A stretch of DNA of 64,000 nucleotides from NCBI GenBank assembly GCA_944391055.1, contig CALXSF010000013.1:1-64000 (forward strand). The letters are read 5' to 3'. This document shows, in pieces, positions 1-64,000 of this stretch (position 1 is the stretch's first letter; each line of letters starts with the position of its first letter). A model generated the notes under the pieces. The model did not search any database, was not told where the DNA came from, and worked only from the letters and a program-made list of their open reading frames with translations. Made by a program: the position numbers and the translations under genes. Origin of the DNA: an uncultured Kiritimatiellota bacterium. Its GTDB lineage: Bacteria > Verrucomicrobiota > Kiritimatiellia > RFP12 > DVOR01.

Positions 1-23
1 GGAGAGTAGCACGCCGCCGGGAC
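1..23 (+). rRNA. rrf: 5S rRNA, 3' end only (partial)
   Basis: The window opens with GGAGAGTAG followed by a GC-rich run ending GCCGGGA. This matches the conserved loop E and the closing 3' strand of helix I of bacterial 5S rRNA, whose usual 3' end reads GAGAGTAGG...GCCNGG. An intrinsic terminator follows 8 bases later, as expected for the end of an rrn operon. The rest of the gene lies upstream of the window. The call rests on about 23 bases, so it is probable rather than certain. Confidence 0.7.
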
Positions 24-30
24 TTCCCCG

Positions 31-71
31 AGGGGCCGCGAGCATCCGCTCGCGGCCCCTCCTTTTTTTTT
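31..71 (+). terminator. Intrinsic terminator of the rrn operon
   Basis: A perfect 12-bp stem (31-42 with 49-60) and a 6-base loop are followed by CC and nine T. It is the strongest rho-independent terminator in the window and fits the end of a highly transcribed rRNA operon. Confidence 0.92.
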
Positions 72-418
72 CGCCCCCCAACGCCCCCGGGCCCCAGTTG
101 CCCCGCCCCGCCTCAACGCGGCGCCCGCCCCCCGAGACCCGACCGGACGCCACGGCGAAAGCACGCCGCCGCGCCCCCCAGAACTCGCCCCCCCCCACGC
201 CAGCCAAACCCCGGACTCAAGCGCGGGCGAAAGCGGGCGAAAGCAAAGCCCCCCGCACCCCCCAACACCAGCCAAACCCGCAACGACAACGCCCGACCTA
301 GACCCATTTGATGAGGTTGAGGGAGATAATCTTGTCTATTGATGTGTGGGAGTTACCATATTGCTTGATGAGAGGGGCGATATAATGGGAGCGTCGCAGG
401 AATGTGGGTGTGAGCGGT
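72..418. other. Non-coding spacer: C-rich, T-poor stretch then a lower-GC stretch
   Basis: I see no credible gene here. Bases 72-300 are extremely C-rich and almost free of T on the plus strand, with small repeats (CGAAAGC three times, CCAGCCAAAC twice); frames read from it are Pro/Arg/Ala low-complexity. C-rich, U-poor, weakly structured RNA is what Rho prefers, so this may be a back-up termination zone behind the rRNA operon (inference). Bases 300-400 are clearly lower in GC and hold a plus-strand TATAAT at 381-386 without a well-spaced -35. I assign it no function. Confidence 0.5.
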
Positions 419-811
419 TCAGGGGCGGGAGTCGTCGTCGGGGTTTTGGGGTGGCGTGTCTTCGGGGCAGGGGTCGGGGACGCCGAGGGAGGCGAGGTAG
501 GCGTGGCCCCAGTCGTTCATCGCGTTGACGATCGGAACCAGAGTGCGCCCCAGCGGCGTGAGAGTGTATTCGGTCTTTGGGGGGACGACGGGGTAGAGGC
601 GGCGGCTGACGAGGCCGTCGGCCACCAGCTCGCGCAGCTGCTGGGCCAGCATCTTCGGCGTGGCGTGGGGGACGGCGTCGCGCAGCGCGCCGTAGCGGAG
701 CGTCCCGCCGACGTTCAGGTGCCAAAGAATGATGGCCTTGTATTTGCCGCCGAAGACCGACAGGGTGGCCTCCACCGCGCAGCGGAAGGTCTGTGCCTTG
801 CTTTTGGTCAT
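419..811 (-). CDS. HxlR-family winged-helix transcriptional regulator
   Basis: This 130-aa protein is almost entirely an HxlR-type winged helix (about residues 10-105). The N-terminal Cys11 before the VFGGKYKAIILWHL segment matches the redox-sensing cysteine region of YodB/HypR-like members. The recognition region reads TPKMLAQQLREL and the wing is followed by YTLTPLGRTL. The tail after residue 110 is Pro/Asp-rich and probably disordered. It is divergent from an FMN-dependent reductase at 937, the classic arrangement for an HxlR regulator sensing electrophiles, quinones or disulfide stress. The start is supported by GGAGG about 8 bases upstream. Its own -10 lies inside a perfect dyad at 835-849, so autorepression is likely. 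The inducing signal is unknown. Confidence 0.93.
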   Translation of the reverse strand: MTKSKAQTFRCAVEATLSVFGGKYKAIILWHLNVGGTLRYGALRDAVPHATPKMLAQQLRELVADGLVSRRLYPVVPPKTEYTLTPLGRTLVPIVNAMNDWGHAYLASLGVPDPCPEDTPPQNPDDDSRP

Positions 812-834
812 GATTCGCCTCCGTTTCCTGATGG

Positions 835-849
835 TTGGTATGTTACCAA
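835..849. promoter_or_regulatory. Putative HxlR operator (perfect dyad)
   Basis: TTGGTA-TGT-TACCAA is a perfect 15-bp inverted repeat between the divergent hxlR-type gene and the reductase gene. It covers the -10 of the regulator. Size and placement fit an HxlR-family dimer site; the assignment is inferred. Confidence 0.6.
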
Positions 850-867
850 AAGGAAAGTATCTGACAA
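840..867 (-). promoter_or_regulatory. Promoter of the HxlR regulator
   Basis: On the minus strand TTGTCA (867-862), a 16-bp spacer and TAACAT (845-840) form a sigma-70-type promoter 28 bases before the ATG. The -10 is buried in the operator dyad. Confidence 0.6.
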
Positions 868-899
868 AAAGGTGCGTTCTTCCCGAAGGCGGCGCCGTG

Positions 900-908
900 T
901 GTTACGAT
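900..908 (+). promoter_or_regulatory. Extended -10 promoter of the FMN reductase
   Basis: TGt-TACGAT preceded by TG matches the extended -10 pattern used across this window. A strong AAAGGAG and the ATG at 937 follow. Confidence 0.5.
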
Positions 909-936
909 TGGGGCGTTTTCAAGAAAGGAGAGAACC

Positions 937-1485
937 ATGCCCAAAACCATCCTGATCCTCAACGGCTCCCCGCGCCCCAACGGCAACACGGCCGCGCTCA
1001 TCGACGCCTTCGCCGAGGGGGCGCGCGCCGCCGGCCACACGGTGCTGCGCCACGATTTGCGCGCGCTGGAGATCCACCCTTGCTTGGGCTGCCTCGGCGG
1101 CGGCAAGGACCCGGCCCATCCGTGCGTCCAGCGTGACGGCATGGATCGGATCTACCCCGATTACCGTGCCGCCGACGTGGTGGCCTTTGCCTCGCCGATG
1201 TATTACTGGGCCGTCTCCGGGCAACTGAAATGCGCGCTGGACCGCCTCTTCGCCGTCACGGAGAGCGACGGGGGCACGCCCAGGAAGGAGACGGTCGTGC
1301 TGATGGCCGCGGAGGGCGACACCCCGGAGAACTACGCGCCGGTCCGCCAATGGTACGAGGCGCTTTGCGCCGAGTTGTCGTGGACGGATCGCGGGCAGGT
1401 GGTCGCCGGCGGCGTGCTGAAGGTCGGCGACATCGCCGGGCACCCTGCGTTGGCCAAGGCGCGCGCCCTTGGCGCCTCGCTCTGA
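937..1485 (+). CDS. NADPH-dependent FMN reductase / flavodoxin-fold oxidoreductase
   Basis: A 182-aa flavodoxin-like protein. The FMN-phosphate loop is NGSPRPNGNT (residues 9-18) and the second flavin segment is SPMYYWAVSGQLKCALDR. Cys49, Cys52 and Cys63 form a CxxC-type cluster in the place where iron-sulfur flavoproteins carry ligands, but spacing and number do not prove a 4Fe-4S site. The family uses NAD(P)H to reduce quinones, nitro or azo compounds, or iron(III). It is probably cytosolic, since no signal peptide is seen. The start is set by AAAGGAG 9 bases upstream. The divergent HxlR gene and its dyad suggest induction by electrophile or thiol stress. A strong terminator follows, so the gene is monocistronic. 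Confidence 0.9.
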   Translation: MPKTILILNGSPRPNGNTAALIDAFAEGARAAGHTVLRHDLRALEIHPCLGCLGGGKDPAHPCVQRDGMDRIYPDYRAADVVAFASPMYYWAVSGQLKCALDRLFAVTESDGGTPRKETVVLMAAEGDTPENYAPVRQWYEALCAELSWTDRGQVVAGGVLKVGDIAGHPALAKARALGASL

Positions 1486-1501
1486 CCGCGCCCGAGGACA
1501 G

Positions 1502-1542
1502 GACGCCCCAGCCTCGCGACGGAGGCTGGGGCGTCTTTTTTT
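1502..1542 (+). terminator. Intrinsic terminator of the FMN reductase
   Basis: A perfect 14-bp stem (1502-1515 with 1522-1535) with a 6-base loop is followed by seven T. It starts 16 bases after the stop codon. Confidence 0.93.
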
Positions 1543-1560
1543 GCCTAGGCGGCCGACGGC

Positions 1561-2055
1561 TCAGCGGAGCTGGAGGGCCATGGCGATTTCGGGGCAGGTG
1601 AAGGGGTTGGTGTGCTTGGTGCAGTAGACGCAGCCGCGGTAGATCTTGTGGATGATGGCGGTCTTGGGGACTTCCTTGAAGCCGAGTTTGCCGAAGAAGC
1701 CGGGCTCGAAGGTCAGCACCAGGGCTTGGGCGGGCTTGAAGCCGTCGATGCGCTGGAGCACGAAGCGCACGAGGCGCGTGCCGATGCCTTGGCCGCGGAA
1801 GGCTTGGCTGACGGCGACGGATTGGAGTTCGACGGTGGCGCCCTCGGGGCAGCCGATCTCGGGGAGGATCTGCCAGGCGGCGCAGGCGGCGAGCTCGCGC
1901 CCGCGGACGGCGACGGTGAAGCGGTCGATGTTCTCGACGATGTTGTTGACGGGGCGGAGGATGAGCTCGTGCGGGTAACTTTGGATGAGCCGGTGGATGG
2001 CGAAGACGTCCTGGAGGGTGGCGCGGCGGATGACGATGTCCTCTTCCATGTTCAC
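1561..2055 (-). CDS. GNAT acetyltransferase, short ArgA (N-acetylglutamate synthase)-like
   Basis: A 164-aa GNAT-fold enzyme. The acetyl-CoA pyrophosphate loop is RGQGIG (87-92), with the preceding strand VELQSVAVS. The N-terminus, RRATLQDVFAIHRLIQSY, matches the short stand-alone ArgA-type synthases that make N-acetylglutamate for arginine synthesis in several phyla. A C-terminal cysteine cluster (Cys142, Cys145, Cys154), followed by PEIAMAL, is also seen in that subgroup and may bind metal. No other arginine gene is nearby, so substrate remains inferred. It lies 5 bases downstream of ktrA and is probably co-transcribed with it. Confidence 0.75.
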   Translation of the reverse strand: MNMEEDIVIRRATLQDVFAIHRLIQSYPHELILRPVNNIVENIDRFTVAVRGRELAACAAWQILPEIGCPEGATVELQSVAVSQAFRGQGIGTRLVRFVLQRIDGFKPAQALVLTFEPGFFGKLGFKEVPKTAIIHKIYRGCVYCTKHTNPFTCPEIAMALQLR

Positions 2056-2060
2056 TCCCT

Positions 2061-2732
2061 TTAGGCTTGAGCGAAGGCGTCGATTTTGTCGGAGGCGCCG
2101 CAGATGAGCAGGTGGTCGTCGGCGCGGATGGGGGTGTCGGCGTGGGGGATGAGGAGACGGCGCGGGGCGGCGGGGTCGGCGTCGTCGAGGCGGCGGATGG
2201 CCAGGACGGTGATGTCGTAGGCCTTGCGGACGTCGGCCTCGGCGAGGGTCTTGTCGGCGAGGGCCTCGGGGGCGGGGATCTCGGCGGCGCAGAGGCCGTC
2301 GGCGATCTCGAAGAGGTCCACCTGGCTGACGGTGAGGAGGCTGCGGGCGAGGCGTTGGGCGCGGTCGCGGTTGGGGAAGATGACGACGTCCGCGCCGACG
2401 CGGCGGAGGATGCGGCCGTGGGCGTCGGTGGAGGCCTTGGCGACGACGGTCCGGACGCCGAGATCCTTGCAGTTGACGGTGGCCATGATGGAGCCCTCGA
2501 CGTTCTCGCCGATGGCGACGACGACGGTGTCGCAGAGGGCGAACCCGGCTTCCTCGAGCGCGTGGATGTTGGTGGCGTCGCCCTCGATGGCCTTGGTGAC
2601 GTATTCCGAGAGCTCCTGGATCTTGCGGCGGTCGGTGTCCATCAACACGACCTCCGCCCCCTGCGCGGCCAGCGCCTGCACAAGCGCCTCGCCGAACCTC
2701 CCGGAGCCAATGATGCCGATACGCTTTGTCAT
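2061..2732 (-). CDS. ktrA: KtrA/TrkA-type potassium channel regulatory subunit (RCK)
   Basis: A 223-aa soluble RCK protein. An N-terminal Rossmann domain binds ATP/ADP or NAD(H) (GSGRFG at 9-14; acidic end of strand 2 in LMDTDRRK), and a C-terminal RCK_C domain (about 140-220) usually binds c-di-AMP or other ligands. KtrA rings gate the KtrB/TrkH membrane pore for K+ uptake. No pore subunit occurs in this window, so it must act with a partner encoded elsewhere. The length matches single-RCK KtrA rather than double-RCK TrkA. Its own extended -10 promoter lies just before the start, after the pdxB stop; the acetyltransferase gene follows after 5 bases. Confidence 0.92.
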   Translation of the reverse strand: MTKRIGIIGSGRFGEALVQALAAQGAEVVLMDTDRRKIQELSEYVTKAIEGDATNIHALEEAGFALCDTVVVAIGENVEGSIMATVNCKDLGVRTVVAKASTDAHGRILRRVGADVVIFPNRDRAQRLARSLLTVSQVDLFEIADGLCAAEIPAPEALADKTLAEADVRKAYDITVLAIRRLDDADPAAPRRLLIPHADTPIRADDHLLICGASDKIDAFAQA

Positions 2733-2742
2733 GGTGCCCCTT

Positions 2743-2751
2743 ATTCTAACA
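2743..2751 (-). promoter_or_regulatory. Extended -10 promoter of ktrA
   Basis: Minus-strand TGTGt-TAGAAT ends 10 bases before the ktrA ATG, with AAGGGG as a possible ribosome site between them. Confidence 0.55.
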
Positions 2752-2753
2752 CA

Positions 2754-3929
2754 TCAGCGACGCGCGTTCGTGACGGGGAAGCCGAGGGCGCGGAACTTCG
2801 CGGCGAGGGTGGGGGAGGCGTGGCGGAGGCGGAGCCTCGTGGCGGGGAAGAGGCGGCGGTGGGGGTAGTCGCGGCGGAGGGCGTCGAAGCGGGCGCGGCG
2901 CTCGTCGGGGCGGTCGGAATAGGCGGCGCGGAAGCGCGCGGTGTCGCCCTCGATGTCGCAGGCGGCGCGGACGGCGGCGCGGAGGGCCTGTGCGTCGGAA
3001 AGCCCGGCGCAGTCGAGGCTCAGCGCCCGCGTCGGCGCGGGGGGGAAGCGGGGGGTGGGGCCGGGGTCGGCGCCGAGGAAGTCGCAGGCGGCCTGGTAGA
3101 CGGCGAGGGTGCCGTTGGCCCGGCCCTCGAAGGCGTGCCCGGCGACGTGGGGGGTGGCGAGGGCGGCGAGGCGGGCGAGCTCCGGCAGGTAGTCGGGCTC
3201 GCCCTCCCAGCAGTCGAAGGCGGCGTCGGAAAGGAGCCCGGCCTCGAGCATGGTCGCCACGAGCGCGTCGTCGCAGACGGGGCCGCGGGCGAAGTTGAGG
3301 AGGACGGCGCCGGGCTTGAAGCGCCGCGCGACGGGGCCGGCGATGAGCCCGCGCGTGCGGTAGGGGCCGTCTTCGTTGAGCGGCACGTGGAGGGTGACGG
3401 CGTCGGCCTCCGGGAGGAGGGCTTCGAGGGGGACGAAGCCGCGGGCGCGGAAGTCGCCGTCGTCCTTGCGCGGCGGGTCGCAGCAAAGGGTCTTCATGCC
3501 GAGGGCCTCCTCGGCGAAACGTTTGACGACGGACCCGACGTGCCCGACGCCGACGATGCCGAGCGTGGCGCCGGCCCAGTCGCGGCCCTGCCGCTCGCCG
3601 ATGGCGAGGAGGGCGGCGACGACGTAGTCCGCGACGCTCTCGGCGTTGCAGCCGGGCGCGGTGGCCACTTGGATGCCGAGCGCGCGGAGGGCGGGGAAGT
3701 CGATGTGGTCGGTGCCGGCGACGCCGCTGCCGACGAAGCGCACGGGCGTGCCCTCGAGGAGGGGGGCGCCGAGGCGGCAGGTGGAGCGGACGAAGAGGAG
3801 GTCGCAGTCGGCCAAATCCGCGCGGGTGAGCGCGCGCCCGTCGATGGCGCGGGCGCGGCCGAGGCGGGGGAAGAGCCTGGGGCCGAGGGCGAGGTTGCGG
3901 TCGTAAAGGATGCGGAGGGGGGCGCTCAC
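2754..3929 (-). CDS. pdxB: Erythronate-4-phosphate dehydrogenase (vitamin B6 pathway)
   Basis: PdxB oxidises 4-phosphoerythronate to 2-oxo-3-hydroxy-4-phosphobutanoate in the DXP-dependent pyridoxal-phosphate pathway. The 391-aa product has the D-2-hydroxyacid dehydrogenase plan: the substrate segment VRSTCRLGAPLLEG (48-60) with GSGVAGTDHID, a NAD loop GVGHVG (127-132), catalytic Arg215 (NFARG), Glu242 (CWEGEP) and His261 (ATPHVAGHA). The C-terminal extension after about residue 280 is the PdxB dimerisation domain that distinguishes it from SerA and other relatives. The GTG start overlaps the hslO stop as GTGA, which explains why no ATG fits. It is the last gene of the M23-glycosyltransferase-hslO-pdxB unit. 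No other B6 gene is visible here. Confidence 0.93.
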   Translation of the reverse strand: MSAPLRILYDRNLALGPRLFPRLGRARAIDGRALTRADLADCDLLFVRSTCRLGAPLLEGTPVRFVGSGVAGTDHIDFPALRALGIQVATAPGCNAESVADYVVAALLAIGERQGRDWAGATLGIVGVGHVGSVVKRFAEEALGMKTLCCDPPRKDDGDFRARGFVPLEALLPEADAVTLHVPLNEDGPYRTRGLIAGPVARRFKPGAVLLNFARGPVCDDALVATMLEAGLLSDAAFDCWEGEPDYLPELARLAALATPHVAGHAFEGRANGTLAVYQAACDFLGADPGPTPRFPPAPTRALSLDCAGLSDAQALRAAVRAACDIEGDTARFRAAYSDRPDERRARFDALRRDYPHRRLFPATRLRLRHASPTLAAKFRALGFPVTNARR

Positions 3930-4816
3930 AGGAGGTCTCGGAGTTGCTGGGGGGTGAGGGTGTAGCATTTGCCGCACATGTGGCAGAAGATGTCGATGGC
4001 CTTGCCCTCGGCGGCCATCGCCTGGCGCTCGGCGAGGGGGAGGGCGCGGAGCATCCGGAGCACCTTCCGGGCGTCGCACCCGCAGGCGAAGCGGACGGGG
4101 TCGGTCCGGAGGATGCGGGGCGCGCCGAGGCCCAGGTGCTCGGCCAAGGCGCCCAGGTCGGCGCCGGCGTCGAGGAGATCCTGCACGGAGCCGTCGTCGA
4201 ACCGGTCGCCGACGCGGTCGTAGGTGGCGTCGGCGGCCTCGGGGGCGAACTCGCAGAGGAGCGCGTGCGCGCATTCGACGTAGCCGGCCTTGCTGGCGGC
4301 GGCGAGCTGGACGAGCGCCTGGCGGCCAAGGGGCTCGCAGAAGTAGTGCTCGATGAGGTCGGTGACGGTGAGGCGGTCCGGGAAGGCGACGTCGAAGAGC
4401 GTCTCGTCGTGGCGGCCGTCGGGCCAGGCGCGGACGACGGAGCAGTGCGCGGAGCGGCCGATGGCGCGGTCGAAGAGCGTCTCGTCGGGGTCCTCGGAGT
4501 CGTCGAGGTCCGGGAGGGTCTTTTGGTGGGTGTAGCCGCGGATGGCGTAGCCGTGGGCGCATTCGAGGAGCGCGCCGCCGAGGGCGCCCTGCGGGAGGCG
4601 CACGCGCAGGGCGATGGTCTGGCCGGGCGCGTCGAGCTGCGTGCCCAGGAGCGCCGCGCCGCCGACGAGGTCGGCCTGGACGAGCCCGGCGATGGGCCCG
4701 CACAGATGGTTGCGCTCAAGGGCGCGGGCGGTGTCGGTGACGTTGGCGAGGGTGAGGGCGACGTGCGCCTCGGGGCACTCCGCCAAGACAATCCGGTCGA
4801 GGGATTGGAGGATCAT
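3926..4816 (-). CDS. hslO: Redox-regulated holdase chaperone Hsp33
   Basis: A 296-aa Hsp33. The C-terminal zinc-redox switch is intact: CxC at 245/247 and CxxC at 278/281, 30 residues apart as in the family, plus one extra cysteine at 284. Reduced Hsp33 holds zinc and is inactive; oxidation releases zinc and unfolds the linker, giving a holdase for proteins damaged by HOCl or peroxide. The ATG overlaps the stop of the upstream glycosyltransferase (ATGA). The N-terminal domain contains the conserved NHLCGPIAGL stretch. Coupling with pdxB downstream (GTGA) suggests fixed co-translation. Confidence 0.94.
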   Translation of the reverse strand: MILQSLDRIVLAECPEAHVALTLANVTDTARALERNHLCGPIAGLVQADLVGGAALLGTQLDAPGQTIALRVRLPQGALGGALLECAHGYAIRGYTHQKTLPDLDDSEDPDETLFDRAIGRSAHCSVVRAWPDGRHDETLFDVAFPDRLTVTDLIEHYFCEPLGRQALVQLAAASKAGYVECAHALLCEFAPEAADATYDRVGDRFDDGSVQDLLDAGADLGALAEHLGLGAPRILRTDPVRFACGCDARKVLRMLRALPLAERQAMAAEGKAIDIFCHMCGKCYTLTPQQLRDLL

Positions 4817-5850
4817 GCGTAGGTCTCCTCGGCCCATTCGTAGGCCTCGGAAAGGGGCCTTCGGAAAAGGGTCTCGAGCATGAAGCGGAGGACGCGCTCG
4901 CCGCCGAAGCGGGCGTGGTAGGCGGCGCGGCCGGCGGCGGCGACGGCCTGGCGCGCGCCGTCGTGCGCCTGGAACCACAGGAGGCGCTCGACCAGGTCGG
5001 GCACGTCGTGGAAGAAGAGCGCCTCCTTGTCGGAGAAGAAGCGCTGCATCTCGTCGCCGTCGTAGACCGCGGTGAGGATCCCCGAGCCCATGAGGTGGGC
5101 GATGCGGTCGGAGGAATACCACTTCATGCCGAAGTAGCGGTTGATGTTGAGCCCCATCTTGGCGCCGGCGAGCAGGTCGTCGTAGGCGGCGCCGCCCACG
5201 ACGGCGGGGCGCGCGCCCATGCCCACCAGCTCAAAGCGCAGGGGCTTGCCGCGCAGGGCGGCGCGGAGGCGCTCGACGAAGGCCAGGCGCGGGTCGCCCT
5301 GGCGCGGCTGCCCGGCGTAAAAGAGGTCGCACGAGAAGTCGTCGGCCCCGCGGAGGCTGTTGTCGAGGGTCTCCAGCGCGGTGTCGGAGGGGTTGGGCAT
5401 GTAGGCGACGACGTTGCGCCCGGTGACGTAGGGGTGGAGCCAGCGCTCCCCGGCGGTGGTGGCGAAGAGGGCGTCGCAGCTGGCCATGCGTTCGCGCATC
5501 TGGGCCTGCGGGTGCGGGTCGCAGAGGGGGTCGACGTTGAAGTGGGCGATGCGCACGCCGGGGACGGCCTCGCGGATGGCCGCGAGCGTCGCGTTGCGGA
5601 TGAAGTCGCAGTGGCCGAGCAGGATGGCGTCGGGGCGGAAGTTCCTGGCGGTCGTCAGGAGGGCGCGGTTCACGAGCCGCTCCCCCAGCCATCGGCAGCC
5701 CAGCCCCATGTAGCGCGCCAGGTCGCGGTCGGAGAACTCGCAGAGGCGATGGTTGCCGCGGATGGCGCCGCAGGCCAACGCGCGCCCCGGCCCCATGCGC
5801 AGTTTGCCATAGCGCCGGATAAGCAGATTGTCCACCAGCAAGAGTCGCAT
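4813..5850 (-). CDS. CgeB/YkvP-like glycosyltransferase
   Basis: A 345-aa GT-B-like protein. It starts MRLLLVDNLLIRRYGKLRMG and ends in a domain of the glycosyl-transferase group 1 (CgeB/YkvP, DUF3880-associated) type, with the signature-like stretch YFGMKWYSSDRIAHLMGSG and a following acidic DGDEMQ. Such enzymes transfer sugars from nucleotide donors to surface glycans or proteins; donor and acceptor are unknown. There is no signal peptide or membrane segment, so it should act in the cytoplasm. The start has a clear AAGGAGGG. Its stop overlaps hslO and an M23 peptidase lies 13 bases upstream, hinting at envelope work. Confidence 0.78.
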   Translation of the reverse strand: MRLLLVDNLLIRRYGKLRMGPGRALACGAIRGNHRLCEFSDRDLARYMGLGCRWLGERLVNRALLTTARNFRPDAILLGHCDFIRNATLAAIREAVPGVRIAHFNVDPLCDPHPQAQMRERMASCDALFATTAGERWLHPYVTGRNVVAYMPNPSDTALETLDNSLRGADDFSCDLFYAGQPRQGDPRLAFVERLRAALRGKPLRFELVGMGARPAVVGGAAYDDLLAGAKMGLNINRYFGMKWYSSDRIAHLMGSGILTAVYDGDEMQRFFSDKEALFFHDVPDLVERLLWFQAHDGARQAVAAAGRAAYHARFGGERVLRFMLETLFRRPLSEAYEWAEETYA

Positions 5851-5863
5851 CGGGCCCTCCTTC

Positions 5864-6862
5864 TCACCCCACCTCGCCCGCCCTGACGGGATGGCGCGGC
5901 GGCCGCGTGGGCGCGGCCAACAGGTTGTCCAGCAACAGTTCCCGCCGCTTGGGGGCCGCCCAGTCGCGCCCCCTGCCCAGCTCCGCGCGGTCGGAGGCCG
6001 GGGGCGGGCGCTCCCCCGGCGCGAGCGGCCGCCCCAGCACGGGGATGCCCTCGCGCGAGAAGGCCACCCAGCTCGCCCCCTCGCCGCCGCGCGGCCCCCG
6101 CCACAGGCTGGGGTGTCGGCGGAAGAAGTCCAGGTCCCGCGCCCCCACCGCGCACGCATAGGCGGGCGGGAGGCCGCGCACGTAGCGCGCGATGTCGAAG
6201 GCGCCCTCCTCCCGCTGCGCGCGGAAGGCGTCGCACGGGTCGAGGCCATAGAGGTTCGCGCCGTTCCAGATGCCGTGCTGCGGGTCGATGAGCGGGTAGT
6301 GGACGTTCATTACCAGGCCGATCTCGAAATGCAGATGCGCCCGCGCGAGGGGGAAGTCGGGCGTGTGGCCCATGACGCCCAGCGGCGTCCCGGCCGACAC
6401 CCGGAGCCCCGCCCGGAGCCCCTTGGCGAAGGCGCGCAGATGCGCGTAGAGCGTGTAGACGGCGCCGAAGCCCGGCACCGGGTGCGTCAGCACCGCGTAA
6501 TTGCCGTAGAGCGAGGGGTTGGCGCCGTGCCGGTTCACATAGGCCACCACCCCGTCCGCCGCCGCGCGCACCACGTCCGTCGGGTCGCTGTCGCGGCGCC
6601 ACGGCCGGGCGGGGGCGATGTCGATGCCCTCGTGGAAGCGCGGGGAGCCGTCCGCGAAGCGGCGCACGTTGCCGAACATCCCGCTCTCGGGCCGCCCCGT
6701 CCCCGTGTCCATGAAGACGCCCTCGCGCGCCGAGCCGTCCAGGACGGGCTGCCCCTCCGTCGGCGGCGCGAGCACGATGCGCCCCTCATGCGGCGCCGCC
6801 CCCCAGGCGGGCCGGCACGCCGCCGCCCCCCCCAGCAAAGTCAGGAATGTCCGCCGTCTCAT
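5864..6862 (-). CDS. Exported M23 (LytM-type) peptidase
   Basis: A 332-aa protein with a probable Tat-type leader: MRRRTFLTLL followed by a small hydrophobic stretch ending near AWGA (residue 22). Cys16 (GAAAC) could be a weak lipobox, so a lipoprotein is possible. The M23 zinc site is complete: His77-x3-Asp81 (FHEGID), His141 (YAHL) and His176-x-His178 (AHLHFE). M23 enzymes cut peptide cross-links in peptidoglycan. About 150 C-terminal residues after the catalytic domain are not recognised. Two adjacent ATGs (6865, 6862) fit; I chose the inner one because it leaves AGAGGG a usable distance. A promoter overlaps the hemW stop just upstream. Confidence 0.88.
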   Translation of the reverse strand: MRRRTFLTLLGGAAACRPAWGAAPHEGRIVLAPPTEGQPVLDGSAREGVFMDTGTGRPESGMFGNVRRFADGSPRFHEGIDIAPARPWRRDSDPTDVVRAAADGVVAYVNRHGANPSLYGNYAVLTHPVPGFGAVYTLYAHLRAFAKGLRAGLRVSAGTPLGVMGHTPDFPLARAHLHFEIGLVMNVHYPLIDPQHGIWNGANLYGLDPCDAFRAQREEGAFDIARYVRGLPPAYACAVGARDLDFFRRHPSLWRGPRGGEGASWVAFSREGIPVLGRPLAPGERPPPASDRAELGRGRDWAAPKRRELLLDNLLAAPTRPPRHPVRAGEVG

Positions 6863-6872
6863 CATCCCTCTT

Positions 6873-6881
6873 AGTATATCA
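6873..6881 (-). promoter_or_regulatory. Extended -10 promoter of the M23 peptidase operon
   Basis: Minus-strand TTGTGa-TATACT lies inside the last codons and stop of hemW and ends 7 or 10 bases before the two candidate ATGs, so the leader is very short. Confidence 0.6.
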
Positions 6882-7922
6882 CAACAGCGCCCGGGCCAAC
6901 GCGTCCGCCACCTCGTGCCCGCGCGTGGTCGGCGCGTTTCGGGCGTCCAGCAGGCCCTCCGCACGGAAGGCCGCCAGCAGCCGCCGCCAACGCCCCAGGC
7001 GCGGCGCCAGCACGGGGAAGCGCGCCGCCGCGGCCTCCGGGTCGAAGCCCTCGGCGGTGCGCAGCGCCGTCAACGCCCGCTCCAGCGCGTCCGCCTCCTC
7101 CGAGAGCGTCTCCTCCGAGCCGTCCCCCGCGCGGCGTAGACGCCCCAGCCGGCTCGCCGCCCCACGCCCCAGCCCTAGATAGTCGCCCCCGCGCCACGTG
7201 TTCAGGTTGTGGCGGCACGCCCGCCCCGGGAGCGCGTAGTTGGAGGTCTCGTAACGGCGCAGCCCGGCCCCCGCGAGCGTCTCCGCCGCCTCGGCGATCG
7301 CGTCGCAGAGGGCGTCGGGGTCCGGCGCCGGGAGGCCCGCGCGCCCCCACGCGCTTCCCGGCTCGACGGTCAGCGCGTAGACCGAGACATGCGGCAGGCC
7401 CAGCCCCGCCGCCCGCCGCAGCGTCCGCGTCCACGCGGCGGGCGAGACCCCGGGCAGGCCGGCGATCAGGTCGATCCCCGTGTCCGGCACCGCCGCGCGC
7501 GCCGTCTCGATGGCCTCCAAGGCCTGGCGCGCCGTGTGGCGGCGGTTGCAGCGCGCCAAGGCGGCGTCGTCGAAGCTCTGCACGCCCAGGCTCAGGCGCG
7601 TGACGCCCAGCCCCGCCAAGGTCCGCGCGAGCGCCCGCGTCGTCGCCGCCGGGTGCAGCTCCACCGTCCACTCCGCCCCCGGCGCCAACGTGAAGAGCCC
7701 GCTCGCCGCCAGGCGCCGGAAGCCCGCCTCGCCCAACAGCGCCGGCGTGCCGCCCCCGCAGTAGAGCGTCTCCAAGGGCCCGGCCGCCCCCACGCCCCGC
7801 GCCGCCGCCTCGCGCAGGAGCCCCGCCACGTAGGCCTCGGGGTCGCCCGGCGGCCCCGAGACGAAGGCGCAGTAGGCGCACCGCCCCGTGCAGAAGGGCA
7901 CGTGCAGGTAAAGGTGCCTCAC
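6879..7922 (-). CDS. hemW: Radical-SAM heme chaperone HemW
   Basis: A 347-aa HemW (formerly annotated as oxygen-independent coproporphyrinogen oxidase-like). The radical-SAM cluster motif is C11xxxC15xYC18, followed by GGGTP and a C-terminal HemW element, HNLNTWRGGDYLGLGRGA. HemW binds heme and delivers it to respiratory enzymes; it lacks the extra N-terminal residues of true HemN. The GTG start overlaps the scpB stop (GTGA), so it is translationally coupled as the last gene of the mntR-kdsD-holA-scpB-hemW unit. hemL and hemB occur elsewhere in this window in separate units. Confidence 0.92.
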   Translation of the reverse strand: MRHLYLHVPFCTGRCAYCAFVSGPPGDPEAYVAGLLREAAARGVGAAGPLETLYCGGGTPALLGEAGFRRLAASGLFTLAPGAEWTVELHPAATTRALARTLAGLGVTRLSLGVQSFDDAALARCNRRHTARQALEAIETARAAVPDTGIDLIAGLPGVSPAAWTRTLRRAAGLGLPHVSVYALTVEPGSAWGRAGLPAPDPDALCDAIAEAAETLAGAGLRRYETSNYALPGRACRHNLNTWRGGDYLGLGRGAASRLGRLRRAGDGSEETLSEEADALERALTALRTAEGFDPEAAAARFPVLAPRLGRWRRLLAAFRAEGLLDARNAPTTRGHEVADALARALL

Positions 7923-8506
7923 GGCTCCTCCGGCGGGGGCTCCAGATCCGCCAGCGAGCGCAGGCCGAAATGTTCCAGGAAGGTCGCCGTGGTGCCGTAC
8001 AGGAAGGGCCGCCCCGGCAGTTCGCTCCGCCCCACCGCGCGGATCAGCCCCTGCTCCAGCAGCGCCCGCACCGCGTGGTCGGCCGACACGCCGCGCACGC
8101 TCTCGATCTCCGCCCGGCTGATGGGCTGACGGTAGGCGATGACCGCCAGCGTCTCCAACGTCGCCCGCGGCAGCCGCTGCGGCGCGGCGGCCTTCGTCAG
8201 CGCCCGCACCCACGGCCCCGCCTCGGGCGCCGTCCGGAAGGAGAAGCGCCCGCCCTCCTCGCAGAGGCGCAGCCCCAGGTCGCACCGCGCCAGCGTCGCC
8301 GCGATGTCGTCGAGATAGCCCCGGATCTCCTTGGGCGAGACCGCCGCGAAGGCCGCCGCCGGCAATCCCTCCCCCGCCCCCTGCGCCGCCATGCGCAGCG
8401 CCCGCCGCAGTTCCTCCGCTGTGAGCGGGGCCTCCGCGGCGAAGAGCATCGCCCCGATGACCGCCTGAAGGCTTTTCGGGGGCGGCGCGGCGGGGCCCCC
8501 GTTCAT
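7919..8506 (-). CDS. scpB: Segregation and condensation protein B
   Basis: A 195-aa ScpB with its two winged-helix domains (about residues 10-95 and 95-170). The second contains LETLAVIAYRQPISRAEIE, the family signature, then SVRGV. ScpB binds the kleisin ScpA and, with Smc, organises and segregates the chromosome. scpA is not adjacent, although it often is; here holA precedes it. The ATG overlaps the holA stop (ATGA). Confidence 0.95.
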   Translation of the reverse strand: MNGGPAAPPPKSLQAVIGAMLFAAEAPLTAEELRRALRMAAQGAGEGLPAAAFAAVSPKEIRGYLDDIAATLARCDLGLRLCEEGGRFSFRTAPEAGPWVRALTKAAAPQRLPRATLETLAVIAYRQPISRAEIESVRGVSADHAVRALLEQGLIRAVGRSELPGRPFLYGTTATFLEHFGLRSLADLEPPPEEP

Positions 8507-9570
8507 TGCCGCACCCGGCGCATCACCACCCGCAGGGCCGCGGGCTCGATAATCGCCCACGGATCCTGCGCCGTCGCATCCACCAGCTTGAAGCGCATCT
8601 CCACCACGTGGTGGCGGCCCGCGCGCAGTTCGTTCAGCGAATAGCGTTTGGCCGCCTCCGCCTGCTTGCCCAGCGCCCAACCGCTCAGCCGCGCCAGGCG
8701 CGCGGGCAGGCGGTCGGCGGGGATCTCCCAGCGGTTGCCCGCGAGCCAGCCGCGGTCGAGTGCGTCGCGGATGGCGCAGAGGTCGTTCAGGGTGTTGAGC
8801 ATCACCGCGGCGGCGGCGAAGGCCGCGTTCTTGTCCGTCCGCAGCAAGGCCACCGCCCGCGCCACCGCGCCGGGCGAACGCGCCAGCAGGGCCTCCGAGA
8901 GGGCGAAGGGCTCTGTCCCGACGGAGACCGACGTCACCGCCTCCACGTCCCGCAGCGTCACCTCGGCGCCGTCCTTGCCGATGTAGTCGCGCAGCTTGCG
9001 CAGTTCCGAGACGAGGGTGCGCGTGTCGGCCCCCACGCGCTTGGCGAAGGCCGCGCGCACCGGCGGGGCCATGCGCAGGCCCGCCGCCGGCAATGCCTCG
9101 GCCAGGCGCTCCTGCGCCGCCTTCTCCACCTCCCACGGGCGCAGGGACGCGCCGCACTCGCGCACCTCGCCGGTCTTCTCCGCCAGTTTGTGGAGCTTGG
9201 TGTTCTTGGGGCAGACGGCGGCGGTGACGATCAGGTGGTGGCCCTCGGGGAGGGGGCTGGCGGCCAGGCGCTCGACGAAGGCCGCGGCGGCCTCCCGCAC
9301 CGCCTGCGCCTCGGCCGCGCGCCCCTTCGCGCCGGGGAGGAAGTTGGCCTCGCGCAGCCAGACCACCTTGTTGCCGCCCAGGAAGCTGGGCGTGCGGGCC
9401 GCCTCCTCCGTGCGCCCGATCGCCTCCAGCGCCTCGTCCGCGCGGTCGCACGCGCCGTCCACGATCTCCAGGCCGAAGTCGCGGTCGGCGGGCGGCACCA
9501 AGGCGTCGATGACGCGCTTGGCGCCCTCGCTTTTCAGATACTCATCGGCGCCGACGAAGAGATGGAGCAT
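8503..9570 (-). CDS. holA: DNA polymerase III delta subunit
   Basis: A 355-aa delta subunit of the clamp loader, which opens the beta clamp and loads it on primed DNA. The N-terminus (MLHLFVGADEYLKSE) has the usual strand-loop of the AAA+-like domain I without a Walker A. A collar domain follows, with KLRDYIGKDGAEVTLRDVEAVTSVS, typical of the delta family. One base separates it from the kdsD stop, and its stop overlaps scpB, so all three should be translated from one mRNA. Confidence 0.9.
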   Translation of the reverse strand: MLHLFVGADEYLKSEGAKRVIDALVPPADRDFGLEIVDGACDRADEALEAIGRTEEAARTPSFLGGNKVVWLREANFLPGAKGRAAEAQAVREAAAAFVERLAASPLPEGHHLIVTAAVCPKNTKLHKLAEKTGEVRECGASLRPWEVEKAAQERLAEALPAAGLRMAPPVRAAFAKRVGADTRTLVSELRKLRDYIGKDGAEVTLRDVEAVTSVSVGTEPFALSEALLARSPGAVARAVALLRTDKNAAFAAAAVMLNTLNDLCAIRDALDRGWLAGNRWEIPADRLPARLARLSGWALGKQAEAAKRYSLNELRAGRHHVVEMRFKLVDATAQDPWAIIEPAALRVVMRRVRQ

Positions 9571-9571
9571 C

Positions 9572-10555
9572 TCACAGGATCTTCATGCGCGGCAGGTCCT
9601 GGATGTCGATGGTGCCCACCAGCCTGCCGGCCTCGTCCACCACCGGCAGGTCGTCCACCTTGTGGTGTTCGAAGACGTTCAGCACCTCCACCGCCAGCGC
9701 GCCCAGCGGCACGCGCACGGGGTCGCGGACCATGACCGCGGTGATCGGCCGGCCCATCGGGTCCCCGCCCTCGCCCGAGAGCAGGCGCCGCAGGTCGCCG
9801 TCCGTGAAGATGCCCAGCAGCGTGCCGTCCGCCGCCGTCACGCACGCGCAGCCCGACTTCGCCGAGGTCATCGCCAGCACCGCGTCGCGCACCGTGGCCG
9901 TCTCCGGCAGCGCCACGAGGCGCTCGCCCGTGCGCATGATGTCCTTGACGCGGAAGAGCAGCGCCCGGCCGATCGCCCCGGCCGGGTGCAGCAGCGCGAA
10001 GTTCTCCTTCCGGAAGCCGCGCGCCTCCAGCAGCACCATCGCCAGCGCGTCGCCCAGCGCCAGCGTCGCGGTCGTCGAGGTCGTCGGCGCCATGTTGAAG
10101 GGGCACGCCTCGCGCCCGCAGTCGATGGGGTAGACCCAGTCGCTGTTCTTGGCCAGCGAGGAATCGGCCTTGCCCGTCATCCCGATGACCTTCACCCCGA
10201 TGCGCCGCAGCGACGGGATGAGGCGGATGACCTCGTCGGACTCGCCCGAGTAGCTGATCGCCAGCACGATGTCCGCCGCCGTCACCATCCCCAGGTCCCC
10301 GTGCATCGCCTGCACCGGGTTCAGCAGCATCGCCGTCGAGCCCGTGCTCGCCAGCGTCGCGGCGATCTTCTCGCCCACGTGGATGTTCTTGCCGATGCCC
10401 GTGACGACGATCTTGCCGCCGCGCGCCAACGTTTCCAGCATGGCCTCCACGATCTCGCAGAAGACCGGGCCGATGGCGGCGTTCGCCTGCCTCAGGCCCG
10501 CGATTTCCGTCTCGAGCGTCTCGTGCGCCCGCGCCAACATCGCCTCGTGCGTCAT
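9572..10555 (-). CDS. kdsD: Arabinose-5-phosphate isomerase (KDO synthesis)
   Basis: KdsD interconverts ribulose-5-phosphate and arabinose-5-phosphate, the first step to the lipopolysaccharide sugar KDO, so the host should build an LPS-bearing outer membrane. The 327-aa protein carries a SIS sugar-isomerase domain (about 40-175; TGIGKNIHVGEK, ISYSGESDEVI and the distal HPAGAIGRAL) and two C-terminal CBS domains (205-327; IFTDGDLRR, DLPVVDEAGRLVG). Length and order match KdsD/KpsF/GutQ. It lies 4 bases after the metalloregulator gene and 1 base before holA. Confidence 0.93.
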   Translation of the reverse strand: MTHEAMLARAHETLETEIAGLRQANAAIGPVFCEIVEAMLETLARGGKIVVTGIGKNIHVGEKIAATLASTGSTAMLLNPVQAMHGDLGMVTAADIVLAISYSGESDEVIRLIPSLRRIGVKVIGMTGKADSSLAKNSDWVYPIDCGREACPFNMAPTTSTTATLALGDALAMVLLEARGFRKENFALLHPAGAIGRALLFRVKDIMRTGERLVALPETATVRDAVLAMTSAKSGCACVTAADGTLLGIFTDGDLRRLLSGEGGDPMGRPITAVMVRDPVRVPLGALAVEVLNVFEHHKVDDLPVVDEAGRLVGTIDIQDLPRMKIL

Positions 10556-10559
10556 TCGC

Positions 10560-11009
10560 TCACGCCTCCTTCTCGGTTTTGCGCGTCCCCGCCACCCGCA
10601 CCCGGAGCGGCGCGTTCAGCGGCAGCTCCCCCCACGCCTCGGTCAGGGCCTCCAGGCGGTCCACCACCACGTCGTCGATCACGTGCTCCACCCGGCAGGC
10701 GGTGGTCGAGGCCAACGCCTCGTCCACCCCCAGCACGCCCTGGAAGAACCACGCCAGCACGCGGTGGCGCCGGATCACCCGCAACGCCTCCCGCTCCCCC
10801 GACTCCGTCAGCGTCACCGGGCGGCTCGTGTCGTAATTCAGCAGCCCCGCCCGGCGCAGCACCCCCAGCGCCGTCGTCACCGAGGGCATCTTCACCCCCA
10901 GCCGCCGGGCGATGTCGCTTGTGTGCGCGTGGCCATGGTCGCCCTCGTCGATCAATTCCTTGATCGCCTCGAGGTAATCTTCCTGACTTGCCGTCAAATC
11001 CGCCGTCAT
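10560..11009 (-). CDS. DtxR/MntR-family metal-dependent regulator
   Basis: A 149-aa iron- or manganese-dependent repressor of the DtxR/MntR type. An N-terminal winged helix (SQEDYLEAIKELI... HTSDIARRLGVKMPSVTTAL) is followed by the metal-binding dimerisation domain (RRHRVLAWFFQGVLG, then TACRVEHVIDDVV). The length fits the short MntR type without an SH3-like domain. The start at 11009 has AAAGGAG 7 bases away; a longer frame to 11039 exists but overlaps the promoter. It is divergent from ilvC and heads the kdsD-holA-scpB-hemW unit. No metal transporter is adjacent, so its targets are probably elsewhere. Confidence 0.9.
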   Translation of the reverse strand: MTADLTASQEDYLEAIKELIDEGDHGHAHTSDIARRLGVKMPSVTTALGVLRRAGLLNYDTSRPVTLTESGEREALRVIRRHRVLAWFFQGVLGVDEALASTTACRVEHVIDDVVVDRLEALTEAWGELPLNAPLRVRVAGTRKTEKEA

Positions 11010-11029
11010 CCTAGGCTCCTTTCGCGGAA

Positions 11030-11038
11030 AGTGTAGCA
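11030..11038 (-). promoter_or_regulatory. Extended -10 promoter of the metalloregulator operon
   Basis: Minus-strand TGTGc-TACACT lies 20 bases before the ATG, leaving room for the AAAGGAG ribosome site. Confidence 0.6.
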
Positions 11039-11076
11039 CAAAGCCACCCCCGCCCGCACGCGCCCGCGTTGCCCGC

Positions 11077-11106
11077 TTGACCGATGGGGCGCGAGTGGCC
11101 TATACT
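11077..11106 (+). promoter_or_regulatory. Sigma-70 promoter of ilvC
   Basis: TTGACC (11077-11082), an 18-bp spacer and TATACT (11101-11106). It is one of the few promoters here with a recognisable -35. Confidence 0.75.
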
Positions 11107-11120
11107 ATCCCCCATTCAAG

Positions 11121-11139
11121 CCATCCCGTCGCGGGATGG
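11121..11139 (+). promoter_or_regulatory. Hairpin in the ilvC leader
   Basis: A perfect 8-bp stem (CCATCCCG with CGGGATGG) and a 3-base loop sit between the transcription start and the ribosome site. An alternative ATG at 11136 is inside the stem, which favours the start at 11160. A role in mRNA stability or translation is possible; nothing resembling a leucine-rich leader peptide is seen. Confidence 0.5.
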
Positions 11140-11159
11140 AGAAAAGGAACGGTAATACC

Positions 11160-12266
11160 ATGGCTAAGATCAAATTCGCCGACGAGGTCGAGAACATCAC
11201 CACCCGCAAGGAATACCCCCTGAGCAAGGCCCAGGAAACGCTCAAGGACGAAGTGGTCGCCGTCCTTGGCTACGGCGTGCAGGGCCCCGCCCAATCCCTC
11301 AACATGCGCGACAACGGCGTCAACGTCATCGTCGGCCAGCGCAAGAGCGACAAGCCTGGCAGCTCCTGGCAGCGCGCCATCGCCGACGGCTGGGTCCCCG
11401 GCAAGACCCTCTTCGAGATCGAGGAGGCCGCCGAGAAGGGCACCATCGTCATGATGCTCACCTCCGACGCCTCCATCAAGCCCGTCTTCAAGCAGATCAA
11501 GAAGCACCTCACCCCCGGCAAGGCCCTCTACTTCTCCCATGGCTTCGGCTGGCAGTACCGCGACCTCACCGGCGTCGAGGCCCCCGAGGGCGTGGACGTC
11601 ATCATGGTCGCCCCCAAGGGCTCCGGCACCAGCGTCCGCCGCAACTTCCTCGAGGGCGTCGGCATCAACAGCTCCTACGCCGTCGCCGTGGACGCCACCG
11701 GCCGCGCGCTCGACCGCACCCTCGCCCTCGGCATCGCCGTCGGCTCCGGCTACCTCTTCCCCACCACCTTCCAGCGCGAGGTCACCTCCGACCTCGTCGG
11801 CGAGCGCGGCACCCTCATGGGCTGCCTCCAGGGCATTCTCAACGCCCAGTACACCGTGCTTCGCAAGCACGGCCACAGCCCCTCCGAGGCCTTCAACGAG
11901 ACCGTCGAGGAGCTCACGCAGTCCCTCATCCGCCTCGTCGACGAGAAGGGCATGGACTGGATGTACTCCAACTGCTCGGCCACCGCCCAGCACGGCGCCC
12001 TCAAGTGGGCCCCCGAGTTCGAGAAGGCCACCCGCCCCGTCTTCGAGAAACTCTACAAATCCGTCGCCGACATGACCGAGGCCAAGGCCGTCGTCCGCGA
12101 CTGCGGCCGCAAGGACTACAAGGAGCGCCTCGAGGCCAAGCTCGCCAAGATCCGCGACAGCGAGATGTGGCGCGCCGGCCAGGCCGTCCGCTCCCTCCGC
12201 CCCCACGAGGCCGCCAAGGCCAACGCGGCCACCGCCGCCGGCGTCGGGGGCCGCGCCGCCAACTGA
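11160..12266 (+). CDS. ilvC: Ketol-acid reductoisomerase
   Basis: IlvC converts acetolactate or acetohydroxybutyrate into dihydroxy acids for valine, isoleucine and leucine. The 368-aa product has the Rossmann loop GYGVQG (37-42), a GQRKSD beta2 loop typical of NADPH users, and the C-terminal knotted domain with metal ligands around DLVGERGTLMG and ETVEELTQSLIRL. The sequence belongs to the Bacteroidota/plant-like group rather than the compact E. coli or B. subtilis types. It is monocistronic: its own promoter, leader hairpin and terminator are visible. No other branched-chain genes are adjacent. Confidence 0.96.
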   Translation: MAKIKFADEVENITTRKEYPLSKAQETLKDEVVAVLGYGVQGPAQSLNMRDNGVNVIVGQRKSDKPGSSWQRAIADGWVPGKTLFEIEEAAEKGTIVMMLTSDASIKPVFKQIKKHLTPGKALYFSHGFGWQYRDLTGVEAPEGVDVIMVAPKGSGTSVRRNFLEGVGINSSYAVAVDATGRALDRTLALGIAVGSGYLFPTTFQREVTSDLVGERGTLMGCLQGILNAQYTVLRKHGHSPSEAFNETVEELTQSLIRLVDEKGMDWMYSNCSATAQHGALKWAPEFEKATRPVFEKLYKSVADMTEAKAVVRDCGRKDYKERLEAKLAKIRDSEMWRAGQAVRSLRPHEAAKANAATAAGVGGRAAN

Positions 12267-12291
12267 TCGCAAACACACAACCCATACCCTC

Positions 12292-12318
12292 GGCGGGGCC
12301 CATCGGGCCCCGCCTTTT
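12292..12318 (+). terminator. Intrinsic terminator of ilvC
   Basis: A perfect 10-bp stem (GGCGGGGCCC with its complement), a 3-base loop and four T. It lies between ilvC and the convergent MATE gene. Confidence 0.75.
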
Positions 12319-12326
12319 CCGTCCCC

Positions 12327-13481
12327 TCAGCGGCGGGCGGCGGTCTCCTTGCCCCAAAGGGCGAGGAGGGCGAGGACGGCCGCGCCGAGGGTGAGCCATT
12401 CGGTGGCGGTGATGGCCAGCCACACGCCCGTCAGCCCGACGAGCGGCGGCAGGATCAGCAGCAGCGCCAGGCTGAGGGCCAGGCTGCGCATCAGCGCCAG
12501 CCCCACCGAAAGCCCCGTGCGCATGAGCGCCTGGAGGTAGCCGGAGGCCAGGATGGCCAGCGCCATCGGCAGGAAGGCCAGCGCCAGTCCGCGCACGATG
12601 CCGGGCGCCACGGCCAGGATCTCCGGCGTGGGGTGGGTGAAGACCCGCACGGTGCCGATGGGGAAGAGCAGGCTCAGCGCCGTCAGCGCGCCGCCCAGCG
12701 CCGCCGCCGTCCGCGCCGCCACCCAGAAGGTCCGCTTGACGCGGGCGCGCCGCCCGGCCCCGAAGTTGGGGGAGACGATGGGCTGGAGCGCCTGGGCCAC
12801 GCCGTTGAAGAGCTGCTGGTAGAGCGCCACCAGCGTCATCATCAGCCCGAAGACCGAGAGCGCCGCCACGCCCCCGTGGCGCATGGCCTGGCCGTTGACC
12901 AAGGCGGCGACGGCGGCGGTGGCCGCGTTGGGCAGGCCCGCGCTGAAGCCCACCGCGCAGATGCGCCCCGCGCCGCCGCGCGGCCACGCCCGGGGCGGCA
13001 GGAGGCGCAGCCCGCACCGCGCGCGGAAGAGGTAGCCCACCAGCAGGGCCGTCTGGAGCAGGCACCCCGCGGCGGTGGCGATGCCGGCGCCGGCCATGCC
13101 CGTGCCCACCTTGAAGGGGAAGACGAGCAGCCAATCGCCCACGATGTTCAGGCAGCCGCCGGCGACGACGGCGAAGAGGACGTAGCCGGGCGCGCCGTCG
13201 TTGCGGATGGCGTTGCCCAGGTGCAGCGAGAGCATCGCGCACGGCCAGGTGAGCACCACCCAGAAGCCATACTCGCGCACGAGCGGCAGGATCCCCTGGT
13301 TCGCGCCGGAGAGCAGCCACAGCAGGTCGCCCGTCAGCAGCACGGCGGCGCTGACCGCCACCCCCGTCGCCAATGTCAGCAGGAGGGAGAGGGTGAACCA
13401 GCCGTTGCCCCGCCCCGTCTGGAATGGCTGCGCGCCGACCTCCCCGCCGCCTTCGCCGCCAAGGCTTTCGCCCTGGCCCAA
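12327..13481 (-). CDS. MATE-family efflux protein, N-terminally truncated
   Basis: A 384-aa multi-spanning protein of the MATE (MepA/DinF) antiporter family, which exports drugs or metabolites with Na+ or H+. Recognisable parts are GCLNIVGDWLLVF, FSAGLPNAATAA and QQLFNGVAQALQPIVSPNFGAG, followed by the second half-repeat. Full-length MATE proteins have 12 helices and about 450 residues. Here the frame enters near the loop that normally follows helix 2, so about 65 residues with helices 1-2 are missing. The only start I can place is a TTG at 13481, 3 bases after the stop of the upstream gene. The frame further up is not coding. It may be a non-functional remnant or a reduced transporter. Confidence 0.75.
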   Translation of the reverse strand: MGQGESLGGEGGGEVGAQPFQTGRGNGWFTLSLLLTLATGVAVSAAVLLTGDLLWLLSGANQGILPLVREYGFWVVLTWPCAMLSLHLGNAIRNDGAPGYVLFAVVAGGCLNIVGDWLLVFPFKVGTGMAGAGIATAAGCLLQTALLVGYLFRARCGLRLLPPRAWPRGGAGRICAVGFSAGLPNAATAAVAALVNGQAMRHGGVAALSVFGLMMTLVALYQQLFNGVAQALQPIVSPNFGAGRRARVKRTFWVAARTAAALGGALTALSLLFPIGTVRVFTHPTPEILAVAPGIVRGLALAFLPMALAILASGYLQALMRTGLSVGLALMRSLALSLALLLILPPLVGLTGVWLAITATEWLTLGAAVLALLALWGKETAARR

Positions 13482-13483
13482 GC

Positions 13484-14044
13484 CTAAGCCTCCCCGGGGA
13501 CGAAAAACCCCGGCTTCGCGGCCGGGGGCGTCTTGGGGGGCGGTTCAGGTTTCGGCGGGGGCGGGCGCCACCGTTTCAGGGCGGGGTAGGGCGGGTCGTC
13601 GTCGGCGGGGAAGAGGGTTTTGTAGACGAGCTGCGGGGGGTAGTGGCGGATGACGAGGCAGTAGGTCTTGCCGTCGATCGTCTGGGTGAGGATGAGGGCG
13701 TCCTTGCCGTCGCGGCGGTCGAGGATGATTTCCTTGGGGTTGGCGAGGATGGCGTCGAGGCGGCGGTAGATGGCGTCCGGGACGTCGGGGTGGTGGTTGA
13801 GGCAGTGGTCGACGAAGTAGGCCTCGCCGACGTAGAGGGTGCGGTCGGCCGGGGGCGTGCGGAAGGCGGGGGCGAGGGGCTCGGGGAGGGCACCGACGGG
13901 GCGGTGGCGCGTGGGGAGGGCATGGTAGATCGCCGCGCGCGTGGCGGGGCCGAGGGCGGCCTTGTCGGCGAACCAGCTTTCGGGGATGGCCGCGCCCAGC
14001 AGCGCGGCGCAGAGGAGGGCCAGGAAGGCGAGGGGAAGCCGCAT
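13484..14044 (-). CDS. Exported BECR-fold (PBECR-like) putative nuclease
   Basis: A 186-aa protein with a signal peptide (MRLPLAFLALLCAALLGAA, cut near residue 19). The core (about 85-150) runs TLYVGEAYFVDHCLNHHPD, then a helix ending ILANPKEIILDRRDG, then two strands (ALILTQTIDGKTYCLVIRHY) and VYKTLF. This order (a DH/HxxD element, a helix with NPxxI, strands, then K-T) resembles the Phage Barnase-EndoU-ColicinE5/D-RelE-like domains (PBECR2/3), an RNase-toxin fold. The match is by eye. The last 30 residues are Pro/Lys-rich. It sits after a secreted EEP hydrolase and before a truncated MATE gene; no obvious immunity gene is visible. Confidence 0.6.
   Translation of the reverse strand: MRLPLAFLALLCAALLGAAIPESWFADKAALGPATRAAIYHALPTRHRPVGALPEPLAPAFRTPPADRTLYVGEAYFVDHCLNHHPDVPDAIYRRLDAILANPKEIILDRRDGKDALILTQTIDGKTYCLVIRHYPPQLVYKTLFPADDDPPYPALKRWRPPPPKPEPPPKTPPAAKPGFFVPGEA
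13503..13527 (-). terminator. Terminator-like hairpin inside the 3' end of the BECR-like gene
   Basis: On the minus strand a 7-bp stem (CCCCGGC with GCCGGGG), a 6-base loop and five T occur about 20 bases before the stop codon. If active, it would end transcription before the truncated MATE frame. Confidence 0.4.
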
Positions 14045-14052
14045 GGCGGGGG

Positions 14053-14856
14053 TCAGGGGGCGGGGACGACGCGGGCCTTGAGGAGGACGGGGATGTGGTC
14101 GGAGATGGGGGGCTGGTCGCCATAGGTGACGCGGCGGGAGCCGGGGAGGGCCTTCCAGGCCTCGCCGGGGAGGGCGCGCCCGAAGAAGTGGTCGATGGCC
14201 TTGCTGTCGGGGTCGAGGTAGGTGAACTTGTCGGGCTCGGGGGTGAGGGGGGTGAGCTCGGCGGCGAGGATGTCGAGCTCGGGGGAGCCGAGGTTGGCGT
14301 TGAGGTCGCCGGCGAGGAGGACGCGGTCGGCGGGGTTTTCCTTGAGGTGGCGGAGGATGGCCTGGGTTTGCTTTTGGCGGGCGGAGGAGGGGAAGTCGAG
14401 GTGGGTGGCGAGGAGGGCGAGGGTCTTGCCGTCGGCCATGCGGAAGCGGGCGTCGAGGAGGACGCGCTGCTCGTTGGTCTTGGGCAGGGGGATGACCTTG
14501 ACGGAGAGGGGTTTGTGCTTGGAGAGGAGGGCGATGCCGTATTCGCCGCCGCGCAGGTCGATGGCCTTGGCGAAGTGGTGGAAGGGGTAGCCGGCGGCTT
14601 TGGCGAGGTCGCCGGCGGTGTCGCGCTTGGGGTTGCGGTTGCGCCCGACGTATTGGTCGACCTCCTGGAGGGCGACGAAGTCGGCGCCGAGGTCTTTGAT
14701 GGTCTGCGCGGCACGGGGGAGGTCGAAGTCGGAGACGGCGCCGCCGCCGATGTTGAAGGTGAGGTAGGCGAGGTCGGCGGGGAGGGCGTCCTGCGCGGGG
14801 GCGAGGGCGGGGAGGAGGGCGGCGAGGGCGAGGGCGGCGAGGCGGGCGAGGCGCAT
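14053..14856 (-). CDS. Secreted endonuclease/exonuclease/phosphatase (EEP) family hydrolase
   Basis: A 267-aa exported protein with a signal peptide (1-22, ending APAQ). The EEP (DNase I/sphingomyelinase) active site is visible: FNIGGG near the start, catalytic Glu in ALQEVD, GDLNAN with Asp/Asn, and the C-terminal SDHIPV. Family members cut DNA, RNA, inositol phosphates or phospholipids; the substrate cannot be told. GGAAAGGAA stands 7 bases before the chosen ATG. A longer frame into the upstream ABC gene is rejected because the signal peptide starts here. It lies next to another predicted secreted nuclease-like protein. Confidence 0.85.
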   Translation of the reverse strand: MRLARLAALALAALLPALAPAQDALPADLAYLTFNIGGGAVSDFDLPRAAQTIKDLGADFVALQEVDQYVGRNRNPKRDTAGDLAKAAGYPFHHFAKAIDLRGGEYGIALLSKHKPLSVKVIPLPKTNEQRVLLDARFRMADGKTLALLATHLDFPSSARQKQTQAILRHLKENPADRVLLAGDLNANLGSPELDILAAELTPLTPEPDKFTYLDPDSKAIDHFFGRALPGEAWKALPGSRRVTYGDQPPISDHIPVLLKARVVPAP

Positions 14857-14882
14857 GGCGGGTTCCTTTCCGGGCGGGGTGG

Positions 14883-15860
14883 TCATTGGGCGAAGGGGCA
14901 GCGGACGAGGTGCGCGCCGACGGGGCGGAGCGCGGGGGGCGTGGCGGCGCATTCGGGGCGGGCGAGGGCGCAGCGCTCGGCGAAGCGGCAGCCGGGGGCG
15001 AAGTTGCCGGGGCTGGGGACTTGGCCGGGGATGGCGCGGAGGCGGCGGCCGCGGGTGGCGTGGCTGGGGAGGGCCTCGAGGAGGGCGCGGGCGTAGGGGT
15101 GCTTGGGCCCGGCGAAGAAGTCCCGCGCGGTGGCTTGCTCGACGATCTGCCCGGCGTACATGACGGCGACGCGGTCGGCCATGCGGTAGACGACGCCCAT
15201 GTCGTGGGTGATGAAGATCATGCCGGAGTCCTTGCGGTGGAGCTGGAGCATGAGCTCGAGGACCTGCGCCTGGATGGTGACGTCGAGGGCGGTGGTGGGC
15301 TCGTCGGCGATGACGAGCTGGGGCTCGAGGATGAGGCACATGGCGATCATGACGCGCTGCTGCATGCCGCCGGAGAGTTCGTAGGGGTAGGCGCGGAGGG
15401 CGAGGACGGGGTTCTGGATGCCGACCTTGCCGAGCCAGTCGAGGGCCTTGGCGCGGGCGGCGTCGCGGCTCAGGCCGGGCGCGTGGATGCGGAGGGCCTC
15501 GACGATCTGGTCCCCCACGCGGACGAGGGGGGAGAGCGCGGTCATGGGGTCCTGGAAGATGACGCCGATGCGTTTGCCGCGGTAGGCGCGCATCTTGGCG
15601 ATGGGGAGGGTGAGGAGGTCGACGCCGTCGAAGAGGATCTCGCCGGAGAGGATGCGCGAGGGGGGGCTCGGGAGCAGGCGGGGGACGCACATGGAGCTGA
15701 CGGATTTGCCGCAGCCCGATTCGCCGACGATGCAGAGGATCTCGCCGCGGCGGACCTCGAAGGAGACGTCCTCGACGGTGGTGACGGAGCGGTGGGTCTC
15801 GTCGTTGTCAAAGGCGATGGTGAGGTGCTTGACCTGGAGGAGGGGCTGGGCGTCGGGCAT
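14883..15860 (-). CDS. Oligopeptide/dipeptide ABC transporter ATP-binding protein (OppD/YejF type)
   Basis: A 325-aa ATPase. Walker A is GESGCGKS (46-53), the signature is LSGGM, Walker B is LVIADEPT, and the H-loop is FITHDM. The C-terminal peptide-transporter extension has the cysteine pattern GCRFAERC...C...C. Only one ATPase domain is present, so it is OppD-like rather than a full YejF, and a second ATPase may be encoded elsewhere. It lies 9 bases after a yejE-type permease. Neither the binding protein nor the other permease is nearby. Confidence 0.92.
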
Positions 15861-15869
15861 GGCGGGGCC

Positions 15870-17516
15870 TCATTGGAGTTTGCTGAAGGGCTTGGGGTCG
15901 AAGGCGTTGCGGACGCCTTCGCCGACCATGACCGTGAGGAACATCACCGTGAAGATGGCGAGGGAGGGGAAGAGGATCAGCCACCAGGCCCAGCGGTAGG
16001 TCTGCGCCTGGTTGAGGAGCTCGCCCCAGCTGGGGGTGAGGGGGGGCAGCCCGAAGCCGAGGAAGTCGAGCGAGACAAGCGCGCTGATGGCGCCGACGAG
16101 GAGGAAGGGGAAGAGCGTGATGATGGGGGTGAGGGCGTTGGGCAGGATGTGGCGGAAGATGATGCGCGCGTTGCCGAGCCCTTGGCAGCGCGCCGCCGCC
16201 ACGAAGGGCCGCCCGCGCAGGCGCAGGAACTCCGCGCGCATGTAGTAGGAGATGCTCAGCCAGCAGAAGAGGCCGTAGACCAGCAGCAGCAGCCAGAAGC
16301 TGCGCCCGAAGACCGCGCCCACGAGCACCATGATGTAGAGGAAGGGGAGGGCCGCCCAGATCTCGGTGAAGCGCTGGACGCAGATGTCGACCTTGCCGCC
16401 GAAGTAGCCCTGCAGGGAGCCGATGGCGGTGCCGATGACGGTGGCGGCGATGGCCAGGAGCAGGCCGAAGCTCATGGCGATGCGGGTGGCGTAGACGATG
16501 CGGCTGAAGACGTCGCGCCCGGAGCCGTCGAGGCCGAAGGGATGCTCGCGGGAGGGCGGGAAGGGGAAGCGGATGTTGTTGCCGGAGGAGACGGCGTAGA
16601 GCGTGCGGTCGGGGCCGAGCCAAGTGATGCCGTCGGCGGCGGTGATGTCCTTGGCGAAGCCGCGGGTGGCCCATTCGTCGAGGAGGGCCATGAGCTTGGG
16701 GTCGGGCTCGGGCTGGCCTTCCTCGCGGATGAGGACGGGCCTGCCGGGGCGGCCGCGGGCGTCGAGCTCGCGCGTGAAGGCATAGGTCTGCTTGGGGAGG
16801 AAACGCTGGCCGTCGGGGAGGATGGCGCGGAGGTTGACGCGGAGCGTCTGGGGGCGCGCGCCGCCCGGGGTGGGGGCGAGGGTGAGGACGAGGCGCTCCC
16901 ACGGGAAGGCGCGCTGGGGCACGGGGGCGACCTCGGCCTCGTAGGGGCCGCAGGCCTCGCCGGAGAGGCGGCGGGCGATCTCCCGGCGGAGCGCGGGGGT
17001 GAGCTCGACGAGGTCGCCGAGGGCGGCGCGGCCGTCGCGCAGGTCGGTGTTGGGGAAGAACTGCGCGCAACTGTCCTGGCGCACGAGCGTGAGGGCCTGC
17101 GTCAGGTTGAAGCGTCCGATGGGCTGGTCGGGGACGAGGGAGACGGTGACGATCTTGTCGCGCTCCAGATCCTTGGTGTCGAGCGTCTCGCCGGGGGCGT
17201 AGGGCACGGGGGCGAAGAGCGCGAAGTCGCCGGGGTGGCTGCCGAAGGCCTCGCTCTCCACGAAGGCGCGGTAATTGACGTGGGTGGGCTCGCCGGTGGC
17301 CTTCCGCACGGCCTCGGGCGGCTGGGTGCGCAGGAAGGGGAAGGAGAGTTCGCCGTCGAAGCGCATGACCAGCGGCTTGTCGTTGCAGATGAGCTCGGCG
17401 CAGAGGCTGAGCGCGTAGAGCACGCCCAGGAGGCGGAGCGACCAGAACGCCACGCGGCTGCGGCGGAAGCGGTCGAGGCGTTTCTGGGTGAGCGGGGAGA
17501 GGCGGAACAGTTTCAT
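15870..17516 (-). CDS. YejE-type peptide ABC transporter permease with a large periplasmic insertion
   Basis: A 548-aa permease. After one N-terminal helix (about 23-45) comes about 290 residues of mostly polar sequence, then the BPD permease core with about five helices and the EAA-type loop (FVAAARCQGLGNARIIFRHILPNA). It ends VGEGVRNAFDPKPFSKLQ, as in YejE. E. coli YejE has about 341 residues, so roughly 200 extra residues lie in the first periplasmic loop, starting with KPLVMRFDGEL. YejE-family transporters import peptides such as microcin C. The upstream TPR gene is 19 bases away and may be co-transcribed. Confidence 0.9.
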   Translation of the reverse strand: MKLFRLSPLTQKRLDRFRRSRVAFWSLRLLGVLYALSLCAELICNDKPLVMRFDGELSFPFLRTQPPEAVRKATGEPTHVNYRAFVESEAFGSHPGDFALFAPVPYAPGETLDTKDLERDKIVTVSLVPDQPIGRFNLTQALTLVRQDSCAQFFPNTDLRDGRAALGDLVELTPALRREIARRLSGEACGPYEAEVAPVPQRAFPWERLVLTLAPTPGGARPQTLRVNLRAILPDGQRFLPKQTYAFTRELDARGRPGRPVLIREEGQPEPDPKLMALLDEWATRGFAKDITAADGITWLGPDRTLYAVSSGNNIRFPFPPSREHPFGLDGSGRDVFSRIVYATRIAMSFGLLLAIAATVIGTAIGSLQGYFGGKVDICVQRFTEIWAALPFLYIMVLVGAVFGRSFWLLLLVYGLFCWLSISYYMRAEFLRLRGRPFVAAARCQGLGNARIIFRHILPNALTPIITLFPFLLVGAISALVSLDFLGFGLPPLTPSWGELLNQAQTYRWAWWLILFPSLAIFTVMFLTVMVGEGVRNAFDPKPFSKLQ

Positions 17517-17535
17517 GGGCGGGCCTTGGGGTGGG

Positions 17536-19566
17536 TCAGGGGGCGGTCTCGGCCCCGGCGTCGGACTGGATCAGCTCGAGGGCCGGCGCGCGGATGCCGT
17601 CGCTGCCCTGGATGACGCGGGGAAGGTAGGTGACGGGGACGACGCGTTTGGGCGAGCCGTCGGGGTTCGGCACGGAGACCCGCCGCCCGCGGGCGTCGAA
17701 GCGTTCGGCCCCGTCCCGCCCCGGGCGCGTGCGCGTCCAGCCCGAGAGGCGCCCGGCCTCGTCGTAGAGATAGACGTCGCGCCAGTTCTTGAAGGCGGTG
17801 AGCAGGGGGTCCTCGTAGCGCCAGCCCTCCTTGGGCGCGGTGTAGTCGATGGCGAGCAGGCGGCCCGAGGCGTCGTATTGCCGGCGTTCGTTGGCCAGCC
17901 AGCGGAAGCTCACGAAGACGGGCGCCGAGGCCACGCCCTCGGGCGAGACCGCCACGCAGGCCACGTCCGCCCGGCGCGTGGGCATCCCCTGGGGGCCGTC
18001 GAAGGGCGCCTGGCGCCAATCGGCCTCGATCGTCACCAGCGAGCCATCCCCCGTCAGCGGCCGGATGCGCAGGAGCGCGGGGTCGCCGCCCACGGGGAAC
18101 CAGCGGAAGCGCGCCCCCGGCGTGCCCGGCGCGCGCGCCTCCACCGAAAGCGCGCGCGTGCGCCCGCGCCCGCGGACGATGCGGCTGACGCAGAGGGGCG
18201 TGTCGGCGATGCGCTCGGAGGCCGCGTCGAAGAAGTCCACCCACTGCAGCGGCAGGGTCTCCTGGCGCACCGTCAGGGCCACCGCCGGCGGGAGCGTCCC
18301 GGGGGTCAGCGCGCGGGCCGCCCTCAGGAAGGCCTCCGCGTCGATGGCCTTGGGGTCGAAGACCGCCGGGTGCGCCGCCTCGGAGAAGTAGTCCGGGCGC
18401 CCTTTCAGGCTTTGGCGCAGCAGGCGCTGGACGGTCGGCACCAGCAGGCCGCGGCGGAGCATCTCGGCCTTCGTCTCCGGCGTGAAGGCCGCGAAGGCCG
18501 CGAGGATCAGCTCCGTCAGCTCGCGCTGGGCCGCCTTCGCGTCGGGCTTCTCCGCGGAGAGGTCGGCCGAGAGGACGAAGGCGGGGTTGTTGGCGGTCAG
18601 CAGATCGCCCAGGAAGCCCTTGCTGAAGTCGGCGGAGGCGTCATAAATGTACAATTGGTTGGCCAAGGCCAGGCGCAGCGCCACCGCCGCGGCGCCGCCC
18701 TCCGTGGCGATCAGGCGGGGAATGCTCCGCCAAAAGGGCGGCACGCCCAGGGCCATCGAGGAGTTGCCGACGGTCGGCAGGGGCGCCAGGCCGGTGGAGA
18801 AGAGGCCGTTGGCCGCGCCTTTGTGGGCGCCCGCCCGCACCGCCTCGTCGCAGTAGAGCACGGGGGTCAGCCCGGGGAAGGCCTCGAAGCGGGCGGCGGC
18901 GAGATCCTCGTCGCGGTTCACGTAGAGCACGCCCGCGTAGGCCGAGGGGTTGGCCTCCAGCCACGGGCGCACCAGGTCCGCGCAGGGCCCGCGGTAGGCC
19001 GCCGGGTCGGGCGCGGCCCCTGCGCGCGGCCGCAGGAGGGTGGTCATGTAGCCGCCCGAGAGGGGGTCCCAGTCCCACTGCGTGTTCGAGGCCGTCACCT
19101 CCGCCTCCCCGCCCGCCGGCACGTCGGCGGCGAGGGCCGCCGAGAGCGTGGCGTTCCGGGGCGGGTTCTTCGCCAGCTCCGCGGCCTCGCCCATCAGCTC
19201 CCTGAAGCGCGGCAGGGCGCGCAGCGAGGCCAGGTCGGCGTCGCCCTCCATCTTGCGGGTGTCCGTGAAGCCCAGCGCGATGGCCTTGCCCAGCCACTCC
19301 AGGGCCTCGTCGGGGCGGTTGTCGCGCGCGCACACGCACGCCACGTTGTAATGCCAGTTCGCGTCGCGCGGGAAGAGTTTGGCCGCCGCCCGCGCCGCCG
19401 TCTCCGCCCCCAGCAGGTCACCCGCCTGGGCCGCCCGCAGGAACTGCCCCAACGCCTGTTTGTGCCGCGGGAAGAGCCGCGGCATGTCGAAGACCGACTG
19501 CGCGCCCGCCACGGCCGCGCAGGCCGCGGCCAGGCACGCCGCCAGTAGGATTCGCGCATTCGTCAT
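17536..19566 (-). CDS. Secreted TPR end-of-group protein of unknown function
   Basis: A 676-aa exported protein (signal peptide about 1-23, ending VAGAQ). Residues about 30-130 are TPR-like and finish in a TPR end-of-group motif, EALEWLGKAIALGFTD followed by DADLASLRALPRFREL. The middle (about 150-480) has no family I recognise. The C-terminal part has two YD-repeat-like pieces, YDASGRLLAIDYT and YDEAGRLSGWTRT. TPR end-of-group proteins are common in PVC bacteria and often act as periplasmic scaffolds. It heads the minus-strand unit with yejE and the ABC ATPase, so a link to peptide uptake is possible but unproven. The chosen ATG starts the signal peptide; its ribosome site is weak. Confidence 0.72.
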   Translation of the reverse strand: MTNARILLAACLAAACAAVAGAQSVFDMPRLFPRHKQALGQFLRAAQAGDLLGAETAARAAAKLFPRDANWHYNVACVCARDNRPDEALEWLGKAIALGFTDTRKMEGDADLASLRALPRFRELMGEAAELAKNPPRNATLSAALAADVPAGGEAEVTASNTQWDWDPLSGGYMTTLLRPRAGAAPDPAAYRGPCADLVRPWLEANPSAYAGVLYVNRDEDLAAARFEAFPGLTPVLYCDEAVRAGAHKGAANGLFSTGLAPLPTVGNSSMALGVPPFWRSIPRLIATEGGAAAVALRLALANQLYIYDASADFSKGFLGDLLTANNPAFVLSADLSAEKPDAKAAQRELTELILAAFAAFTPETKAEMLRRGLLVPTVQRLLRQSLKGRPDYFSEAAHPAVFDPKAIDAEAFLRAARALTPGTLPPAVALTVRQETLPLQWVDFFDAASERIADTPLCVSRIVRGRGRTRALSVEARAPGTPGARFRWFPVGGDPALLRIRPLTGDGSLVTIEADWRQAPFDGPQGMPTRRADVACVAVSPEGVASAPVFVSFRWLANERRQYDASGRLLAIDYTAPKEGWRYEDPLLTAFKNWRDVYLYDEAGRLSGWTRTRPGRDGAERFDARGRRVSVPNPDGSPKRVVPVTYLPRVIQGSDGIRAPALELIQSDAGAETAP

Positions 19567-19590
19567 TGTCTGCTTCTCACAATCGCCCGT

Positions 19591-19599
19591 AGGATAACA
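19591..19599 (-). promoter_or_regulatory. Extended -10 promoter of the TPR gene unit
   Basis: Minus-strand TGTGt-TATCCT lies 24 bases before the ATG at 19566. Confidence 0.45.
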
Positions 19600-19635
19600 C
19601 ATTCCCGCGAGCCTTGCAGAGGGGTATGGGCGCGT

Positions 19636-19664
19636 TTGACGGGGGCGCGGGCTTTCGCTAGACT
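19636..19664 (+). promoter_or_regulatory. Sigma-70 promoter of the corC-nadD-rsfS operon
   Basis: TTGACG (19636-19641), a 17-bp spacer and TAGACT (19659-19664). It predicts a start near 19671 and a leader of about 130 bases. Confidence 0.72.
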
Positions 19665-19670
19665 ATGCGG

Positions 19671-19801
19671 CGTTTTGTGGTATTGCCAATGAGGTGCACG
19701 TTCAGCGCGTTGCCGAACCGAAGGTTCCCCGGAGACCCGAGGCCGCCCCAGGCGGGGCGGTCGGCGGGGATTGTCGCTTTGTTGGCGCCTAAGGAGTCTT
19801 C
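19671..19801 (+). other. Long structured 5' leader of the CNNM/CorC gene
   Basis: The leader is unusually long for this genome. It holds a 5-bp hairpin GAACC-GAA-GGTTC (19715-19727) and a 7-bp GC stem (19743-19749 with 19754-19760) without a T run. I could not match it to the yybP-ykoY, M-box, fluoride or SAM consensus from memory. It may be a metal- or stress-responsive element or only a stabilising leader. Confidence 0.4.
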
Positions 19802-21145
19802 ATGGAGCAACTGCCCCTACTGATTTTGCTGCAAGTGGCGCTGATCGCCGCGAACGCGGTCTTCGCGTGCCTGGAGATCGCGGTGATCTCGATGAACGAC
19901 CGGCGGCTGGAGCGCCTGGCGAAGACGGGGAACCGGCGGGCGGCGCGGCTGAAGCGGCTGACGGAGCAGCCGGCGCGGTTCTTGGCGACGATCCAGGTGG
20001 CGATCACGCTCTCGGGCTTCCTGGGGAGCGCGTTCGCGGCGGAGAACTTCTCGGAGTATCTGGCCGAGCCGCTGCAGGCGTGGCTGGGGGGCTCGGCGCA
20101 GATGTGGAACTCGGTCTCCATCGTGCTCATCACCCTGCTGCTCTCCTACGTGACGCTGGTCTTCGGGGAGCTGGTGCCCAAGCGCCTGGCGATGCGCAAG
20201 GCCGAGCCGTTGGCGCTGGGGATGTCGGGGCTGGTGTGCGCGATCGCGCGGCTGTGCGCGCCGGTGGTGTGGCTGCTGACGGTCTCGACCAACGCGGTGC
20301 TGCGCCTCTTGGGCATCGACCCCACCAAGGAGGACAACGAGGTGACCGAGGAGGAGATCCGCATGACGGTGGACGTGGGGTGCGAGAAGGGGGCGATCGA
20401 CACGGAGGAGCGGACCTTCATCCAGAACGTCTTTGAGTTCGACGACCTGACGGCCGGGGAGATCGCCACCCACCGCACCGACGTCTCGGCCCTCTGGCTG
20501 GAGGACTCCGACGAGACGTGGGAGAAGACCCTGCACGAGACGCGCCACTCGCGCTACCCCATCTGCGACGGCAGCATCGACAAGGTGGTGGGGGTGCTGA
20601 TCGCCAAGGACTGGTTCCGCCTGACGGATCGCTCGCGCCAGGCGGCGATGGCCAAGGCGGTGCGCCCGGCGGTCTTTGTGCCCGAGGGGGTCAAGGCCGA
20701 CGTCCTCTTCCGCGACATGAAGCGGCGGCACAACCCCTTCGCCGTGGTCTGCGACGAATACGGCGGCATGAGCGGCGTCATCACCATGAGCGACCTGGTG
20801 GAGCGCCTGGTGGGCGAGACGCCCGACGAGGACTCCGCCGCCGCCCCCGAGGCCCCCGACGTGGAAAAGGTGGGCCCCGACGTCTGGCGCGTGCAGGGCT
20901 CCGCCCCCCTCGACGAGGTGGCCAAGGCCCTCGGCGTGCCGCTCGACGCGGAGGACTGCGACACCTTCGGCGGCTTCCTGATGGCGGAGCTGGGGGCAAT
21001 CCCGGCGGACGGGAGCCAGGCGAACCTGAAGGTCGGGCGCCTGTCGGTGGAGATCCCGGAGATCCGCGGCAAGCGCGTGCCCCTGGCGCTGGTGACGGTG
21101 CTGCCGGAGGAGCGCCCCGAGGGGGAGGGCCCCGAGGAGGAATGA
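19802..21145 (+). CDS. CNNM/CorC-family divalent-cation transport protein (DUF21-CBS-CorC)
   Basis: A 447-aa membrane protein with an N-terminal DUF21 (CNNM) domain of about four helices (residues 1-185), a CBS pair (about 205-340, including AVVCDEYGGMSGVITMSDL) and a C-terminal CorC_HlyC domain. The family extrudes Mg2+ or Co2+ and is often called hemolysin C-like; real haemolysis is rare. Typical motifs are SGFLGSAFAAENF and VFGELVPKRLAM. AAGGAG lies 5 bases before the ATG. The stop overlaps nadD (ATGA). The long structured leader upstream could mediate regulation. Confidence 0.92.
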   Translation: MEQLPLLILLQVALIAANAVFACLEIAVISMNDRRLERLAKTGNRRAARLKRLTEQPARFLATIQVAITLSGFLGSAFAAENFSEYLAEPLQAWLGGSAQMWNSVSIVLITLLLSYVTLVFGELVPKRLAMRKAEPLALGMSGLVCAIARLCAPVVWLLTVSTNAVLRLLGIDPTKEDNEVTEEEIRMTVDVGCEKGAIDTEERTFIQNVFEFDDLTAGEIATHRTDVSALWLEDSDETWEKTLHETRHSRYPICDGSIDKVVGVLIAKDWFRLTDRSRQAAMAKAVRPAVFVPEGVKADVLFRDMKRRHNPFAVVCDEYGGMSGVITMSDLVERLVGETPDEDSAAAPEAPDVEKVGPDVWRVQGSAPLDEVAKALGVPLDAEDCDTFGGFLMAELGAIPADGSQANLKVGRLSVEIPEIRGKRVPLALVTVLPEERPEGEGPEEE

Positions 21146-21732
21146 GGGAGATCGGCCTGCTGGGAGGGTCGTTCGACCCGATCCACGCGGCGCACGTGGC
21201 GTTGGCCAAGGCGGCGATGGCGGCCTTCGGCCTCGACGAGGTGCGCCTGATACCCTGCGCCCAGCAGGCGCTGAAGGCGCGCGCGCCGGCCGCGGCGGAG
21301 GACCGCTGCGCGATGCTCCGGCTGGCGATCGCGGGGGAGCCGGGGCTGACGCTCGACTGCCGCGAGCTCTTCCGCCCCGGCCCGACGCACACCTACGACA
21401 CGCTGGCGGAACTGCGCGCGGAGCGGCCCGACGCGCGCTTCTGGTTCATCCTGGGGATGGATTCGGTGCGGGATTTCCCGCGGTGGCACCGGGCGGGGGA
21501 GCTGGCGGGGCTCTGCGCGTTCATCGCCTTCGACCGGCCGGGGGTGGAGCCGCCGGGGCGCCCCTTCGACCCGCGCCTGCTGGCGCACCGGCTGCGGGGG
21601 CCGTTCCTGGGGGCCTCGAGCACGGCGATCCGCCGCGCGGTTGCGCGGGACGGCGCGTTTCGCTATCCTATGGACGTTTTGGCGGGGCGGTATCTGCGCG
21701 CCCGCCGCCTTTACCAAGGAGCCCAACCATGA
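21142..21732 (+). CDS. nadD: Nicotinate-nucleotide adenylyltransferase
   Basis: A 196-aa NadD, which adenylates nicotinate mononucleotide to deamido-NAD in NAD synthesis. The nucleotidyltransferase motif is GGSFDPIHAAH (8-18), and the C-terminal signature is GASSTAIRRAV, with FILGMDSVRDFPRWH in between. It starts within the previous stop codon (ATGA) and ends over rsfS (ATGA). The nadD-rsfS pair is widely conserved in bacteria. Confidence 0.95.
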   Translation: MREIGLLGGSFDPIHAAHVALAKAAMAAFGLDEVRLIPCAQQALKARAPAAAEDRCAMLRLAIAGEPGLTLDCRELFRPGPTHTYDTLAELRAERPDARFWFILGMDSVRDFPRWHRAGELAGLCAFIAFDRPGVEPPGRPFDPRLLAHRLRGPFLGASSTAIRRAVARDGAFRYPMDVLAGRYLRARRLYQGAQP

Positions 21733-22085
21733 GGCAGACAAGCGAGGAGCTGGCCTTGGGCATCGCCCAGGCGCTCTATGACAAGCAGGCCGAGGACATC
21801 CGCGTGCTGGACGTGCGGGGCGTCTCGACGGTCACGGACATCTGCGTGGTGGCCTCCGGCACCTCCACGCCTCACCTCAAGGCCCTGCAAAAGGCCGCGC
21901 TGGCTTACCTCAAGGGCTTGGCCGACACGCGCTGCCGCCTCTCCGGCGAGGCCGACAGCGGCTGGGTGCTGCTCGACGCCTTCACCGTGGTGGCGCACAT
22001 CTTCGTGCCCGAGGCCCGCGCCTACTACGACATCGAGGCCCTCTGGAAGGGCGCCAAGGAAATCCCCTTCGAGCCGAAAGCCTGA
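21729..22085 (+). CDS. rsfS: Ribosomal silencing factor RsfS
   Basis: A 118-aa RsfS (Iojap/DUF143). It binds ribosomal protein uL14 and blocks subunit joining in starvation. Family features are the EDIRVLDVRGVSTVTDI core, VVASGTSTPHL, and the C-terminal DSGWVLLDAF...HIFVPEARAYYDIE. It overlaps nadD by 4 bases, and lysA follows after 3 bases. Confidence 0.96.
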   Translation: MRQTSEELALGIAQALYDKQAEDIRVLDVRGVSTVTDICVVASGTSTPHLKALQKAALAYLKGLADTRCRLSGEADSGWVLLDAFTVVAHIFVPEARAYYDIEALWKGAKEIPFEPKA

Positions 22086-22088
22086 CCC

Positions 22089-23351
22089 ATGACCCCCAAG
22101 ACCCTCCCCTGCGCCGAGGCCAAGCTGCGCGACATCGCCGCGCGCTGGCCCACCCCCTTCCACCTTTACGACGAGCGGGCCATCCGCGCCGCCGCCCGCC
22201 GCCTGCGCGACGCCTTCGCCTGGAACAAGGGCTTCCGCAACTTTTTCGCCGTCAAGGCCGCGCCCAACCCCTATCTCATGCGCATCCTTCAGGAGGAGGG
22301 CTTCGGCGCGGACTGCTCCTCGCTGCCCGAGCTGATCCTCGCCGAGCGCGTCGGGCTGCCGGGCGAGGCGATCATGTTCACCTCCAACGACACGCCCGCC
22401 GAGGAGTTCGCCAAGGCCAAGGCGCTGGGCGCCAACATCAACCTCGACGACATCAGCCACATCCCCTTCCTCGAATCCGTCTGCGGCCTGCCCGACCGCG
22501 TCTGCCTCCGCTACAACCCCGGCCCGCTCAAGGGCGGCAACGCCATCATCGGCAAGCCCGAGGAGGCGAAGTATGGCCTGACGCGCGACCAGCTCTTCGA
22601 GGCCTACGCCCTGCTCCGGGACAAGGGCGTCCGGCGCTTCGGCCTGCACACGATGGTCGCCAGCAACGAGCTCAACCCGCAATACTTCGTCGACACCGCC
22701 ATCCTGCTCTTCGACCTGGCCGCCGAGCTCCATGAGCGGCTGGGCATCTGGTTCGACTTCATCAACCTCGGCGGCGGCATCGGCATCCCCTACCGCCCCG
22801 AGCAGGACGCCGTGGACCTCGAGGCCGTCGGCGAGGGCATCCGCCGCGCCTACGCCGAGCGCGTCACGGGGCGCGGCCTGCCCGACGTGCCGCTCTGCTT
22901 CGAGTGCGGCCGCTGCATCACCGGCCCCGCGGGCTACCTCGTGAGCGCCGTCCGCCACCTCAAGCACACCTATCGCGACTACGTGGGGCTCGACGCCTGC
23001 ATGGCCAACCTCATGCGCCCGGCCCTCTACGGCGCCTATCACCACATCACCGTCCTCGGCAAGGAGGGGCTGCCCCACGACCACGTCTACGACGTCACCG
23101 GCTCCCTGTGCGAGAACAACGACAAGTTCGCCATCCAGCGCGCCCTCCCCGAGGTCGTGCCCGGCGACCTGCTCGTCATCCACGACGCCGGCGCCCACGG
23201 CCACGCCATGGGCTTCAACTACAACGGCAAGCTCCGCTCCGCCGAGCTGCTCCTCCGCGAGGACGGCACCGTCACGCAGATCCGCCGCGCCGAGACGCTC
23301 GACGATTACTTCGCCACCCTCGACTTCGCCGCGTTGCCAACCTTCAAGTAA
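22089..23351 (+). CDS. lysA: Diaminopimelate decarboxylase
   Basis: LysA removes CO2 from meso-diaminopimelate to give lysine, using PLP. The 420-aa fold-III enzyme has the PLP lysine at 56 (FFAVKAAPNP), the glycine loop LGGGIG, the ECGR phosphate-binding segment, and the C-terminal active-site motif GSLCENNDKFA with the catalytic Cys-Glu. I considered carboxynorspermidine decarboxylase (NspC), a relative, because a carboxynorspermidine dehydrogenase lies at 32143. The CENND motif and overall layout favour LysA. The gene follows rsfS after 3 bases. Confidence 0.88.
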   Translation: MTPKTLPCAEAKLRDIAARWPTPFHLYDERAIRAAARRLRDAFAWNKGFRNFFAVKAAPNPYLMRILQEEGFGADCSSLPELILAERVGLPGEAIMFTSNDTPAEEFAKAKALGANINLDDISHIPFLESVCGLPDRVCLRYNPGPLKGGNAIIGKPEEAKYGLTRDQLFEAYALLRDKGVRRFGLHTMVASNELNPQYFVDTAILLFDLAAELHERLGIWFDFINLGGGIGIPYRPEQDAVDLEAVGEGIRRAYAERVTGRGLPDVPLCFECGRCITGPAGYLVSAVRHLKHTYRDYVGLDACMANLMRPALYGAYHHITVLGKEGLPHDHVYDVTGSLCENNDKFAIQRALPEVVPGDLLVIHDAGAHGHAMGFNYNGKLRSAELLLREDGTVTQIRRAETLDDYFATLDFAALPTFK

Positions 23352-23369
23352 CAACCCAGGGGGTCCCTC

Positions 23370-24851
23370 ATGTCCCGCGCCGCGCTTCCGCTCCTTTTCG
23401 CCCTGCTGGCCGCGCCGTTGGCGTCGGCCAAGACCGTTTGGCTCGTCGGCAAGGATGCGCCCGTGGACGCCCCCGCCGTGGCCGAGGCGCTCGCGCCCAT
23501 GATCGGCGGGGAGCCGATCTCCCTCGTCACCAACGACCTCGCCTTCCTCTCCGCCTGGGCCAACGACCCCTCCCGCGCGGAGGCCCGCCGCGAGCTCCTC
23601 GCCGCCGAGCGGGTGCTCGTCACCCTCCCCGCCGCGGAGCCGGACGGACTGGCCCTGCTGGGGCTCCGCGCCCTCGCCGCCGAGCGCCGCCCCGGGCTGG
23701 CGCAGCCCATCCTCGTCGCCGTCCAGCGGCCGATCTACAAGATGTCCGGGCTCTGCGACGACCGCGCCCTCCAGCGCGCCGCCCGCGTGGCGCTCGCCGC
23801 CCGCCTGCCCTTCGCCCCGCTCCCGAAGGTCTGGCAGCGCGTCTACACCGACGACACCTTCTATGACGGCCGCGTGCCGCGCGGCGCCCGCACCGAGGCC
23901 TATGTCCTCGCCGCCGGCATCGCCCTCGCGCTCAACGGCGCCAACGCGCCGCTCCCGCCGCTCCCGGGGCTCCACCCCGAGGTCGCCGAGGAACTCGTCG
24001 CCTCCATCCGCGAAGGCTTCGCGCTCCGCCCCGACGTGCTCTACGCCGCCGAGCGCCGAACCCTCCCCGCCTTCCCCGTCCGCGTCGGCGACGCCTTCGA
24101 CGCCGTGCTCTACGACGGCGCCTTCGAGCGCGCCATCGGCGACTGGCTCCTGCGCCTGGCCCAGGCCGACGGCCGCGCCCTCTCGTTGCATTACACCACC
24201 GACACCGACCTCGCCACCGGCGTCCCGTGCCTCTACCGCACGATTCGCCCCCCCACCGCCGCCACCGCCGCCACGCTCTACACCCGTCCCGCCTTCTCCG
24301 ACGACACCGGCCGCGAGGAGCTGGCCCACCTGGCGCAGATCCTCGCCGCCGACGCCGCCAAGCCGGAGTGGATCCCCTTCCCCTTGGCCGTCGCCGAGTT
24401 CGCCCGCCGCCTGCCCGACGTCCCCGTCTATGCCGGCGCGCGCCCGTCCGAGCCCGCCGCCGCCATGTTCGCCGCCATGCTTTACCTCAAATGGACCGGG
24501 GCGGCGGTGCTGCCCCCGCGGTGCGGGCAGACCGAGACCCTGGCCATCGCCATCGGCCTCGACGTCATGCTCCGCGCCCGCCTTCTCCGCCCCACCGTCA
24601 ACGCCGTCTTCTGCCGTCCTCTCGGCGAGGGCCGCTACGCCTTCTCCCTGTGGCGGCCCCCGGCCTCCAAGGTGACGCTCTTCCTTTCCTCCGACGACCT
24701 CTCCGCCGCCGTCGAGCCCCGCGCCCTCACCTTCGGCCCCGACACCTTCTGGCAGCGGCAGACCGTCGCCGCCCCCGCCGGCGCCACGCTCTACTGGAAG
24801 ATCCAGCCCGCCCTCCCCGGCCAGACCACCGGCGCGCGCGAAGTCCCCTGA
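23370..24851 (+). CDS. Exported protein of unknown function
   Basis: A 493-aa protein with a clear signal peptide (MSRAALPLLFALLAAPLASA, cut near residue 20). I do not recognise the family. The sequence alternates alpha/beta with features such as QRVYTDDTFYDGRVPRGART, ALSLHYTTDTDLATG and VYAGARPSEPAAAMFAAML. Only a few cysteines are present and there is no repeat or membrane segment after the leader. AGGGGG is its ribosome site. It sits between lysA and dinB with 18- and 16-base gaps and is probably part of the same transcript, which says little about its role. Composition matches the neighbours, so recent transfer is unlikely. Confidence 0.7.
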   Translation: MSRAALPLLFALLAAPLASAKTVWLVGKDAPVDAPAVAEALAPMIGGEPISLVTNDLAFLSAWANDPSRAEARRELLAAERVLVTLPAAEPDGLALLGLRALAAERRPGLAQPILVAVQRPIYKMSGLCDDRALQRAARVALAARLPFAPLPKVWQRVYTDDTFYDGRVPRGARTEAYVLAAGIALALNGANAPLPPLPGLHPEVAEELVASIREGFALRPDVLYAAERRTLPAFPVRVGDAFDAVLYDGAFERAIGDWLLRLAQADGRALSLHYTTDTDLATGVPCLYRTIRPPTAATAATLYTRPAFSDDTGREELAHLAQILAADAAKPEWIPFPLAVAEFARRLPDVPVYAGARPSEPAAAMFAAMLYLKWTGAAVLPPRCGQTETLAIAIGLDVMLRARLLRPTVNAVFCRPLGEGRYAFSLWRPPASKVTLFLSSDDLSAAVEPRALTFGPDTFWQRQTVAAPAGATLYWKIQPALPGQTTGAREVP

Positions 24852-24867
24852 CCGCGGGAGGCCTGCC

Positions 24868-26031
24868 ATGGCGCGCGCCATCCTCCACGTGGACATGGAC
24901 GCCTTCTTCGCCGCCATCGAGCAGCTTGACCATCCTGAGTGGCGCGGCAAACCCGTCATCGTCGGCGCGCCGCCAGACAAGCGCGGCGTCGTCTCCACCT
25001 GCTCCTACGAGGCCCGCGTCTTCGGCGTCCATTCCGCCATGCCCTCCCGGCAGGCCTATGAGAAGTGCCCCCACGGCATCTTCGTCCGCGGGCGCATGGG
25101 CCGCTACAAGGAGGTCAGCGCCGCCGTCTTCCGCATCTTCGCGGACTTCACCCCCCTGGTCGAGCCGCTTTCCATCGACGAGGCCTTCCTGGACGTCACC
25201 GGCGTCCGCCGCCTGCTCGGCCCGCCCGAGGCGTTGGCCGCGCGGATCAAGGCCCGGATCCGCGGGGAGCTGGGGCTCACCTGCTCCGTCGGCGTGGCGC
25301 CCAACAAGTTCCTCGCCAAGCTGGCCAGCGAGGAACGCAAGCCGGATGGGCTCTTCGTCGTCCCCGACGACCCCCAGGCCCTTCTGGCCTGGCTCGCCGC
25401 CAAGCCGCTCCGCGCGCTCTGGGGCGTCGGCCCGAAACTCGCCGCCGCGCTCCGGGCCGCCGGGATCGCCACCGTGCGCGACCTCCAATCCTGCGACCCG
25501 GCCCGCCTGCGCGCCCTGGTCGGCGAGACGCTCGCCGCCCACCTCTTGGCCATTGCCTTCGGCCGCGACGCCCGCCCCGTCTCCGACGCGCGCGAGGAGA
25601 AGTCCCTCTCCCGCGAGCACACCTACCCGGAGGACACCCTCGACCACGCCGCCCTCCGCGAGGATCTCCGCGCCCTGGCGCGCGACGTCGGCCGCCGGCT
25701 GCGCCGCCTTGGCCTCCGCGCCAAGACCGCCCGCCTCAAAATCCGCTACGCCGGTTTCCGCACCGTCACCCGCCAAGCGCCCTTCCCGACCCCCTGCTGC
25801 GACGAATTTGCCCTCCGCGACGCCGCGTGGGCTTTGCTGGAGCGCCACCTTGAACCCGAGACGCCCGTCCGCCTCATCGGCTTCGGCGTCGAGCATCTCA
25901 CCGCCGCCCCCACCGACCTTCCCCCCGACGACCTCTTCGCCGCCGCCACCCCGCCCCCCCGCGAGCGCCTCGAACGCCTCTCGCAGACCCTCGACGCCCT
26001 TCGCGAGCGTTTCGGCCCCCACGCCCCCTAG
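24868..26031 (+). CDS. dinB: DNA polymerase IV
   Basis: A 387-aa Y-family translesion polymerase. Metal ligands are Asp9 (HVDMDAFF) and Asp104-Glu105 (LSIDEAF), with the YEARVFGV, CSVGVAPNKFLAK and LWGVGPK elements in order, a helix-hairpin-helix region and the little-finger domain (about 240-350). The C-terminus lacks a clear QLxLF-type clamp motif, though FGV-x-HL and DDLF pieces occur. No LexA-like operator is evident upstream; the gene seems transcribed with lysA and the exported protein. It faces the TRIC gene with only 14 bases between the stops. Confidence 0.95.
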   Translation: MARAILHVDMDAFFAAIEQLDHPEWRGKPVIVGAPPDKRGVVSTCSYEARVFGVHSAMPSRQAYEKCPHGIFVRGRMGRYKEVSAAVFRIFADFTPLVEPLSIDEAFLDVTGVRRLLGPPEALAARIKARIRGELGLTCSVGVAPNKFLAKLASEERKPDGLFVVPDDPQALLAWLAAKPLRALWGVGPKLAAALRAAGIATVRDLQSCDPARLRALVGETLAAHLLAIAFGRDARPVSDAREEKSLSREHTYPEDTLDHAALREDLRALARDVGRRLRRLGLRAKTARLKIRYAGFRTVTRQAPFPTPCCDEFALRDAAWALLERHLEPETPVRLIGFGVEHLTAAPTDLPPDDLFAAATPPPRERLERLSQTLDALRERFGPHAP

Positions 26032-26045
26032 GGCGCGGCGCCCCG

Positions 26046-26744
26046 TCATTCCTTGGGGAGGCGGAGGCGCGGGTACTTCAGGTGCCAGCGTTGGCGCGCG
26101 GGGACGGAGTGCGCCTCCGGCAGGCGGAACTTGAAGCGCATGGCGACGAGCCGGATGAGCAGGACGGCCGCCGAGACGATGAGGAAGCGCCCGAAGTAGT
26201 CCACCGCCGGCGCCCAACGCTCCAGCCCCACGAAGAGGAAGCCGCCGATGAGGGCGGCGGTGGCGTAGAAGTCGCTCCGCAGCACGGCCGGGATCCGCAT
26301 GGCCAGGACGTCGCGGATGACGCCGCCGCCCACCGCGGTCATGACGCCGCAGAGCACCACCGCCACCCACGTGCAGCCGTAGAGGGCGGCCTTCTCGCAG
26401 CCGATGGCGGTGAAGACGCCCAGCCCCACGGCGTCGAGCACGGGGATGACGTTCCAGCGGTCGCCGAGGCGCGGGGCGACGTAGAAGGCGATGGCGCCGA
26501 CGAGCGCGCAGATGATGAAGTAGCGCCCGTCCTGGAAGGCCGCCACGGGCGTGGCGCCGATGAGCGCGTCGCGCGTGATGCCGCCGCCGACGCCCACGGC
26601 GCAGGCCAGGACGACCACGCCGAGGAAGTCCAGGCGGCTGCGCCAGCCGCGCAGCGCCCCGGTGATGGCGAAGATGGCGGTGCCGAAGAGGTCGAGCCCC
26701 AGGATGATGCCGTCGCGATGGGCGGCGAGGAACCCAAGATCCAT
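26046..26744 (-). CDS. TRIC-type cation channel (YicG/UPF0126 family)
   Basis: A 232-aa membrane protein with about seven helices formed by two repeats. Each repeat carries the family GGG-x-x-RD motif: GGGITRDAL and GGGVIRDVL. Prokaryotic TRIC proteins are trimeric K+/cation channels; some relatives are reported to carry glycine. The C-terminal tail is basic and cytoplasmic. It is 28 bases downstream of hemL on the same strand, probably co-transcribed. Confidence 0.93.
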   Translation of the reverse strand: MDLGFLAAHRDGIILGLDLFGTAIFAITGALRGWRSRLDFLGVVVLACAVGVGGGITRDALIGATPVAAFQDGRYFIICALVGAIAFYVAPRLGDRWNVIPVLDAVGLGVFTAIGCEKAALYGCTWVAVVLCGVMTAVGGGVIRDVLAMRIPAVLRSDFYATAALIGGFLFVGLERWAPAVDYFGRFLIVSAAVLLIRLVAMRFKFRLPEAHSVPARQRWHLKYPRLRLPKE

Positions 26745-26772
26745 GCTGCGCGCTCCGTGTCTGCGGGGTGGG

Positions 26773-28059
26773 TCAGAGGGCGGCGAGCGTGTCCTCGGCC
26801 GCTTGGACGATGTGCGCCACGTCGGCCTGCGTGTGCGCGGCGGAGACGAAGTTGACCTCGAACTGCGAGGGCTCGAGGTAGACGCCGCGCGCGAGCATCC
26901 CGTGGAAGAAGCGGGCGTAGAGGGCGGCGTCGCAGGCCTTGGCCCCGGCCAGGTCGGCGATGGGGAGGCGGTCGGTGGCGAAGGGGGTGAAGATCGTGGC
27001 GTGGCGCTGGACGCGCAGGGGCACGCCGTGCCTGGCGGCGGCCGCGTCGACGCCCTGGGCGATGGCCGAGGCCATCGCCTCGAGCCGCGCGTAGGGCGGG
27101 TCGGCCTCGAGGCGGTCGAGGGTCGCGATGGCCGCGGCGACGGCGACGGGGTTGCCGGAGAGCGTGCCGGCCTGGTAGACGCGGCCGGTTGGGGCGAGCG
27201 CGTCCATGACGGCCGCGGGGGCGCCGACCGCGGCGAGGGGGAAGCCGCCGCCGATGACCTTGCCCATGGTCACGATGTCGGGGGCGATCCCGGCGGCCTC
27301 GGACCAGAGCCCCAGGCGGAAGCGCCAGGCGTTGATGACCTCGTCGCAGATGAGGAGCGCGCCGGCGGCGTGGGCGGCCTCCTGGGCGGCGCGGAGGTAG
27401 CCGGGCCGGGGGGGCACGCACCCCATGTTGCCGGCGACGGGCTCGAGGATGACGGCGGCGACGCGCCCGGGGTGGGCGGCGAGGGCGGCGGCGAGGGCCT
27501 CGGCGTCGTTGTAGGGCACCACGAGGGTCTCGCGGGCGATGGGCGCGGGGATGCCGGCGCTGGCGGGCTGCGTGCCGTCGCCCGCCGTCATCGCGCCGCT
27601 GCCGGCGGCGACGAGGAGGCCGTCGCTGTGGCCGTGGTAGCACCCCTCGCATTTGACGATGAGGTCGCGCCCGGTGACGCCGCGGGCCAGCCGGATGGCG
27701 GTCATGACGGCCTCGGTGCCGGAATTGACCAGCCGCACCTTGTCCACGAAGGGGATCTTGGCGACGAGGCGCTCGGCGAGCTCCGCCTCCGCAGGCGTGG
27801 CGATGCCGAAGGTGGTGCCTTTGGCCGCCGCCCGCGCCACGGCCTCGACGATGCCGGGGTCGGCGTGGCCCAGGATCATCGCGCCCCAGGAGCAGCAGCA
27901 GTCGATGACCTCGCGCCCGTCGGCCAGGGTCAGGCGCGCGCCCTTGCCGGAGGCGACGAAGACGGGTGTGCCGCCGACGGCGTTGAAGGCGCGCACGGGC
28001 GAATCGACGCCGCCGGGGATGACGCGGCAGGCGCGGGCGTAAAGTTCCTCATGGTTCAT
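26773..28059 (-). CDS. hemL: Glutamate-1-semialdehyde 2,1-aminomutase
   Basis: HemL makes 5-aminolevulinate from glutamate-1-semialdehyde, so this organism uses the C5 tetrapyrrole route. The 428-aa PLP enzyme has the Schiff-base lysine Lys267 (MGKVIGGGFPLAAVG), the aspartate contact in LICDEV, NSGTEAVMTAIRLAR, and the N-terminal PGGVDSPVRAF signature. AAGGAAG precedes the ATG at 28059; longer in-frame starts overlap dut and are unlikely. It lies in a dut-hemL-TRIC unit. hemB is 2 kb away on the other strand. Confidence 0.97.
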   Translation of the reverse strand: MNHEELYARACRVIPGGVDSPVRAFNAVGGTPVFVASGKGARLTLADGREVIDCCCSWGAMILGHADPGIVEAVARAAAKGTTFGIATPAEAELAERLVAKIPFVDKVRLVNSGTEAVMTAIRLARGVTGRDLIVKCEGCYHGHSDGLLVAAGSGAMTAGDGTQPASAGIPAPIARETLVVPYNDAEALAAALAAHPGRVAAVILEPVAGNMGCVPPRPGYLRAAQEAAHAAGALLICDEVINAWRFRLGLWSEAAGIAPDIVTMGKVIGGGFPLAAVGAPAAVMDALAPTGRVYQAGTLSGNPVAVAAAIATLDRLEADPPYARLEAMASAIAQGVDAAAARHGVPLRVQRHATIFTPFATDRLPIADLAGAKACDAALYARFFHGMLARGVYLEPSQFEVNFVSAAHTQADVAHIVQAAEDTLAAL

Positions 28060-28079
28060 CGCGGTCTTCCTTTTCGGTC

Positions 28080-28511
28080 TCAGCGCAGGCCCGTGGAGCC
28101 GAAGCCCCCCGCGCCGCGGGGCGTGTCGTCGCCGACGGGCCCCTCGGCCACCGCCACGCGCAGCACGGGGGCGACGACGAGCTGGGCGATACGCATCCCC
28201 GGCTCCACGGCGAAGGGCTCCTGCCCCAGATTGGCCAGCAGCACCTTCACCTCGCCGCGAAAGCCCGCGTCGATGGTGCCGGGGGCGTTGGCGACGGTGA
28301 CGCCGTGCCGGAGGGCGAGGCCGCTGCGGGGGCGCACCTGGCCCTCGGTGCCGGGGGGCAGGCGCAGGCGCAGGCCGGTGGGCACGGCGGCGCGCCCGCC
28401 GGGCGGCAGGGTCAGCGCGGCGTCGGCGCACAGGTCGAGCCCCGCGTCGCCGGGGTGGGCGTAGGCGGGCAGGCGCGCGGTGGCGCTCAGGCGTTCGACG
28501 AGCAGTTCCAT
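28080..28511 (-). CDS. dut: dUTP diphosphatase
   Basis: A 143-aa trimeric dUTPase, which hydrolyses dUTP to dUMP and keeps uracil out of DNA. The conserved motifs are [29 protein letters not shown] with the catalytic Asp, MRIAQLVV, and the C-terminal arm GAGGFGSTG. The start follows an extended -10 promoter by only 7 bases, so the mRNA should have almost no leader. hemL follows after 20 bases. Confidence 0.96.
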
Positions 28512-28518
28512 GCGCCGT

Positions 28519-28527
28519 AGTATAGCA
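28519..28527 (-). promoter_or_regulatory. Extended -10 promoter of dut-hemL, near-leaderless
   Basis: Minus-strand TGc-TATACT ends 7 bases before the dut ATG, putting the predicted start at or next to the initiation codon. Confidence 0.65.
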
Positions 28528-28530
28528 CGT

Positions 28531-30111
28531 TCAATGGGGGCGGAGGCGGATGGTGACGGCGGGCCGCCCGTCGAGGATCAGCGTCGCCTGGCACGGGGCG
28601 CCCGGGGGCAGGGTCTTGGGGGAGAGGCGGAGGGTGTGGAGCCCGGCGCCCTTGCGGGCGGGCGCGGTGCGGTGGAGGAGGGCGCCGTCGGGGCGGCGGA
28701 GCTCGACCGTCAGCTCGCCGGCCTCGGCGAGGCTGCAATCGAGCGCGTAGTCCCCGCGGTCGGGGTGGCGCAGCAGGTCGTGCGCGCCGTCGAGGTCGGG
28801 GATGGCGTAGGGGAAGCCGGTGGGGTGGCGCGGGGCGCGCATCCCGAGGAGCCCCAGCCCGCGCCGGACGTCGGGGTGGCCCATGAAGAGGCGCCAGAGG
28901 AGGCCGGAGCGGTAGTTCTCGATCATGATGGCGATGGGGCCTTGGTCGATGGCGATGCGCCCGGGGGCGACCTCGCCGGTGGCGGGCACGTAGGCGTCGA
29001 CCGGGCCGCCGGCGGTCATCAGCGTGGGGTCGCCGGCCACGCGCAGGAGCGCCTGGGCGGCGTGGTAGGGGGCGTAGACGATGGAGGAGAGGGCGGCGGT
29101 GGGGGCCACCACGCCATCGTCGCGTTCGGGGCAGCGGGCCTTGTAACCGCGCCCGGCGGGGCCGGCGCAGGCGGTGAGCCCCCAGTTGGCCGCGTCGTAG
29201 GCGTGGGCCTTGGGGGCCTCGTGCAGGCAGTAACTGCGGTTGATAAGGGTGTGGCGCAGGCCGTTCTGGAAATAGTCCACCCACTCATCCTGCATCGCGC
29301 GGGGGTCGAGCCCCAGGAAGGAGTAGTGCGAGAGGAAGAGCGGCCCGCCGCGGTTGGCCCGGCCGAGGGGGTAGGGATGGCCGTCCCAGACCCGCCCGGG
29401 GCGGATGGCCTGCCCGCCTTGGAGCCAGCCCGAGCGGTAGAGGGCCGGGTCGATGGCGTGCGCGGGCGCGCCGGCGGCGAGCACCCAGACGACGAGCGCC
29501 TCGTTGTAGGCGCGCAGCGGCAGGGTGTGCTTGCCGTCGGTGCTCTCCCAAAGCCAATAGAGGTCGCCGTCCTTGGCGAAGAAGTCCCACTCGATGGTGT
29601 GGCGGAGGCGGTCGACGGCCTCGCGGATCGCCCGCGCGTCCTCCGAGCCGCCGTCGAAGTATCGCTGGGCGCAGAGCAGCCCCATCAGCATGAAGGCGCT
29701 CTCCACCAAGTCCCCCGCGCGGATCTGTTTGCCGAAGCGGCGCGCCCGCCCCTCCGTGTCCATCCAGTGCGGCCAGACGCCATGGAAGCGGTCGGCCCGC
29801 TCCAGGAAGCGCGTCATCTCGCGGATGCGCGCGGCGGCCTCCGCGCGGGAGACCCAGCCGCGCTCGGCGCCGAGCAGATAGACCATCACGCCGAAGCCGC
29901 TGCCGCCGACGGTCAGCGCGGGGAGCGACGAGGTGTCCGTCACCATCCCGGCCCGCAGCAGGGAGGCGTCGTCGTTGGCATAGCGCCAGAAGTGGTCGAA
30001 GCACGCCCGCTGGACGCGCTCCAGGACGGGGCGGAAACGCTCCGGCGCGAAGGCGTCGTCGGGCGTCCCCGCTCCGGCGCCGCGGAAAGGTTCTCCGAGG
30101 ATGCTGTCCAT
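28531..30111 (-). CDS. GH144-like (glycoamylase domain) glycoside hydrolase
   Basis: A 526-aa protein with an (alpha/alpha)6-type domain of the Glycoamylase Pfam family (PF10091), which includes GH144 endo-beta-1,2-glucanases. Features seen are [34 protein letters not shown], the GVWPHWMD segment, [18 protein letters not shown] and [18 protein letters not shown]. The last 100 residues look like a beta-sandwich. No signal peptide is visible, so a cytosolic role on imported glucan is suggested, although relatives are often periplasmic. An extended -10 lies 6 bases before the ATG, divergent from hemB. Confidence 0.82.
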
Positions 30112-30117
30112 GGGCTT

Positions 30118-30126
30118 AGTTTACCA
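30118..30126 (-). promoter_or_regulatory. Extended -10 promoter of the GH144-like gene, predicted leaderless
   Basis: Minus-strand TGTGg-TAAACT ends 6 bases before the ATG, which would place the ATG at +1. It is back to back with the hemB promoter. Confidence 0.55.
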
Positions 30127-30151
30127 CAAGCCGCCCGCGTGTTTGGGCGTG

Positions 30152-30160
30152 TGCTACAAT
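30152..30160 (+). promoter_or_regulatory. Extended -10 promoter of hemB, predicted leaderless
   Basis: TGTGc-TACAAT ends 6 bases before the ATG at 30167. No -35 is seen at 17 bp and no ribosome site fits between them. Confidence 0.65.
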
Positions 30161-30166
30161 AGGGGC

Positions 30167-31168
30167 ATGAATGCGTTTCCTGATCTGCGGCTGAGGCGGG
30201 TGCGGCGGACGGCCGGCATCCGGGCGTTGTTCGACCTTGAGTTCCCCGGGCCGGGGCGGTGGTGCTGGCCGATGTTCGTGGTGCCGGGGCAGGGGAAGAA
30301 GGAGGCGATCGAATCGATGCCGGGGCAGTTCCGGTGGTCGGTCGACCGCGTCTGCGAGGCGGTCGAGCCGGTGGTGCGCCAGGGGGTCGGCGCGGTGCTC
30401 CTCTTCGGCCAGACGGATCGGCCGAAGGACAACGGCGGCTCGGCGGCGTGGGACGACCACGCGCCGGTGCAGGAGGCCGTGCGCGCGCTGAAGCGGGCCT
30501 TCCCGCAGCTGACGGTGATGACCGACGTCTGCCTCTGCGCCTACACGAGCCACGGCCATTGCGCGCCGCTGCGCCCCGACGGCTCGCTGGACAACGACGC
30601 GGCCTGCGCGTGCCTGGCGAAGGTGGCGCTCTCGCACGCGGCGGCGGGGGCCGACGTGGTGGCGCCCTCGGCGATGATGGATGGCCAGATCGCCGCCATC
30701 CGCGCGGCCCTGCGCGAGGAGGGCTTCGACGAAACGCTCCTGATGGCCTATTCCACCAAGTTCGCCTCGGCGTGCTACGGGCCTTTCCGCGACGCCGAGG
30801 GCAGCGCGCCGCAGCCCGCGCCGGGCGCGCCGGCCGACCGCAAGGGCTATCAGGCCTCCTACGCCAACCCGCGCAACGCGCTCTTGGAGTCGGCGCTGGA
30901 CGAGCGGGAGGGGGCGGACGTGCTGATGGTGAAGCCCGCGCTTTTCTATCTGGACATGATCCGCGAGGTGCGGGCGCGGACGCTCCTGCCGGTGGCGGCC
31001 TACAACGTCAGCGGCGAGTATGCCATGCTCATCGCCACGGCGCGCGCGGGGTGGGGGGATCTGGGCGACCTGGTGCGCGAGAGCACGATGGCGCTGACGC
31101 GGGCGGGGACGGACCTGATCATCTCTTACTGGGCCTCGCGCTACGCGGAGTTCTTCGGGGCGCGCTGA
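30167..31168 (+). CDS. hemB: Porphobilinogen synthase (ALA dehydratase)
   Basis: HemB condenses two 5-aminolevulinates to porphobilinogen. The 333-aa enzyme carries both catalytic lysines, Lys198 (AYSTKFAS) and Lys256 (LMVKPA). The metal site is the cysteine type (Cys122, Cys124, Cys132 in DVCLCAYTSHGHC), so it should be a zinc-dependent form rather than the Mg2+ aspartate form. The start follows a leaderless-type promoter. A recombinase gene starts within its stop codon (TGATG). Confidence 0.97.
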   Translation: MNAFPDLRLRRVRRTAGIRALFDLEFPGPGRWCWPMFVVPGQGKKEAIESMPGQFRWSVDRVCEAVEPVVRQGVGAVLLFGQTDRPKDNGGSAAWDDHAPVQEAVRALKRAFPQLTVMTDVCLCAYTSHGHCAPLRPDGSLDNDAACACLAKVALSHAAAGADVVAPSAMMDGQIAAIRAALREEGFDETLLMAYSTKFASACYGPFRDAEGSAPQPAPGAPADRKGYQASYANPRNALLESALDEREGADVLMVKPALFYLDMIREVRARTLLPVAAYNVSGEYAMLIATARAGWGDLGDLVRESTMALTRAGTDLIISYWASRYAEFFGAR

Positions 31169-32094
31169 TGGAGCGGGCGCTGGGGGAGTTCCTGGACGCG
31201 ATGGCCTATGGCCGCGGCCTGGCGGAGGCTTCGCGCGCGGCCTACGCCGCCGACCTGCGCGACCTGGCGGACTTCCTGGCGCGGCGGGGGCGCAAGGGGT
31301 GGGGCGAGGTCTCGGCCCGGGACGCGGCGGCGTATCTGCGCTTCCTGCGCGAGGGGCGCGGCTACGCGGAGGCCACGCTGCTGCGCCACGCGGCGGCGAT
31401 GCGTTCCTTCTTCGGGTGGCTGGCGGCGGAGGGGCGCATCGAGGCCTCGCCGATGGAGGGCTTTGAGCGCGCGCGCCAGCCGCGCCGCCTGCCGCGCACG
31501 GTGGGCGAGCGGCCGCTCAACGCCCTCATCGAGGCGGTGGACGGCGACGGCCCGGCGGAGGTGCGCGACCGGCTGGCGCTGGAGCTGCTCTACGGGTGCG
31601 GTCTGCGCTGCTCGGAGCTGACGGGGCTGAACCTGCACGACGCGGATCTGACGGCGGGGACGCTCCGCGTGCGCGGCAAGGGGGGGCGGGAGCGGGTGGT
31701 GCCCTTCGGCGCGCCGGCGGCGCGGGCGCTGCGGCGGTATCTGGCCTGGCGGGCGGACTTCGCGGGGCGTTATCGCAAGGGGGCGTTGGCGGCGGCGCTC
31801 GCGGAACCCAAGGCGCCGCTCCTGCTCTCGCCGACGGGGCGGCGGCTGAACCGGGGGCACGTGGCGGCGCTGGTCCACGCGCGGATCCATGCCTTCCTGC
31901 CGGAGGGGGCGGGGGCCACGCCGCACACGCTGCGCCACGCCTTCGCCACGCACCTGCTGGATCACGGCGCGCCGCTGCTGGACATCAAGGAGCTGCTGGG
32001 GCACGCCTCCGTGGAGACGACGCAGATCTACACGCACGTCTCCTCGGCGGGGCTGCGCGCGGCCTTTGACCGCTGTTTCCCGCGGAGCCGCTGA
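31168..32094 (+). CDS. XerC/XerD-like tyrosine recombinase
   Basis: A 308-aa site-specific recombinase with the SAM-like core-binding domain (1-95) and a full catalytic set: Arg147 (GLRCSE), Lys171 (GKGGRE), His253 and Arg256 (HTLRHAF), His279 (LGHAS) and Tyr288 (IYTHV). Size and motifs are those of chromosomal dimer resolvases XerC/XerD; which one it is cannot be decided from the sequence alone. It is not linked to other mobile genes and overlaps hemB by one base, arguing for a housekeeping role. Confidence 0.92.
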   Translation: MERALGEFLDAMAYGRGLAEASRAAYAADLRDLADFLARRGRKGWGEVSARDAAAYLRFLREGRGYAEATLLRHAAAMRSFFGWLAAEGRIEASPMEGFERARQPRRLPRTVGERPLNALIEAVDGDGPAEVRDRLALELLYGCGLRCSELTGLNLHDADLTAGTLRVRGKGGRERVVPFGAPAARALRRYLAWRADFAGRYRKGALAAALAEPKAPLLLSPTGRRLNRGHVAALVHARIHAFLPEGAGATPHTLRHAFATHLLDHGAPLLDIKELLGHASVETTQIYTHVSSAGLRAAFDRCFPRSR

Positions 32095-32096
32095 TC

Positions 32097-32105
32097 TGCT
32101 ATAAT
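32097..32105 (+). promoter_or_regulatory. Extended -10 promoter of the carboxynorspermidine dehydrogenase operon
   Basis: TGc-TATAAT, the best -10 hexamer in the window, lies just after the recombinase stop and 37 bases before the ATG, with AAAGGAGAG in the leader. Confidence 0.7.
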
Positions 32106-32142
32106 GGGCCGCATCCGAACCCTTCTGAAAGGAGAGCAGACG

Positions 32143-33342
32143 ATGCGCGTTTTGATGATCGGCGCCGGTGGCGTCGGGAGCGTGGTGGCACACAAACTCG
32201 CCCAGGTGCCGGAGGTCTTCACGGACGTTCTGTTGGCTTCGCGGACGAAGGCGCGGGTGGACGCGCTGGCGGCGGAGCTGCCGCGCCCGGTGGGGACGGC
32301 GCAGGTGGACGCGGACGACGTGCCGGCGCTGACGGCCCTCATCCGCTCCTTCCGCCCGGATCTGGTGATGAACATCGCCCTGCCCTATCAGGATCTCCAT
32401 ATCATGGACGCCTGCCTGGCGGCGGGCTGCGACTATCTGGACACGGCGAACTACGAGCCGCTGGACACGGCGAAGTTCGAGTACAAGTGGCAGTGGGCTT
32501 ACGACGGGCGCTTCCGCGAGGCGGGGCTGATGGCGCTCCTGGGCTCCGGCTTCGACCCGGGCGTGAGCTCCGTCTTCTGCACCTACATCCGCAAGCATTA
32601 CATCCCGGAGATCCGGGAGATTGACATCATCGACTGCAACGCGGGGAGCAACGGCCACCCCTTCGCCACCAACTTCAACCCCGAGATCAACATCCGCGAG
32701 GTCTCCGCCAAGGGGCGTTATTGGGTGAAGGGGAAGGGCTTCGTGGAGACCGAGCCGCTGGCGGTGCGGGAGCCTTTCGCGATGCCCGAGGGGTTGGGGA
32801 CGCTGAACACGTACCTCATGTACCACGAGGAGCTGGAGTCGCTGGCCAAGCATATCCCGGGCCTGGAGCGCGCGCGGTTCTGGATGAGTTTCTCCGACAA
32901 TTACCTCAAGCACCTCGAGGTGCTGCGGAACGTGGGCATGACGCGCATCGACCCCGTGATGTACCAAGGGCGCGAGATCGTCCCCATCCAGTTCCTCAAG
33001 GCCCTCCTGCCCGACCCGGCGACCCTCGGGCCCGTGACCACGGGCAAGACCTGCATCGGCTGCCAGGTGCGCGGGCTCGGCTTCGACGGCCGGCCCAAGA
33101 CCGTCTACGTCTACAACATCTGCGACCACCAGGCGTGCTACAGGGAGGTGAGGTCGCAGGCCATCAGCTACACCACCGGCGTGCCGGCCATGATCGGCGC
33201 CAAGATGATGCTCACCGGCAAATGGCGCGGCAAGGGCGTCTTCAACATGGAGCAGTTCGACCCCGACCCCTTCATGGAGGATCTCCCGAAGTACGGCCTG
33301 CCCTGGAAGGTCATCGAGGGCGAGGTCTTCCGCCATGAGTGA
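32143..33342 (+). CDS. Carboxynorspermidine dehydrogenase (saccharopine dehydrogenase-like)
   Basis: A 399-aa protein of the Lys1/Lys9-like family. It has an N-terminal Rossmann loop GAGGVG (8-13) and the family stretches NIALPYQDLHIMDACL, GSGFDPGVSSVF and SYTTGVPAMIGAKMML. The sequence matches the carboxynorspermidine dehydrogenase group, which joins aspartate-semialdehyde with putrescine or diaminopropane in the alternative spermidine/norspermidine route. The partner decarboxylase NspC is not in this window; the related enzyme at 22089 is LysA. The ATG has AAAGGAG 7 bases upstream. proA overlaps its end by 8 bases. Confidence 0.85.
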   Translation: MRVLMIGAGGVGSVVAHKLAQVPEVFTDVLLASRTKARVDALAAELPRPVGTAQVDADDVPALTALIRSFRPDLVMNIALPYQDLHIMDACLAAGCDYLDTANYEPLDTAKFEYKWQWAYDGRFREAGLMALLGSGFDPGVSSVFCTYIRKHYIPEIREIDIIDCNAGSNGHPFATNFNPEINIREVSAKGRYWVKGKGFVETEPLAVREPFAMPEGLGTLNTYLMYHEELESLAKHIPGLERARFWMSFSDNYLKHLEVLRNVGMTRIDPVMYQGREIVPIQFLKALLPDPATLGPVTTGKTCIGCQVRGLGFDGRPKTVYVYNICDHQACYREVRSQAISYTTGVPAMIGAKMMLTGKWRGKGVFNMEQFDPDPFMEDLPKYGLPWKVIEGEVFRHE

Positions 33343-34513
33343 CCTGCGGGCCGCCAAGGAGGCCGCGCGCGCGGTGGGCCTCCTCCCCGACGGCGCGCGG
33401 CGCGGCCTGCTCCGCGCCGTCGCCGCCGCCCTCCGCGCCGAGGCCCCGGCCCTGCTGGAGGCCAACGCCGCCGACCTCGCCGCCCTGCCCGGGGACAGCG
33501 CCTTCCGCGACCGCCTGCTCCTCACCCCCGCGCGCGTCGAGGCCATGGCCGCCGGCGCCGAGGCCGTCGCCGCCCTGCCCGACAACCTTTGGCGGACGCT
33601 GGAGGATCGCACCCTGCCCAACGGTCTGCGCCTGCGCCGCGTCCGCGTGCCGCTCGGCGTCGTCGCCTGCATCTACGAGGCCCGCCCCAACGTGACCGTC
33701 GACGTCGCCTGCCTCTGCCTGCGCACCGGCAATGCCGCCGTCCTCAAAGGCGGCAAGGAGGCCGCCCGCACCAACGCCGCCCTCGGCGGCCTGCTGGCCC
33801 GGGCCCTCCGCGCCGCCGGGCTCCCCGAGGCCGCCGTCACGCTCCTCCCGCCCACCCACGAGGCCGCCGAGGCGCTCATGGCCGCCGAGGGGTTGGTCGA
33901 CGTGCTCATCCCCCGCGGCTCCGCCCGCCTCATCCGCGCCGTCCGCGAGAAGGCCCGCGTGCCCGTCATCGAGACCGGCGCCGGCGTCTGCCACGTCTAT
34001 GTCCATGAGGACGCCGACCTCGCCCTCGCCGCCCGCGTCGTCGACAACGCCAAGACCCGCCGCGTCTCCGTCTGCAACGCCCTTGACTGCCTCCTCGTCC
34101 ATCGCGCGCTGGCCGGCCGGCTGGGGGAGATCGTGGCGCCCTGCCGCGCCAAGGGCGTGGGCATCCACGCGGAGCCGGAGGACTGGGGCCGCGAATGGCT
34201 CTCGATGGATCTCTCGGTGCGCGTGGTCGACGGGCTGGACGCCGCGCTCGCGCACATCGCCCGCTTCGGCTCCGGGCACAGCGAGGCCATCGTCACCCGC
34301 TCCCCCGAGGCCGCCGAGCGCTTCCGGCGCGAGGTCGACGCCGCCTGCGTCTACGTGAACACGCCCACCTCCTTCACCGACGGCGGCGAGTTCGGCCTTG
34401 GCGCCGAGGTCGGCATCTCCACCCAGAAACTCCACGCCAGGGGCCCCATGGGCCTCGACGCCCTCACCACCTACAAGTGGCTCATCGACAGCGACGGAGC
34501 GCTCCGCCCATGA
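33335..34513 (+). CDS. proA: Gamma-glutamyl phosphate reductase
   Basis: ProA reduces glutamyl-5-phosphate to glutamate-5-semialdehyde for proline. The 392-aa aldehyde dehydrogenase-fold protein has the catalytic cysteine in VSVCNALDC, VPLGVVACIYEARPNVTVD, LKGGKEA and the terminal RGPMGLDALTTYKW. proB is not adjacent. The start lies 8 bases inside the upstream gene, and the stop overlaps the next gene (ATGA). The link to polyamine synthesis may be through shared semialdehyde chemistry or only operon packing. Confidence 0.96.
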   Translation: MSDLRAAKEAARAVGLLPDGARRGLLRAVAAALRAEAPALLEANAADLAALPGDSAFRDRLLLTPARVEAMAAGAEAVAALPDNLWRTLEDRTLPNGLRLRRVRVPLGVVACIYEARPNVTVDVACLCLRTGNAAVLKGGKEAARTNAALGGLLARALRAAGLPEAAVTLLPPTHEAAEALMAAEGLVDVLIPRGSARLIRAVREKARVPVIETGAGVCHVYVHEDADLALAARVVDNAKTRRVSVCNALDCLLVHRALAGRLGEIVAPCRAKGVGIHAEPEDWGREWLSMDLSVRVVDGLDAALAHIARFGSGHSEAIVTRSPEAAERFRREVDAACVYVNTPTSFTDGGEFGLGAEVGISTQKLHARGPMGLDALTTYKWLIDSDGALRP

Positions 34514-35181
34514 GTTCGGACAAAGCCCAGGCCGCCCAGGCGGCGAAGATCGCCGCAAAGAAAGCCGCGCTGCGCGAGAGGATGCGGGCCATCCGTTCGG
34601 AATGCGCCAAAACCGTCGCGGTGACGGAGGAGACATTCGCGCCGTTGCCCGGTTTCTGCGAGGCGGTGAAGGAGCGGACCATCGGGGACGGGGGGTGGTG
34701 CGGTACCTACCTCAGCGTCGGCGACGAGTTCCAGACCGCCGTCCTCAACCGTCTTCTCCGCCGGGACTATCCCAACCTGTGCGTCCCGTGCTGGGACGCG
34801 GGGAAGGGCGTTTACGTCTGGGGCGCGCTCACCGAGCCTTTGGCCGAGGGGCCCCACGGCATCCCGCAGCCCGCCGTCATCGAGCCGATTCCCCCCGCGG
34901 CGATCGACCTTGCCTTCGTGCCGGGCCTGGCCTTCGACAGGCTGGGCAACCGTTTGGGGCACGGCGGCGGCGTCTACGACCGCCTCCTCGCCGAACTGGA
35001 TCATGCCCTCGTCGTGGGGCTGTGCTACAACCGCCAGCTTCGCGACAAGGTCCCCGCCACCGTGGACGACGTGCCCGTCGACATGGTCATCACCGAACGC
35101 CGTGCCACTGCCGTCCGCCGGGAGAGCACGAGTTACTGGAAAGCGCGCGTGCTGCGCCGCCCGCTCGGCGCGCGCCCATGA
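34510..35181 (+). CDS. 5-formyltetrahydrofolate cyclo-ligase family protein
   Basis: A 223-aa protein. The signature FVPGLAFDRLGNRLGHGGGVYDR-type segment (about 137-159) matches the folate/ATP motif of 5-formyl-THF cyclo-ligase, which rescues 5-formyl-THF to 5,10-methenyl-THF. The usual GxGxGYYD is altered to GHGGGVYD, losing one aromatic residue. The N-terminus has a charged, Lys/Ala-rich extension that may be unstructured. It begins within the proA stop. Confidence 0.87.
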   Translation: MSSDKAQAAQAAKIAAKKAALRERMRAIRSECAKTVAVTEETFAPLPGFCEAVKERTIGDGGWCGTYLSVGDEFQTAVLNRLLRRDYPNLCVPCWDAGKGVYVWGALTEPLAEGPHGIPQPAVIEPIPPAAIDLAFVPGLAFDRLGNRLGHGGGVYDRLLAELDHALVVGLCYNRQLRDKVPATVDDVPVDMVITERRATAVRRESTSYWKARVLRRPLGARP

Positions 35182-36308
35182 AAGGACGCCCCGCAATGCG
35201 CACCCCCTCCATCGCCATCGTCGGCGCCGGCCATGCCGGGGTCGAGGCCGCCTTCGCCCTCGCCAAGGAAGGCTGCAAGGTCACGCTCTTCTCCGACGAG
35301 CCTTGCCTGCCCTACTTCCGCCCCCGCCTCATCGCCGTCGCCTTCGGCCAGGCCGACCCCGAGGCCATCGCCATCAAGCCCCGCAAGGCCTATGACGACG
35401 CGGCCATCGACCTGCGCCACGAAGCCGTCGCCGCCGTGGACGCCGCCGCCCGCACGGTGAACGGCGCCCTCTACGACGGCATCGTCCTCGCCACCGGCTC
35501 GCGACCCTTCGTCCCGCCCTTCGGGAGGGAGGGGGGCGAGCAGTCCCCGCGAACCCTTTGGACGATGGCCGACGCGCTCGCCCTCCGCGCCGTCTGCGCG
35601 CCGGGCAAGGCCCTCGCCGTCATCGGCGGCGGCGTGCTGGGGCTGGAGGCCGCGCTCCGCGCCGCCGAGGCCGGCCTGCGCGTGACGGTCGTCGAGGCCG
35701 CGCCCGCCCTCGTCGGCGGCGCGCTCGGCCCCGGCGAGGCCACGCTCCACGCCGCGTTTGAGGCCAAGGGCATTGCCCTGCGCGTCGGCGTCGGTGTCTC
35801 GGCGATCGTGCCCGAGGGCGTCGTGCTCGCCGACGGCGGTGTGGTCGCCGGCAACGTGACGCTCTGTTCCGCCGGCGCCCGCCCGAACGGCGCCCTCGCC
35901 GGCGTGGAGGGGTTCGTGCGCACGCGGCCCGACCTTTCCGTCGCGCCGGGCGTCTTCTGCGCCGGCGACCCCGCCCAACCCACGGAGGCCCGCCCGGTCT
36001 GCGCCGTCCGCCGCGCCCAACTGATGGGGCAGCTCGCCGCCAGGAACCTGCTCGCGGGCCTCGCCGGGCGCCCCGCCGAGCCGTGGGCCGACCCCGCCCT
36101 GCCGCTCTTCATGAAGGTGGGCGACGTGGAGTTCCACACGTTGGGCGACGTCCGCTCCCCCGGCTTGGAGGAGCGCCGCGAGGACGACGGCGCCGACCCG
36201 CGCGTCTGGAAGTCCGTCCTCTATCGCGCCGGCGCGCCCGTTGGGCTGCGCTGGGTCGGCACCCGCGCCGGTTTCGGCGACTGGGAGAAGCGGCTGGCCC
36301 GGGCGTGA
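35178..36308 (+). CDS. FAD-dependent pyridine-nucleotide oxidoreductase (NirB/NorW/rubredoxin-reductase-like)
   Basis: A 376-aa flavoprotein. The FAD loop is VGAGHAGVEAA near the N-terminus, and the NAD(P) loop is VIGGGVLGLEAALRAAE in the middle, with VLATGSRPF and FCAGD typical of this superfamily. No redox-active CxxC disulfide is seen next to the FAD loop, so thioredoxin- or lipoamide-reductase types are unlikely. Relatives reduce rubredoxin, ferredoxin or nitrite-reductase centres; no such partner is nearby. Two starts fit: 35178 (ATGA-coupled) and 35196 (after AAAGGA). Confidence 0.85.
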   Translation: MKGRPAMRTPSIAIVGAGHAGVEAAFALAKEGCKVTLFSDEPCLPYFRPRLIAVAFGQADPEAIAIKPRKAYDDAAIDLRHEAVAAVDAAARTVNGALYDGIVLATGSRPFVPPFGREGGEQSPRTLWTMADALALRAVCAPGKALAVIGGGVLGLEAALRAAEAGLRVTVVEAAPALVGGALGPGEATLHAAFEAKGIALRVGVGVSAIVPEGVVLADGGVVAGNVTLCSAGARPNGALAGVEGFVRTRPDLSVAPGVFCAGDPAQPTEARPVCAVRRAQLMGQLAARNLLAGLAGRPAEPWADPALPLFMKVGDVEFHTLGDVRSPGLEERREDDGADPRVWKSVLYRAGAPVGLRWVGTRAGFGDWEKRLARA

Positions 36309-37093
36309 GCGCTTCCGTCGCCGTCCGTTTCCTGGGGACCGGCACCTCCACCGGCGTGCCGCTCATCGGGTGCGCGTGCCCCGTCTGCCGGAGCGCCGAC
36401 CCGCGCGACGGCCGGCTCCGTTCCTCCCTGATGGTCACCCTCGGCGGCCGGACGCTCATCATCGACACCGGCCCGGACTTCCGCGCCCAATGCCTCCGCT
36501 GGCGCGTGCCGCGCGTGGACGCCGTCTTCGTCACCCACGCCCACGCCGACCACATCTTCGGCTTCGACGACCTGCGCCGCTTCAACACCCTCCAAGGCAA
36601 CGCCGTCATCCCCTGCTACGCCGGGCCCGACACCGTCGCCGCCCTCCACCGCGTCTTCCCCTACATCTCCCGCCGCCGCAACGCCCTGGGGCTCTACCGG
36701 CCGCTCATCGATTTCCTGCCCGTCGCCGCCCCCTTCGAGGCCCTCGGCGCGCGCCTCACCCCCCTGCCCGTCATCCACGGCGACCTTGAGACCTTCGGCC
36801 TGCGTGTCGATTGCCAAGGGCGCTCCCTCGCCTATATCCCCGACGCGCACGTCATCCCCGGGCCGACCCTCGCCCTGTTGCGCGGCCTTGACCTCCTGAT
36901 CCTCAACATGCTTCGCCCCCGTCCGCACCCCACGCACCTCTCCCTCGGGCGTGCCCTCGCCTACGCCGCCCAAATCGCCGCCGGGCGTACCCTCTTCACC
37001 CACCTGTCGCACGACTACACCCACGCGCAGCTGCTCCCGCACCTGCCGCCCGCCGTCTCGCTGGCCTACGACGGACTGGCGCTGACGCTGTGA
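36305..37093 (+). CDS. PhnP-like metallo-beta-lactamase-fold hydrolase
   Basis: A 262-aa MBL-fold protein. It starts FLGTGTSTGVPLIGC and has a cysteine pair (CACPVC), then SSLMV, DTGPDFR and the metal motif HAHADHIFGFDDL. Later histidines (VIHGD, LSHDYTH) complete a two-metal site. The cysteines and the GFDDLRRFN run resemble PhnP, a cyclic phosphodiesterase that binds structural zinc, rather than RNase Z. No C-P lyase genes are here, so it may clean up cyclic nucleotides. The GTG start overlaps the previous stop (GTGA). A strong bidirectional terminator follows. Confidence 0.87.
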   Translation: MSASVAVRFLGTGTSTGVPLIGCACPVCRSADPRDGRLRSSLMVTLGGRTLIIDTGPDFRAQCLRWRVPRVDAVFVTHAHADHIFGFDDLRRFNTLQGNAVIPCYAGPDTVAALHRVFPYISRRRNALGLYRPLIDFLPVAAPFEALGARLTPLPVIHGDLETFGLRVDCQGRSLAYIPDAHVIPGPTLALLRGLDLLILNMLRPRPHPTHLSLGRALAYAAQIAAGRTLFTHLSHDYTHAQLLPHLPPAVSLAYDGLALTL

Positions 37094-38148
37094 GGGCGTG
37101 GGCGAAAAAGGCCCCGGACGCCTCGCGCGTCCGGGGCCTTTTTGTTTCGGGGTGGGGGCGCGTCACGCCTTTTCCCTGCCCCGCCGAAGCCGCGGTGCCC
37201 ATGGATGGGGATGGCGTCCAAGGCGCGTTCGAGCGCGGCGAATTCGGCGTCGTCGAAGGCGACGTCCCACGCTCCCAGGTTCTCGAGGATGCGTTCCTGC
37301 CGCTTGGAGCCTGGGATGGGGACGACGTTCGGCCACTTGCGCAGCATCCAGGCCAACGCGATTTGGGCGGGCGTGGCCCCCTTGCGCGCGGCGAGGCCGG
37401 CGAGCAGCTCCACCACCGGCCGGTTGGCGCCGAGGTTCTCCGGGCGGAGCTGGGGGACGTACTTGCGCACGTCGTCGGCGTGCGAGAAGTCCGCCCCCTC
37501 GCCCACCTTCCCCGAGAGGAGGCCGCTGGCGATGGGCGAAAAGGGGACGAACCCGATGCCGTTCTCCAGGCAGCAGGGGATGACCTCGGCCTCGACCCCG
37601 CGCTCGACCATGGAGTAGATGCTCTGGACGGCGGCGAGCGGGGTCACGGCGTGGGCGGCGCGGATCTGTTCGGCGGAGACCTGCGAAAGCCCCCAGCCGC
37701 GGATGAGCCCCTCGCGGATGAGGCGCCCCATGGCCTCGGCCACGTCCTCGAGCGGGATGCGGTGGTTCACGCGGTGGAGGTAATAGAGGTCGGCGCGGTC
37801 GGTCCCGAGCCGCCGGAGGGAGGCATCGAGGTGGGCGCGGATGGTGGGGTAGAGCGGCAGGCCGACCTCGTCGTCGTGCAGATGGAGCTTGGTGGCCAGG
37901 ACGACGGCGTCGCGGAAGGGCGCGACCGCCTCGCCGAGGATGCGCTCGTTGTGCCCGCGGAACTCCGGCAGCAGCCGGGGGCCGTAGGCCTCGGCGGTGT
38001 CGAAGAAGGTGCAGCCGAAGTCATAGGCTTTGCGGATGGCCGCGACGGCGTAGGCCCGGTCCGGGATCTCCCCGTACCCGTGCGAGAGGCCCATGCAGCC
38101 CATGCCGATGGGCGAGACGGCCAGGGGGCCGAGAAAACGCTGTTCCAT
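37066..38148 (-). CDS. Aldo/keto reductase with a C-terminal frame extension
   Basis: A 360-aa AKR of the large aldo/keto family (AKR13-like). The tetrad is visible: Asp and Tyr in FFDTAEAYG, Lys in VLATK and His in YYLHR; GSKRQERILENL binds NADPH. Homologues normally end near LDAIPIHG. Here about 40 residues follow, read through a bidirectional terminator (37105-37147) and 28 bases antisense into the MBL gene, so the original stop seems lost. GAGGAAAG precedes the ATG at 38148. It is the last gene of the TetR-AKR-AKR unit. Confidence 0.9.
   Translation of the reverse strand: MEQRFLGPLAVSPIGMGCMGLSHGYGEIPDRAYAVAAIRKAYDFGCTFFDTAEAYGPRLLPEFRGHNERILGEAVAPFRDAVVLATKLHLHDDEVGLPLYPTIRAHLDASLRRLGTDRADLYYLHRVNHRIPLEDVAEAMGRLIREGLIRGWGLSQVSAEQIRAAHAVTPLAAVQSIYSMVERGVEAEVIPCCLENGIGFVPFSPIASGLLSGKVGEGADFSHADDVRKYVPQLRPENLGANRPVVELLAGLAARKGATPAQIALAWMLRKWPNVVPIPGSKRQERILENLGAWDVAFDDAEFAALERALDAIPIHGHRGFGGAGKRRDAPPPRNKKAPDARGVRGLFRPRPHSVSASPS
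37105..37147. terminator. Bidirectional intrinsic terminator between the MBL gene and the aldo/keto reductase
   Basis: A perfect 12-bp stem (37110-37121 with 37127-37138), a 5-base loop, five A before and TTTTTGTTT after. It works for both strands by symmetry. The minus-strand reductase frame continues through it. Confidence 0.9.
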
Positions 38149-38161
38149 GGTCTTTCCTCCC

Positions 38162-39013
38162 TCAGTCATGCGCGCGGAGCTCGTGGATCATCCGCACGAA
38201 GGCGGGGTCGAAGTGGTCGACGATCTCGCTGTGCCCCACGTCGAGCGCGCGGATGCGCCCCATCTCCTCCGGGCTGAGCGCGAAGTCCCAGACGGCGAGG
38301 TTCTCCTCCAGCCGTTCGCGGCGGACGCTCTTGGGGATGATGGCCACGCCGCGCTGGAGCGCCCAGCGCAGGGCCACCTGCGCGGCAGTCTTGCCGTGCG
38401 CGCGGCCGATCTCGGCGAGGACGGGGTGGGCGAAGATGCCGTGCCCGCCCTCGGCCAGCGACCCCCAGGCCTGCGGGGTCACGCCCAGCTCCCGCATCAG
38501 CGCCAAGGCCTTCTCCTGCTGGAAGAAGGGGTGGATCTCCACCTGGTTCAGCATGGGCTTGGTCTCCACCGTGAGGCAGAGATCCATGAGCGCGTGCGGG
38601 TAGAAATTGGCCACGCCGATGGCGCGCGCCTTGCCCGCGCGGTAGGCCTCCTCCAACGCCCGCCACGCGCCCGGCCAGTCGCCCATCGGCTGGTGGAGCA
38701 GCAGCAGGTCCACGTAGTCCACCCCCAGTTCGCGCAGGGAGCGGTCGACGGCCGCCCGCGCCTTTTCGAGGCCGTAGTCCTGCACCCAAATCTTGGTGGT
38801 GACGAAGACCTCCCCGCGCGGCAGCCCGCTTTCGCGGATGCCCTCGCCCACGGCCCGCTCGTTGCGGTAGGCCGCCGCCGTGTCCACCATGCGGTAGCCG
38901 CACTCCAGCGCCGTCCGGACGGTGCGCACGGCCTCCGCGTGGTCGGTGATCTGGTAGACGCCGAAGCCTTCCTGCGGCATCGTCACGCCATTCCAAAAGG
39001 TAATCTGTTCCAT
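38162..39013 (-). CDS. Aldo/keto reductase (2,5-diketogluconate reductase-like)
   Basis: A 283-aa AKR5-type enzyme. The tetrad is Asp/Tyr in MVDTAAAYRNE, Lys in VTTKIW and His in LLLLHQPMGDW; the cofactor clamp is IPKSVRRERLEENL. These enzymes reduce small ketones, aldehydes or sugar derivatives with NADPH. AAGGAG lies 5 bases before the ATG; a longer upstream frame overlaps tetR and is rejected. The operon with TetR suggests induction by a reactive carbonyl. Confidence 0.93.
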   Translation of the reverse strand: MEQITFWNGVTMPQEGFGVYQITDHAEAVRTVRTALECGYRMVDTAAAYRNERAVGEGIRESGLPRGEVFVTTKIWVQDYGLEKARAAVDRSLRELGVDYVDLLLLHQPMGDWPGAWRALEEAYRAGKARAIGVANFYPHALMDLCLTVETKPMLNQVEIHPFFQQEKALALMRELGVTPQAWGSLAEGGHGIFAHPVLAEIGRAHGKTAAQVALRWALQRGVAIIPKSVRRERLEENLAVWDFALSPEEMGRIRALDVGHSEIVDHFDPAFVRMIHELRAHD

Positions 39014-39042
39014 GAGTGCTCCTTTGCTTGTCTGTCGAAAAG

Positions 39043-39669
39043 TCAAGCTTCCCGAGGCCCCTCCTGGGGCCCCGCCGCGAAGCGCGCCAGCGTCGGCCCC
39101 AGCTGCCACGCGAACCAATCCTCCAGCAGCGCATCGGTGTCCAGCGCGCCGCCGGCCATGCACCAGCAGACCATCGCGCCGTAGAGCCAGGCCACGATGA
39201 GCCGCGCCAGCGCCCCCGTCGGCGTCTCCGGCCGCAGCTCCCCCCGCGCCACCGCGCCGCGCAGCAGCCGCTCGAAGGTCTCCAGGTCATACGCCCGTTT
39301 GGCGGCGTCCAGCCCCGGCCGCACGCGCGCGGGGTCGATCACCCCCCGCACCCACTGCTGCGTCAGGTGCAGCCCGAACCGCCGGATCACGCCCAGGAAG
39401 CCCCGCGCGTAATGGCGCAGGCGCGCCTCCACCGGCCCCCCCAGCGCCTCCGTCTCCGCCTCCAAATCCGCGAAGGGCTGCCGGCCCACGGCCTCCGCCA
39501 GCGCCTCCTTGGAGGGGAAGTGGACGTAGAAGGTGCCCTTGGCCACCCCGCACGCCTGCGTGATGGCCTCCACCGAGACTTGGTCGAAGCCGAGGCGCGC
39601 GATCAGCGCCCCGCCCGTCTCCAAGAGCCGCCGCCGCGTCGCCTCCGCGTTTTCCTGCCGTCTGCCCAT
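39043..39669 (-). CDS. TetR-family transcriptional repressor
   Basis: A 208-aa TetR/AcrR regulator. The N-terminal helix-turn-helix is VSVEAITQACGVAKGTFYVHFPS-type (about 32-52), followed by a ligand domain with no family resemblance I can name. The 11-codon basic start (MGRRQENAEATRRR) and AAAGGAGG support the start. It is the first gene of the unit with two aldo/keto reductases. The palindromes over its promoter indicate autorepression, probably released by a carbonyl or aromatic compound. Confidence 0.93.
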   Translation of the reverse strand: MGRRQENAEATRRRLLETGGALIARLGFDQVSVEAITQACGVAKGTFYVHFPSKEALAEAVGRQPFADLEAETEALGGPVEARLRHYARGFLGVIRRFGLHLTQQWVRGVIDPARVRPGLDAAKRAYDLETFERLLRGAVARGELRPETPTGALARLIVAWLYGAMVCWCMAGGALDTDALLEDWFAWQLGPTLARFAAGPQEGPREA

Positions 39670-39693
39670 CGCTTTCCTCCTTTGGATGCGCCC

Positions 39694-39722
39694 ACTGTAG
39701 CAAATCGCCGACCGTCGGTCAA
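39694..39722 (-). promoter_or_regulatory. Promoter of the tetR-AKR operon
   Basis: Minus-strand TTGACC (39722-39717), a 17-bp spacer and TACAGT (39699-39694), with TGc before the -10 as well. Confidence 0.72.
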
Positions 39723-39738
39723 TGACTTTCGGTCGGCG
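39706..39738. promoter_or_regulatory. Putative TetR operator
   Basis: Outer arms CGCCGACC (39706-39713) and GGTCGGCG (39731-39738) are perfect inverses. Within lie GACCGTCGGTC (39710-39720, itself a dyad) and GACTTTCGGTC (39724-39734), 14 bases apart. The site covers the -35 and spacer of the tetR promoter. Confidence 0.65.
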
Positions 39739-39802
39739 AGCGCGCGCTCCCCCGTTCCTCCCCCCGCGCCCGCCCGGCGGGGTGGGGCGTGTCTCGACCC
39801 GA

Positions 39803-39847
39803 GGGACGGCGTGTCTCGGGTCGGACCGCGGCGCGTTCCGGGGAACG
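39803..39847 (+). repeat. Dispersed intergenic repeat, copy A
   Basis: This 44-45 bp block matches the reverse complement of 46702-46745 at about 42 of 44 positions. It lies between divergent tetR and Gfo/Idh genes and contains a GTTCC-GG-GGAAC dyad. It is non-coding. Confidence 0.75.
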
Positions 39848-39919
39848 AGGCCCGTGATTGCGTTCCCCGGGGCGCCGCGCACAGCCCGACGCAGCCGCCG
39901 ATCCGATACGTGGGGCGGC

Positions 39920-39948
39920 TTGCAATCCTCGGGGAAATCCGTTAGTAT
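39920..39948 (+). promoter_or_regulatory. Promoter of the Gfo/Idh gene
   Basis: TTGCAA (39920-39925), a 17-bp spacer and TAGTAT (39943-39948), followed by AAAAGGAG and two closely spaced ATGs. Confidence 0.55.
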
Positions 39949-39974
39949 GGACATCAAAAGGAGCCCATGCGTAA

Positions 39975-41168
39975 ATGGCAAAGCAAGGAAAAAAACTGAA
40001 AGTGGCGATGGTCGGCGGCGGCAACGAGTCCTTCATGGGCCGCATCCATCGCGCCGCCATTGAGGCCAGCGGCTGCCTGGAGTTGGTCTGCGGGGCGTTC
40101 GGGTCGACGCGGCAGCGGTCGTTCGAGACCGGCAAGACGCTGGGCGTCGACCCCAAGCGCGTCTTCGGCGTCTACCGCGACATGTTCCGGCGCGAATCCA
40201 AGGTGACCGGCCCCGACCGGCTGGACCTGGTGACGGTGATCGCCCCCAACAACATGCACTATCCCGTGACGATGGCGGCCTTCGACGCCGGCTTCCCCGT
40301 CTTCGCCGAGAAGCCCATGAGCTGCAACATGGACGAGGCGCAGAACCTCAAGCGCCGCACCCTCATGAGCCGCGAGCTCTACGCCTCGGCCTACGTCTTC
40401 CCCTTCTACCCCGCCCTCCGCCGCCTCCGCGAGGCCGTCGCCGCCGGGGCCGTCGGCAACATCCGCCGCGTGGACGCCCGCTACTACCACGGCTGGATGG
40501 GCATCCGCCTCGAGACCGCCGGCAACCGCTCCGCCAACTGGCGCACCGACCCGCGCCGCTGCGGCGCCGCCGGGGCCGTCTACGACCTGGCCGGCCCCTG
40601 CGCCTTCGTCGCCGAGTGGGCCAGCGGGCTGGAGATCGCCGCGCTCTGCGCCTCCGGCCGCCCCGCCGTGGCCGGGCGCCTGCTCGACGACGACGCCACC
40701 ATCCTCCTGCGCTTCGCCAACGGCGCCCTCGGCACCATCGCCGTCAGCCAGATCGCCCTCGGCGAGGCCGACGGCGTCTGCCTCGACCTCTACGGCGACA
40801 AGGGCTCCCTCCACTGGAAGCAGTCCTCCGGGAACGTCTGGGCCCGCGTCGCGCCCGACGGCGCCGTCACGCGCGAGACCGTCGAGGGCGCGCCCGTCCC
40901 GACCCCCGGCCCCAACCGCTTCGCCGAGCCCTACGGCGACGACGAGGCCTACGTGGCCGCCCTCGCCGAGGCTTACCGGGACTTCGCCCAGACCATCCTC
41001 GCCGAGCGCGAGGGCAAACCCCGCGAGGGCCTCTGCGTGGGCGTCGACCCCGCCCTCCGCGTGGCCACCTTCAATGACCTCGCCGCGCGCAGCATCGCGC
41101 CGGGCGCCGACGATCCGACCGGGAAGTGGGTCGACTTCGTCGTGCCCAAAGTGGAATTGCTCAGCTGA
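39975..41168 (+). CDS. Gfo/Idh/MocA-family NAD(P)-dependent oxidoreductase
   Basis: A 397-aa protein. The N-terminal Rossmann part has VGGGNESFMGRIHRAAIE (a GGGNxS-like loop replacing the common GxGxxG), the catalytic-site lysine is in FAEKPMSCN, and a C-terminal alpha/beta domain follows. The family oxidises or reduces sugars, inositols and their derivatives; the substrate is unknown. AAAGGAG lies 11 bases before this ATG and 3 bases before another ATG at 39967 that opens a 10-codon ORF, so initiation may be coupled. NIF3 follows after 4 bases. Confidence 0.9.
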   Translation: MAKQGKKLKVAMVGGGNESFMGRIHRAAIEASGCLELVCGAFGSTRQRSFETGKTLGVDPKRVFGVYRDMFRRESKVTGPDRLDLVTVIAPNNMHYPVTMAAFDAGFPVFAEKPMSCNMDEAQNLKRRTLMSRELYASAYVFPFYPALRRLREAVAAGAVGNIRRVDARYYHGWMGIRLETAGNRSANWRTDPRRCGAAGAVYDLAGPCAFVAEWASGLEIAALCASGRPAVAGRLLDDDATILLRFANGALGTIAVSQIALGEADGVCLDLYGDKGSLHWKQSSGNVWARVAPDGAVTRETVEGAPVPTPGPNRFAEPYGDDEAYVAALAEAYRDFAQTILAEREGKPREGLCVGVDPALRVATFNDLAARSIAPGADDPTGKWVDFVVPKVELLS

Positions 41169-41172
41169 CGCC

Positions 41173-41937
41173 ATGGAACCCGACTGCCGCCTCATCGCCC
41201 GCCTCCTCGACGAGGAGCTCCGCACCGCCGCCTTCCGCGACCGCTCCAACAACGGCCTCCAGATCGAGAACGACGGCCCCGTCACCCGCCTGGCCGTCGC
41301 CGTCGACGCCTCGCTCGAGACCTTCGACGCCGCCGCCCGGGCCGGCGCGCAGATGCTCATCGTCCACCACGGCCTCTCATGGGGCGACAGCCTGGCGCGC
41401 ATCGACGGCCTCAACCGCCGCCTGGTCGCCGCCGCGCTCTCCCGCAACCTCGCCCTCTACGCCAGCCACCTCCCCCTCGACGCCCATCCCACCCTCGGCA
41501 ACAACGCCCAGATCGCCGCCCTCATCGGCCTCACCCGGACGCGCCCCTTCATGGAGTACCACGGGCAGCGCATCGGCGTCGCCGGGCTGCTCCCCATGCC
41601 GCTGCCCCGCGACGCCTTCGCCGAGCTCGTCCGCGAGACGCTGCGCCCCCGCCGCCTCGAACGCTTCGACTACGGCCCCGCGCTCATCCGCTCCGTCGGC
41701 GTCTGTTCCGGCGGTGCGCCCGAGGGCGTCGACGCCGCCGCGCGCGAGGGGCTTGACCTCTACCTCTGCGGCGAGGCCAACCTCCAAGCCTACAACCTCG
41801 CCAAGCAGTGGGGCCAGAACGCCCTCTTCGCCGGCCACTACGCCACCGAGCGCACCGGCCCCCGCGCGCTCGGCCTTTGGCTTGCCGAGCGCACCGGGCT
41901 CCCCTGCGACCTCATCGACTTCGATCTTCCCTACTAA
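41173..41937 (+). CDS. NIF3 / DUF34-family metal-binding protein
   Basis: A 254-aa NIF3-like protein. The dimetal site is marked by IVHHGLSW and ASHLPLDAHP, and the C-terminal GHYATERTG segment supplies the last histidine and glutamate. NIF3 proteins are near-universal and poorly understood; they were misnamed GTP cyclohydrolase I type 2. Roles in metal or nucleotide quality control have been proposed. It follows the Gfo/Idh gene by 4 bases. Confidence 0.93.
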   Translation: MEPDCRLIARLLDEELRTAAFRDRSNNGLQIENDGPVTRLAVAVDASLETFDAAARAGAQMLIVHHGLSWGDSLARIDGLNRRLVAAALSRNLALYASHLPLDAHPTLGNNAQIAALIGLTRTRPFMEYHGQRIGVAGLLPMPLPRDAFAELVRETLRPRRLERFDYGPALIRSVGVCSGGAPEGVDAAAREGLDLYLCGEANLQAYNLAKQWGQNALFAGHYATERTGPRALGLWLAERTGLPCDLIDFDLPY

Positions 41938-42189
41938 CCGCCCCGCGGAGGCGCCGCCACAGCAGCGTCGGCAACGTCCGCGCGAAGGTCTCGGGCACGA
42001 AGAGCGCGTAGCGAACGCCATGCTCTTCTCGGAAGTTTCTTATCACGTACTCAAGATGTTTATGAGCCCAAAGGGGGAAATCTCGCCCACGACGGCATGG
42101 CTGCATGGGTGAACCTTGGGTGTGTTATATCCAAAGAAAGGGAAGGGCTCGGCGTACACTGCGAAATCACCTTCATTGGGGGCGCGATG
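41938..42189. other. Lower-GC intergenic stretch with a possible gene remnant
   Basis: Bases about 41990-42200 are clearly lower in GC than either side. A 64-codon minus-strand frame (41912-42106) reads protein-like (YVIRNFREEHGVRYALFVPE) but has no ribosome site and runs into the NIF3 gene antisense. I cannot name a family. It could be a decayed gene end or chance; no inverted repeats of an insertion sequence are seen. Confidence 0.35.
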
Positions 42190-42198
42190 TGTTATACT
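42190..42198 (+). promoter_or_regulatory. Extended -10 promoter of the zinc-ribbon gene, predicted leaderless
   Basis: TGTGt-TATACT ends 6 bases before the ATG at 42205, so the ATG would be +1. Confidence 0.65.
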
Positions 42199-42204
42199 GT
42201 CGTC

Positions 42205-42552
42205 ATGGAATGGATTGTTGTCGCTGTCATTTGTGGGCTCATCGGCGCCCCGATTGGCAAGGCTTTCGACAGGCTTTGGTTTGGGATCGTTCTCGGTGCG
42301 TTGTTTGGGCCTGTGGGGTGGCTCACCGTCTTGATCGTCGGGATGCTTTCGGAGCGCGATCGGCGTGGGGCGGTGGCCTTGGGGCCGGTGCGTGCGCCGT
42401 GCCCGATGTGTCTGGAGCCGGTGGTCAAGGGGGCGAAAATCTGCCCGCATTGCCGCTCGGCGATCGAGTGGCCGAAGGAGCCCAGGCGCGTGGTCAAGTT
42501 GGGGGGCGTCGTGATCAAGCGGCGTCGCCTGGTGATCAGGCCAAAGCGGTGA
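42205..42552 (+). CDS. Small membrane protein with a zinc ribbon
   Basis: A 115-aa protein. One or two N-terminal helices (about 2-20 and 26-48) carry a GlsB-like glycine pattern (GLIGAPIG, GIVLGALFGPVG). A zinc ribbon follows: Cys66-x2-Cys69-x10-Cys80-x2-Cys83 (CPMC...CPHC). The last 30 residues are strongly basic and could touch RNA or phospholipid. The frame extends upstream to 42097, but the promoter at 42190-42198 fixes the start here. Function is unknown. It is convergent with the SEDS gene, with 9 bases between the stops. Confidence 0.75.
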   Translation: MEWIVVAVICGLIGAPIGKAFDRLWFGIVLGALFGPVGWLTVLIVGMLSERDRRGAVALGPVRAPCPMCLEPVVKGAKICPHCRSAIEWPKEPRRVVKLGGVVIKRRRLVIRPKR

Positions 42553-42561
42553 GGGGCGGCT

Positions 42562-43929
42562 TCAGCGCGTGCGCCCGGGGGCCTTCGTGGCGGCGGCGCC
42601 GAGGGCGCAGAAGAGCAGGGTCGTCATCAGCGAGAAGCCCCCTTGGGAGAAAAGCGGCAGGGTGATGCCTGTCATCGGGAGGGCCTTGGTGACGCCGCCG
42701 ACGTTGAGGAGGATCTGCGCGCCCAACGCCGAGGCGACGCCCGCGCCCAGCAGCGCGAGCGTCGCGTCGGTCTGCGCGGCGGCGGCGCGCGCCAGGCGCA
42801 GCAGCCACAGCCAGAAGAGCGTCAGGAGCAGGGCGCACCCCGCCAGCCCCCATTCCTCGGCCACGGCCGCGTAGACGAAATCGCTTGAGACGATTGGCAC
42901 CGCGCCCGGCGTCCCCTCGCCCAGCCCCATCCCCCAGAAGCCGCCGGCGTACTGCGCGCAGAGGCTTTGCCCGATTTGCCAGCCTTTGCCCAGCGGGTCG
43001 GCGAAGGGATCCAGCCACACCTCGAAGCGCGCCCGCGTGTGCGCGGAGACCAGCCGCACCGCCCATCCCGCCGCCGCGGCGGCGACGGCGCCAAGGGCCA
43101 GCCAGCCCGGCCGCCGCGTCAGCGCCGTCAGCATCAGCACCAGGGTCAGGCAGAGGATGAGCGCCAGCCCCAGGTCGCGCACCGCCACGGCGCCCAGCAC
43201 CGCCGCCCCCCACGCGAAGGCCAGCGCCGCCGCGTCGCGCAGCGGTGGGGCGGGCAGCCCGAGGAGCGTCCGCGACAGGCCTTCCCGGCGCGCCGGCAGC
43301 CAACCCGCCGCGAAGCAGACCAGCAGCAGCTTCGTCAGCTCCGTGGGGTTGATCTGCCCGGGGAGGAAGGTCCCGCCCCGGTAACTCCGCCCGAAGGCCG
43401 CCAGCGCCGCCATCACCCCGAGCGCCCCCAGCCATGCCAGCCAGCGCACCCGCGGCAGCGCCGCGGCCAGCGTGCCCGCCGGCAGCCAGCGCACGCCGAA
43501 GAGAAAGCCCGCCGCCCCGGCCAGCAGCGGCGCGTAGGCCCGCCAGGCCGTCCACGATTCCTCCCACGTCCCCAACCGCAGCTGCTCCACGATCCCCAGC
43601 CCCAGCAGCAGCGTCGTCAGCGCCACGAACCCCCGATCCCCCGAGAAGACCTTGGGCCGGCTCCAGGCCCATGCCAGCGCCCACGCCGCCGTCCACGCCA
43701 CGAGCGGCGCGAAGAAGGCCCCCGTCACCGCCTCGTCGTTCATCAGGCGCGTCGCCGCCACGGGGAAGGCCGCCGCCCCGACCGTCGCCCCCGCCAGGGC
43801 GAACCACCCTCCGCCGCCCCCTTTCGGCGCCGCGGCGTCGGGCGTGCGGGGCGCGCGTGCGGGGCGCGCGGCGCCTTTCCCCGCGCTTGTTTTCCGCCTT
43901 GCCCGGCTCTGCCGTCTCCGCTCTGCCAT
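42562..43929 (-). CDS. SEDS-family protein (FtsW/RodA-like)
   Basis: A 455-aa membrane protein with about ten helices. SEDS hallmarks are present: FLPGQINPTELTKL (the QPSE-like loop), VRDLGLALI, the long loop QIGQSLCAQYAGGFWGMGLGEG, VSSDFVYAAVAEEWG with the catalytic Asp, and MTGITLPLFSQGGFSL. SEDS proteins polymerise lipid II with a class B PBP. The usual SYGGSS is SQGGFS, and the N-terminal 45 residues are basic and disordered. No partner PBP is adjacent; FtsW and RodA cannot be separated with confidence. The extended -10 ends 8 bases before the ATG. Confidence 0.9.
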   Translation of the reverse strand: MAERRRQSRARRKTSAGKGAARPARAPRTPDAAAPKGGGGGWFALAGATVGAAAFPVAATRLMNDEAVTGAFFAPLVAWTAAWALAWAWSRPKVFSGDRGFVALTTLLLGLGIVEQLRLGTWEESWTAWRAYAPLLAGAAGFLFGVRWLPAGTLAAALPRVRWLAWLGALGVMAALAAFGRSYRGGTFLPGQINPTELTKLLLVCFAAGWLPARREGLSRTLLGLPAPPLRDAAALAFAWGAAVLGAVAVRDLGLALILCLTLVLMLTALTRRPGWLALGAVAAAAAGWAVRLVSAHTRARFEVWLDPFADPLGKGWQIGQSLCAQYAGGFWGMGLGEGTPGAVPIVSSDFVYAAVAEEWGLAGCALLLTLFWLWLLRLARAAAAQTDATLALLGAGVASALGAQILLNVGGVTKALPMTGITLPLFSQGGFSLMTTLLFCALGAAATKAPGRTR

Positions 43930-43937
43930 GGCGCCCC

Positions 43938-43946
43938 AGTATAGCA
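43938..43946 (-). promoter_or_regulatory. Extended -10 promoter of the SEDS gene
   Basis: Minus-strand TGTGc-TATACT ends 8 bases before the ATG at 43929, giving a leader of about 2 bases. Confidence 0.6.
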
Positions 43947-43961
43947 CAACGGCGGGGACGG

Positions 43962-43991
43962 AAAAGCCCCGGCGCGGGCGCGTCGGGGCTT
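43962..43991 (-). terminator. Intrinsic terminator of clpB
   Basis: On the minus strand AAGCCCCG and CGGGGCTT pair around a 12-base loop, followed by four T in total. It sits between the clpB stop and the SEDS promoter. Confidence 0.6.
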
Positions 43992-44000
43992 GGGGCGCCG

Positions 44001-46529
<2,529 letters not shown>

Positions 46530-46575
46530 ACGTGAAGTCCTCCTTGTCGGGCCCACGCGGGCCGACGCCTCCTTT

Positions 46576-46592
46576 TGCAACATCCGTGCCAA
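46576..46592 (-). promoter_or_regulatory. Sigma-54 (RpoN) promoter of clpB
   Basis: Minus-strand TTGGCACGGATGTTGCA matches the -24/-12 consensus TTGGCACG-N4-TTGCA with the required 10 bases between the invariant GG (46590-46589) and GC (46578-46577). The predicted start is near 46565, leaving a leader of about 36 bases with a strong ribosome site. Confidence 0.82.
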
Positions 46593-46637
46593 TCGCCCCG
46601 CCCCGCGCGAACGGCCCCGCCCGCCCCCTCCCCGCCC

Positions 46638-46672
46638 TGCCATTCGCGTGGCACACCGTGCCACGTTGGCAC
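46638..46672. promoter_or_regulatory. Putative enhancer-binding-protein sites upstream of clpB
   Basis: Four half-sites: TGCCA (46638-46642), TGGCAC (46649-46654), GTGCCA (46658-46663) and TGGCAC (46667-46672). The last three form two overlapping dyads with 3-base centres, spaced 9 bases apart. They lie about 75-105 bases upstream of the predicted start, where activators of sigma-54 normally bind. No CIRCE or CtsR-like motif is present. Confidence 0.6.
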
Positions 46673-46701
46673 ACCCCCCGCCCAACGTGTTTGCGCGGTC
46701 T

Positions 46702-46745
46702 GTTCCCCGGAACGCGCCGCGGTCCGCCCCGAGAGACGCCGTCCC
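46702..46745 (-). repeat. Dispersed intergenic repeat, copy B
   Basis: Reverse-complement counterpart of 39803-39847 with about two differences in 44 bases. It lies between divergent clpB and DUF1275 genes, upstream of the sigma-54 enhancer sites. Confidence 0.75.
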
Positions 46746-46788
46746 CCGCCCCGAGGGGCGCCGCCTTCCGCGCGGGGTTGTCCCGCTG

Positions 46789-46797
46789 TGGTATACT
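46789..46797 (+). promoter_or_regulatory. Extended -10 promoter of the DUF1275 gene
   Basis: TGTGg-TATACT ends 10 bases before the first ATG at 46808. Confidence 0.55.
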
Positions 46798-46807
46798 TCC
46801 GCGCGAC

Positions 46808-47497
46808 ATGAAGAGAGAGATGGCAGGGAATGGGTGCGGGCAGATGTCCGAGACCTTCCGCGTCGGGGCGTTCCTGGCGTGCGTCGGCGGGTTCCTGGAC
46901 GCTTACACCTTTCTTTGCCGGGGCGGCGTCTTCGCCAACGCGCAGACCGGCAACCTCGCCCTGCTTGGCATCCGTCTGGCCGCCGGGGACTGGGCGGGCG
47001 CCTGCGGCTATCTGCTCCCGGTGGTCGCCTTTGTCTTGGGCATCCTGCTGGCCGAGGCCCTGCGCCGCCTGTTCGGCCGCTGGCGGGCCCTCCACTGGCG
47101 CCAGCCGCTCCTGCTTGTCGAGGCCGCCACGCTGGCGGCGTGCGCCGCGCTCCCCGCCCTGCCGGACACGGCGGTCACCGTGGCCGTCTCCTTCGTCTGC
47201 GCGGTCCAGGCGCAGGGGTTCCGCAAGATCCACGGCAGCCCCATCGCCACCACCATGTGCACCGGCAACCTGCGCGCGGCCATCGAGGCCGCGCTGGCTT
47301 GGCGGCGCGGCGGGGATCCGGGCGCGCCGCGCCGCGGGCTCCACACGCTGGGCGCGACGGCTTGTTTTGTCCTGGGCGCGGCGATCGGGGCCGCGGCGGT
47401 CGCGTTCCTTTCCCACGGCGCGCTTTGGCTGCCCGTCGGCCTGCTGCTGGCCGCATGCCTGCTGCTTTTCCGCCGTCCCGAGGGGGAGGGGCGCTGA
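46808..47497 (+). CDS. DUF1275 (YoaK-like) membrane protein
   Basis: A 229-aa protein with about six helices. Family marks are [23 protein letters not shown]-type sequence (about 24-46) and the second half [23 protein letters not shown]. The DUF1275 family is widespread, possibly a transporter, with no agreed substrate. Starts at 46808, 46820 and 46844 are all possible; I chose the first because of the promoter distance. It is divergent from clpB, but there is no reason to tie the two together. Confidence 0.88.
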
Positions 47498-47550
47498 GGG
47501 CCGCGCCGGGCCCTTGCCCGCGGGCCGAGGGGACTTTTTCGCGGGGGTGG

Positions 47551-47580
47551 TAGACAGCGGGGGCGGCGATATGCTAGAAT
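47551..47580 (+). promoter_or_regulatory. Promoter of the 67-aa basic protein gene
   Basis: TAGACA (47551-47556), an 18-bp spacer and TGc-TAGAAT (47575-47580). The following leader is unusually low in GC and ends with GGAGG. Confidence 0.6.
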
Positions 47581-47624
47581 GGCCGATATTTCTTGTTCCG
47601 CAACAGAGTTTCGGAGGATTTGCA

Positions 47625-47828
47625 ATGGGAACTGGTCGTACCCTCAATAAGAAGCCGGCGACGCGTCCGGTGAAGTCCGCGGGCGAGCGTCGCCGCCGTG
47701 ACGCGGTGCAGCGCAAGCGCTTGGTGGCGTTGGGCATGGACGAGGCCGCGGTGGCGAAGCTGAACGCGGTGCAGATCCGCGACTACCTGCGCACGCCGGC
47801 GAAGACGCGCGCGGCCTTCGCGCAGTGA
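47625..47828 (+). CDS. Small basic protein of unknown function
   Basis: A 67-aa protein, about one quarter Arg/Lys. It starts MGTGRTLNKKPATRPVKSAG, continues with a helix-prone RRRRDAVQRKRLVALGMDEA, and ends in a short helix and a Lys/Arg/Ala tail. I cannot name a family. A good promoter, an AT-richer leader and a near-perfect GGAGG at 8 bases suggest high expression, like a ribosome-associated or nucleoid protein (inference). The next gene, folC, starts 101 bases later. Confidence 0.7.
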   Translation: MGTGRTLNKKPATRPVKSAGERRRRDAVQRKRLVALGMDEAAVAKLNAVQIRDYLRTPAKTRAAFAQ

Positions 47829-47929
47829 GCGTCCGCGCGCCCGTGACGCGGCGCGCTGCGAATGGATCGGGGGCACATCCGCGGGGCGGGTGTGCCTTCG
47901 GCGTGTTTCCGATGGGCAAGGAGGGCAGG

Positions 47930-49249
47930 ATGCGGGATTTCCTTGGGCGTTTGGCGGCGCGGCGGCGTTTCGGGGTGCGGCCGGGGCTGGGGACGATGCG
48001 GGCGCTGTGCGCCGCGTTGGGGAACCCGGAGCGGGAGTTGGCGGCGATCCACGTGGCGGGGACGAACGGGAAGGGGAGCGTGACGGCGATCTGCGAGGCG
48101 GCCCTGCGGACGATGGGGCTGCGCGTGGGGCGCTACACCTCGCCGCATCTGGTGCGGGTGAACGAGCGTTTCGTGCTGGATGGGCGCGAGGCGACGGACG
48201 AGGAGCTGGCGGGGGCGTTGGACGAGGTGGAGGCGGCGTGCGCGCGCGCGGGGGCGGAGCCGACCTTCTTCGAGGCGCTGACGGCGTGCGCGTTCGTGCT
48301 TTTCCGTCGGGCGGGGATCCGCCTGGCGGTGCTGGAGGTGGGGATGGGGGGCCGGTGGGACGCGACGAACGTGATCGAGGCGCCGTTGGTCTCGGTGGTC
48401 ACGCACGTGGCGTTGGATCATTGCGCGGTGCTGGGGGAGACGCTCGAGGCCATCGCCGGGGAGAAGGCCGGCATCGTGAAGCCGGGGCGCCCGGTGGTCG
48501 TCGGGGCGATGGACGCGCGGGCCAGGGCGGTGATCGCGCGGCGGGCGGCGGAGGTGGGGGCGCCGCTGCATGACGCGGCGGAGGAGATCCGGGTGGAGGT
48601 CTCCCGGCGGACGATCCATGGGCAGACGCTGCGGTGCGCCAGCCCCGCGCGGGATTACCCGGCGGCGCTCACGCGCCTGGCGGGGAGTTTCCAGGCGGAG
48701 AACGCGGCGACGGCGCTGTGCGCGCTGGAGCGGCTGGGGGAGGCGGGGCTGGAGGTGCCGCCGAAGGCGTTCGCGGAGGGGCTGCGGACGGTGTCGTGGC
48801 CGGGCCGCTGCCAGCTGATCGCGGAGGATCCGCCGACCTTCCTGGACGGGGGGCACAACCCGGACGCGCTGCGGGCGCTGCGCCTGGCGTTGCAGTCGAT
48901 GCACGTGCGGCGGCGCGTGGCGCTGGTGTGCGGGTTCTGCGCGGACAAGGCGGTGGGGGAGGCGCTCCGGGAGATCGCGCCGCTGGTCTCGGCGGCGTGG
49001 GCGGCGCCGTTGGCGAACGAGCGCGGGCTGGCGCCGGAGGCGTTGGCGGAGGCGTTGCGCGGGGCGGGGGTGCGGCAGACGCACGCGGCGGGCTCGGTGG
49101 CGGAGGGGCTGGAGGGGGCGACGGCGTGGGCGCAGGAGAACCAGGGGACGGTCGTGGTCTGCGGGTCGCTCTTCTTGGTCGGGGAGGTGTTGGCGCTGAC
49201 GGAGGGGGCGGGGGCGATCGACCCAAGCGAGGCGCTGCGTGCGCATTGA
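47930..49249 (+). CDS. folC: Folylpolyglutamate / dihydrofolate synthase
   Basis: FolC adds glutamate to dihydropteroate and/or folates. The 439-aa Mur-ligase-fold enzyme has the P-loop GTNGKGSV, the TSPHL segment, LEVGMGGRWDATN and the C-terminal domain with FLDGGHNPDAL. A longer frame back to 47825 overlaps the small gene; ATG 47930 has AAGGAGG 5 bases away and starts where homologues do. A pseudouridine synthase overlaps its end by 11 bases. Confidence 0.93.
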   Translation: MRDFLGRLAARRRFGVRPGLGTMRALCAALGNPERELAAIHVAGTNGKGSVTAICEAALRTMGLRVGRYTSPHLVRVNERFVLDGREATDEELAGALDEVEAACARAGAEPTFFEALTACAFVLFRRAGIRLAVLEVGMGGRWDATNVIEAPLVSVVTHVALDHCAVLGETLEAIAGEKAGIVKPGRPVVVGAMDARARAVIARRAAEVGAPLHDAAEEIRVEVSRRTIHGQTLRCASPARDYPAALTRLAGSFQAENAATALCALERLGEAGLEVPPKAFAEGLRTVSWPGRCQLIAEDPPTFLDGGHNPDALRALRLALQSMHVRRRVALVCGFCADKAVGEALREIAPLVSAAWAAPLANERGLAPEALAEALRGAGVRQTHAAGSVAEGLEGATAWAQENQGTVVVCGSLFLVGEVLALTEGAGAIDPSEALRAH

Positions 49250-49958
49250 CCCGCCGGTGGACAAGGACATCCGCTGGGTCTACGAGGACGCGCGGATGTT
49301 GGTGGTGGACAAGCCGGCGGATCTGCCTGTGCACGGCAGCGGGAGTTATCGGCTGAACACGTTGGAGCGGCTGTTGCGGCTTTACCGGCCGGGGAACACC
49401 ATCCATCTGATCTCGCGCCTGGACCGCGAGACGAGCGGGTTGGTGTTGGTGGCGAAGGATCCGGAGATGGCGGCGATCCTGGGGAAGGCGCCGAAACGGA
49501 AGGTCTATCATGTGGTGGTGGAGGGGCGTTTCCCCGAGGGGCGGCTCTGCGCGGCGGGCGTCATCCGCAGGACGAACGCGCCGCCGGTCTTTTCCATGCG
49601 CGTGCTGGAGGGGGCGACGCTCACCCCCAAGGCGCCGCCCCTCCCGGCGGAACGGGGCGCGGCGACGTGGTTCGAGCGGCTGGGGGAGGGGCCGTGGCCG
49701 GGCACGAGCCTGCTGCGCGCGGAGTTGGTGACGGGGCGCACGCACCAGATCCGCGCGAGCCTGCGGTCGTTGGGGTTCCCGGTGGTGGGGGACAAGGTGT
49801 ACGGCCCCGACCCGGAGATCTTCCTGCGCTTCCGCGAGGACGCGCTGACGGAGGCGGATTGGCGGGCGCTGCGCCTGCCGGGCCAGGCGCTCCGCGCCGT
49901 GAGGCTGGAGGTGCTCGGGCGGGTCTTCCGCACCGTGCGCCCGCCGTGGCGCGCGTAG
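49239..49958 (+). CDS. RluA-family pseudouridine synthase
   Basis: A 239-aa RNA pseudouridine synthase. The catalytic aspartate lies in ISRLDRETSGLVLVAK (HRLDxxTSG-type), with VVDKPADLPVH before it and TGRTHQIRASLRSLGFPVVGD after it. No S4 domain is present, so it is an RluA/RluC-type core enzyme; the target base (rRNA or tRNA) cannot be read. The GTG start lies inside folC (11-base overlap). Confidence 0.92.
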   Translation: MRIDPPVDKDIRWVYEDARMLVVDKPADLPVHGSGSYRLNTLERLLRLYRPGNTIHLISRLDRETSGLVLVAKDPEMAAILGKAPKRKVYHVVVEGRFPEGRLCAAGVIRRTNAPPVFSMRVLEGATLTPKAPPLPAERGAATWFERLGEGPWPGTSLLRAELVTGRTHQIRASLRSLGFPVVGDKVYGPDPEIFLRFREDALTEADWRALRLPGQALRAVRLEVLGRVFRTVRPPWRA

Positions 49959-49960
49959 GG

Positions 49961-50440
49961 TCAGGCGAGCGGGGCGACGGTGGCGACGGCGAGGGCGGAG
50001 ATGCCCTCGCGCCGGCCGATGGCGCCGAGGCCCTCGACGGTGGTGGCCTTGACGGAGACGGCGCCGACGGGGAGGCCCATGGCTTGGGCGAGGCGTTCGC
50101 GCATGGCGGGGATGTGGGGCATGAGCTTGGGGCGTTCGGCGAGGATGGTGGCGTCGACGTTGGCGGGGCGCCAGCCGTTGGCGGCGAGGCGGGCGACGAC
50201 GGCGCGCAGGAGGGCGAGGCTGTCGGCGCCGGCCCAGCGGGGGTCGTCGTCGGGGAAGTGCTGGCCGATGTCGCCGTCGGCGACGGCGCCGAGGAGGGCG
50301 TCCATGAGGGCGTGGGCGAGGACGTCGGCGTCGGAGTGGCCGAGGAGGCCGACGGGGTGGGGGATGTCGACGCCGCCGAGGATGAGCCTGCGCCCGGGGA
50401 CGAGGCGGTGGGTGTCGAAGCCGATGCCGGTGCGTGTCAT
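49961..50440 (-). CDS. ispF: 2-C-methyl-D-erythritol 2,4-cyclodiphosphate synthase
   Basis: IspF is a 159-aa MEP-pathway enzyme. The zinc ligands are in GFDTHRL and [20 protein letters not shown], the acidic site is [11 protein letters not shown], and the end is [16 protein letters not shown]. Isoprenoids are therefore made by the MEP route. ispD, which is often fused or adjacent, is absent here. The start has no clear ribosome site and lies 8 bases after the ettA stop. Confidence 0.97.
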
Positions 50441-50448
50441 GGGGGTGC

Positions 50449-52104
<1,656 letters not shown>

Positions 52105-52120
52105 GGTGGGGCTCCTTTCG

Positions 52121-52819
52121 TTAGACGCCGAAGGGCAGGAATTGGTGGTAGAGGAAGGTGAAGGCGCCGGCCTGCAGATCCACGTGGAAGTGGCCCGCGA
52201 ACCAGCGGCGGAAGGCAAGGCGCGCGCGGAGGCTCTCCAGCCAGGCCTCGGTGGCGGTGTCGACGACGCCGAAGCGGGCCTCCCAGGCCTCGCGGCGGCC
52301 GGGGGGCATGACGCTCTCGGGGCAGGTGTGCGAGAGCACGGCGTCGACCCGCCAGCCGGCGGCGCGGAGGGCGACCTCGGCGCGGGCGCGGATGGCGGGG
52401 GAGGGCTGCTCGTCCTCGAACCAGGCCCAATGGTTGAGCAGGCGGTCGAACTTGTCCACGGAATAGGCGCCGCCGACGACGAGCGTCCGCAGCCCGCCGA
52501 TGTCGTAGAGCGCGCCGTCCACGGGGAAGAGCTGGTTGGGGTAGCGCGGGTCGGCGTAGGCCTCGCCGCCGAAGGCCGGGCGCGTGCGATAGGCGCGGAG
52601 CGTCTCGGGGCGGGCCTCGTGGTTGCCGTGGACGCAGAAGAGGGTGATGGGGAGCTGGGCCAGGTGCTGCTTGAGCGCCGTGGCCCGCGCGTCGGGGAAA
52701 TAGTTGATGCCCGCGTCGCCCAGGACGATGAGGGTGTCCTCGCGGCGCGTGCGCTCGCGGCGGCAGAAGTCATCCACCTCCGTGAAGTCGCCATGCTTGT
52801 CTCCGGTGACCCAAATCAT
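52121..52819 (-). CDS. Calcineurin-like metallophosphoesterase
   Basis: A 232-aa phosphoesterase. It has VTGDKHGDF (D-x-H), LGDAGINY (GD), VHGNHE (GNHE), LSHTC and a final GHFH, which together form the binuclear metal site. The usual second-strand GD pair is present, so it should be active. Substrate unknown. The chosen ATG at 52819 starts where the fold starts; a longer frame to 52924 overlaps the promoter. It precedes ettA. Confidence 0.88.
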
Positions 52820-52850
52820 GCCTGTGCCTTTGTCCGAGCGGACGCCGCGC

Positions 52851-52859
52851 ATTGTACCA
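52851..52859 (-). promoter_or_regulatory. Extended -10 promoter of the phosphoesterase-ettA-ispF operon
   Basis: Minus-strand TTGg-TACAAT lies 31 bases before the ATG at 52819. Confidence 0.5.
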
Positions 52860-52908
52860 AATCCGCCTTGCCGCGTTCCCTCCTTGGGTGGACAAATCCC
52901 GGCCCGTG

Positions 52909-52917
52909 TGCTAGATT
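52909..52917 (+). promoter_or_regulatory. Extended -10 promoter of the broken gene
   Basis: TGTGc-TAGATT stands 24 bases before the degenerate start, and AAGGAAGG survives between them. Confidence 0.45.
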
Positions 52918-52941
52918 GGGGCAAATCAAAATCAAGGAAGG

Positions 52942-53878
52942 GTCAAGAGCCGTTGTTTGTTGTCGCTGGGCTGTGCGGCGTTTGTGTGCGCGGCGGGGGC
53001 GAAGATTCGTTATGTCGGCGAGACGTGGCGGGCCAGCCTGTCCTGGGCCAACTTCTTCGGGCCGATCCCGAACGCCATCAACTATTATTCCAGGGGCGAG
53101 GAAATGCTGGCGAACCCCACCGCCGAGATGGGGATCCCGCCGTGTTTCTGATCGCCCCCCTTGATGGCGAACGTTTTCGGTATTGCGTGGTGGATTCGCG
53201 TCAGGTTCACGGCAGTGAATTATTTAATGAGCGCCTCTCCTCCAAAAAGGAGCAGGAATCGCCGATTGTGATCCCCGTTCGCCTCAAACGGAACCCCATC
53301 TCTTTGGTGACAATCGATTTGGGAGAGGATTTGCGTATTCCAAAGAAAGACGGGAAGGTGGCCGGCCATGAGACGCCGTTGGGCTACGACATGGTGGCGG
53401 CCGACTGGGTCGCCCCGTATGGCCGAGGGCAGGTGGCCGATCTGATTTTCCGCTTTGTGGTCAATCTTTATCCTCAGAAAGACGAGAAAGGGCGTAGTTT
53501 CTTCCGGATTAAGAATTGTGTGGTCATCACCTTCCCCAATGAGGGTGACGGAGTTCAGAAAGCCGAGAATCGGTGGCCTTTGTCCCGCTTCCCGACAGAC
53601 TTTGAGACCCCCTTGGATGGCTACGAGCCTGAATTCGTTATGATCAATCACAGAGGGTGGCATCCGGATGATTTCGTGAACGATCCCACGCAATCGTACT
53701 TTGTCCGGATTCGGACGCAGAAAGACGAGAACGGGCGGATTGTCCACGCGCTGTATGGGCGAATTACGCGGATTATCTGCGCCGCTTCCCGAAGGCGTTG
53801 CAACACCAGGAAGAACGGATGCGCGCCCTGCCCAAACTAGTCATCGGGGAAGGCGACGCGGAGGCCGCCCCCAAGTAA
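52942..53878 (+). pseudogene. Decayed gene for an exported protein (start lost, two frameshifts)
   Basis: Three reading frames join into one protein of about 310 residues. The first (52942-53151) reads KSRCLLSLGCAAFVCAAGA, a signal peptide lacking its ATG (GTC in place), then KIRYVGETWRASLSWANFFG. A shift near 53135-53150 leads to the second frame (VFLIAPLDGERFRYCVVDS, on through NLYPQKDEKGRSFFRIKN, to DENGRIVHALYG). A second shift near 53750-53770 leads to the third frame (NYADYLRRFPKALQHQEERM, ending APK before TAA at 53876). GC is lower than either side. I do not recognise the family. The shifts may instead be assembly errors; read depth would tell. Confidence 0.65.
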
Positions 53879-53903
53879 GGCGTGGCCCCTTGGCCTTTGC
53901 GCC

Positions 53904-53922
53904 GGCGCCGATCGTCGGCGCC
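53904..53922. other. Perfect GC-rich dyad before lepA
   Basis: GGCGCCGA and TCGGCGCC around TCG form an 8-bp stem with no T run after it. It lies between the broken gene and the lepA promoter. Nothing ties it to a known role. Confidence 0.3.
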
Positions 53923-53985
53923 GCGGGGCGCGCGGCCTGGGCTCCGGGCCGGGATCGGCGCGGTGCGTGGGCGCGGCGGGATTTG

Positions 53986-53994
53986 TGGTAGAAT
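53986..53994 (+). promoter_or_regulatory. Extended -10 promoter of lepA
   Basis: TGg-TAGAAT preceded by TTTG ends 8 bases before the ATG at 54003, giving a leader of about 2 bases. Confidence 0.6.
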
Positions 53995-54002
53995 GAGTTG
54001 CC

Positions 54003-55832
54003 ATGAGTAGTGACTTTGTGAAAGATTTGGCCCATACGCGCAATTTCTGCATCATCGCGCACATCGACCATGGCAAGACGACGCTTTCGGACAGGATCCT
54101 GGAGCTGACGAAGGCGATCGACCCGCGCCAGCTGAAGGAGCAGACGTTGGACGCGATGGATCTGGAGCGGGAGCGCGGCATCACCATCAAGAGCCATCCG
54201 GTCACCATGCAGTACGAGGCGGCGGACGGGGCGCGCTATCGCCTCAACCTGATCGACACGCCCGGCCACGTGGACTTCGCCTATGAGGTGAGCCGCGCGA
54301 TGGGCGCCTGCGAGGGGGCCATCCTGGTGGTGGACGCCGCGCAGGGGGTGGAGGCGCAGACGGTGGCGAACGCCTACCTGGCCATCGACGCGAACCTCGA
54401 GATCATCCCCGTGCTGAACAAGGTGGACCTGCCGAGCGCGGACGTGCCGGGGGTCATCCATCAGATCGAGGACGTGCTGGGCATCCCCGTGGATCCGCCG
54501 CTGCTCATCTCCGCGAAGACGGGCCAAGGCGTGCCGGAGGTGCTGGAGGCGATCGTCCGCCGCGTGCCGCCGCCGAGGACGGAGCGCCCCGGGGGGCCGC
54601 TGCGCGCGCTGGTCTTCGACTCGGTCTTCGACGTCTACCGCGGCGTCATCACCTACGTGCGCGTGGTGGACGGCGCGATCCGGGCGGGCGACGCCCTGCG
54701 CTTCATGTCCACCGGCCTGACGACGCCCGTGAAGGAGGTGGGCATCTTCTCCCCCTCGCAGAAGCCGGTGGAGGTGCTGGAGCCGGGGCAGGTGGGCTAC
54801 ATCGTCGGCGCCATCAAGGACCCCGCCGAGATCAAGGTGGGCGACACGCTGACCAGCCAGCGCGACGGCGCGCAGACGCCCCTGCATGGCTTCAAGGAGA
54901 TCCACCCGACCGTCTTCTGCGGCATCTACCCCGTCAGCACCGACGAGTACAACAAGGTGCGCGCGGGCCTGGAGAAGCTCCACCTCAACGACTCGGCCTT
55001 CACCTTCCACGCCGAAAGCTCCGCGGCGCTCGGCTTCGGCTTCCGTTGCGGCTTCCTCGGGCTGCTGCACATGGAGGTGGTGCAGGAGCGCCTGCGCCGC
55101 GAGTTCCAGCTCGACATCATCAACACCCATCCCGCCGTCGTCTACCGCGTCACCCTCAAGGACGGCACCGTGCAGGAGATCGACAACCCCGTGCTCCTGC
55201 CCGACCCCACGCGCATCGAGACCATCGAGGAGCCGATGATCAAGGCCCGCATCATCACCATGAGCAGCTGCATCGGCGACATCATGCGCCTGGTGATGGA
55301 GCGGCGCGGCGTCGTCGACGGCACCGAGACCCTCGACGCCCAGCGCGTCATCCTCACCTGCATCCTCCCCCTCAACGAGATCCTCATCGACTTCCACGAC
55401 ACCCTCAAATCCATCTCCCGCGGCTATGCCTCGATGGACTACGAGCCCCACGGCTACCAAGCCAGCGACATCGTGCGCATGGACATCCTGCTCAACGGCG
55501 ACCCCGTCGACGCCTTCTCCTGCATGGTCCACCGCGACCGTGCCGTCGCCCGCGGCAAGCAGATGTGCAAGGCCCTCAGCGAGACCATCCCGCCGCATAT
55601 GTTCAAGATCCCCGTCCAGGCCTGCATCGGGCGCACCATCATCGCCCGCGAGGATATCCGCCCCTTCCGCAAGGACGTCACCGCGAAACTCTACGGCGGC
55701 GACGTCACCCGCAAGCAGAAACTGCTCAAGAAGCAAGCCGAGGGCAAGAAGCGCATGAAGGAGTTCGGCACCGTCAACGTGCCGCAGTCCGCCTTCATCG
55801 CCGTGCTCAAAGGCACCTCGGAGGACAACTGA
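54003..55832 (+). CDS. lepA: Elongation factor 4 (LepA)
   Basis: A 609-aa translational GTPase that back-translocates or remodels stalled ribosomes. G1 is AHIDHGKTT, G2 RGITIKSH, G3 DTPGHVDF, G4 NKVD and G5 SAKTGQG. Domains II-V follow, ending in the LepA-specific C-terminal domain (FGTVNVPQSAFIAVLKG). Length and order are standard. The mRNA seems nearly leaderless. A DUF212 gene starts immediately after its stop codon. Confidence 0.97.
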   Translation: MSSDFVKDLAHTRNFCIIAHIDHGKTTLSDRILELTKAIDPRQLKEQTLDAMDLERERGITIKSHPVTMQYEAADGARYRLNLIDTPGHVDFAYEVSRAMGACEGAILVVDAAQGVEAQTVANAYLAIDANLEIIPVLNKVDLPSADVPGVIHQIEDVLGIPVDPPLLISAKTGQGVPEVLEAIVRRVPPPRTERPGGPLRALVFDSVFDVYRGVITYVRVVDGAIRAGDALRFMSTGLTTPVKEVGIFSPSQKPVEVLEPGQVGYIVGAIKDPAEIKVGDTLTSQRDGAQTPLHGFKEIHPTVFCGIYPVSTDEYNKVRAGLEKLHLNDSAFTFHAESSAALGFGFRCGFLGLLHMEVVQERLRREFQLDIINTHPAVVYRVTLKDGTVQEIDNPVLLPDPTRIETIEEPMIKARIITMSSCIGDIMRLVMERRGVVDGTETLDAQRVILTCILPLNEILIDFHDTLKSISRGYASMDYEPHGYQASDIVRMDILLNGDPVDAFSCMVHRDRAVARGKQMCKALSETIPPHMFKIPVQACIGRTIIAREDIRPFRKDVTAKLYGGDVTRKQKLLKKQAEGKKRMKEFGTVNVPQSAFIAVLKGTSEDN

Positions 55833-56333
55833 ATGGGCGCGGACGAGACCCGTTTGGCCTGGGACTTCTGGGCCTACTTCATCAACCCCTACTTCTGGAG
55901 CGGCTTCATGGGGTGGTGCGTCGCCCAGGTCATCAAGATGACCCGCGGGGCCATCCGCACCAAGAGCCTGGACTTCACCTACCTCACCAGCACCGGCGGC
56001 ATGCCCAGCGCCCACTCCGCCCTCGTCACCGGCGTCTTCGTCGGCCTCGGCCTCGGGCAGGGGTGGGACGCGCCTGTCACCATCGTCGCCAGCGTCGTCG
56101 CCGCCATCACGATGTTCGACGCCGCGACCGTCCGCCGCGCCGCCGGCCAGCAAGCCCGCCTCCTCAACACCATCACCCGCCAATTCTTCCATGAGCGCCG
56201 CTTCTCCGCCAAGCCGCTCAAGGAGATGCTCGGCCACACCCGCACCGAGGTCTACGGCGGCATGGCCACCGGCGCGCTCGTCGCCGTCCTCGTCCTCAGC
56301 CTCTGGGCGCGCCTCGGCTGGCCCAACCTGTGA
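55833..56333 (+). CDS. DUF212 (divergent PAP2-like) membrane protein
   Basis: A 166-aa protein with about four helices and the family marks GGMPSAHSALVTG, DAATVRRAAGQQA and LGHTRTEVYGG. The group is related to acid phosphatases of the PAP2 type, and the PSAHS and GHTxxEV elements may be catalytic. It may act on isoprenoid or lipid phosphates. It begins directly after the lepA stop with no gap. Confidence 0.9.
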   Translation: MGADETRLAWDFWAYFINPYFWSGFMGWCVAQVIKMTRGAIRTKSLDFTYLTSTGGMPSAHSALVTGVFVGLGLGQGWDAPVTIVASVVAAITMFDAATVRRAAGQQARLLNTITRQFFHERRFSAKPLKEMLGHTRTEVYGGMATGALVAVLVLSLWARLGWPNL

Positions 56334-56350
56334 GCGCCCGCGCGGCGGGA

Positions 56351-56383
56351 GGGCCGGGGGCGCCGCCCCCGGCCCCGTCTTTT
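56351..56383 (+). terminator. Probable intrinsic terminator after the DUF212 gene
   Basis: A very GC-rich inverted repeat (GGGCCGGGGGCG with its complement) is followed by CGTCTTTT. The T run is short and overlaps the next promoter. Confidence 0.45.
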
Positions 56384-56391
56384 GGTATAGT
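56383..56391 (+). promoter_or_regulatory. Extended -10 promoter of the AsmA-like operon
   Basis: TGg-TATAGT is followed by GGGGGAAAGGAG and the ATG at 56411. Confidence 0.6.
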
Positions 56392-56410
56392 GGGGGAAAG
56401 GAGCGAACGG

Positions 56411-59400
56411 ATGGATTTCTCGAAACCAGTCAATGCGCAGACGGCGCGCCCCCGGCGGCGGGGGCGGCGGATCCTGCTGTGGGCGCTCGCGCCCGTCGTC
56501 GCCTTGGCGGCGCTGATCGCGGCCGCGCCGACGTTGCTCTCGACCGGGGCGGCGCGGCGCTTCGTGGTGGGGAAGGTGAACGCGGCGATCGCGCCGGCGA
56601 CGCTGGAGGTGGGCGATTGGTCGCTGGCGTGGACGCGGGGGCAGTCGCTCACGGGCCTCCGTTACCGCGACGCGCGGCAGGGCATCGACGTGCGGGTGAG
56701 GGCGATCCGCCTCTCCTCGCTCCTCCAGCTGTTGCCGGTGGGGCGGCTGACGGCGCGCGTGGAGGTGGAGGCGCCCGAGGTGGCCTACGCGCCGCCCGCG
56801 CCCCAGGCCGGCGCGCCCGAGACGCCGCCGCCCGCGCCGGGCGGGGAGGGGGCGGGGGAACCCGCCGCGCCGTTCGTCCTGCCGGCCTGGGAGGTCGCGG
56901 CGGACATCCGGGTGACGGACGCCGCGTTCACGATGGCGGGCCTGCCGGCGCCGTTGGCGACGGTCGCCTCCGCGCGGCTGACGATGGATTCCTTGGACGA
57001 GGCGATCGCCTTCGCGGCCGACGGCGCGGCCCAGGGCGTGGCGTTCGCCGCGGAGGCGACGCTGCCGTCGGCGCGGACGCTGGCGGCGGCCACGCGCCCG
57101 ACGGATTGGTTCCGCACGGCGGCGCTCCGGTTGCAGGCCCCGTGGCTCTCCGCCACGGCCGAGGCCTCCGCGGCGCCGGGCAAGGACTGGCCGGAGGCGT
57201 CGGCGAAGGCGGAGGTCGATTTGCCGGGGGCGCTGCGCTTCGCGGAGGCTTGGGGCGTGAAGGCCGAGGGCGTGGAGGTGAAATCCGGCACGCTGACGTT
57301 GGGCGCGACGGTCGCCGGCGGCGCGGCGGGCACGGTGCGCGCCGCGCTCTCCCTCGCCTCGGCGCAACTGGCCTGCACGGTGCGGGGCAAGCCGCTGGCG
57401 GCGGACCCGGAGATCGCGCTCGCGGCGGAGGTGGACCCCAAGAACCCGATGGGCGCCAAGATCGAGCGGCTGTCGGTGACCCTGCCCGGCGTGTCGGCGC
57501 AGGGGCAGGGGACGCTGGAGGATGGGACGCTGACGGCGCGGGTGGCGGTGGACGAGCTGTTGGCGGCCTTCCGCCCCTTCGTGGGGGAGGTGGCCCTGCC
57601 CGGGCCGCTTGCCGTCGAGGCCGAGGCGCGCGCGGCGGGCGGGGCCTTCGGGCTGTCGCTCCGCGGGCGTTCCGAGGCGGCGGAGCTGGCGAGCCTCTCG
57701 GTGAAGGCCGAGGGCGTGGACGTGGCCGCGCGCGCGGTGCGCGCGGCGAAGGTCGGCGCGAAGGCCGACGTGGCGGCGGTGGCGGCCTTTCTCGGCGCCC
57801 CGGGGCCGAAGGGGACGCTTTACGTGAGCGCGACGGCGGGCGGCTCGCCGGGGTCGGCCCAGGCGGACGTGGCGTTTGCCTTGCGCGACGCGGCGTTCGC
57901 CTCGGGCGCCTGGAAGATCGAGGAGGCGTCGCTCGCGGAGGGCTCCCTGAAGGCGGCGTTCGACGGGAAGGCCGTGCGCGTGACGGACTTGACGCTCGCC
58001 ACGCCGGCCGCGACGGCGCGGGGCGAGGCCGCCTACGCGCTCGGTGCGCCGCTGGGGCGGGCGCTGACGGCGAAACTCTCGGGCCGCGCGACGCCGGGCC
58101 TCGTCTTGGAGCGGTGGCACGTGCCCGCGAAGGGGCGGCCTTTGCCCAAGGTCGCCGGCGCCGTCGACCTGACCGTCCGGGCGGAGGCCTCGGAAGGCCC
58201 CATCCCGCGCGTGACGGCGACGGCGCGCTCCGAGGATCTGGCCGTGACGTTGGAGGGGCTCCGGCCCATCGCGGCGCCTTTCGGGCTGAGCGTGGAGGCG
58301 GAGGGCGACGCGGGCGGCTACGTGCTGCGGGCCTTCGCGTTGGAGACGGCCTATGCGTCGGTGACGGCGCGGGGGCGTTTCGAGACCATCGGCGGGCGCG
58401 TGACGCTGGAGGGGATGTTGGAGCCGGACTTCGCCCGGCTTTGGGGCCTGCCCTTCTTGGACGCCTATCGTGAGCTGGGCATCGCGGTGGAGGGGAAGCA
58501 CGCGCGGCCCTTCCGCTTCAACGCGCCGGTGCTGAACGGTCTGCCGGGCATCCTGAACGAGGGGGCGGCCGAGGCGGCGCTGGCCTTCGACCGCGTGACG
58601 CTGCCGGGCTTCGACATCCCGGACGGCGGGGCGACGCTGACCCTGACGAACGCCGTGGCCGCCCTCGACGCGGAGATGGCCGTGAACGGGGGCGCCCTGC
58701 GCCTTCGCCCGCGCGTGGCCGTGGCGGCCCCGCCCTACGTGCTCACCATCCCGGACGGGACGAAACTGCTCGACGGCGCGGGGCTGACCCAGGCGATGCT
58801 GGACGAGGGCTTCGGCGCCGTGCACCCCCTGCTCGCGGGGTCGGCCACGCCCTCCGGCACCGTGGACGTGGTGTGCGACAGCCTGCGGCTGGAGCTGGGC
58901 GGCAACCCGTTGGAGGCCTTGGAGGCGGAGTGCTCCCTGCTGACGCATGGTGTGAGCGTGCAGCCGAACGGCACGCTCGGCACGTTGCTGAGCCTGGTGC
59001 GCCTGAGGGACAAGGCCGCGATCCTGCCGGACCAAGACTTCGCCGTCCGCGTGCGGAAGGGGGTGCTGACGTGCGACCCGATCCGGGCGCGCATCGCCGC
59101 CGTCAAGCTGGACTGCCAGGGCTCCACCAACCTGCTCACGCGCGAGATCGATTACACCATCAGCCTGCCGCTGACGGAGCAGTTGCTGGGCAATCGGCTG
59201 GCCAAGCGGCTCAAGGTCGGGGACGCCATCCGGCTGCCCATCCATGGCACGCTGGATCGGCCCATCGTGGAGACGCGGCCGCTGTTGGACGCCCTGGCCG
59301 ATTCCGCGGTCGGCCGCGCCACCGAGCGGGCGACGGACAAGCTGACCGAGAAGCTGGGCGACGCGCTGCGCAAGGCCGGCGCCACGGGCGAGGACGCGGG

Positions 59401-59470
59401 GGAGGCCGCCGGCGAGGCCGTGGACAGCCTGGAAGGGGCCCTGCGCGGGCTCTTCAATCGAAAACGGTGA
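56411..59470 (+). CDS. AsmA-like envelope protein
   Basis: A 1019-aa protein with one N-terminal anchor (RRILLWALAPVVALAALIAA, about 18-38), then long beta-rich periplasmic repeats. The opening (AINAAIAPATLEVGDWSLAW-like, then DARQGIDVRVRAIRLSS) and the closing domain (EIDYTISLPLTEQLLG, GTLDRPIVE) are those of the AsmA/TamB-related family, which bridges inner and outer membranes and moves phospholipids. Its Ala/Glu-rich central part is not assignable. AAAGGAG fixes the start. A GTG-start gene overlaps its stop. Confidence 0.85.
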   Translation: MDFSKPVNAQTARPRRRGRRILLWALAPVVALAALIAAAPTLLSTGAARRFVVGKVNAAIAPATLEVGDWSLAWTRGQSLTGLRYRDARQGIDVRVRAIRLSSLLQLLPVGRLTARVEVEAPEVAYAPPAPQAGAPETPPPAPGGEGAGEPAAPFVLPAWEVAADIRVTDAAFTMAGLPAPLATVASARLTMDSLDEAIAFAADGAAQGVAFAAEATLPSARTLAAATRPTDWFRTAALRLQAPWLSATAEASAAPGKDWPEASAKAEVDLPGALRFAEAWGVKAEGVEVKSGTLTLGATVAGGAAGTVRAALSLASAQLACTVRGKPLAADPEIALAAEVDPKNPMGAKIERLSVTLPGVSAQGQGTLEDGTLTARVAVDELLAAFRPFVGEVALPGPLAVEAEARAAGGAFGLSLRGRSEAAELASLSVKAEGVDVAARAVRAAKVGAKADVAAVAAFLGAPGPKGTLYVSATAGGSPGSAQADVAFALRDAAFASGAWKIEEASLAEGSLKAAFDGKAVRVTDLTLATPAATARGEAAYALGAPLGRALTAKLSGRATPGLVLERWHVPAKGRPLPKVAGAVDLTVRAEASEGPIPRVTATARSEDLAVTLEGLRPIAAPFGLSVEAEGDAGGYVLRAFALETAYASVTARGRFETIGGRVTLEGMLEPDFARLWGLPFLDAYRELGIAVEGKHARPFRFNAPVLNGLPGILNEGAAEAALAFDRVTLPGFDIPDGGATLTLTNAVAALDAEMAVNGGALRLRPRVAVAAPPYVLTIPDGTKLLDGAGLTQAMLDEGFGAVHPLLAGSATPSGTVDVVCDSLRLELGGNPLEALEAECSLLTHGVSVQPNGTLGTLLSLVRLRDKAAILPDQDFAVRVRKGVLTCDPIRARIAAVKLDCQGSTNLLTREIDYTISLPLTEQLLGNRLAKRLKVGDAIRLPIHGTLDRPIVETRPLLDALADSAVGRATERATDKLTEKLGDALRKAGATGEDAGEAAGEAVDSLEGALRGLFNRKR

Positions 59471-60087
59471 GCGGCGCGATGGCGGAGTGGCGTCTCAGAC
59501 CCCGGGCCGGGCGGTGCGCCCGTTGCGGCGCGCCGTTCGCCCCCGGCATGGCGGGCCATACCCTGCTCGAGCCGGAGCCGGGCGGGGAGGGTTACGTGCG
59601 GCTCGACCTGTGCGCGGCCTGCCATGCGGCGCTCCCGGAGGCGGCCCGGCGCGCGGCCTCCGCCGCGTGGCCCTTCACCGTCGGCGCGCCCGAGCCCAGG
59701 GGCGGCCGCGCGCGGGGGGCGGCGGGGCCGACGGCGCACGTTTCCGCGGAGGGCGTGCTGCGGGCCTTGCTGGAGCGGGGCGACCCGCGCGACGGCCCCG
59801 CGGCGTATGTGCTGGCGCTGCTGCTGGAGCGCGGGAAGCGCGTGACGGAGCGGCAGCTCGCCACGGACGCCGCCGGGCGGCGCATCCATCTCTATGAGGC
59901 GCGCGCCTCGGGCGATCTGCTCCCCGTGGCGGAGCCGCCCTTGGCGGCGGAGGATTTGCCGGCCGTGCAGCGGCGCGTGGCCGAATTGCTGGAGCGCGGG
60001 CTGCGGAGGCCCGCCCGCGTGGCGCGCAGGCGACGCGCGCCGTGGCCGAGGGGCGTGGTGCGCCGCGTGCGGAGGGAACGGGGATGA
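59467..60087 (+). CDS. Protein of unknown function with a four-cysteine zinc motif
   Basis: A 206-aa protein with CxxC at 17/20 and CxxC at 49/52, probably one zinc site. The rest is Ala/Arg-rich with a helical middle (about 90-180) and an Arg-rich tail. I do not recognise it. The GTG start overlaps the AsmA-like stop (GTGA); an ATG at 59479 is the alternative. It ends over the next gene (ATGA), so the four genes to polA are one coupled unit. Confidence 0.65.
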   Translation: MSGAMAEWRLRPRAGRCARCGAPFAPGMAGHTLLEPEPGGEGYVRLDLCAACHAALPEAARRAASAAWPFTVGAPEPRGGRARGAAGPTAHVSAEGVLRALLERGDPRDGPAAYVLALLLERGKRVTERQLATDAAGRRIHLYEARASGDLLPVAEPPLAAEDLPAVQRRVAELLERGLRRPARVARRRRAPWPRGVVRRVRRERG

Positions 60088-60488
60088 CGGTTGCGCGAAT
60101 CGTGTTGTATGGGCTGGCCGTGGCGGCCGTGACGCTTGTGATCTGGCGCTGGAACCGCGGGGCGCAGCGCCGCCGCTTCGCCCGCGCGTTCCCGCCGGGG
60201 CGCGCGGAGGGCTGGTCGGCGGAGGACGCGCCCTTCCTGGAGGCCTTCGAGCGGGCCTTCGCCTTGCGGCGCGGGTGGGCGGCGCGGATCCCGCCGGGGC
60301 GCACGCCCATGGACGTCTATCTGGCGCTTTATCCCGAGCATTGCATCTATGACGACAGTGAGCTCACCCGCCTGCGGAACGCCTTGGGGGCGCGGCTGGG
60401 CGGGGCGTCGCCCAAAGAGCCGCTGACCCAACCCCTCGGGGCGCTGGCCTCCCTCTGGCGCGGCGCGCCCGAAAGGAGCCGCCCATGA
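60084..60488 (+). CDS. Small membrane-anchored protein of unknown function
   Basis: A 134-aa protein with one N-terminal helix (about 4-22, IVLYGLAVAAVTLVIWRW) and a basic, cytosolic remainder containing TPMDVYLALYPEHCIYDDSE. No family recognised. It overlaps the preceding gene and polA by 4 bases each (ATGA). Confidence 0.65.
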   Translation: MTVARIVLYGLAVAAVTLVIWRWNRGAQRRRFARAFPPGRAEGWSAEDAPFLEAFERAFALRRGWAARIPPGRTPMDVYLALYPEHCIYDDSELTRLRNALGARLGGASPKEPLTQPLGALASLWRGAPERSRP

Positions 60489-63199
60489 CCCAACAAGAGA
60501 CCTTGTTCCTGATCGACCTCATGCCCATCCTTTACCGGGGGCACTTCGTCTTCCTGAAGAAGCCCCGGCGGACGGCCTCCGGGGTGATCACCTCGTCCCT
60601 GTCGCTCTTCGCCACGATGTTGGAGCAGGTGACGCGCGTCTTCCGGCCCACGCACCTGGCCATCGCGATGGAGAGCGAGGCGCCGACCTTCCGCCACCGG
60701 CTGTACCCGGCCTACAAGGCGCAGCGCGAGAAGATGCCCGAGGACATCGCCGCCTCCATCGGGCAGGCGCGGGAGCTTGCCGCGGCGTGGGGCTTCCGGA
60801 CCGTCCGCGCCGAGGGCTACGAGGCCGACGACGTGCTGGGCACGCTCGCCACGCGCGCCGCGGCGCAGGGCTTCAAGGTCGTCATCGCGACGCCCGACAA
60901 AGATTTGGGGCAGCTGGCCGGGCCGAGCGTCTCGATCCTGCACCCGGGCGACCCGGAGCCGCTTTCCGCCGAGGAGATCTGCGCCCACTGGGGGTTGGCG
61001 GACCCGGGGCAGATGGTCGATTTCCTGGCCTTGGCCGGGGACGCCAGCGACAATGTGCCCGGCGTGCCGGGCGTGGGCCCCAAGACGGCCGTCAAGCTGC
61101 TGCGGCAGTATGGCTCGTTGGAGGGGCTGCTCGCGGCCGCCGACCGCCTGCCGGGGCGCACGGGGGAGGCCATCCGGGCGCACGTCGGGGACATCCGGCT
61201 CAGCAAGCGGCTGGTCACCATCGTGCGCGACGCGCCGATCGACGCCGACCTCGAGGCCTTCCGCCTGGCGCCCCCGGACACCGCCGCGCTTGTGCCCGTC
61301 CTGCGCAAATACGAGCTCCGCCAAGTGGCCTCGCGCCTGAATTACGATTGGGGCGCGGAGGTGGCCGCGGAGGCCCCGCCCGACCGGCGTTCCCGGACGC
61401 TGGCCGACGTGCCGCACGACTACCGCCTGGCCGACACGCCCGAGGCGCGGAAGGCGTTGGCCGCCGAGCTCGCGCGGGCCGACACGGTGGCCTTCGACAC
61501 CGAGACGACGGGCCTTCGCCCGCGCGCCGACCGGCTGGTCGGCTGCTCCTTCGCCCTCGACGGCGGCCGCGCGTGGTACGTTCCCCTCCCCGAGACGCCC
61601 GAGGGGCAGCGGCGGGCGCTCGAGCCCTTCCTGCCGATCTTCCGCTCCGAGGCCATCGCCAAGGTGGGCCACAACCTGAAGTTCGACCGCGCCTTCCTCG
61701 ACCGGCTGGGCATCACGTTCGAGGGCCCCATCCACGACACGCTCCTGGAGCATTATCTGCTGGACGCGACCGCCCGCCACGACCTTGACCACGTGGCCAA
61801 CGCCCTGCTGGGCTACGCGCCGATCCCGCTGGCCTCGCTGCTGGGCGACGGCAAGCCCGCGAACATGGCCGACCTGCCCCCCGCCGCCATCCTCGACTAC
61901 GCCGCCGAGGACGCCGACGTCGCCCTCCGCCTCCACCGCGCCCTCATGCCGAGATTGGAGGCGATGGGGCTGACGCGCCTGCTGACGGAATGCGAGGAGC
62001 CGCTGGCCGGCGTGCTCCTGGGCATGGAGCGCGAGGGCGTGCGCCTGGACGTCCCGGCGCTGCGCCGCGTCCGCCAAGGGCTGGAGGGCGAGATCGTCCG
62101 CCTGGAGCTGGCCATCCGCGAACACACCGGCGCGGGCGTCAACCTGGCCTCCCCCAAGCAGATGGGCGAGTTCCTCTTCGGCCAGCTCAGGCTCGACCCC
62201 AACGTCCACCGCACCGCCCGCGGGCAGTTCCCCACCAACGAGGAGCTGCTCCTCAAGCTGCGCGACCGCCACCCGGTCATCGACCTCTTCCTCGACTGGC
62301 GCGCCTGCGTCAAGCTCAAGAACACCTACGTCGACCGCCTGCCCGAGCACATCGACCCCGCCGACGGGCGCATCCACACCACCTTCCACCAAGCCTTCAC
62401 CGACACCGGGCGCCTCTCCTCCTCCGACCCCAACCTCCAGAACATCCCCGTCCGCTCCGACCGCGGCCAGCGCATCCGCGCCGCCTTCGTCTCGCGCGGG
62501 CCCGGCTGGCGGCTGCTCTCGGCCGACTATTCCCAGGTGGAGCTCCGCCTCATGGCCTCCATGAGCGGCGACGCGCGCATGATCGACGCCTTCCTGCGCG
62601 GCGAGGACATCCACGCGCAGACCGCCTCGGTCGTCTACGGCGTGCCGATCGGTGCGGTCACGCCGCGCCAGCGCACCCACTGCAAGATGGTCAACTTCGG
62701 CATCATCTACGGCATCTCCGCCTTTGGCCTCGCCTCCCGCCTCCGCATCCCCCGCAAGGAGGCCCAGGAGCTCATCGACGCCTACTTCGCCCAATACCCC
62801 GCCGTCCGCGCCTACATGGAGCGCACCGTCGCCGAGGCCCGCGCGCGCGGCTACGCGCAGACCCTCTTCGGCCGCCGCCGCGCCCTCCCCGACCTCGCCT
62901 CGCGCAACGCCACCACCCGCCTGGCCGCCGAGCGCATGGCCATCAACATGCCCATCCAAGGCACCGCCGCCGACATCATCAAGTTCGCGATGGTGCGCAT
63001 CGACGCCGAGCTCCGCCGCCGCGCCCTCCGCGCCCGGATGACCCTCCAGATCCACGACGAGCTCCTCTTCGACGTCCCCGAGGACGAGCTCGACCTCGTC
63101 CGCCCCCTCGTCCGCGAGGCCATGGAGAACGTCCTCACCCTCGACGTCCCCCTCTCCGTCTCCCTCGGCGTCGGCGACGACTGGCTCTCCGCCCACTGA
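60485..63199 (+). CDS. polA: DNA polymerase I
   Basis: A 904-aa full-length Pol I: 5'-nuclease domain (1-290; helix-hairpin-helix GVPGVGPKTAVKLL), 3'-5' exonuclease (about 320-500; FDTETTG, HNLKFD and YAAEDADV keep the metal ligands, so proofreading should be active), and the polymerase (about 520-904) with motif A DYSQVELR, motif B RxxxK...NFGIIYG and motif C QIHDELLFDV. It repairs DNA and removes primers. It is coupled to the upstream small gene (ATGA) and ends before a terminator shared with hisA. Confidence 0.98.
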   Translation: MTQQETLFLIDLMPILYRGHFVFLKKPRRTASGVITSSLSLFATMLEQVTRVFRPTHLAIAMESEAPTFRHRLYPAYKAQREKMPEDIAASIGQARELAAAWGFRTVRAEGYEADDVLGTLATRAAAQGFKVVIATPDKDLGQLAGPSVSILHPGDPEPLSAEEICAHWGLADPGQMVDFLALAGDASDNVPGVPGVGPKTAVKLLRQYGSLEGLLAAADRLPGRTGEAIRAHVGDIRLSKRLVTIVRDAPIDADLEAFRLAPPDTAALVPVLRKYELRQVASRLNYDWGAEVAAEAPPDRRSRTLADVPHDYRLADTPEARKALAAELARADTVAFDTETTGLRPRADRLVGCSFALDGGRAWYVPLPETPEGQRRALEPFLPIFRSEAIAKVGHNLKFDRAFLDRLGITFEGPIHDTLLEHYLLDATARHDLDHVANALLGYAPIPLASLLGDGKPANMADLPPAAILDYAAEDADVALRLHRALMPRLEAMGLTRLLTECEEPLAGVLLGMEREGVRLDVPALRRVRQGLEGEIVRLELAIREHTGAGVNLASPKQMGEFLFGQLRLDPNVHRTARGQFPTNEELLLKLRDRHPVIDLFLDWRACVKLKNTYVDRLPEHIDPADGRIHTTFHQAFTDTGRLSSSDPNLQNIPVRSDRGQRIRAAFVSRGPGWRLLSADYSQVELRLMASMSGDARMIDAFLRGEDIHAQTASVVYGVPIGAVTPRQRTHCKMVNFGIIYGISAFGLASRLRIPRKEAQELIDAYFAQYPAVRAYMERTVAEARARGYAQTLFGRRRALPDLASRNATTRLAAERMAINMPIQGTAADIIKFAMVRIDAELRRRALRARMTLQIHDELLFDVPEDELDLVRPLVREAMENVLTLDVPLSVSLGVGDDWLSAH

Positions 63200-63212
63200 G
63201 GCCGCGGGCGCG

Positions 63213-63252
63213 AAAAAGGCCCCATCCGCACGGCGCGGGTGGGGCCTTTTTT
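63213..63252. terminator. Bidirectional terminator between polA and hisA
   Basis: A 12-bp stem (63218-63229 with 63235-63246, one G-T pair) with a 5-base loop, five A before and six T after. It serves both convergent genes. Confidence 0.9.
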
Positions 63253-63268
63253 CGTTCTGCCGGGGCGC

Positions 63269-63994
63269 TCAGCGGGCGGCGGCGAGCATCTCGGGGAGGG
63301 TCACGGCGCCGTCGTAGAGCGCCTTGCCCACGATGGCGCCCCAGAGGTTGGGCCGGCCGAGGGCCTTGAGCGCGGCGACGTGGGCGGGCGCGGAGACCCC
63401 GCCGCTGGCGGTGACGCGGACGCCGGGGACGGCGTCGGCCACCTCGGCGAGGGCGTCGAGGTTGGGGCCGCCGAGCATCCCGTCGGTGGCGGTGTCGGTG
63501 TAGATGATGGCGCGGACGCCCAGGTCGGCGACGCGCTTGGCCAGGTCGGTGGCGCGGACGGCGGAGGTCTCCACCCAGCCCTTGGTCTGGACGAAGCCCC
63601 CGCGTGCGTCGATCCCCACCGCGATGCGCTCGCCCCAGCGGCCCACCCAGCGCCCGAGGGCCGCGGCGTCCTCCAGCGCGCGGGTGCCGATGATGGCGCG
63701 CGCGGCCCCGGCGGCGAGGACGGCCTCGACGGACGCGTCGTCGCGCAGGCCGCCGCCGACCTCGACGGCGAGCCCGCTTTCGGCGACGATGCGGGCGATG
63801 AGCGCGGCGTGCCGGGGCGCGCCGGCGAAGGCGCCGTCGAGGTCCACCACGTGGAGCTGTTCGGCGCCGGCCGCGCGGAAGGCCTTGGCCTGGGCCACGG
63901 GGTCGGCGGCGTAGACGGTGCGCGCGTCGGCGCGGCCTTGGCGGAGGCGGACGCACTGGCCGCCCATGAGGTCGATGGCGGGGAGGATGACCAT
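63269..63994 (-). CDS. hisA: Phosphoribosylformimino-5-aminoimidazole carboxamide ribotide isomerase
   Basis: HisA is a 241-aa TIM barrel that isomerises ProFAR in histidine synthesis. Catalytic aspartates are in LPAIDLMGG and TDTATDGMLGGPN; phosphate loops are VGGGLRD, IIGT and ASGGV. The start lies 6 bases inside the window edge, so the promoter and any upstream his genes are outside. The minus-strand end faces polA across a shared terminator. Confidence 0.97.
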   Translation of the reverse strand: MVILPAIDLMGGQCVRLRQGRADARTVYAADPVAQAKAFRAAGAEQLHVVDLDGAFAGAPRHAALIARIVAESGLAVEVGGGLRDDASVEAVLAAGAARAIIGTRALEDAAALGRWVGRWGERIAVGIDARGGFVQTKGWVETSAVRATDLAKRVADLGVRAIIYTDTATDGMLGGPNLDALAEVADAVPGVRVTASGGVSAPAHVAALKALGRPNLWGAIVGKALYDGAVTLPEMLAAAR

Positions 63995-64000
63995 CAGAGG

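Follow-up and report, generated by a model that had tools for sequence, protein, structure and literature searches.

The clpB promoter region

The window, by which we mean the whole stretch of 64,000 nucleotides analyzed here (positions 1 to 64,000 of contig CALXSF010000013.1 from an uncultured Kiritimatiellota bacterium), carries on its minus strand clpB (44001..46529), the product of which has 842 amino acids and the complete ClpB domain set (Clp_N, two AAA domains, ClpB_D2-small). The minus strand directly upstream of the gene reads GATTGGCACGGATGTTGCAAAAGGAGGCG. It includes, with clpB 46 bases downstream, the -24/-12 element TTGGCACGGATGTTGCA (46592-46576), which in a scan of the window matched the sigma-54 consensus TGGCACG-N4-TTGCW with zero mismatches and with GG-N10-GC spacing, as had been claimed in the original prediction, and which is the only exact match in the window. 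Promoter geometry places the predicted transcription start approximately 12 nt past the C of the -12 element (46577), at about 46565 on the minus strand, which is the start proposed before. The leader from there to the ATG at 46529 would be 36 nt long and has a good ribosome-binding site (AAGGAGGA, 46538-46545, minus strand). A divergent gene for a DUF1275 protein (46532-47497, plus strand) has the intergenic region in common with clpB.

ClpB is usually under the control of sigma-32, HrcA or CtsR. HrcA was found in none of 40 genomes of relatives (against 7 positives among 14 control genomes), and RpoH in none of the 40 above the TIGR02392 cut-off; weaker RpoH matches of about 135 bits, usually one per genome in a long frame, look RpoD-like. 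Both regulators thus seem to be missing from the lineage. It should be noted, however, that the genomes are metagenome-assembled (MAGs) and that the absences of HrcA and RpoH, and that of the activator EBP-A from some genomes (see below), may in part reflect their incompleteness.

The sigma-54 machinery and its sites in the genome

The genome (2.15 Mb, a MAG of 27 contigs) has one rpoN gene, the absence of which had been named as a refutation of sigma-54 control. Core-binding and DNA-binding domains are present in RpoN, as is an RpoN-box-like motif (ARRTVAKYRE); its N-terminal activator-interacting domain scored 20.1 against a cut-off of 23.8. Within the phylum sample rpoN occurs in 114 of 115 genomes, and the one genome without it (L359) is also without a good clpB element. 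Exact -24/-12 sites are found genome-wide at three places only, namely upstream of clpB, of dnaK (contig C6) and of glnA for a type III glutamine synthetase (contig C1).

The dnaK gene is followed on the same strand by groES after a gap of 66 nt and by groEL after one of 30 nt. This gene order, which makes for an unusual chaperone operon, is retained in nearly all relatives examined, through the order (e.g., L366:611-4525). No second -24/-12 site was found inside the operon, either in this genome or in the relatives examined. Since the dnaK promoter is followed by groES and groEL on one strand, ClpB, DnaK and GroESL have one promoter type in common. The scope of the original prediction, which dealt with clpB, is therefore too narrow: dnaK-groESL has the same promoter type and the same kind of upstream array.

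Conservation of the -24/-12 element

The regions upstream of clpB and dnaK from relatives were scored at 13 positions and compared with shuffled controls, for which the clpB score gave a null of about 2%. By this score the clpB element is present in all 15 genomes of the genus, in 12 of 15 from the other families of the order, in 11 of 26 from the other orders of the class and in 19 of 35 from the remaining phylum, and in 1 of 71 named genomes that do not belong to the PVC group. The phylum sampled here would be Verrucomicrobiota, and the class Kiritimatiellae. The dnaK element was found in 11 of 13 genus genomes, the remaining two having the near match TTGGCAC-N5-TTGTA, and in 17 of 17 genomes of the order. 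Other families of the phylum have a weaker GG-N10-GC element whose distance from the start codon of clpB is almost fixed, at -28 to -32 (L313, L316-L320, L325, L346, L348, L353, L360).

The pattern TTGGCAYRNNNNTTGCW has 53 matches in 17 genus genomes as compared to 4 for the reversed-pattern control, and the majority of these matches lie upstream of clpB, dnaK, glnA or gltB. That the -24/-12 element before clpB arose by chance in GC-rich intergenic DNA is therefore hardly conceivable: two-mismatch versions of the element are indeed no commoner in the window than expected by chance, but the presence of the element in every genus relative and the excess over the control refute this explanation. 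It is also quite unlikely that the chaperones are mainly transcribed from sigma-70 promoters, with the -24/-12 element being minor or vestigial. Tandem sigma66 and sigma54 promoters are known from hrcA-grpE of Chlamydia (PMC8762339), and our scan for sigma-70-like promoters, which found no match in 46500-46900, was a simple one biased to the Escherichia coli consensus; a minor or vestigial element would, however, not be expected to stay near-invariant over diverged species at two loci. From the conservation we infer that clpB and dnaK would be sigma-54-dependent in vivo. The proposal that clpB is under RpoN and thereby tied to a specific activator is supported, as far as sequence comparison can tell, by the occurrence of the element in all genus relatives and in most of the order and by the presence of rpoN.

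An upstream array of half-sites in phase with the promoter

Upstream of the element three full half-sites are found on the minus strand: GTGCCA at -107 (46667-46672), TGGCAC at -98 (46658-46663) and GTGCCA at -89 (46649-46654). A fourth, partial one (TGGCA, 46638-46642, minus strand) was included in the phasing count. Two phased dyads had been predicted here. The first of them, GTGCCA-ACG-TGGCAC (46672-46658), is a perfect inverted repeat, and a phased array is conserved in the genus; the second, GTGCCA-N6-TGGCA (46654-46638), is imperfect. What recurs in the relatives is the dyad TGGCAC-N3(-5)-GTGCCA, formed here by the -98 and -89 half-sites (46663-46649), so that GTGCCA-N3-TGGCAC, as proposed, differs somewhat from the conserved site. 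The dyads are also not elements of the DUF1275 gene, since the arrays remain with clpB where the sequence further upstream differs.

GTGCCA or TGGCAC is present upstream of 28 of 28 clpB and dnaK promoters of the genus, and TGGCA/TGCCA half-sites number 3.68 per genus promoter versus 0.12 in shuffled sequences, forming an array of up to six copies between about -60 and -140. Relative to the predicted start the half-sites have a period of 10.8 bp that is locked to the promoter, which was matched by 0 of 5000 random-offset nulls, a comparison in which the kinship of the species is ignored. The arrays before clpB and dnaK have a similar phase, and descent alone would hardly account for this agreement between two unrelated loci. 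A search of the genome for other dyads beside -24/-12 elements had also been suggested; the dnaK promoter does have the array, but in the genus it is absent from the glnA and gltB promoters. Being conserved and promoter-phased, the half-sites are putative upstream activator sites. In the other families of the order GACA-N3-TGTC dyads are found at the place of the array (12 of 29, shuffled maximum 2).

Rather than forming clean dyads, many of the half-sites are direct repeats spaced by approximately 11 bp, which would fit an operator of another protein, for example a repressor or a binder of 11-bp direct repeats. Sigma-54 would then depend on an activator that works from solution or on an unrelated one. 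For the former there is a precedent in Chlamydia, where CtcC, a protein with no DNA-binding domain, activates sigma-54 (PMC7482065). We regard this explanation as unlikely because the position of the array and its phasing with the promoter fit an enhancer, because the activator EBP-B described below has an intact Fis-type helix-turn-helix, and because the different dyads of the other families go with a different recognition helix of EBP-B.

Candidate activators

The search for enhancer-binding proteins that had been proposed yielded, with ClpB/ClpC-like matches set aside, three sigma-54-activator-type proteins in the genome of the window, namely EBP-A, EBP-B and an FHA-AAA protein without GAFTGA, and allowed a specific activator to be nominated. 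EBP-A (GAF-AAA-Fis) has an intact GAFTGA loop and occurs order-wide. EBP-B (L128:5131-6483) is of the NtrC type (REC-AAA-Fis with an intact Fis-type helix-turn-helix, HTH_8) and forms one ortholog group across the order with 100/97 support; its loop reads GAYTGA in this genome as compared to GAFTGA in the relatives of the genus. The EBP-B gene adjoins that of a cytosolic PAS-HisKA-HATPase histidine kinase (contig C7; L128:3959-5131), which is its putative cognate kinase. The third gene of the operon (L128:6483-7193) encodes a DnaJ_CXXCXGXG zinc-finger protein with a likely signal peptide; it is present at each EBP-B locus of the genus examined and was not detected in other families. In two species (G003 and G006) the operon lies approximately 3 kb from clpB. 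No half-site array was seen upstream of the kinase gene, so autoregulation of the kinase operon is not supported.

Within the genus, the recognition helix of EBP-B has the sequence LGIPLRTLYRR, except in G013 (LGISVRTLYRR); elsewhere it is mostly LGISRRT(L/I)xRK. It thus appears to have changed in step with the upstream dyads, which, as essentially one change is involved, is suggestive only.

EBP-A tracks the divergent glnA/gltB sites, its gene being approximately 7 kb from glnA/gltB in four species. The divergent genes glnA (type III) and gltB have paired -24/-12 elements in several species (L002, L164, L178, L181), and these are missing where EBP-A is missing. EBP-A, being order-wide and in one genome (G007) encoded near dnaK, could contribute to the control of the chaperones. 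However, that sigma-54 drives clpB and dnaK via EBP-A, or via several activators jointly, with EBP-B serving other genes, is improbable, intact as EBP-A is: two genomes (G002 and G004, completeness 91% and 84%) have EBP-B and an FHA protein only and yet retain both promoters with their arrays, and the genes that EBP-A accompanies, glnA/gltB, have no array at their promoters. EBP-A as the sole activator is disfavored for the same reasons. The FHA-AAA protein (L013:896-2206), which is sigma-54-activator-like and found in many genus genomes, was rejected as activator because it lacks GAFTGA. An extra activator is present in a subset of the genus (G009, G014, and G016; L125, L192), which from its N-terminal sequence we take to be RtcR; a sigma-54 site adjoins its gene in G014. 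RtcR is a regulator of RNA repair, and this protein was therefore set aside. EBP-B is thus left as the best candidate for the activator of clpB and dnaK.

Relation to known systems

Heat-shock control is usually taught as a matter of sigma-32, HrcA or CtsR. The target genes of HrcA/CIRCE and sigma-32 are identical to those considered here; however, neither regulator was found in the 40 relatives, and control would be by activation rather than by derepression or sigma competition. With NtrB/NtrC the system has in common a PAS-HisKA-HATPase kinase, a REC-AAA(GAFTGA)-Fis regulator and upstream dyads at about -100. It differs in that the targets are chaperone rather than nitrogen genes and in that the promoter-phased array comprises up to six half-sites.

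In C. trachomatis, also a member of the PVC group, tandem sigma66-sigma54 promoters precede the hrcA-grpE(-dnaK) operon (PMC8762339), and there is a pair of a sensor kinase and an NtrC-type regulator, CtcB/CtcC (AtoS/AtoC), of which CtcC has no DNA-binding domain (PMC7482065). The likeness thus extends to the regulator type, to a sigma-54 promoter on heat-shock genes and to the lack of RpoH. Chlamydia, however, retains HrcA and the sigma66 promoter, and its sigma-54 regulon is mostly developmental, whereas here HrcA was not found (0 of 40), EBP-B has a Fis helix-turn-helix and the upstream arrays are phased. In an in silico survey of 2025, sigma-54 promoters were found to be enriched at the genes for GroEL, GroES, DnaK, DnaJ, GrpE, IbpA, and COG0542 in Planctomycetota and Bacteroidota (PMC12316311), thus on cytosolic chaperones including the COG of ClpB. 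The accessible text of that survey does not mention Kiritimatiellae, cites Verrucomicrobiota for other gene groups and links the chaperones to neither an activator nor upstream sites. Heat induces ClpB, DnaK and GroEL in Rhodopirellula, where rpoN itself is not regulated (PMC2754498). Given these precedents, and as no specific activator or phased enhancer was found assigned to clpB or dnaK of this lineage in the accessible literature, we consider the system a variant of known sigma-54 control of chaperones.

Proposed mechanism and significance

Taken together, clpB and dnaK-groES-groEL probably form a small sigma-54 stress regulon (estimated probability about 0.75). Sigma-54 RNA polymerase would wait at the -24/-12 element in a closed complex. 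The cytosolic PAS histidine kinase would sense a proteotoxic signal, stress being the presumed stimulus, and phosphorylate EBP-B, which would bind, on one helix face and in phase with the promoter, the array of TGGCAC/GTGCCA half-sites that extends from about -60 to -140. The bound EBP-B would assemble its AAA+ ring and remodel the closed complex, upon which ClpB, DnaK, GroES and GroEL would rise together. Protein repair is thus probably wired to a two-component signal, in which the co-operonic DnaJ-like CXXCXGXG protein might have a role.

A wider reading, to which we give somewhat less than an even chance, is that order-wide, and in part across the Verrucomicrobiota, one sigma-54 two-component system replaced the classical heat-shock regulators, that the DnaJ-zinc-finger protein of the genus operon may report unfolded protein and that TGGCAC-N3-GTGCCA took the place of GACA-N3-TGTC as the enhancer code along with a change in the recognition helix of the activator.

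With ClpB, DnaK and GroESL under sigma-54, the output of chaperones would depend on a switch powered by ATP that has hardly any basal leak, and would follow a kinase signal. The sigma-54 regulon is tiny (the chaperones and glnA/gltB) and has very few activators, so that the assignment of regulator to targets is directly testable. And with enhancer sequence and recognition helix shifting as a pair, the genus and its relatives may offer a natural case of co-evolution of a regulator with its sites.
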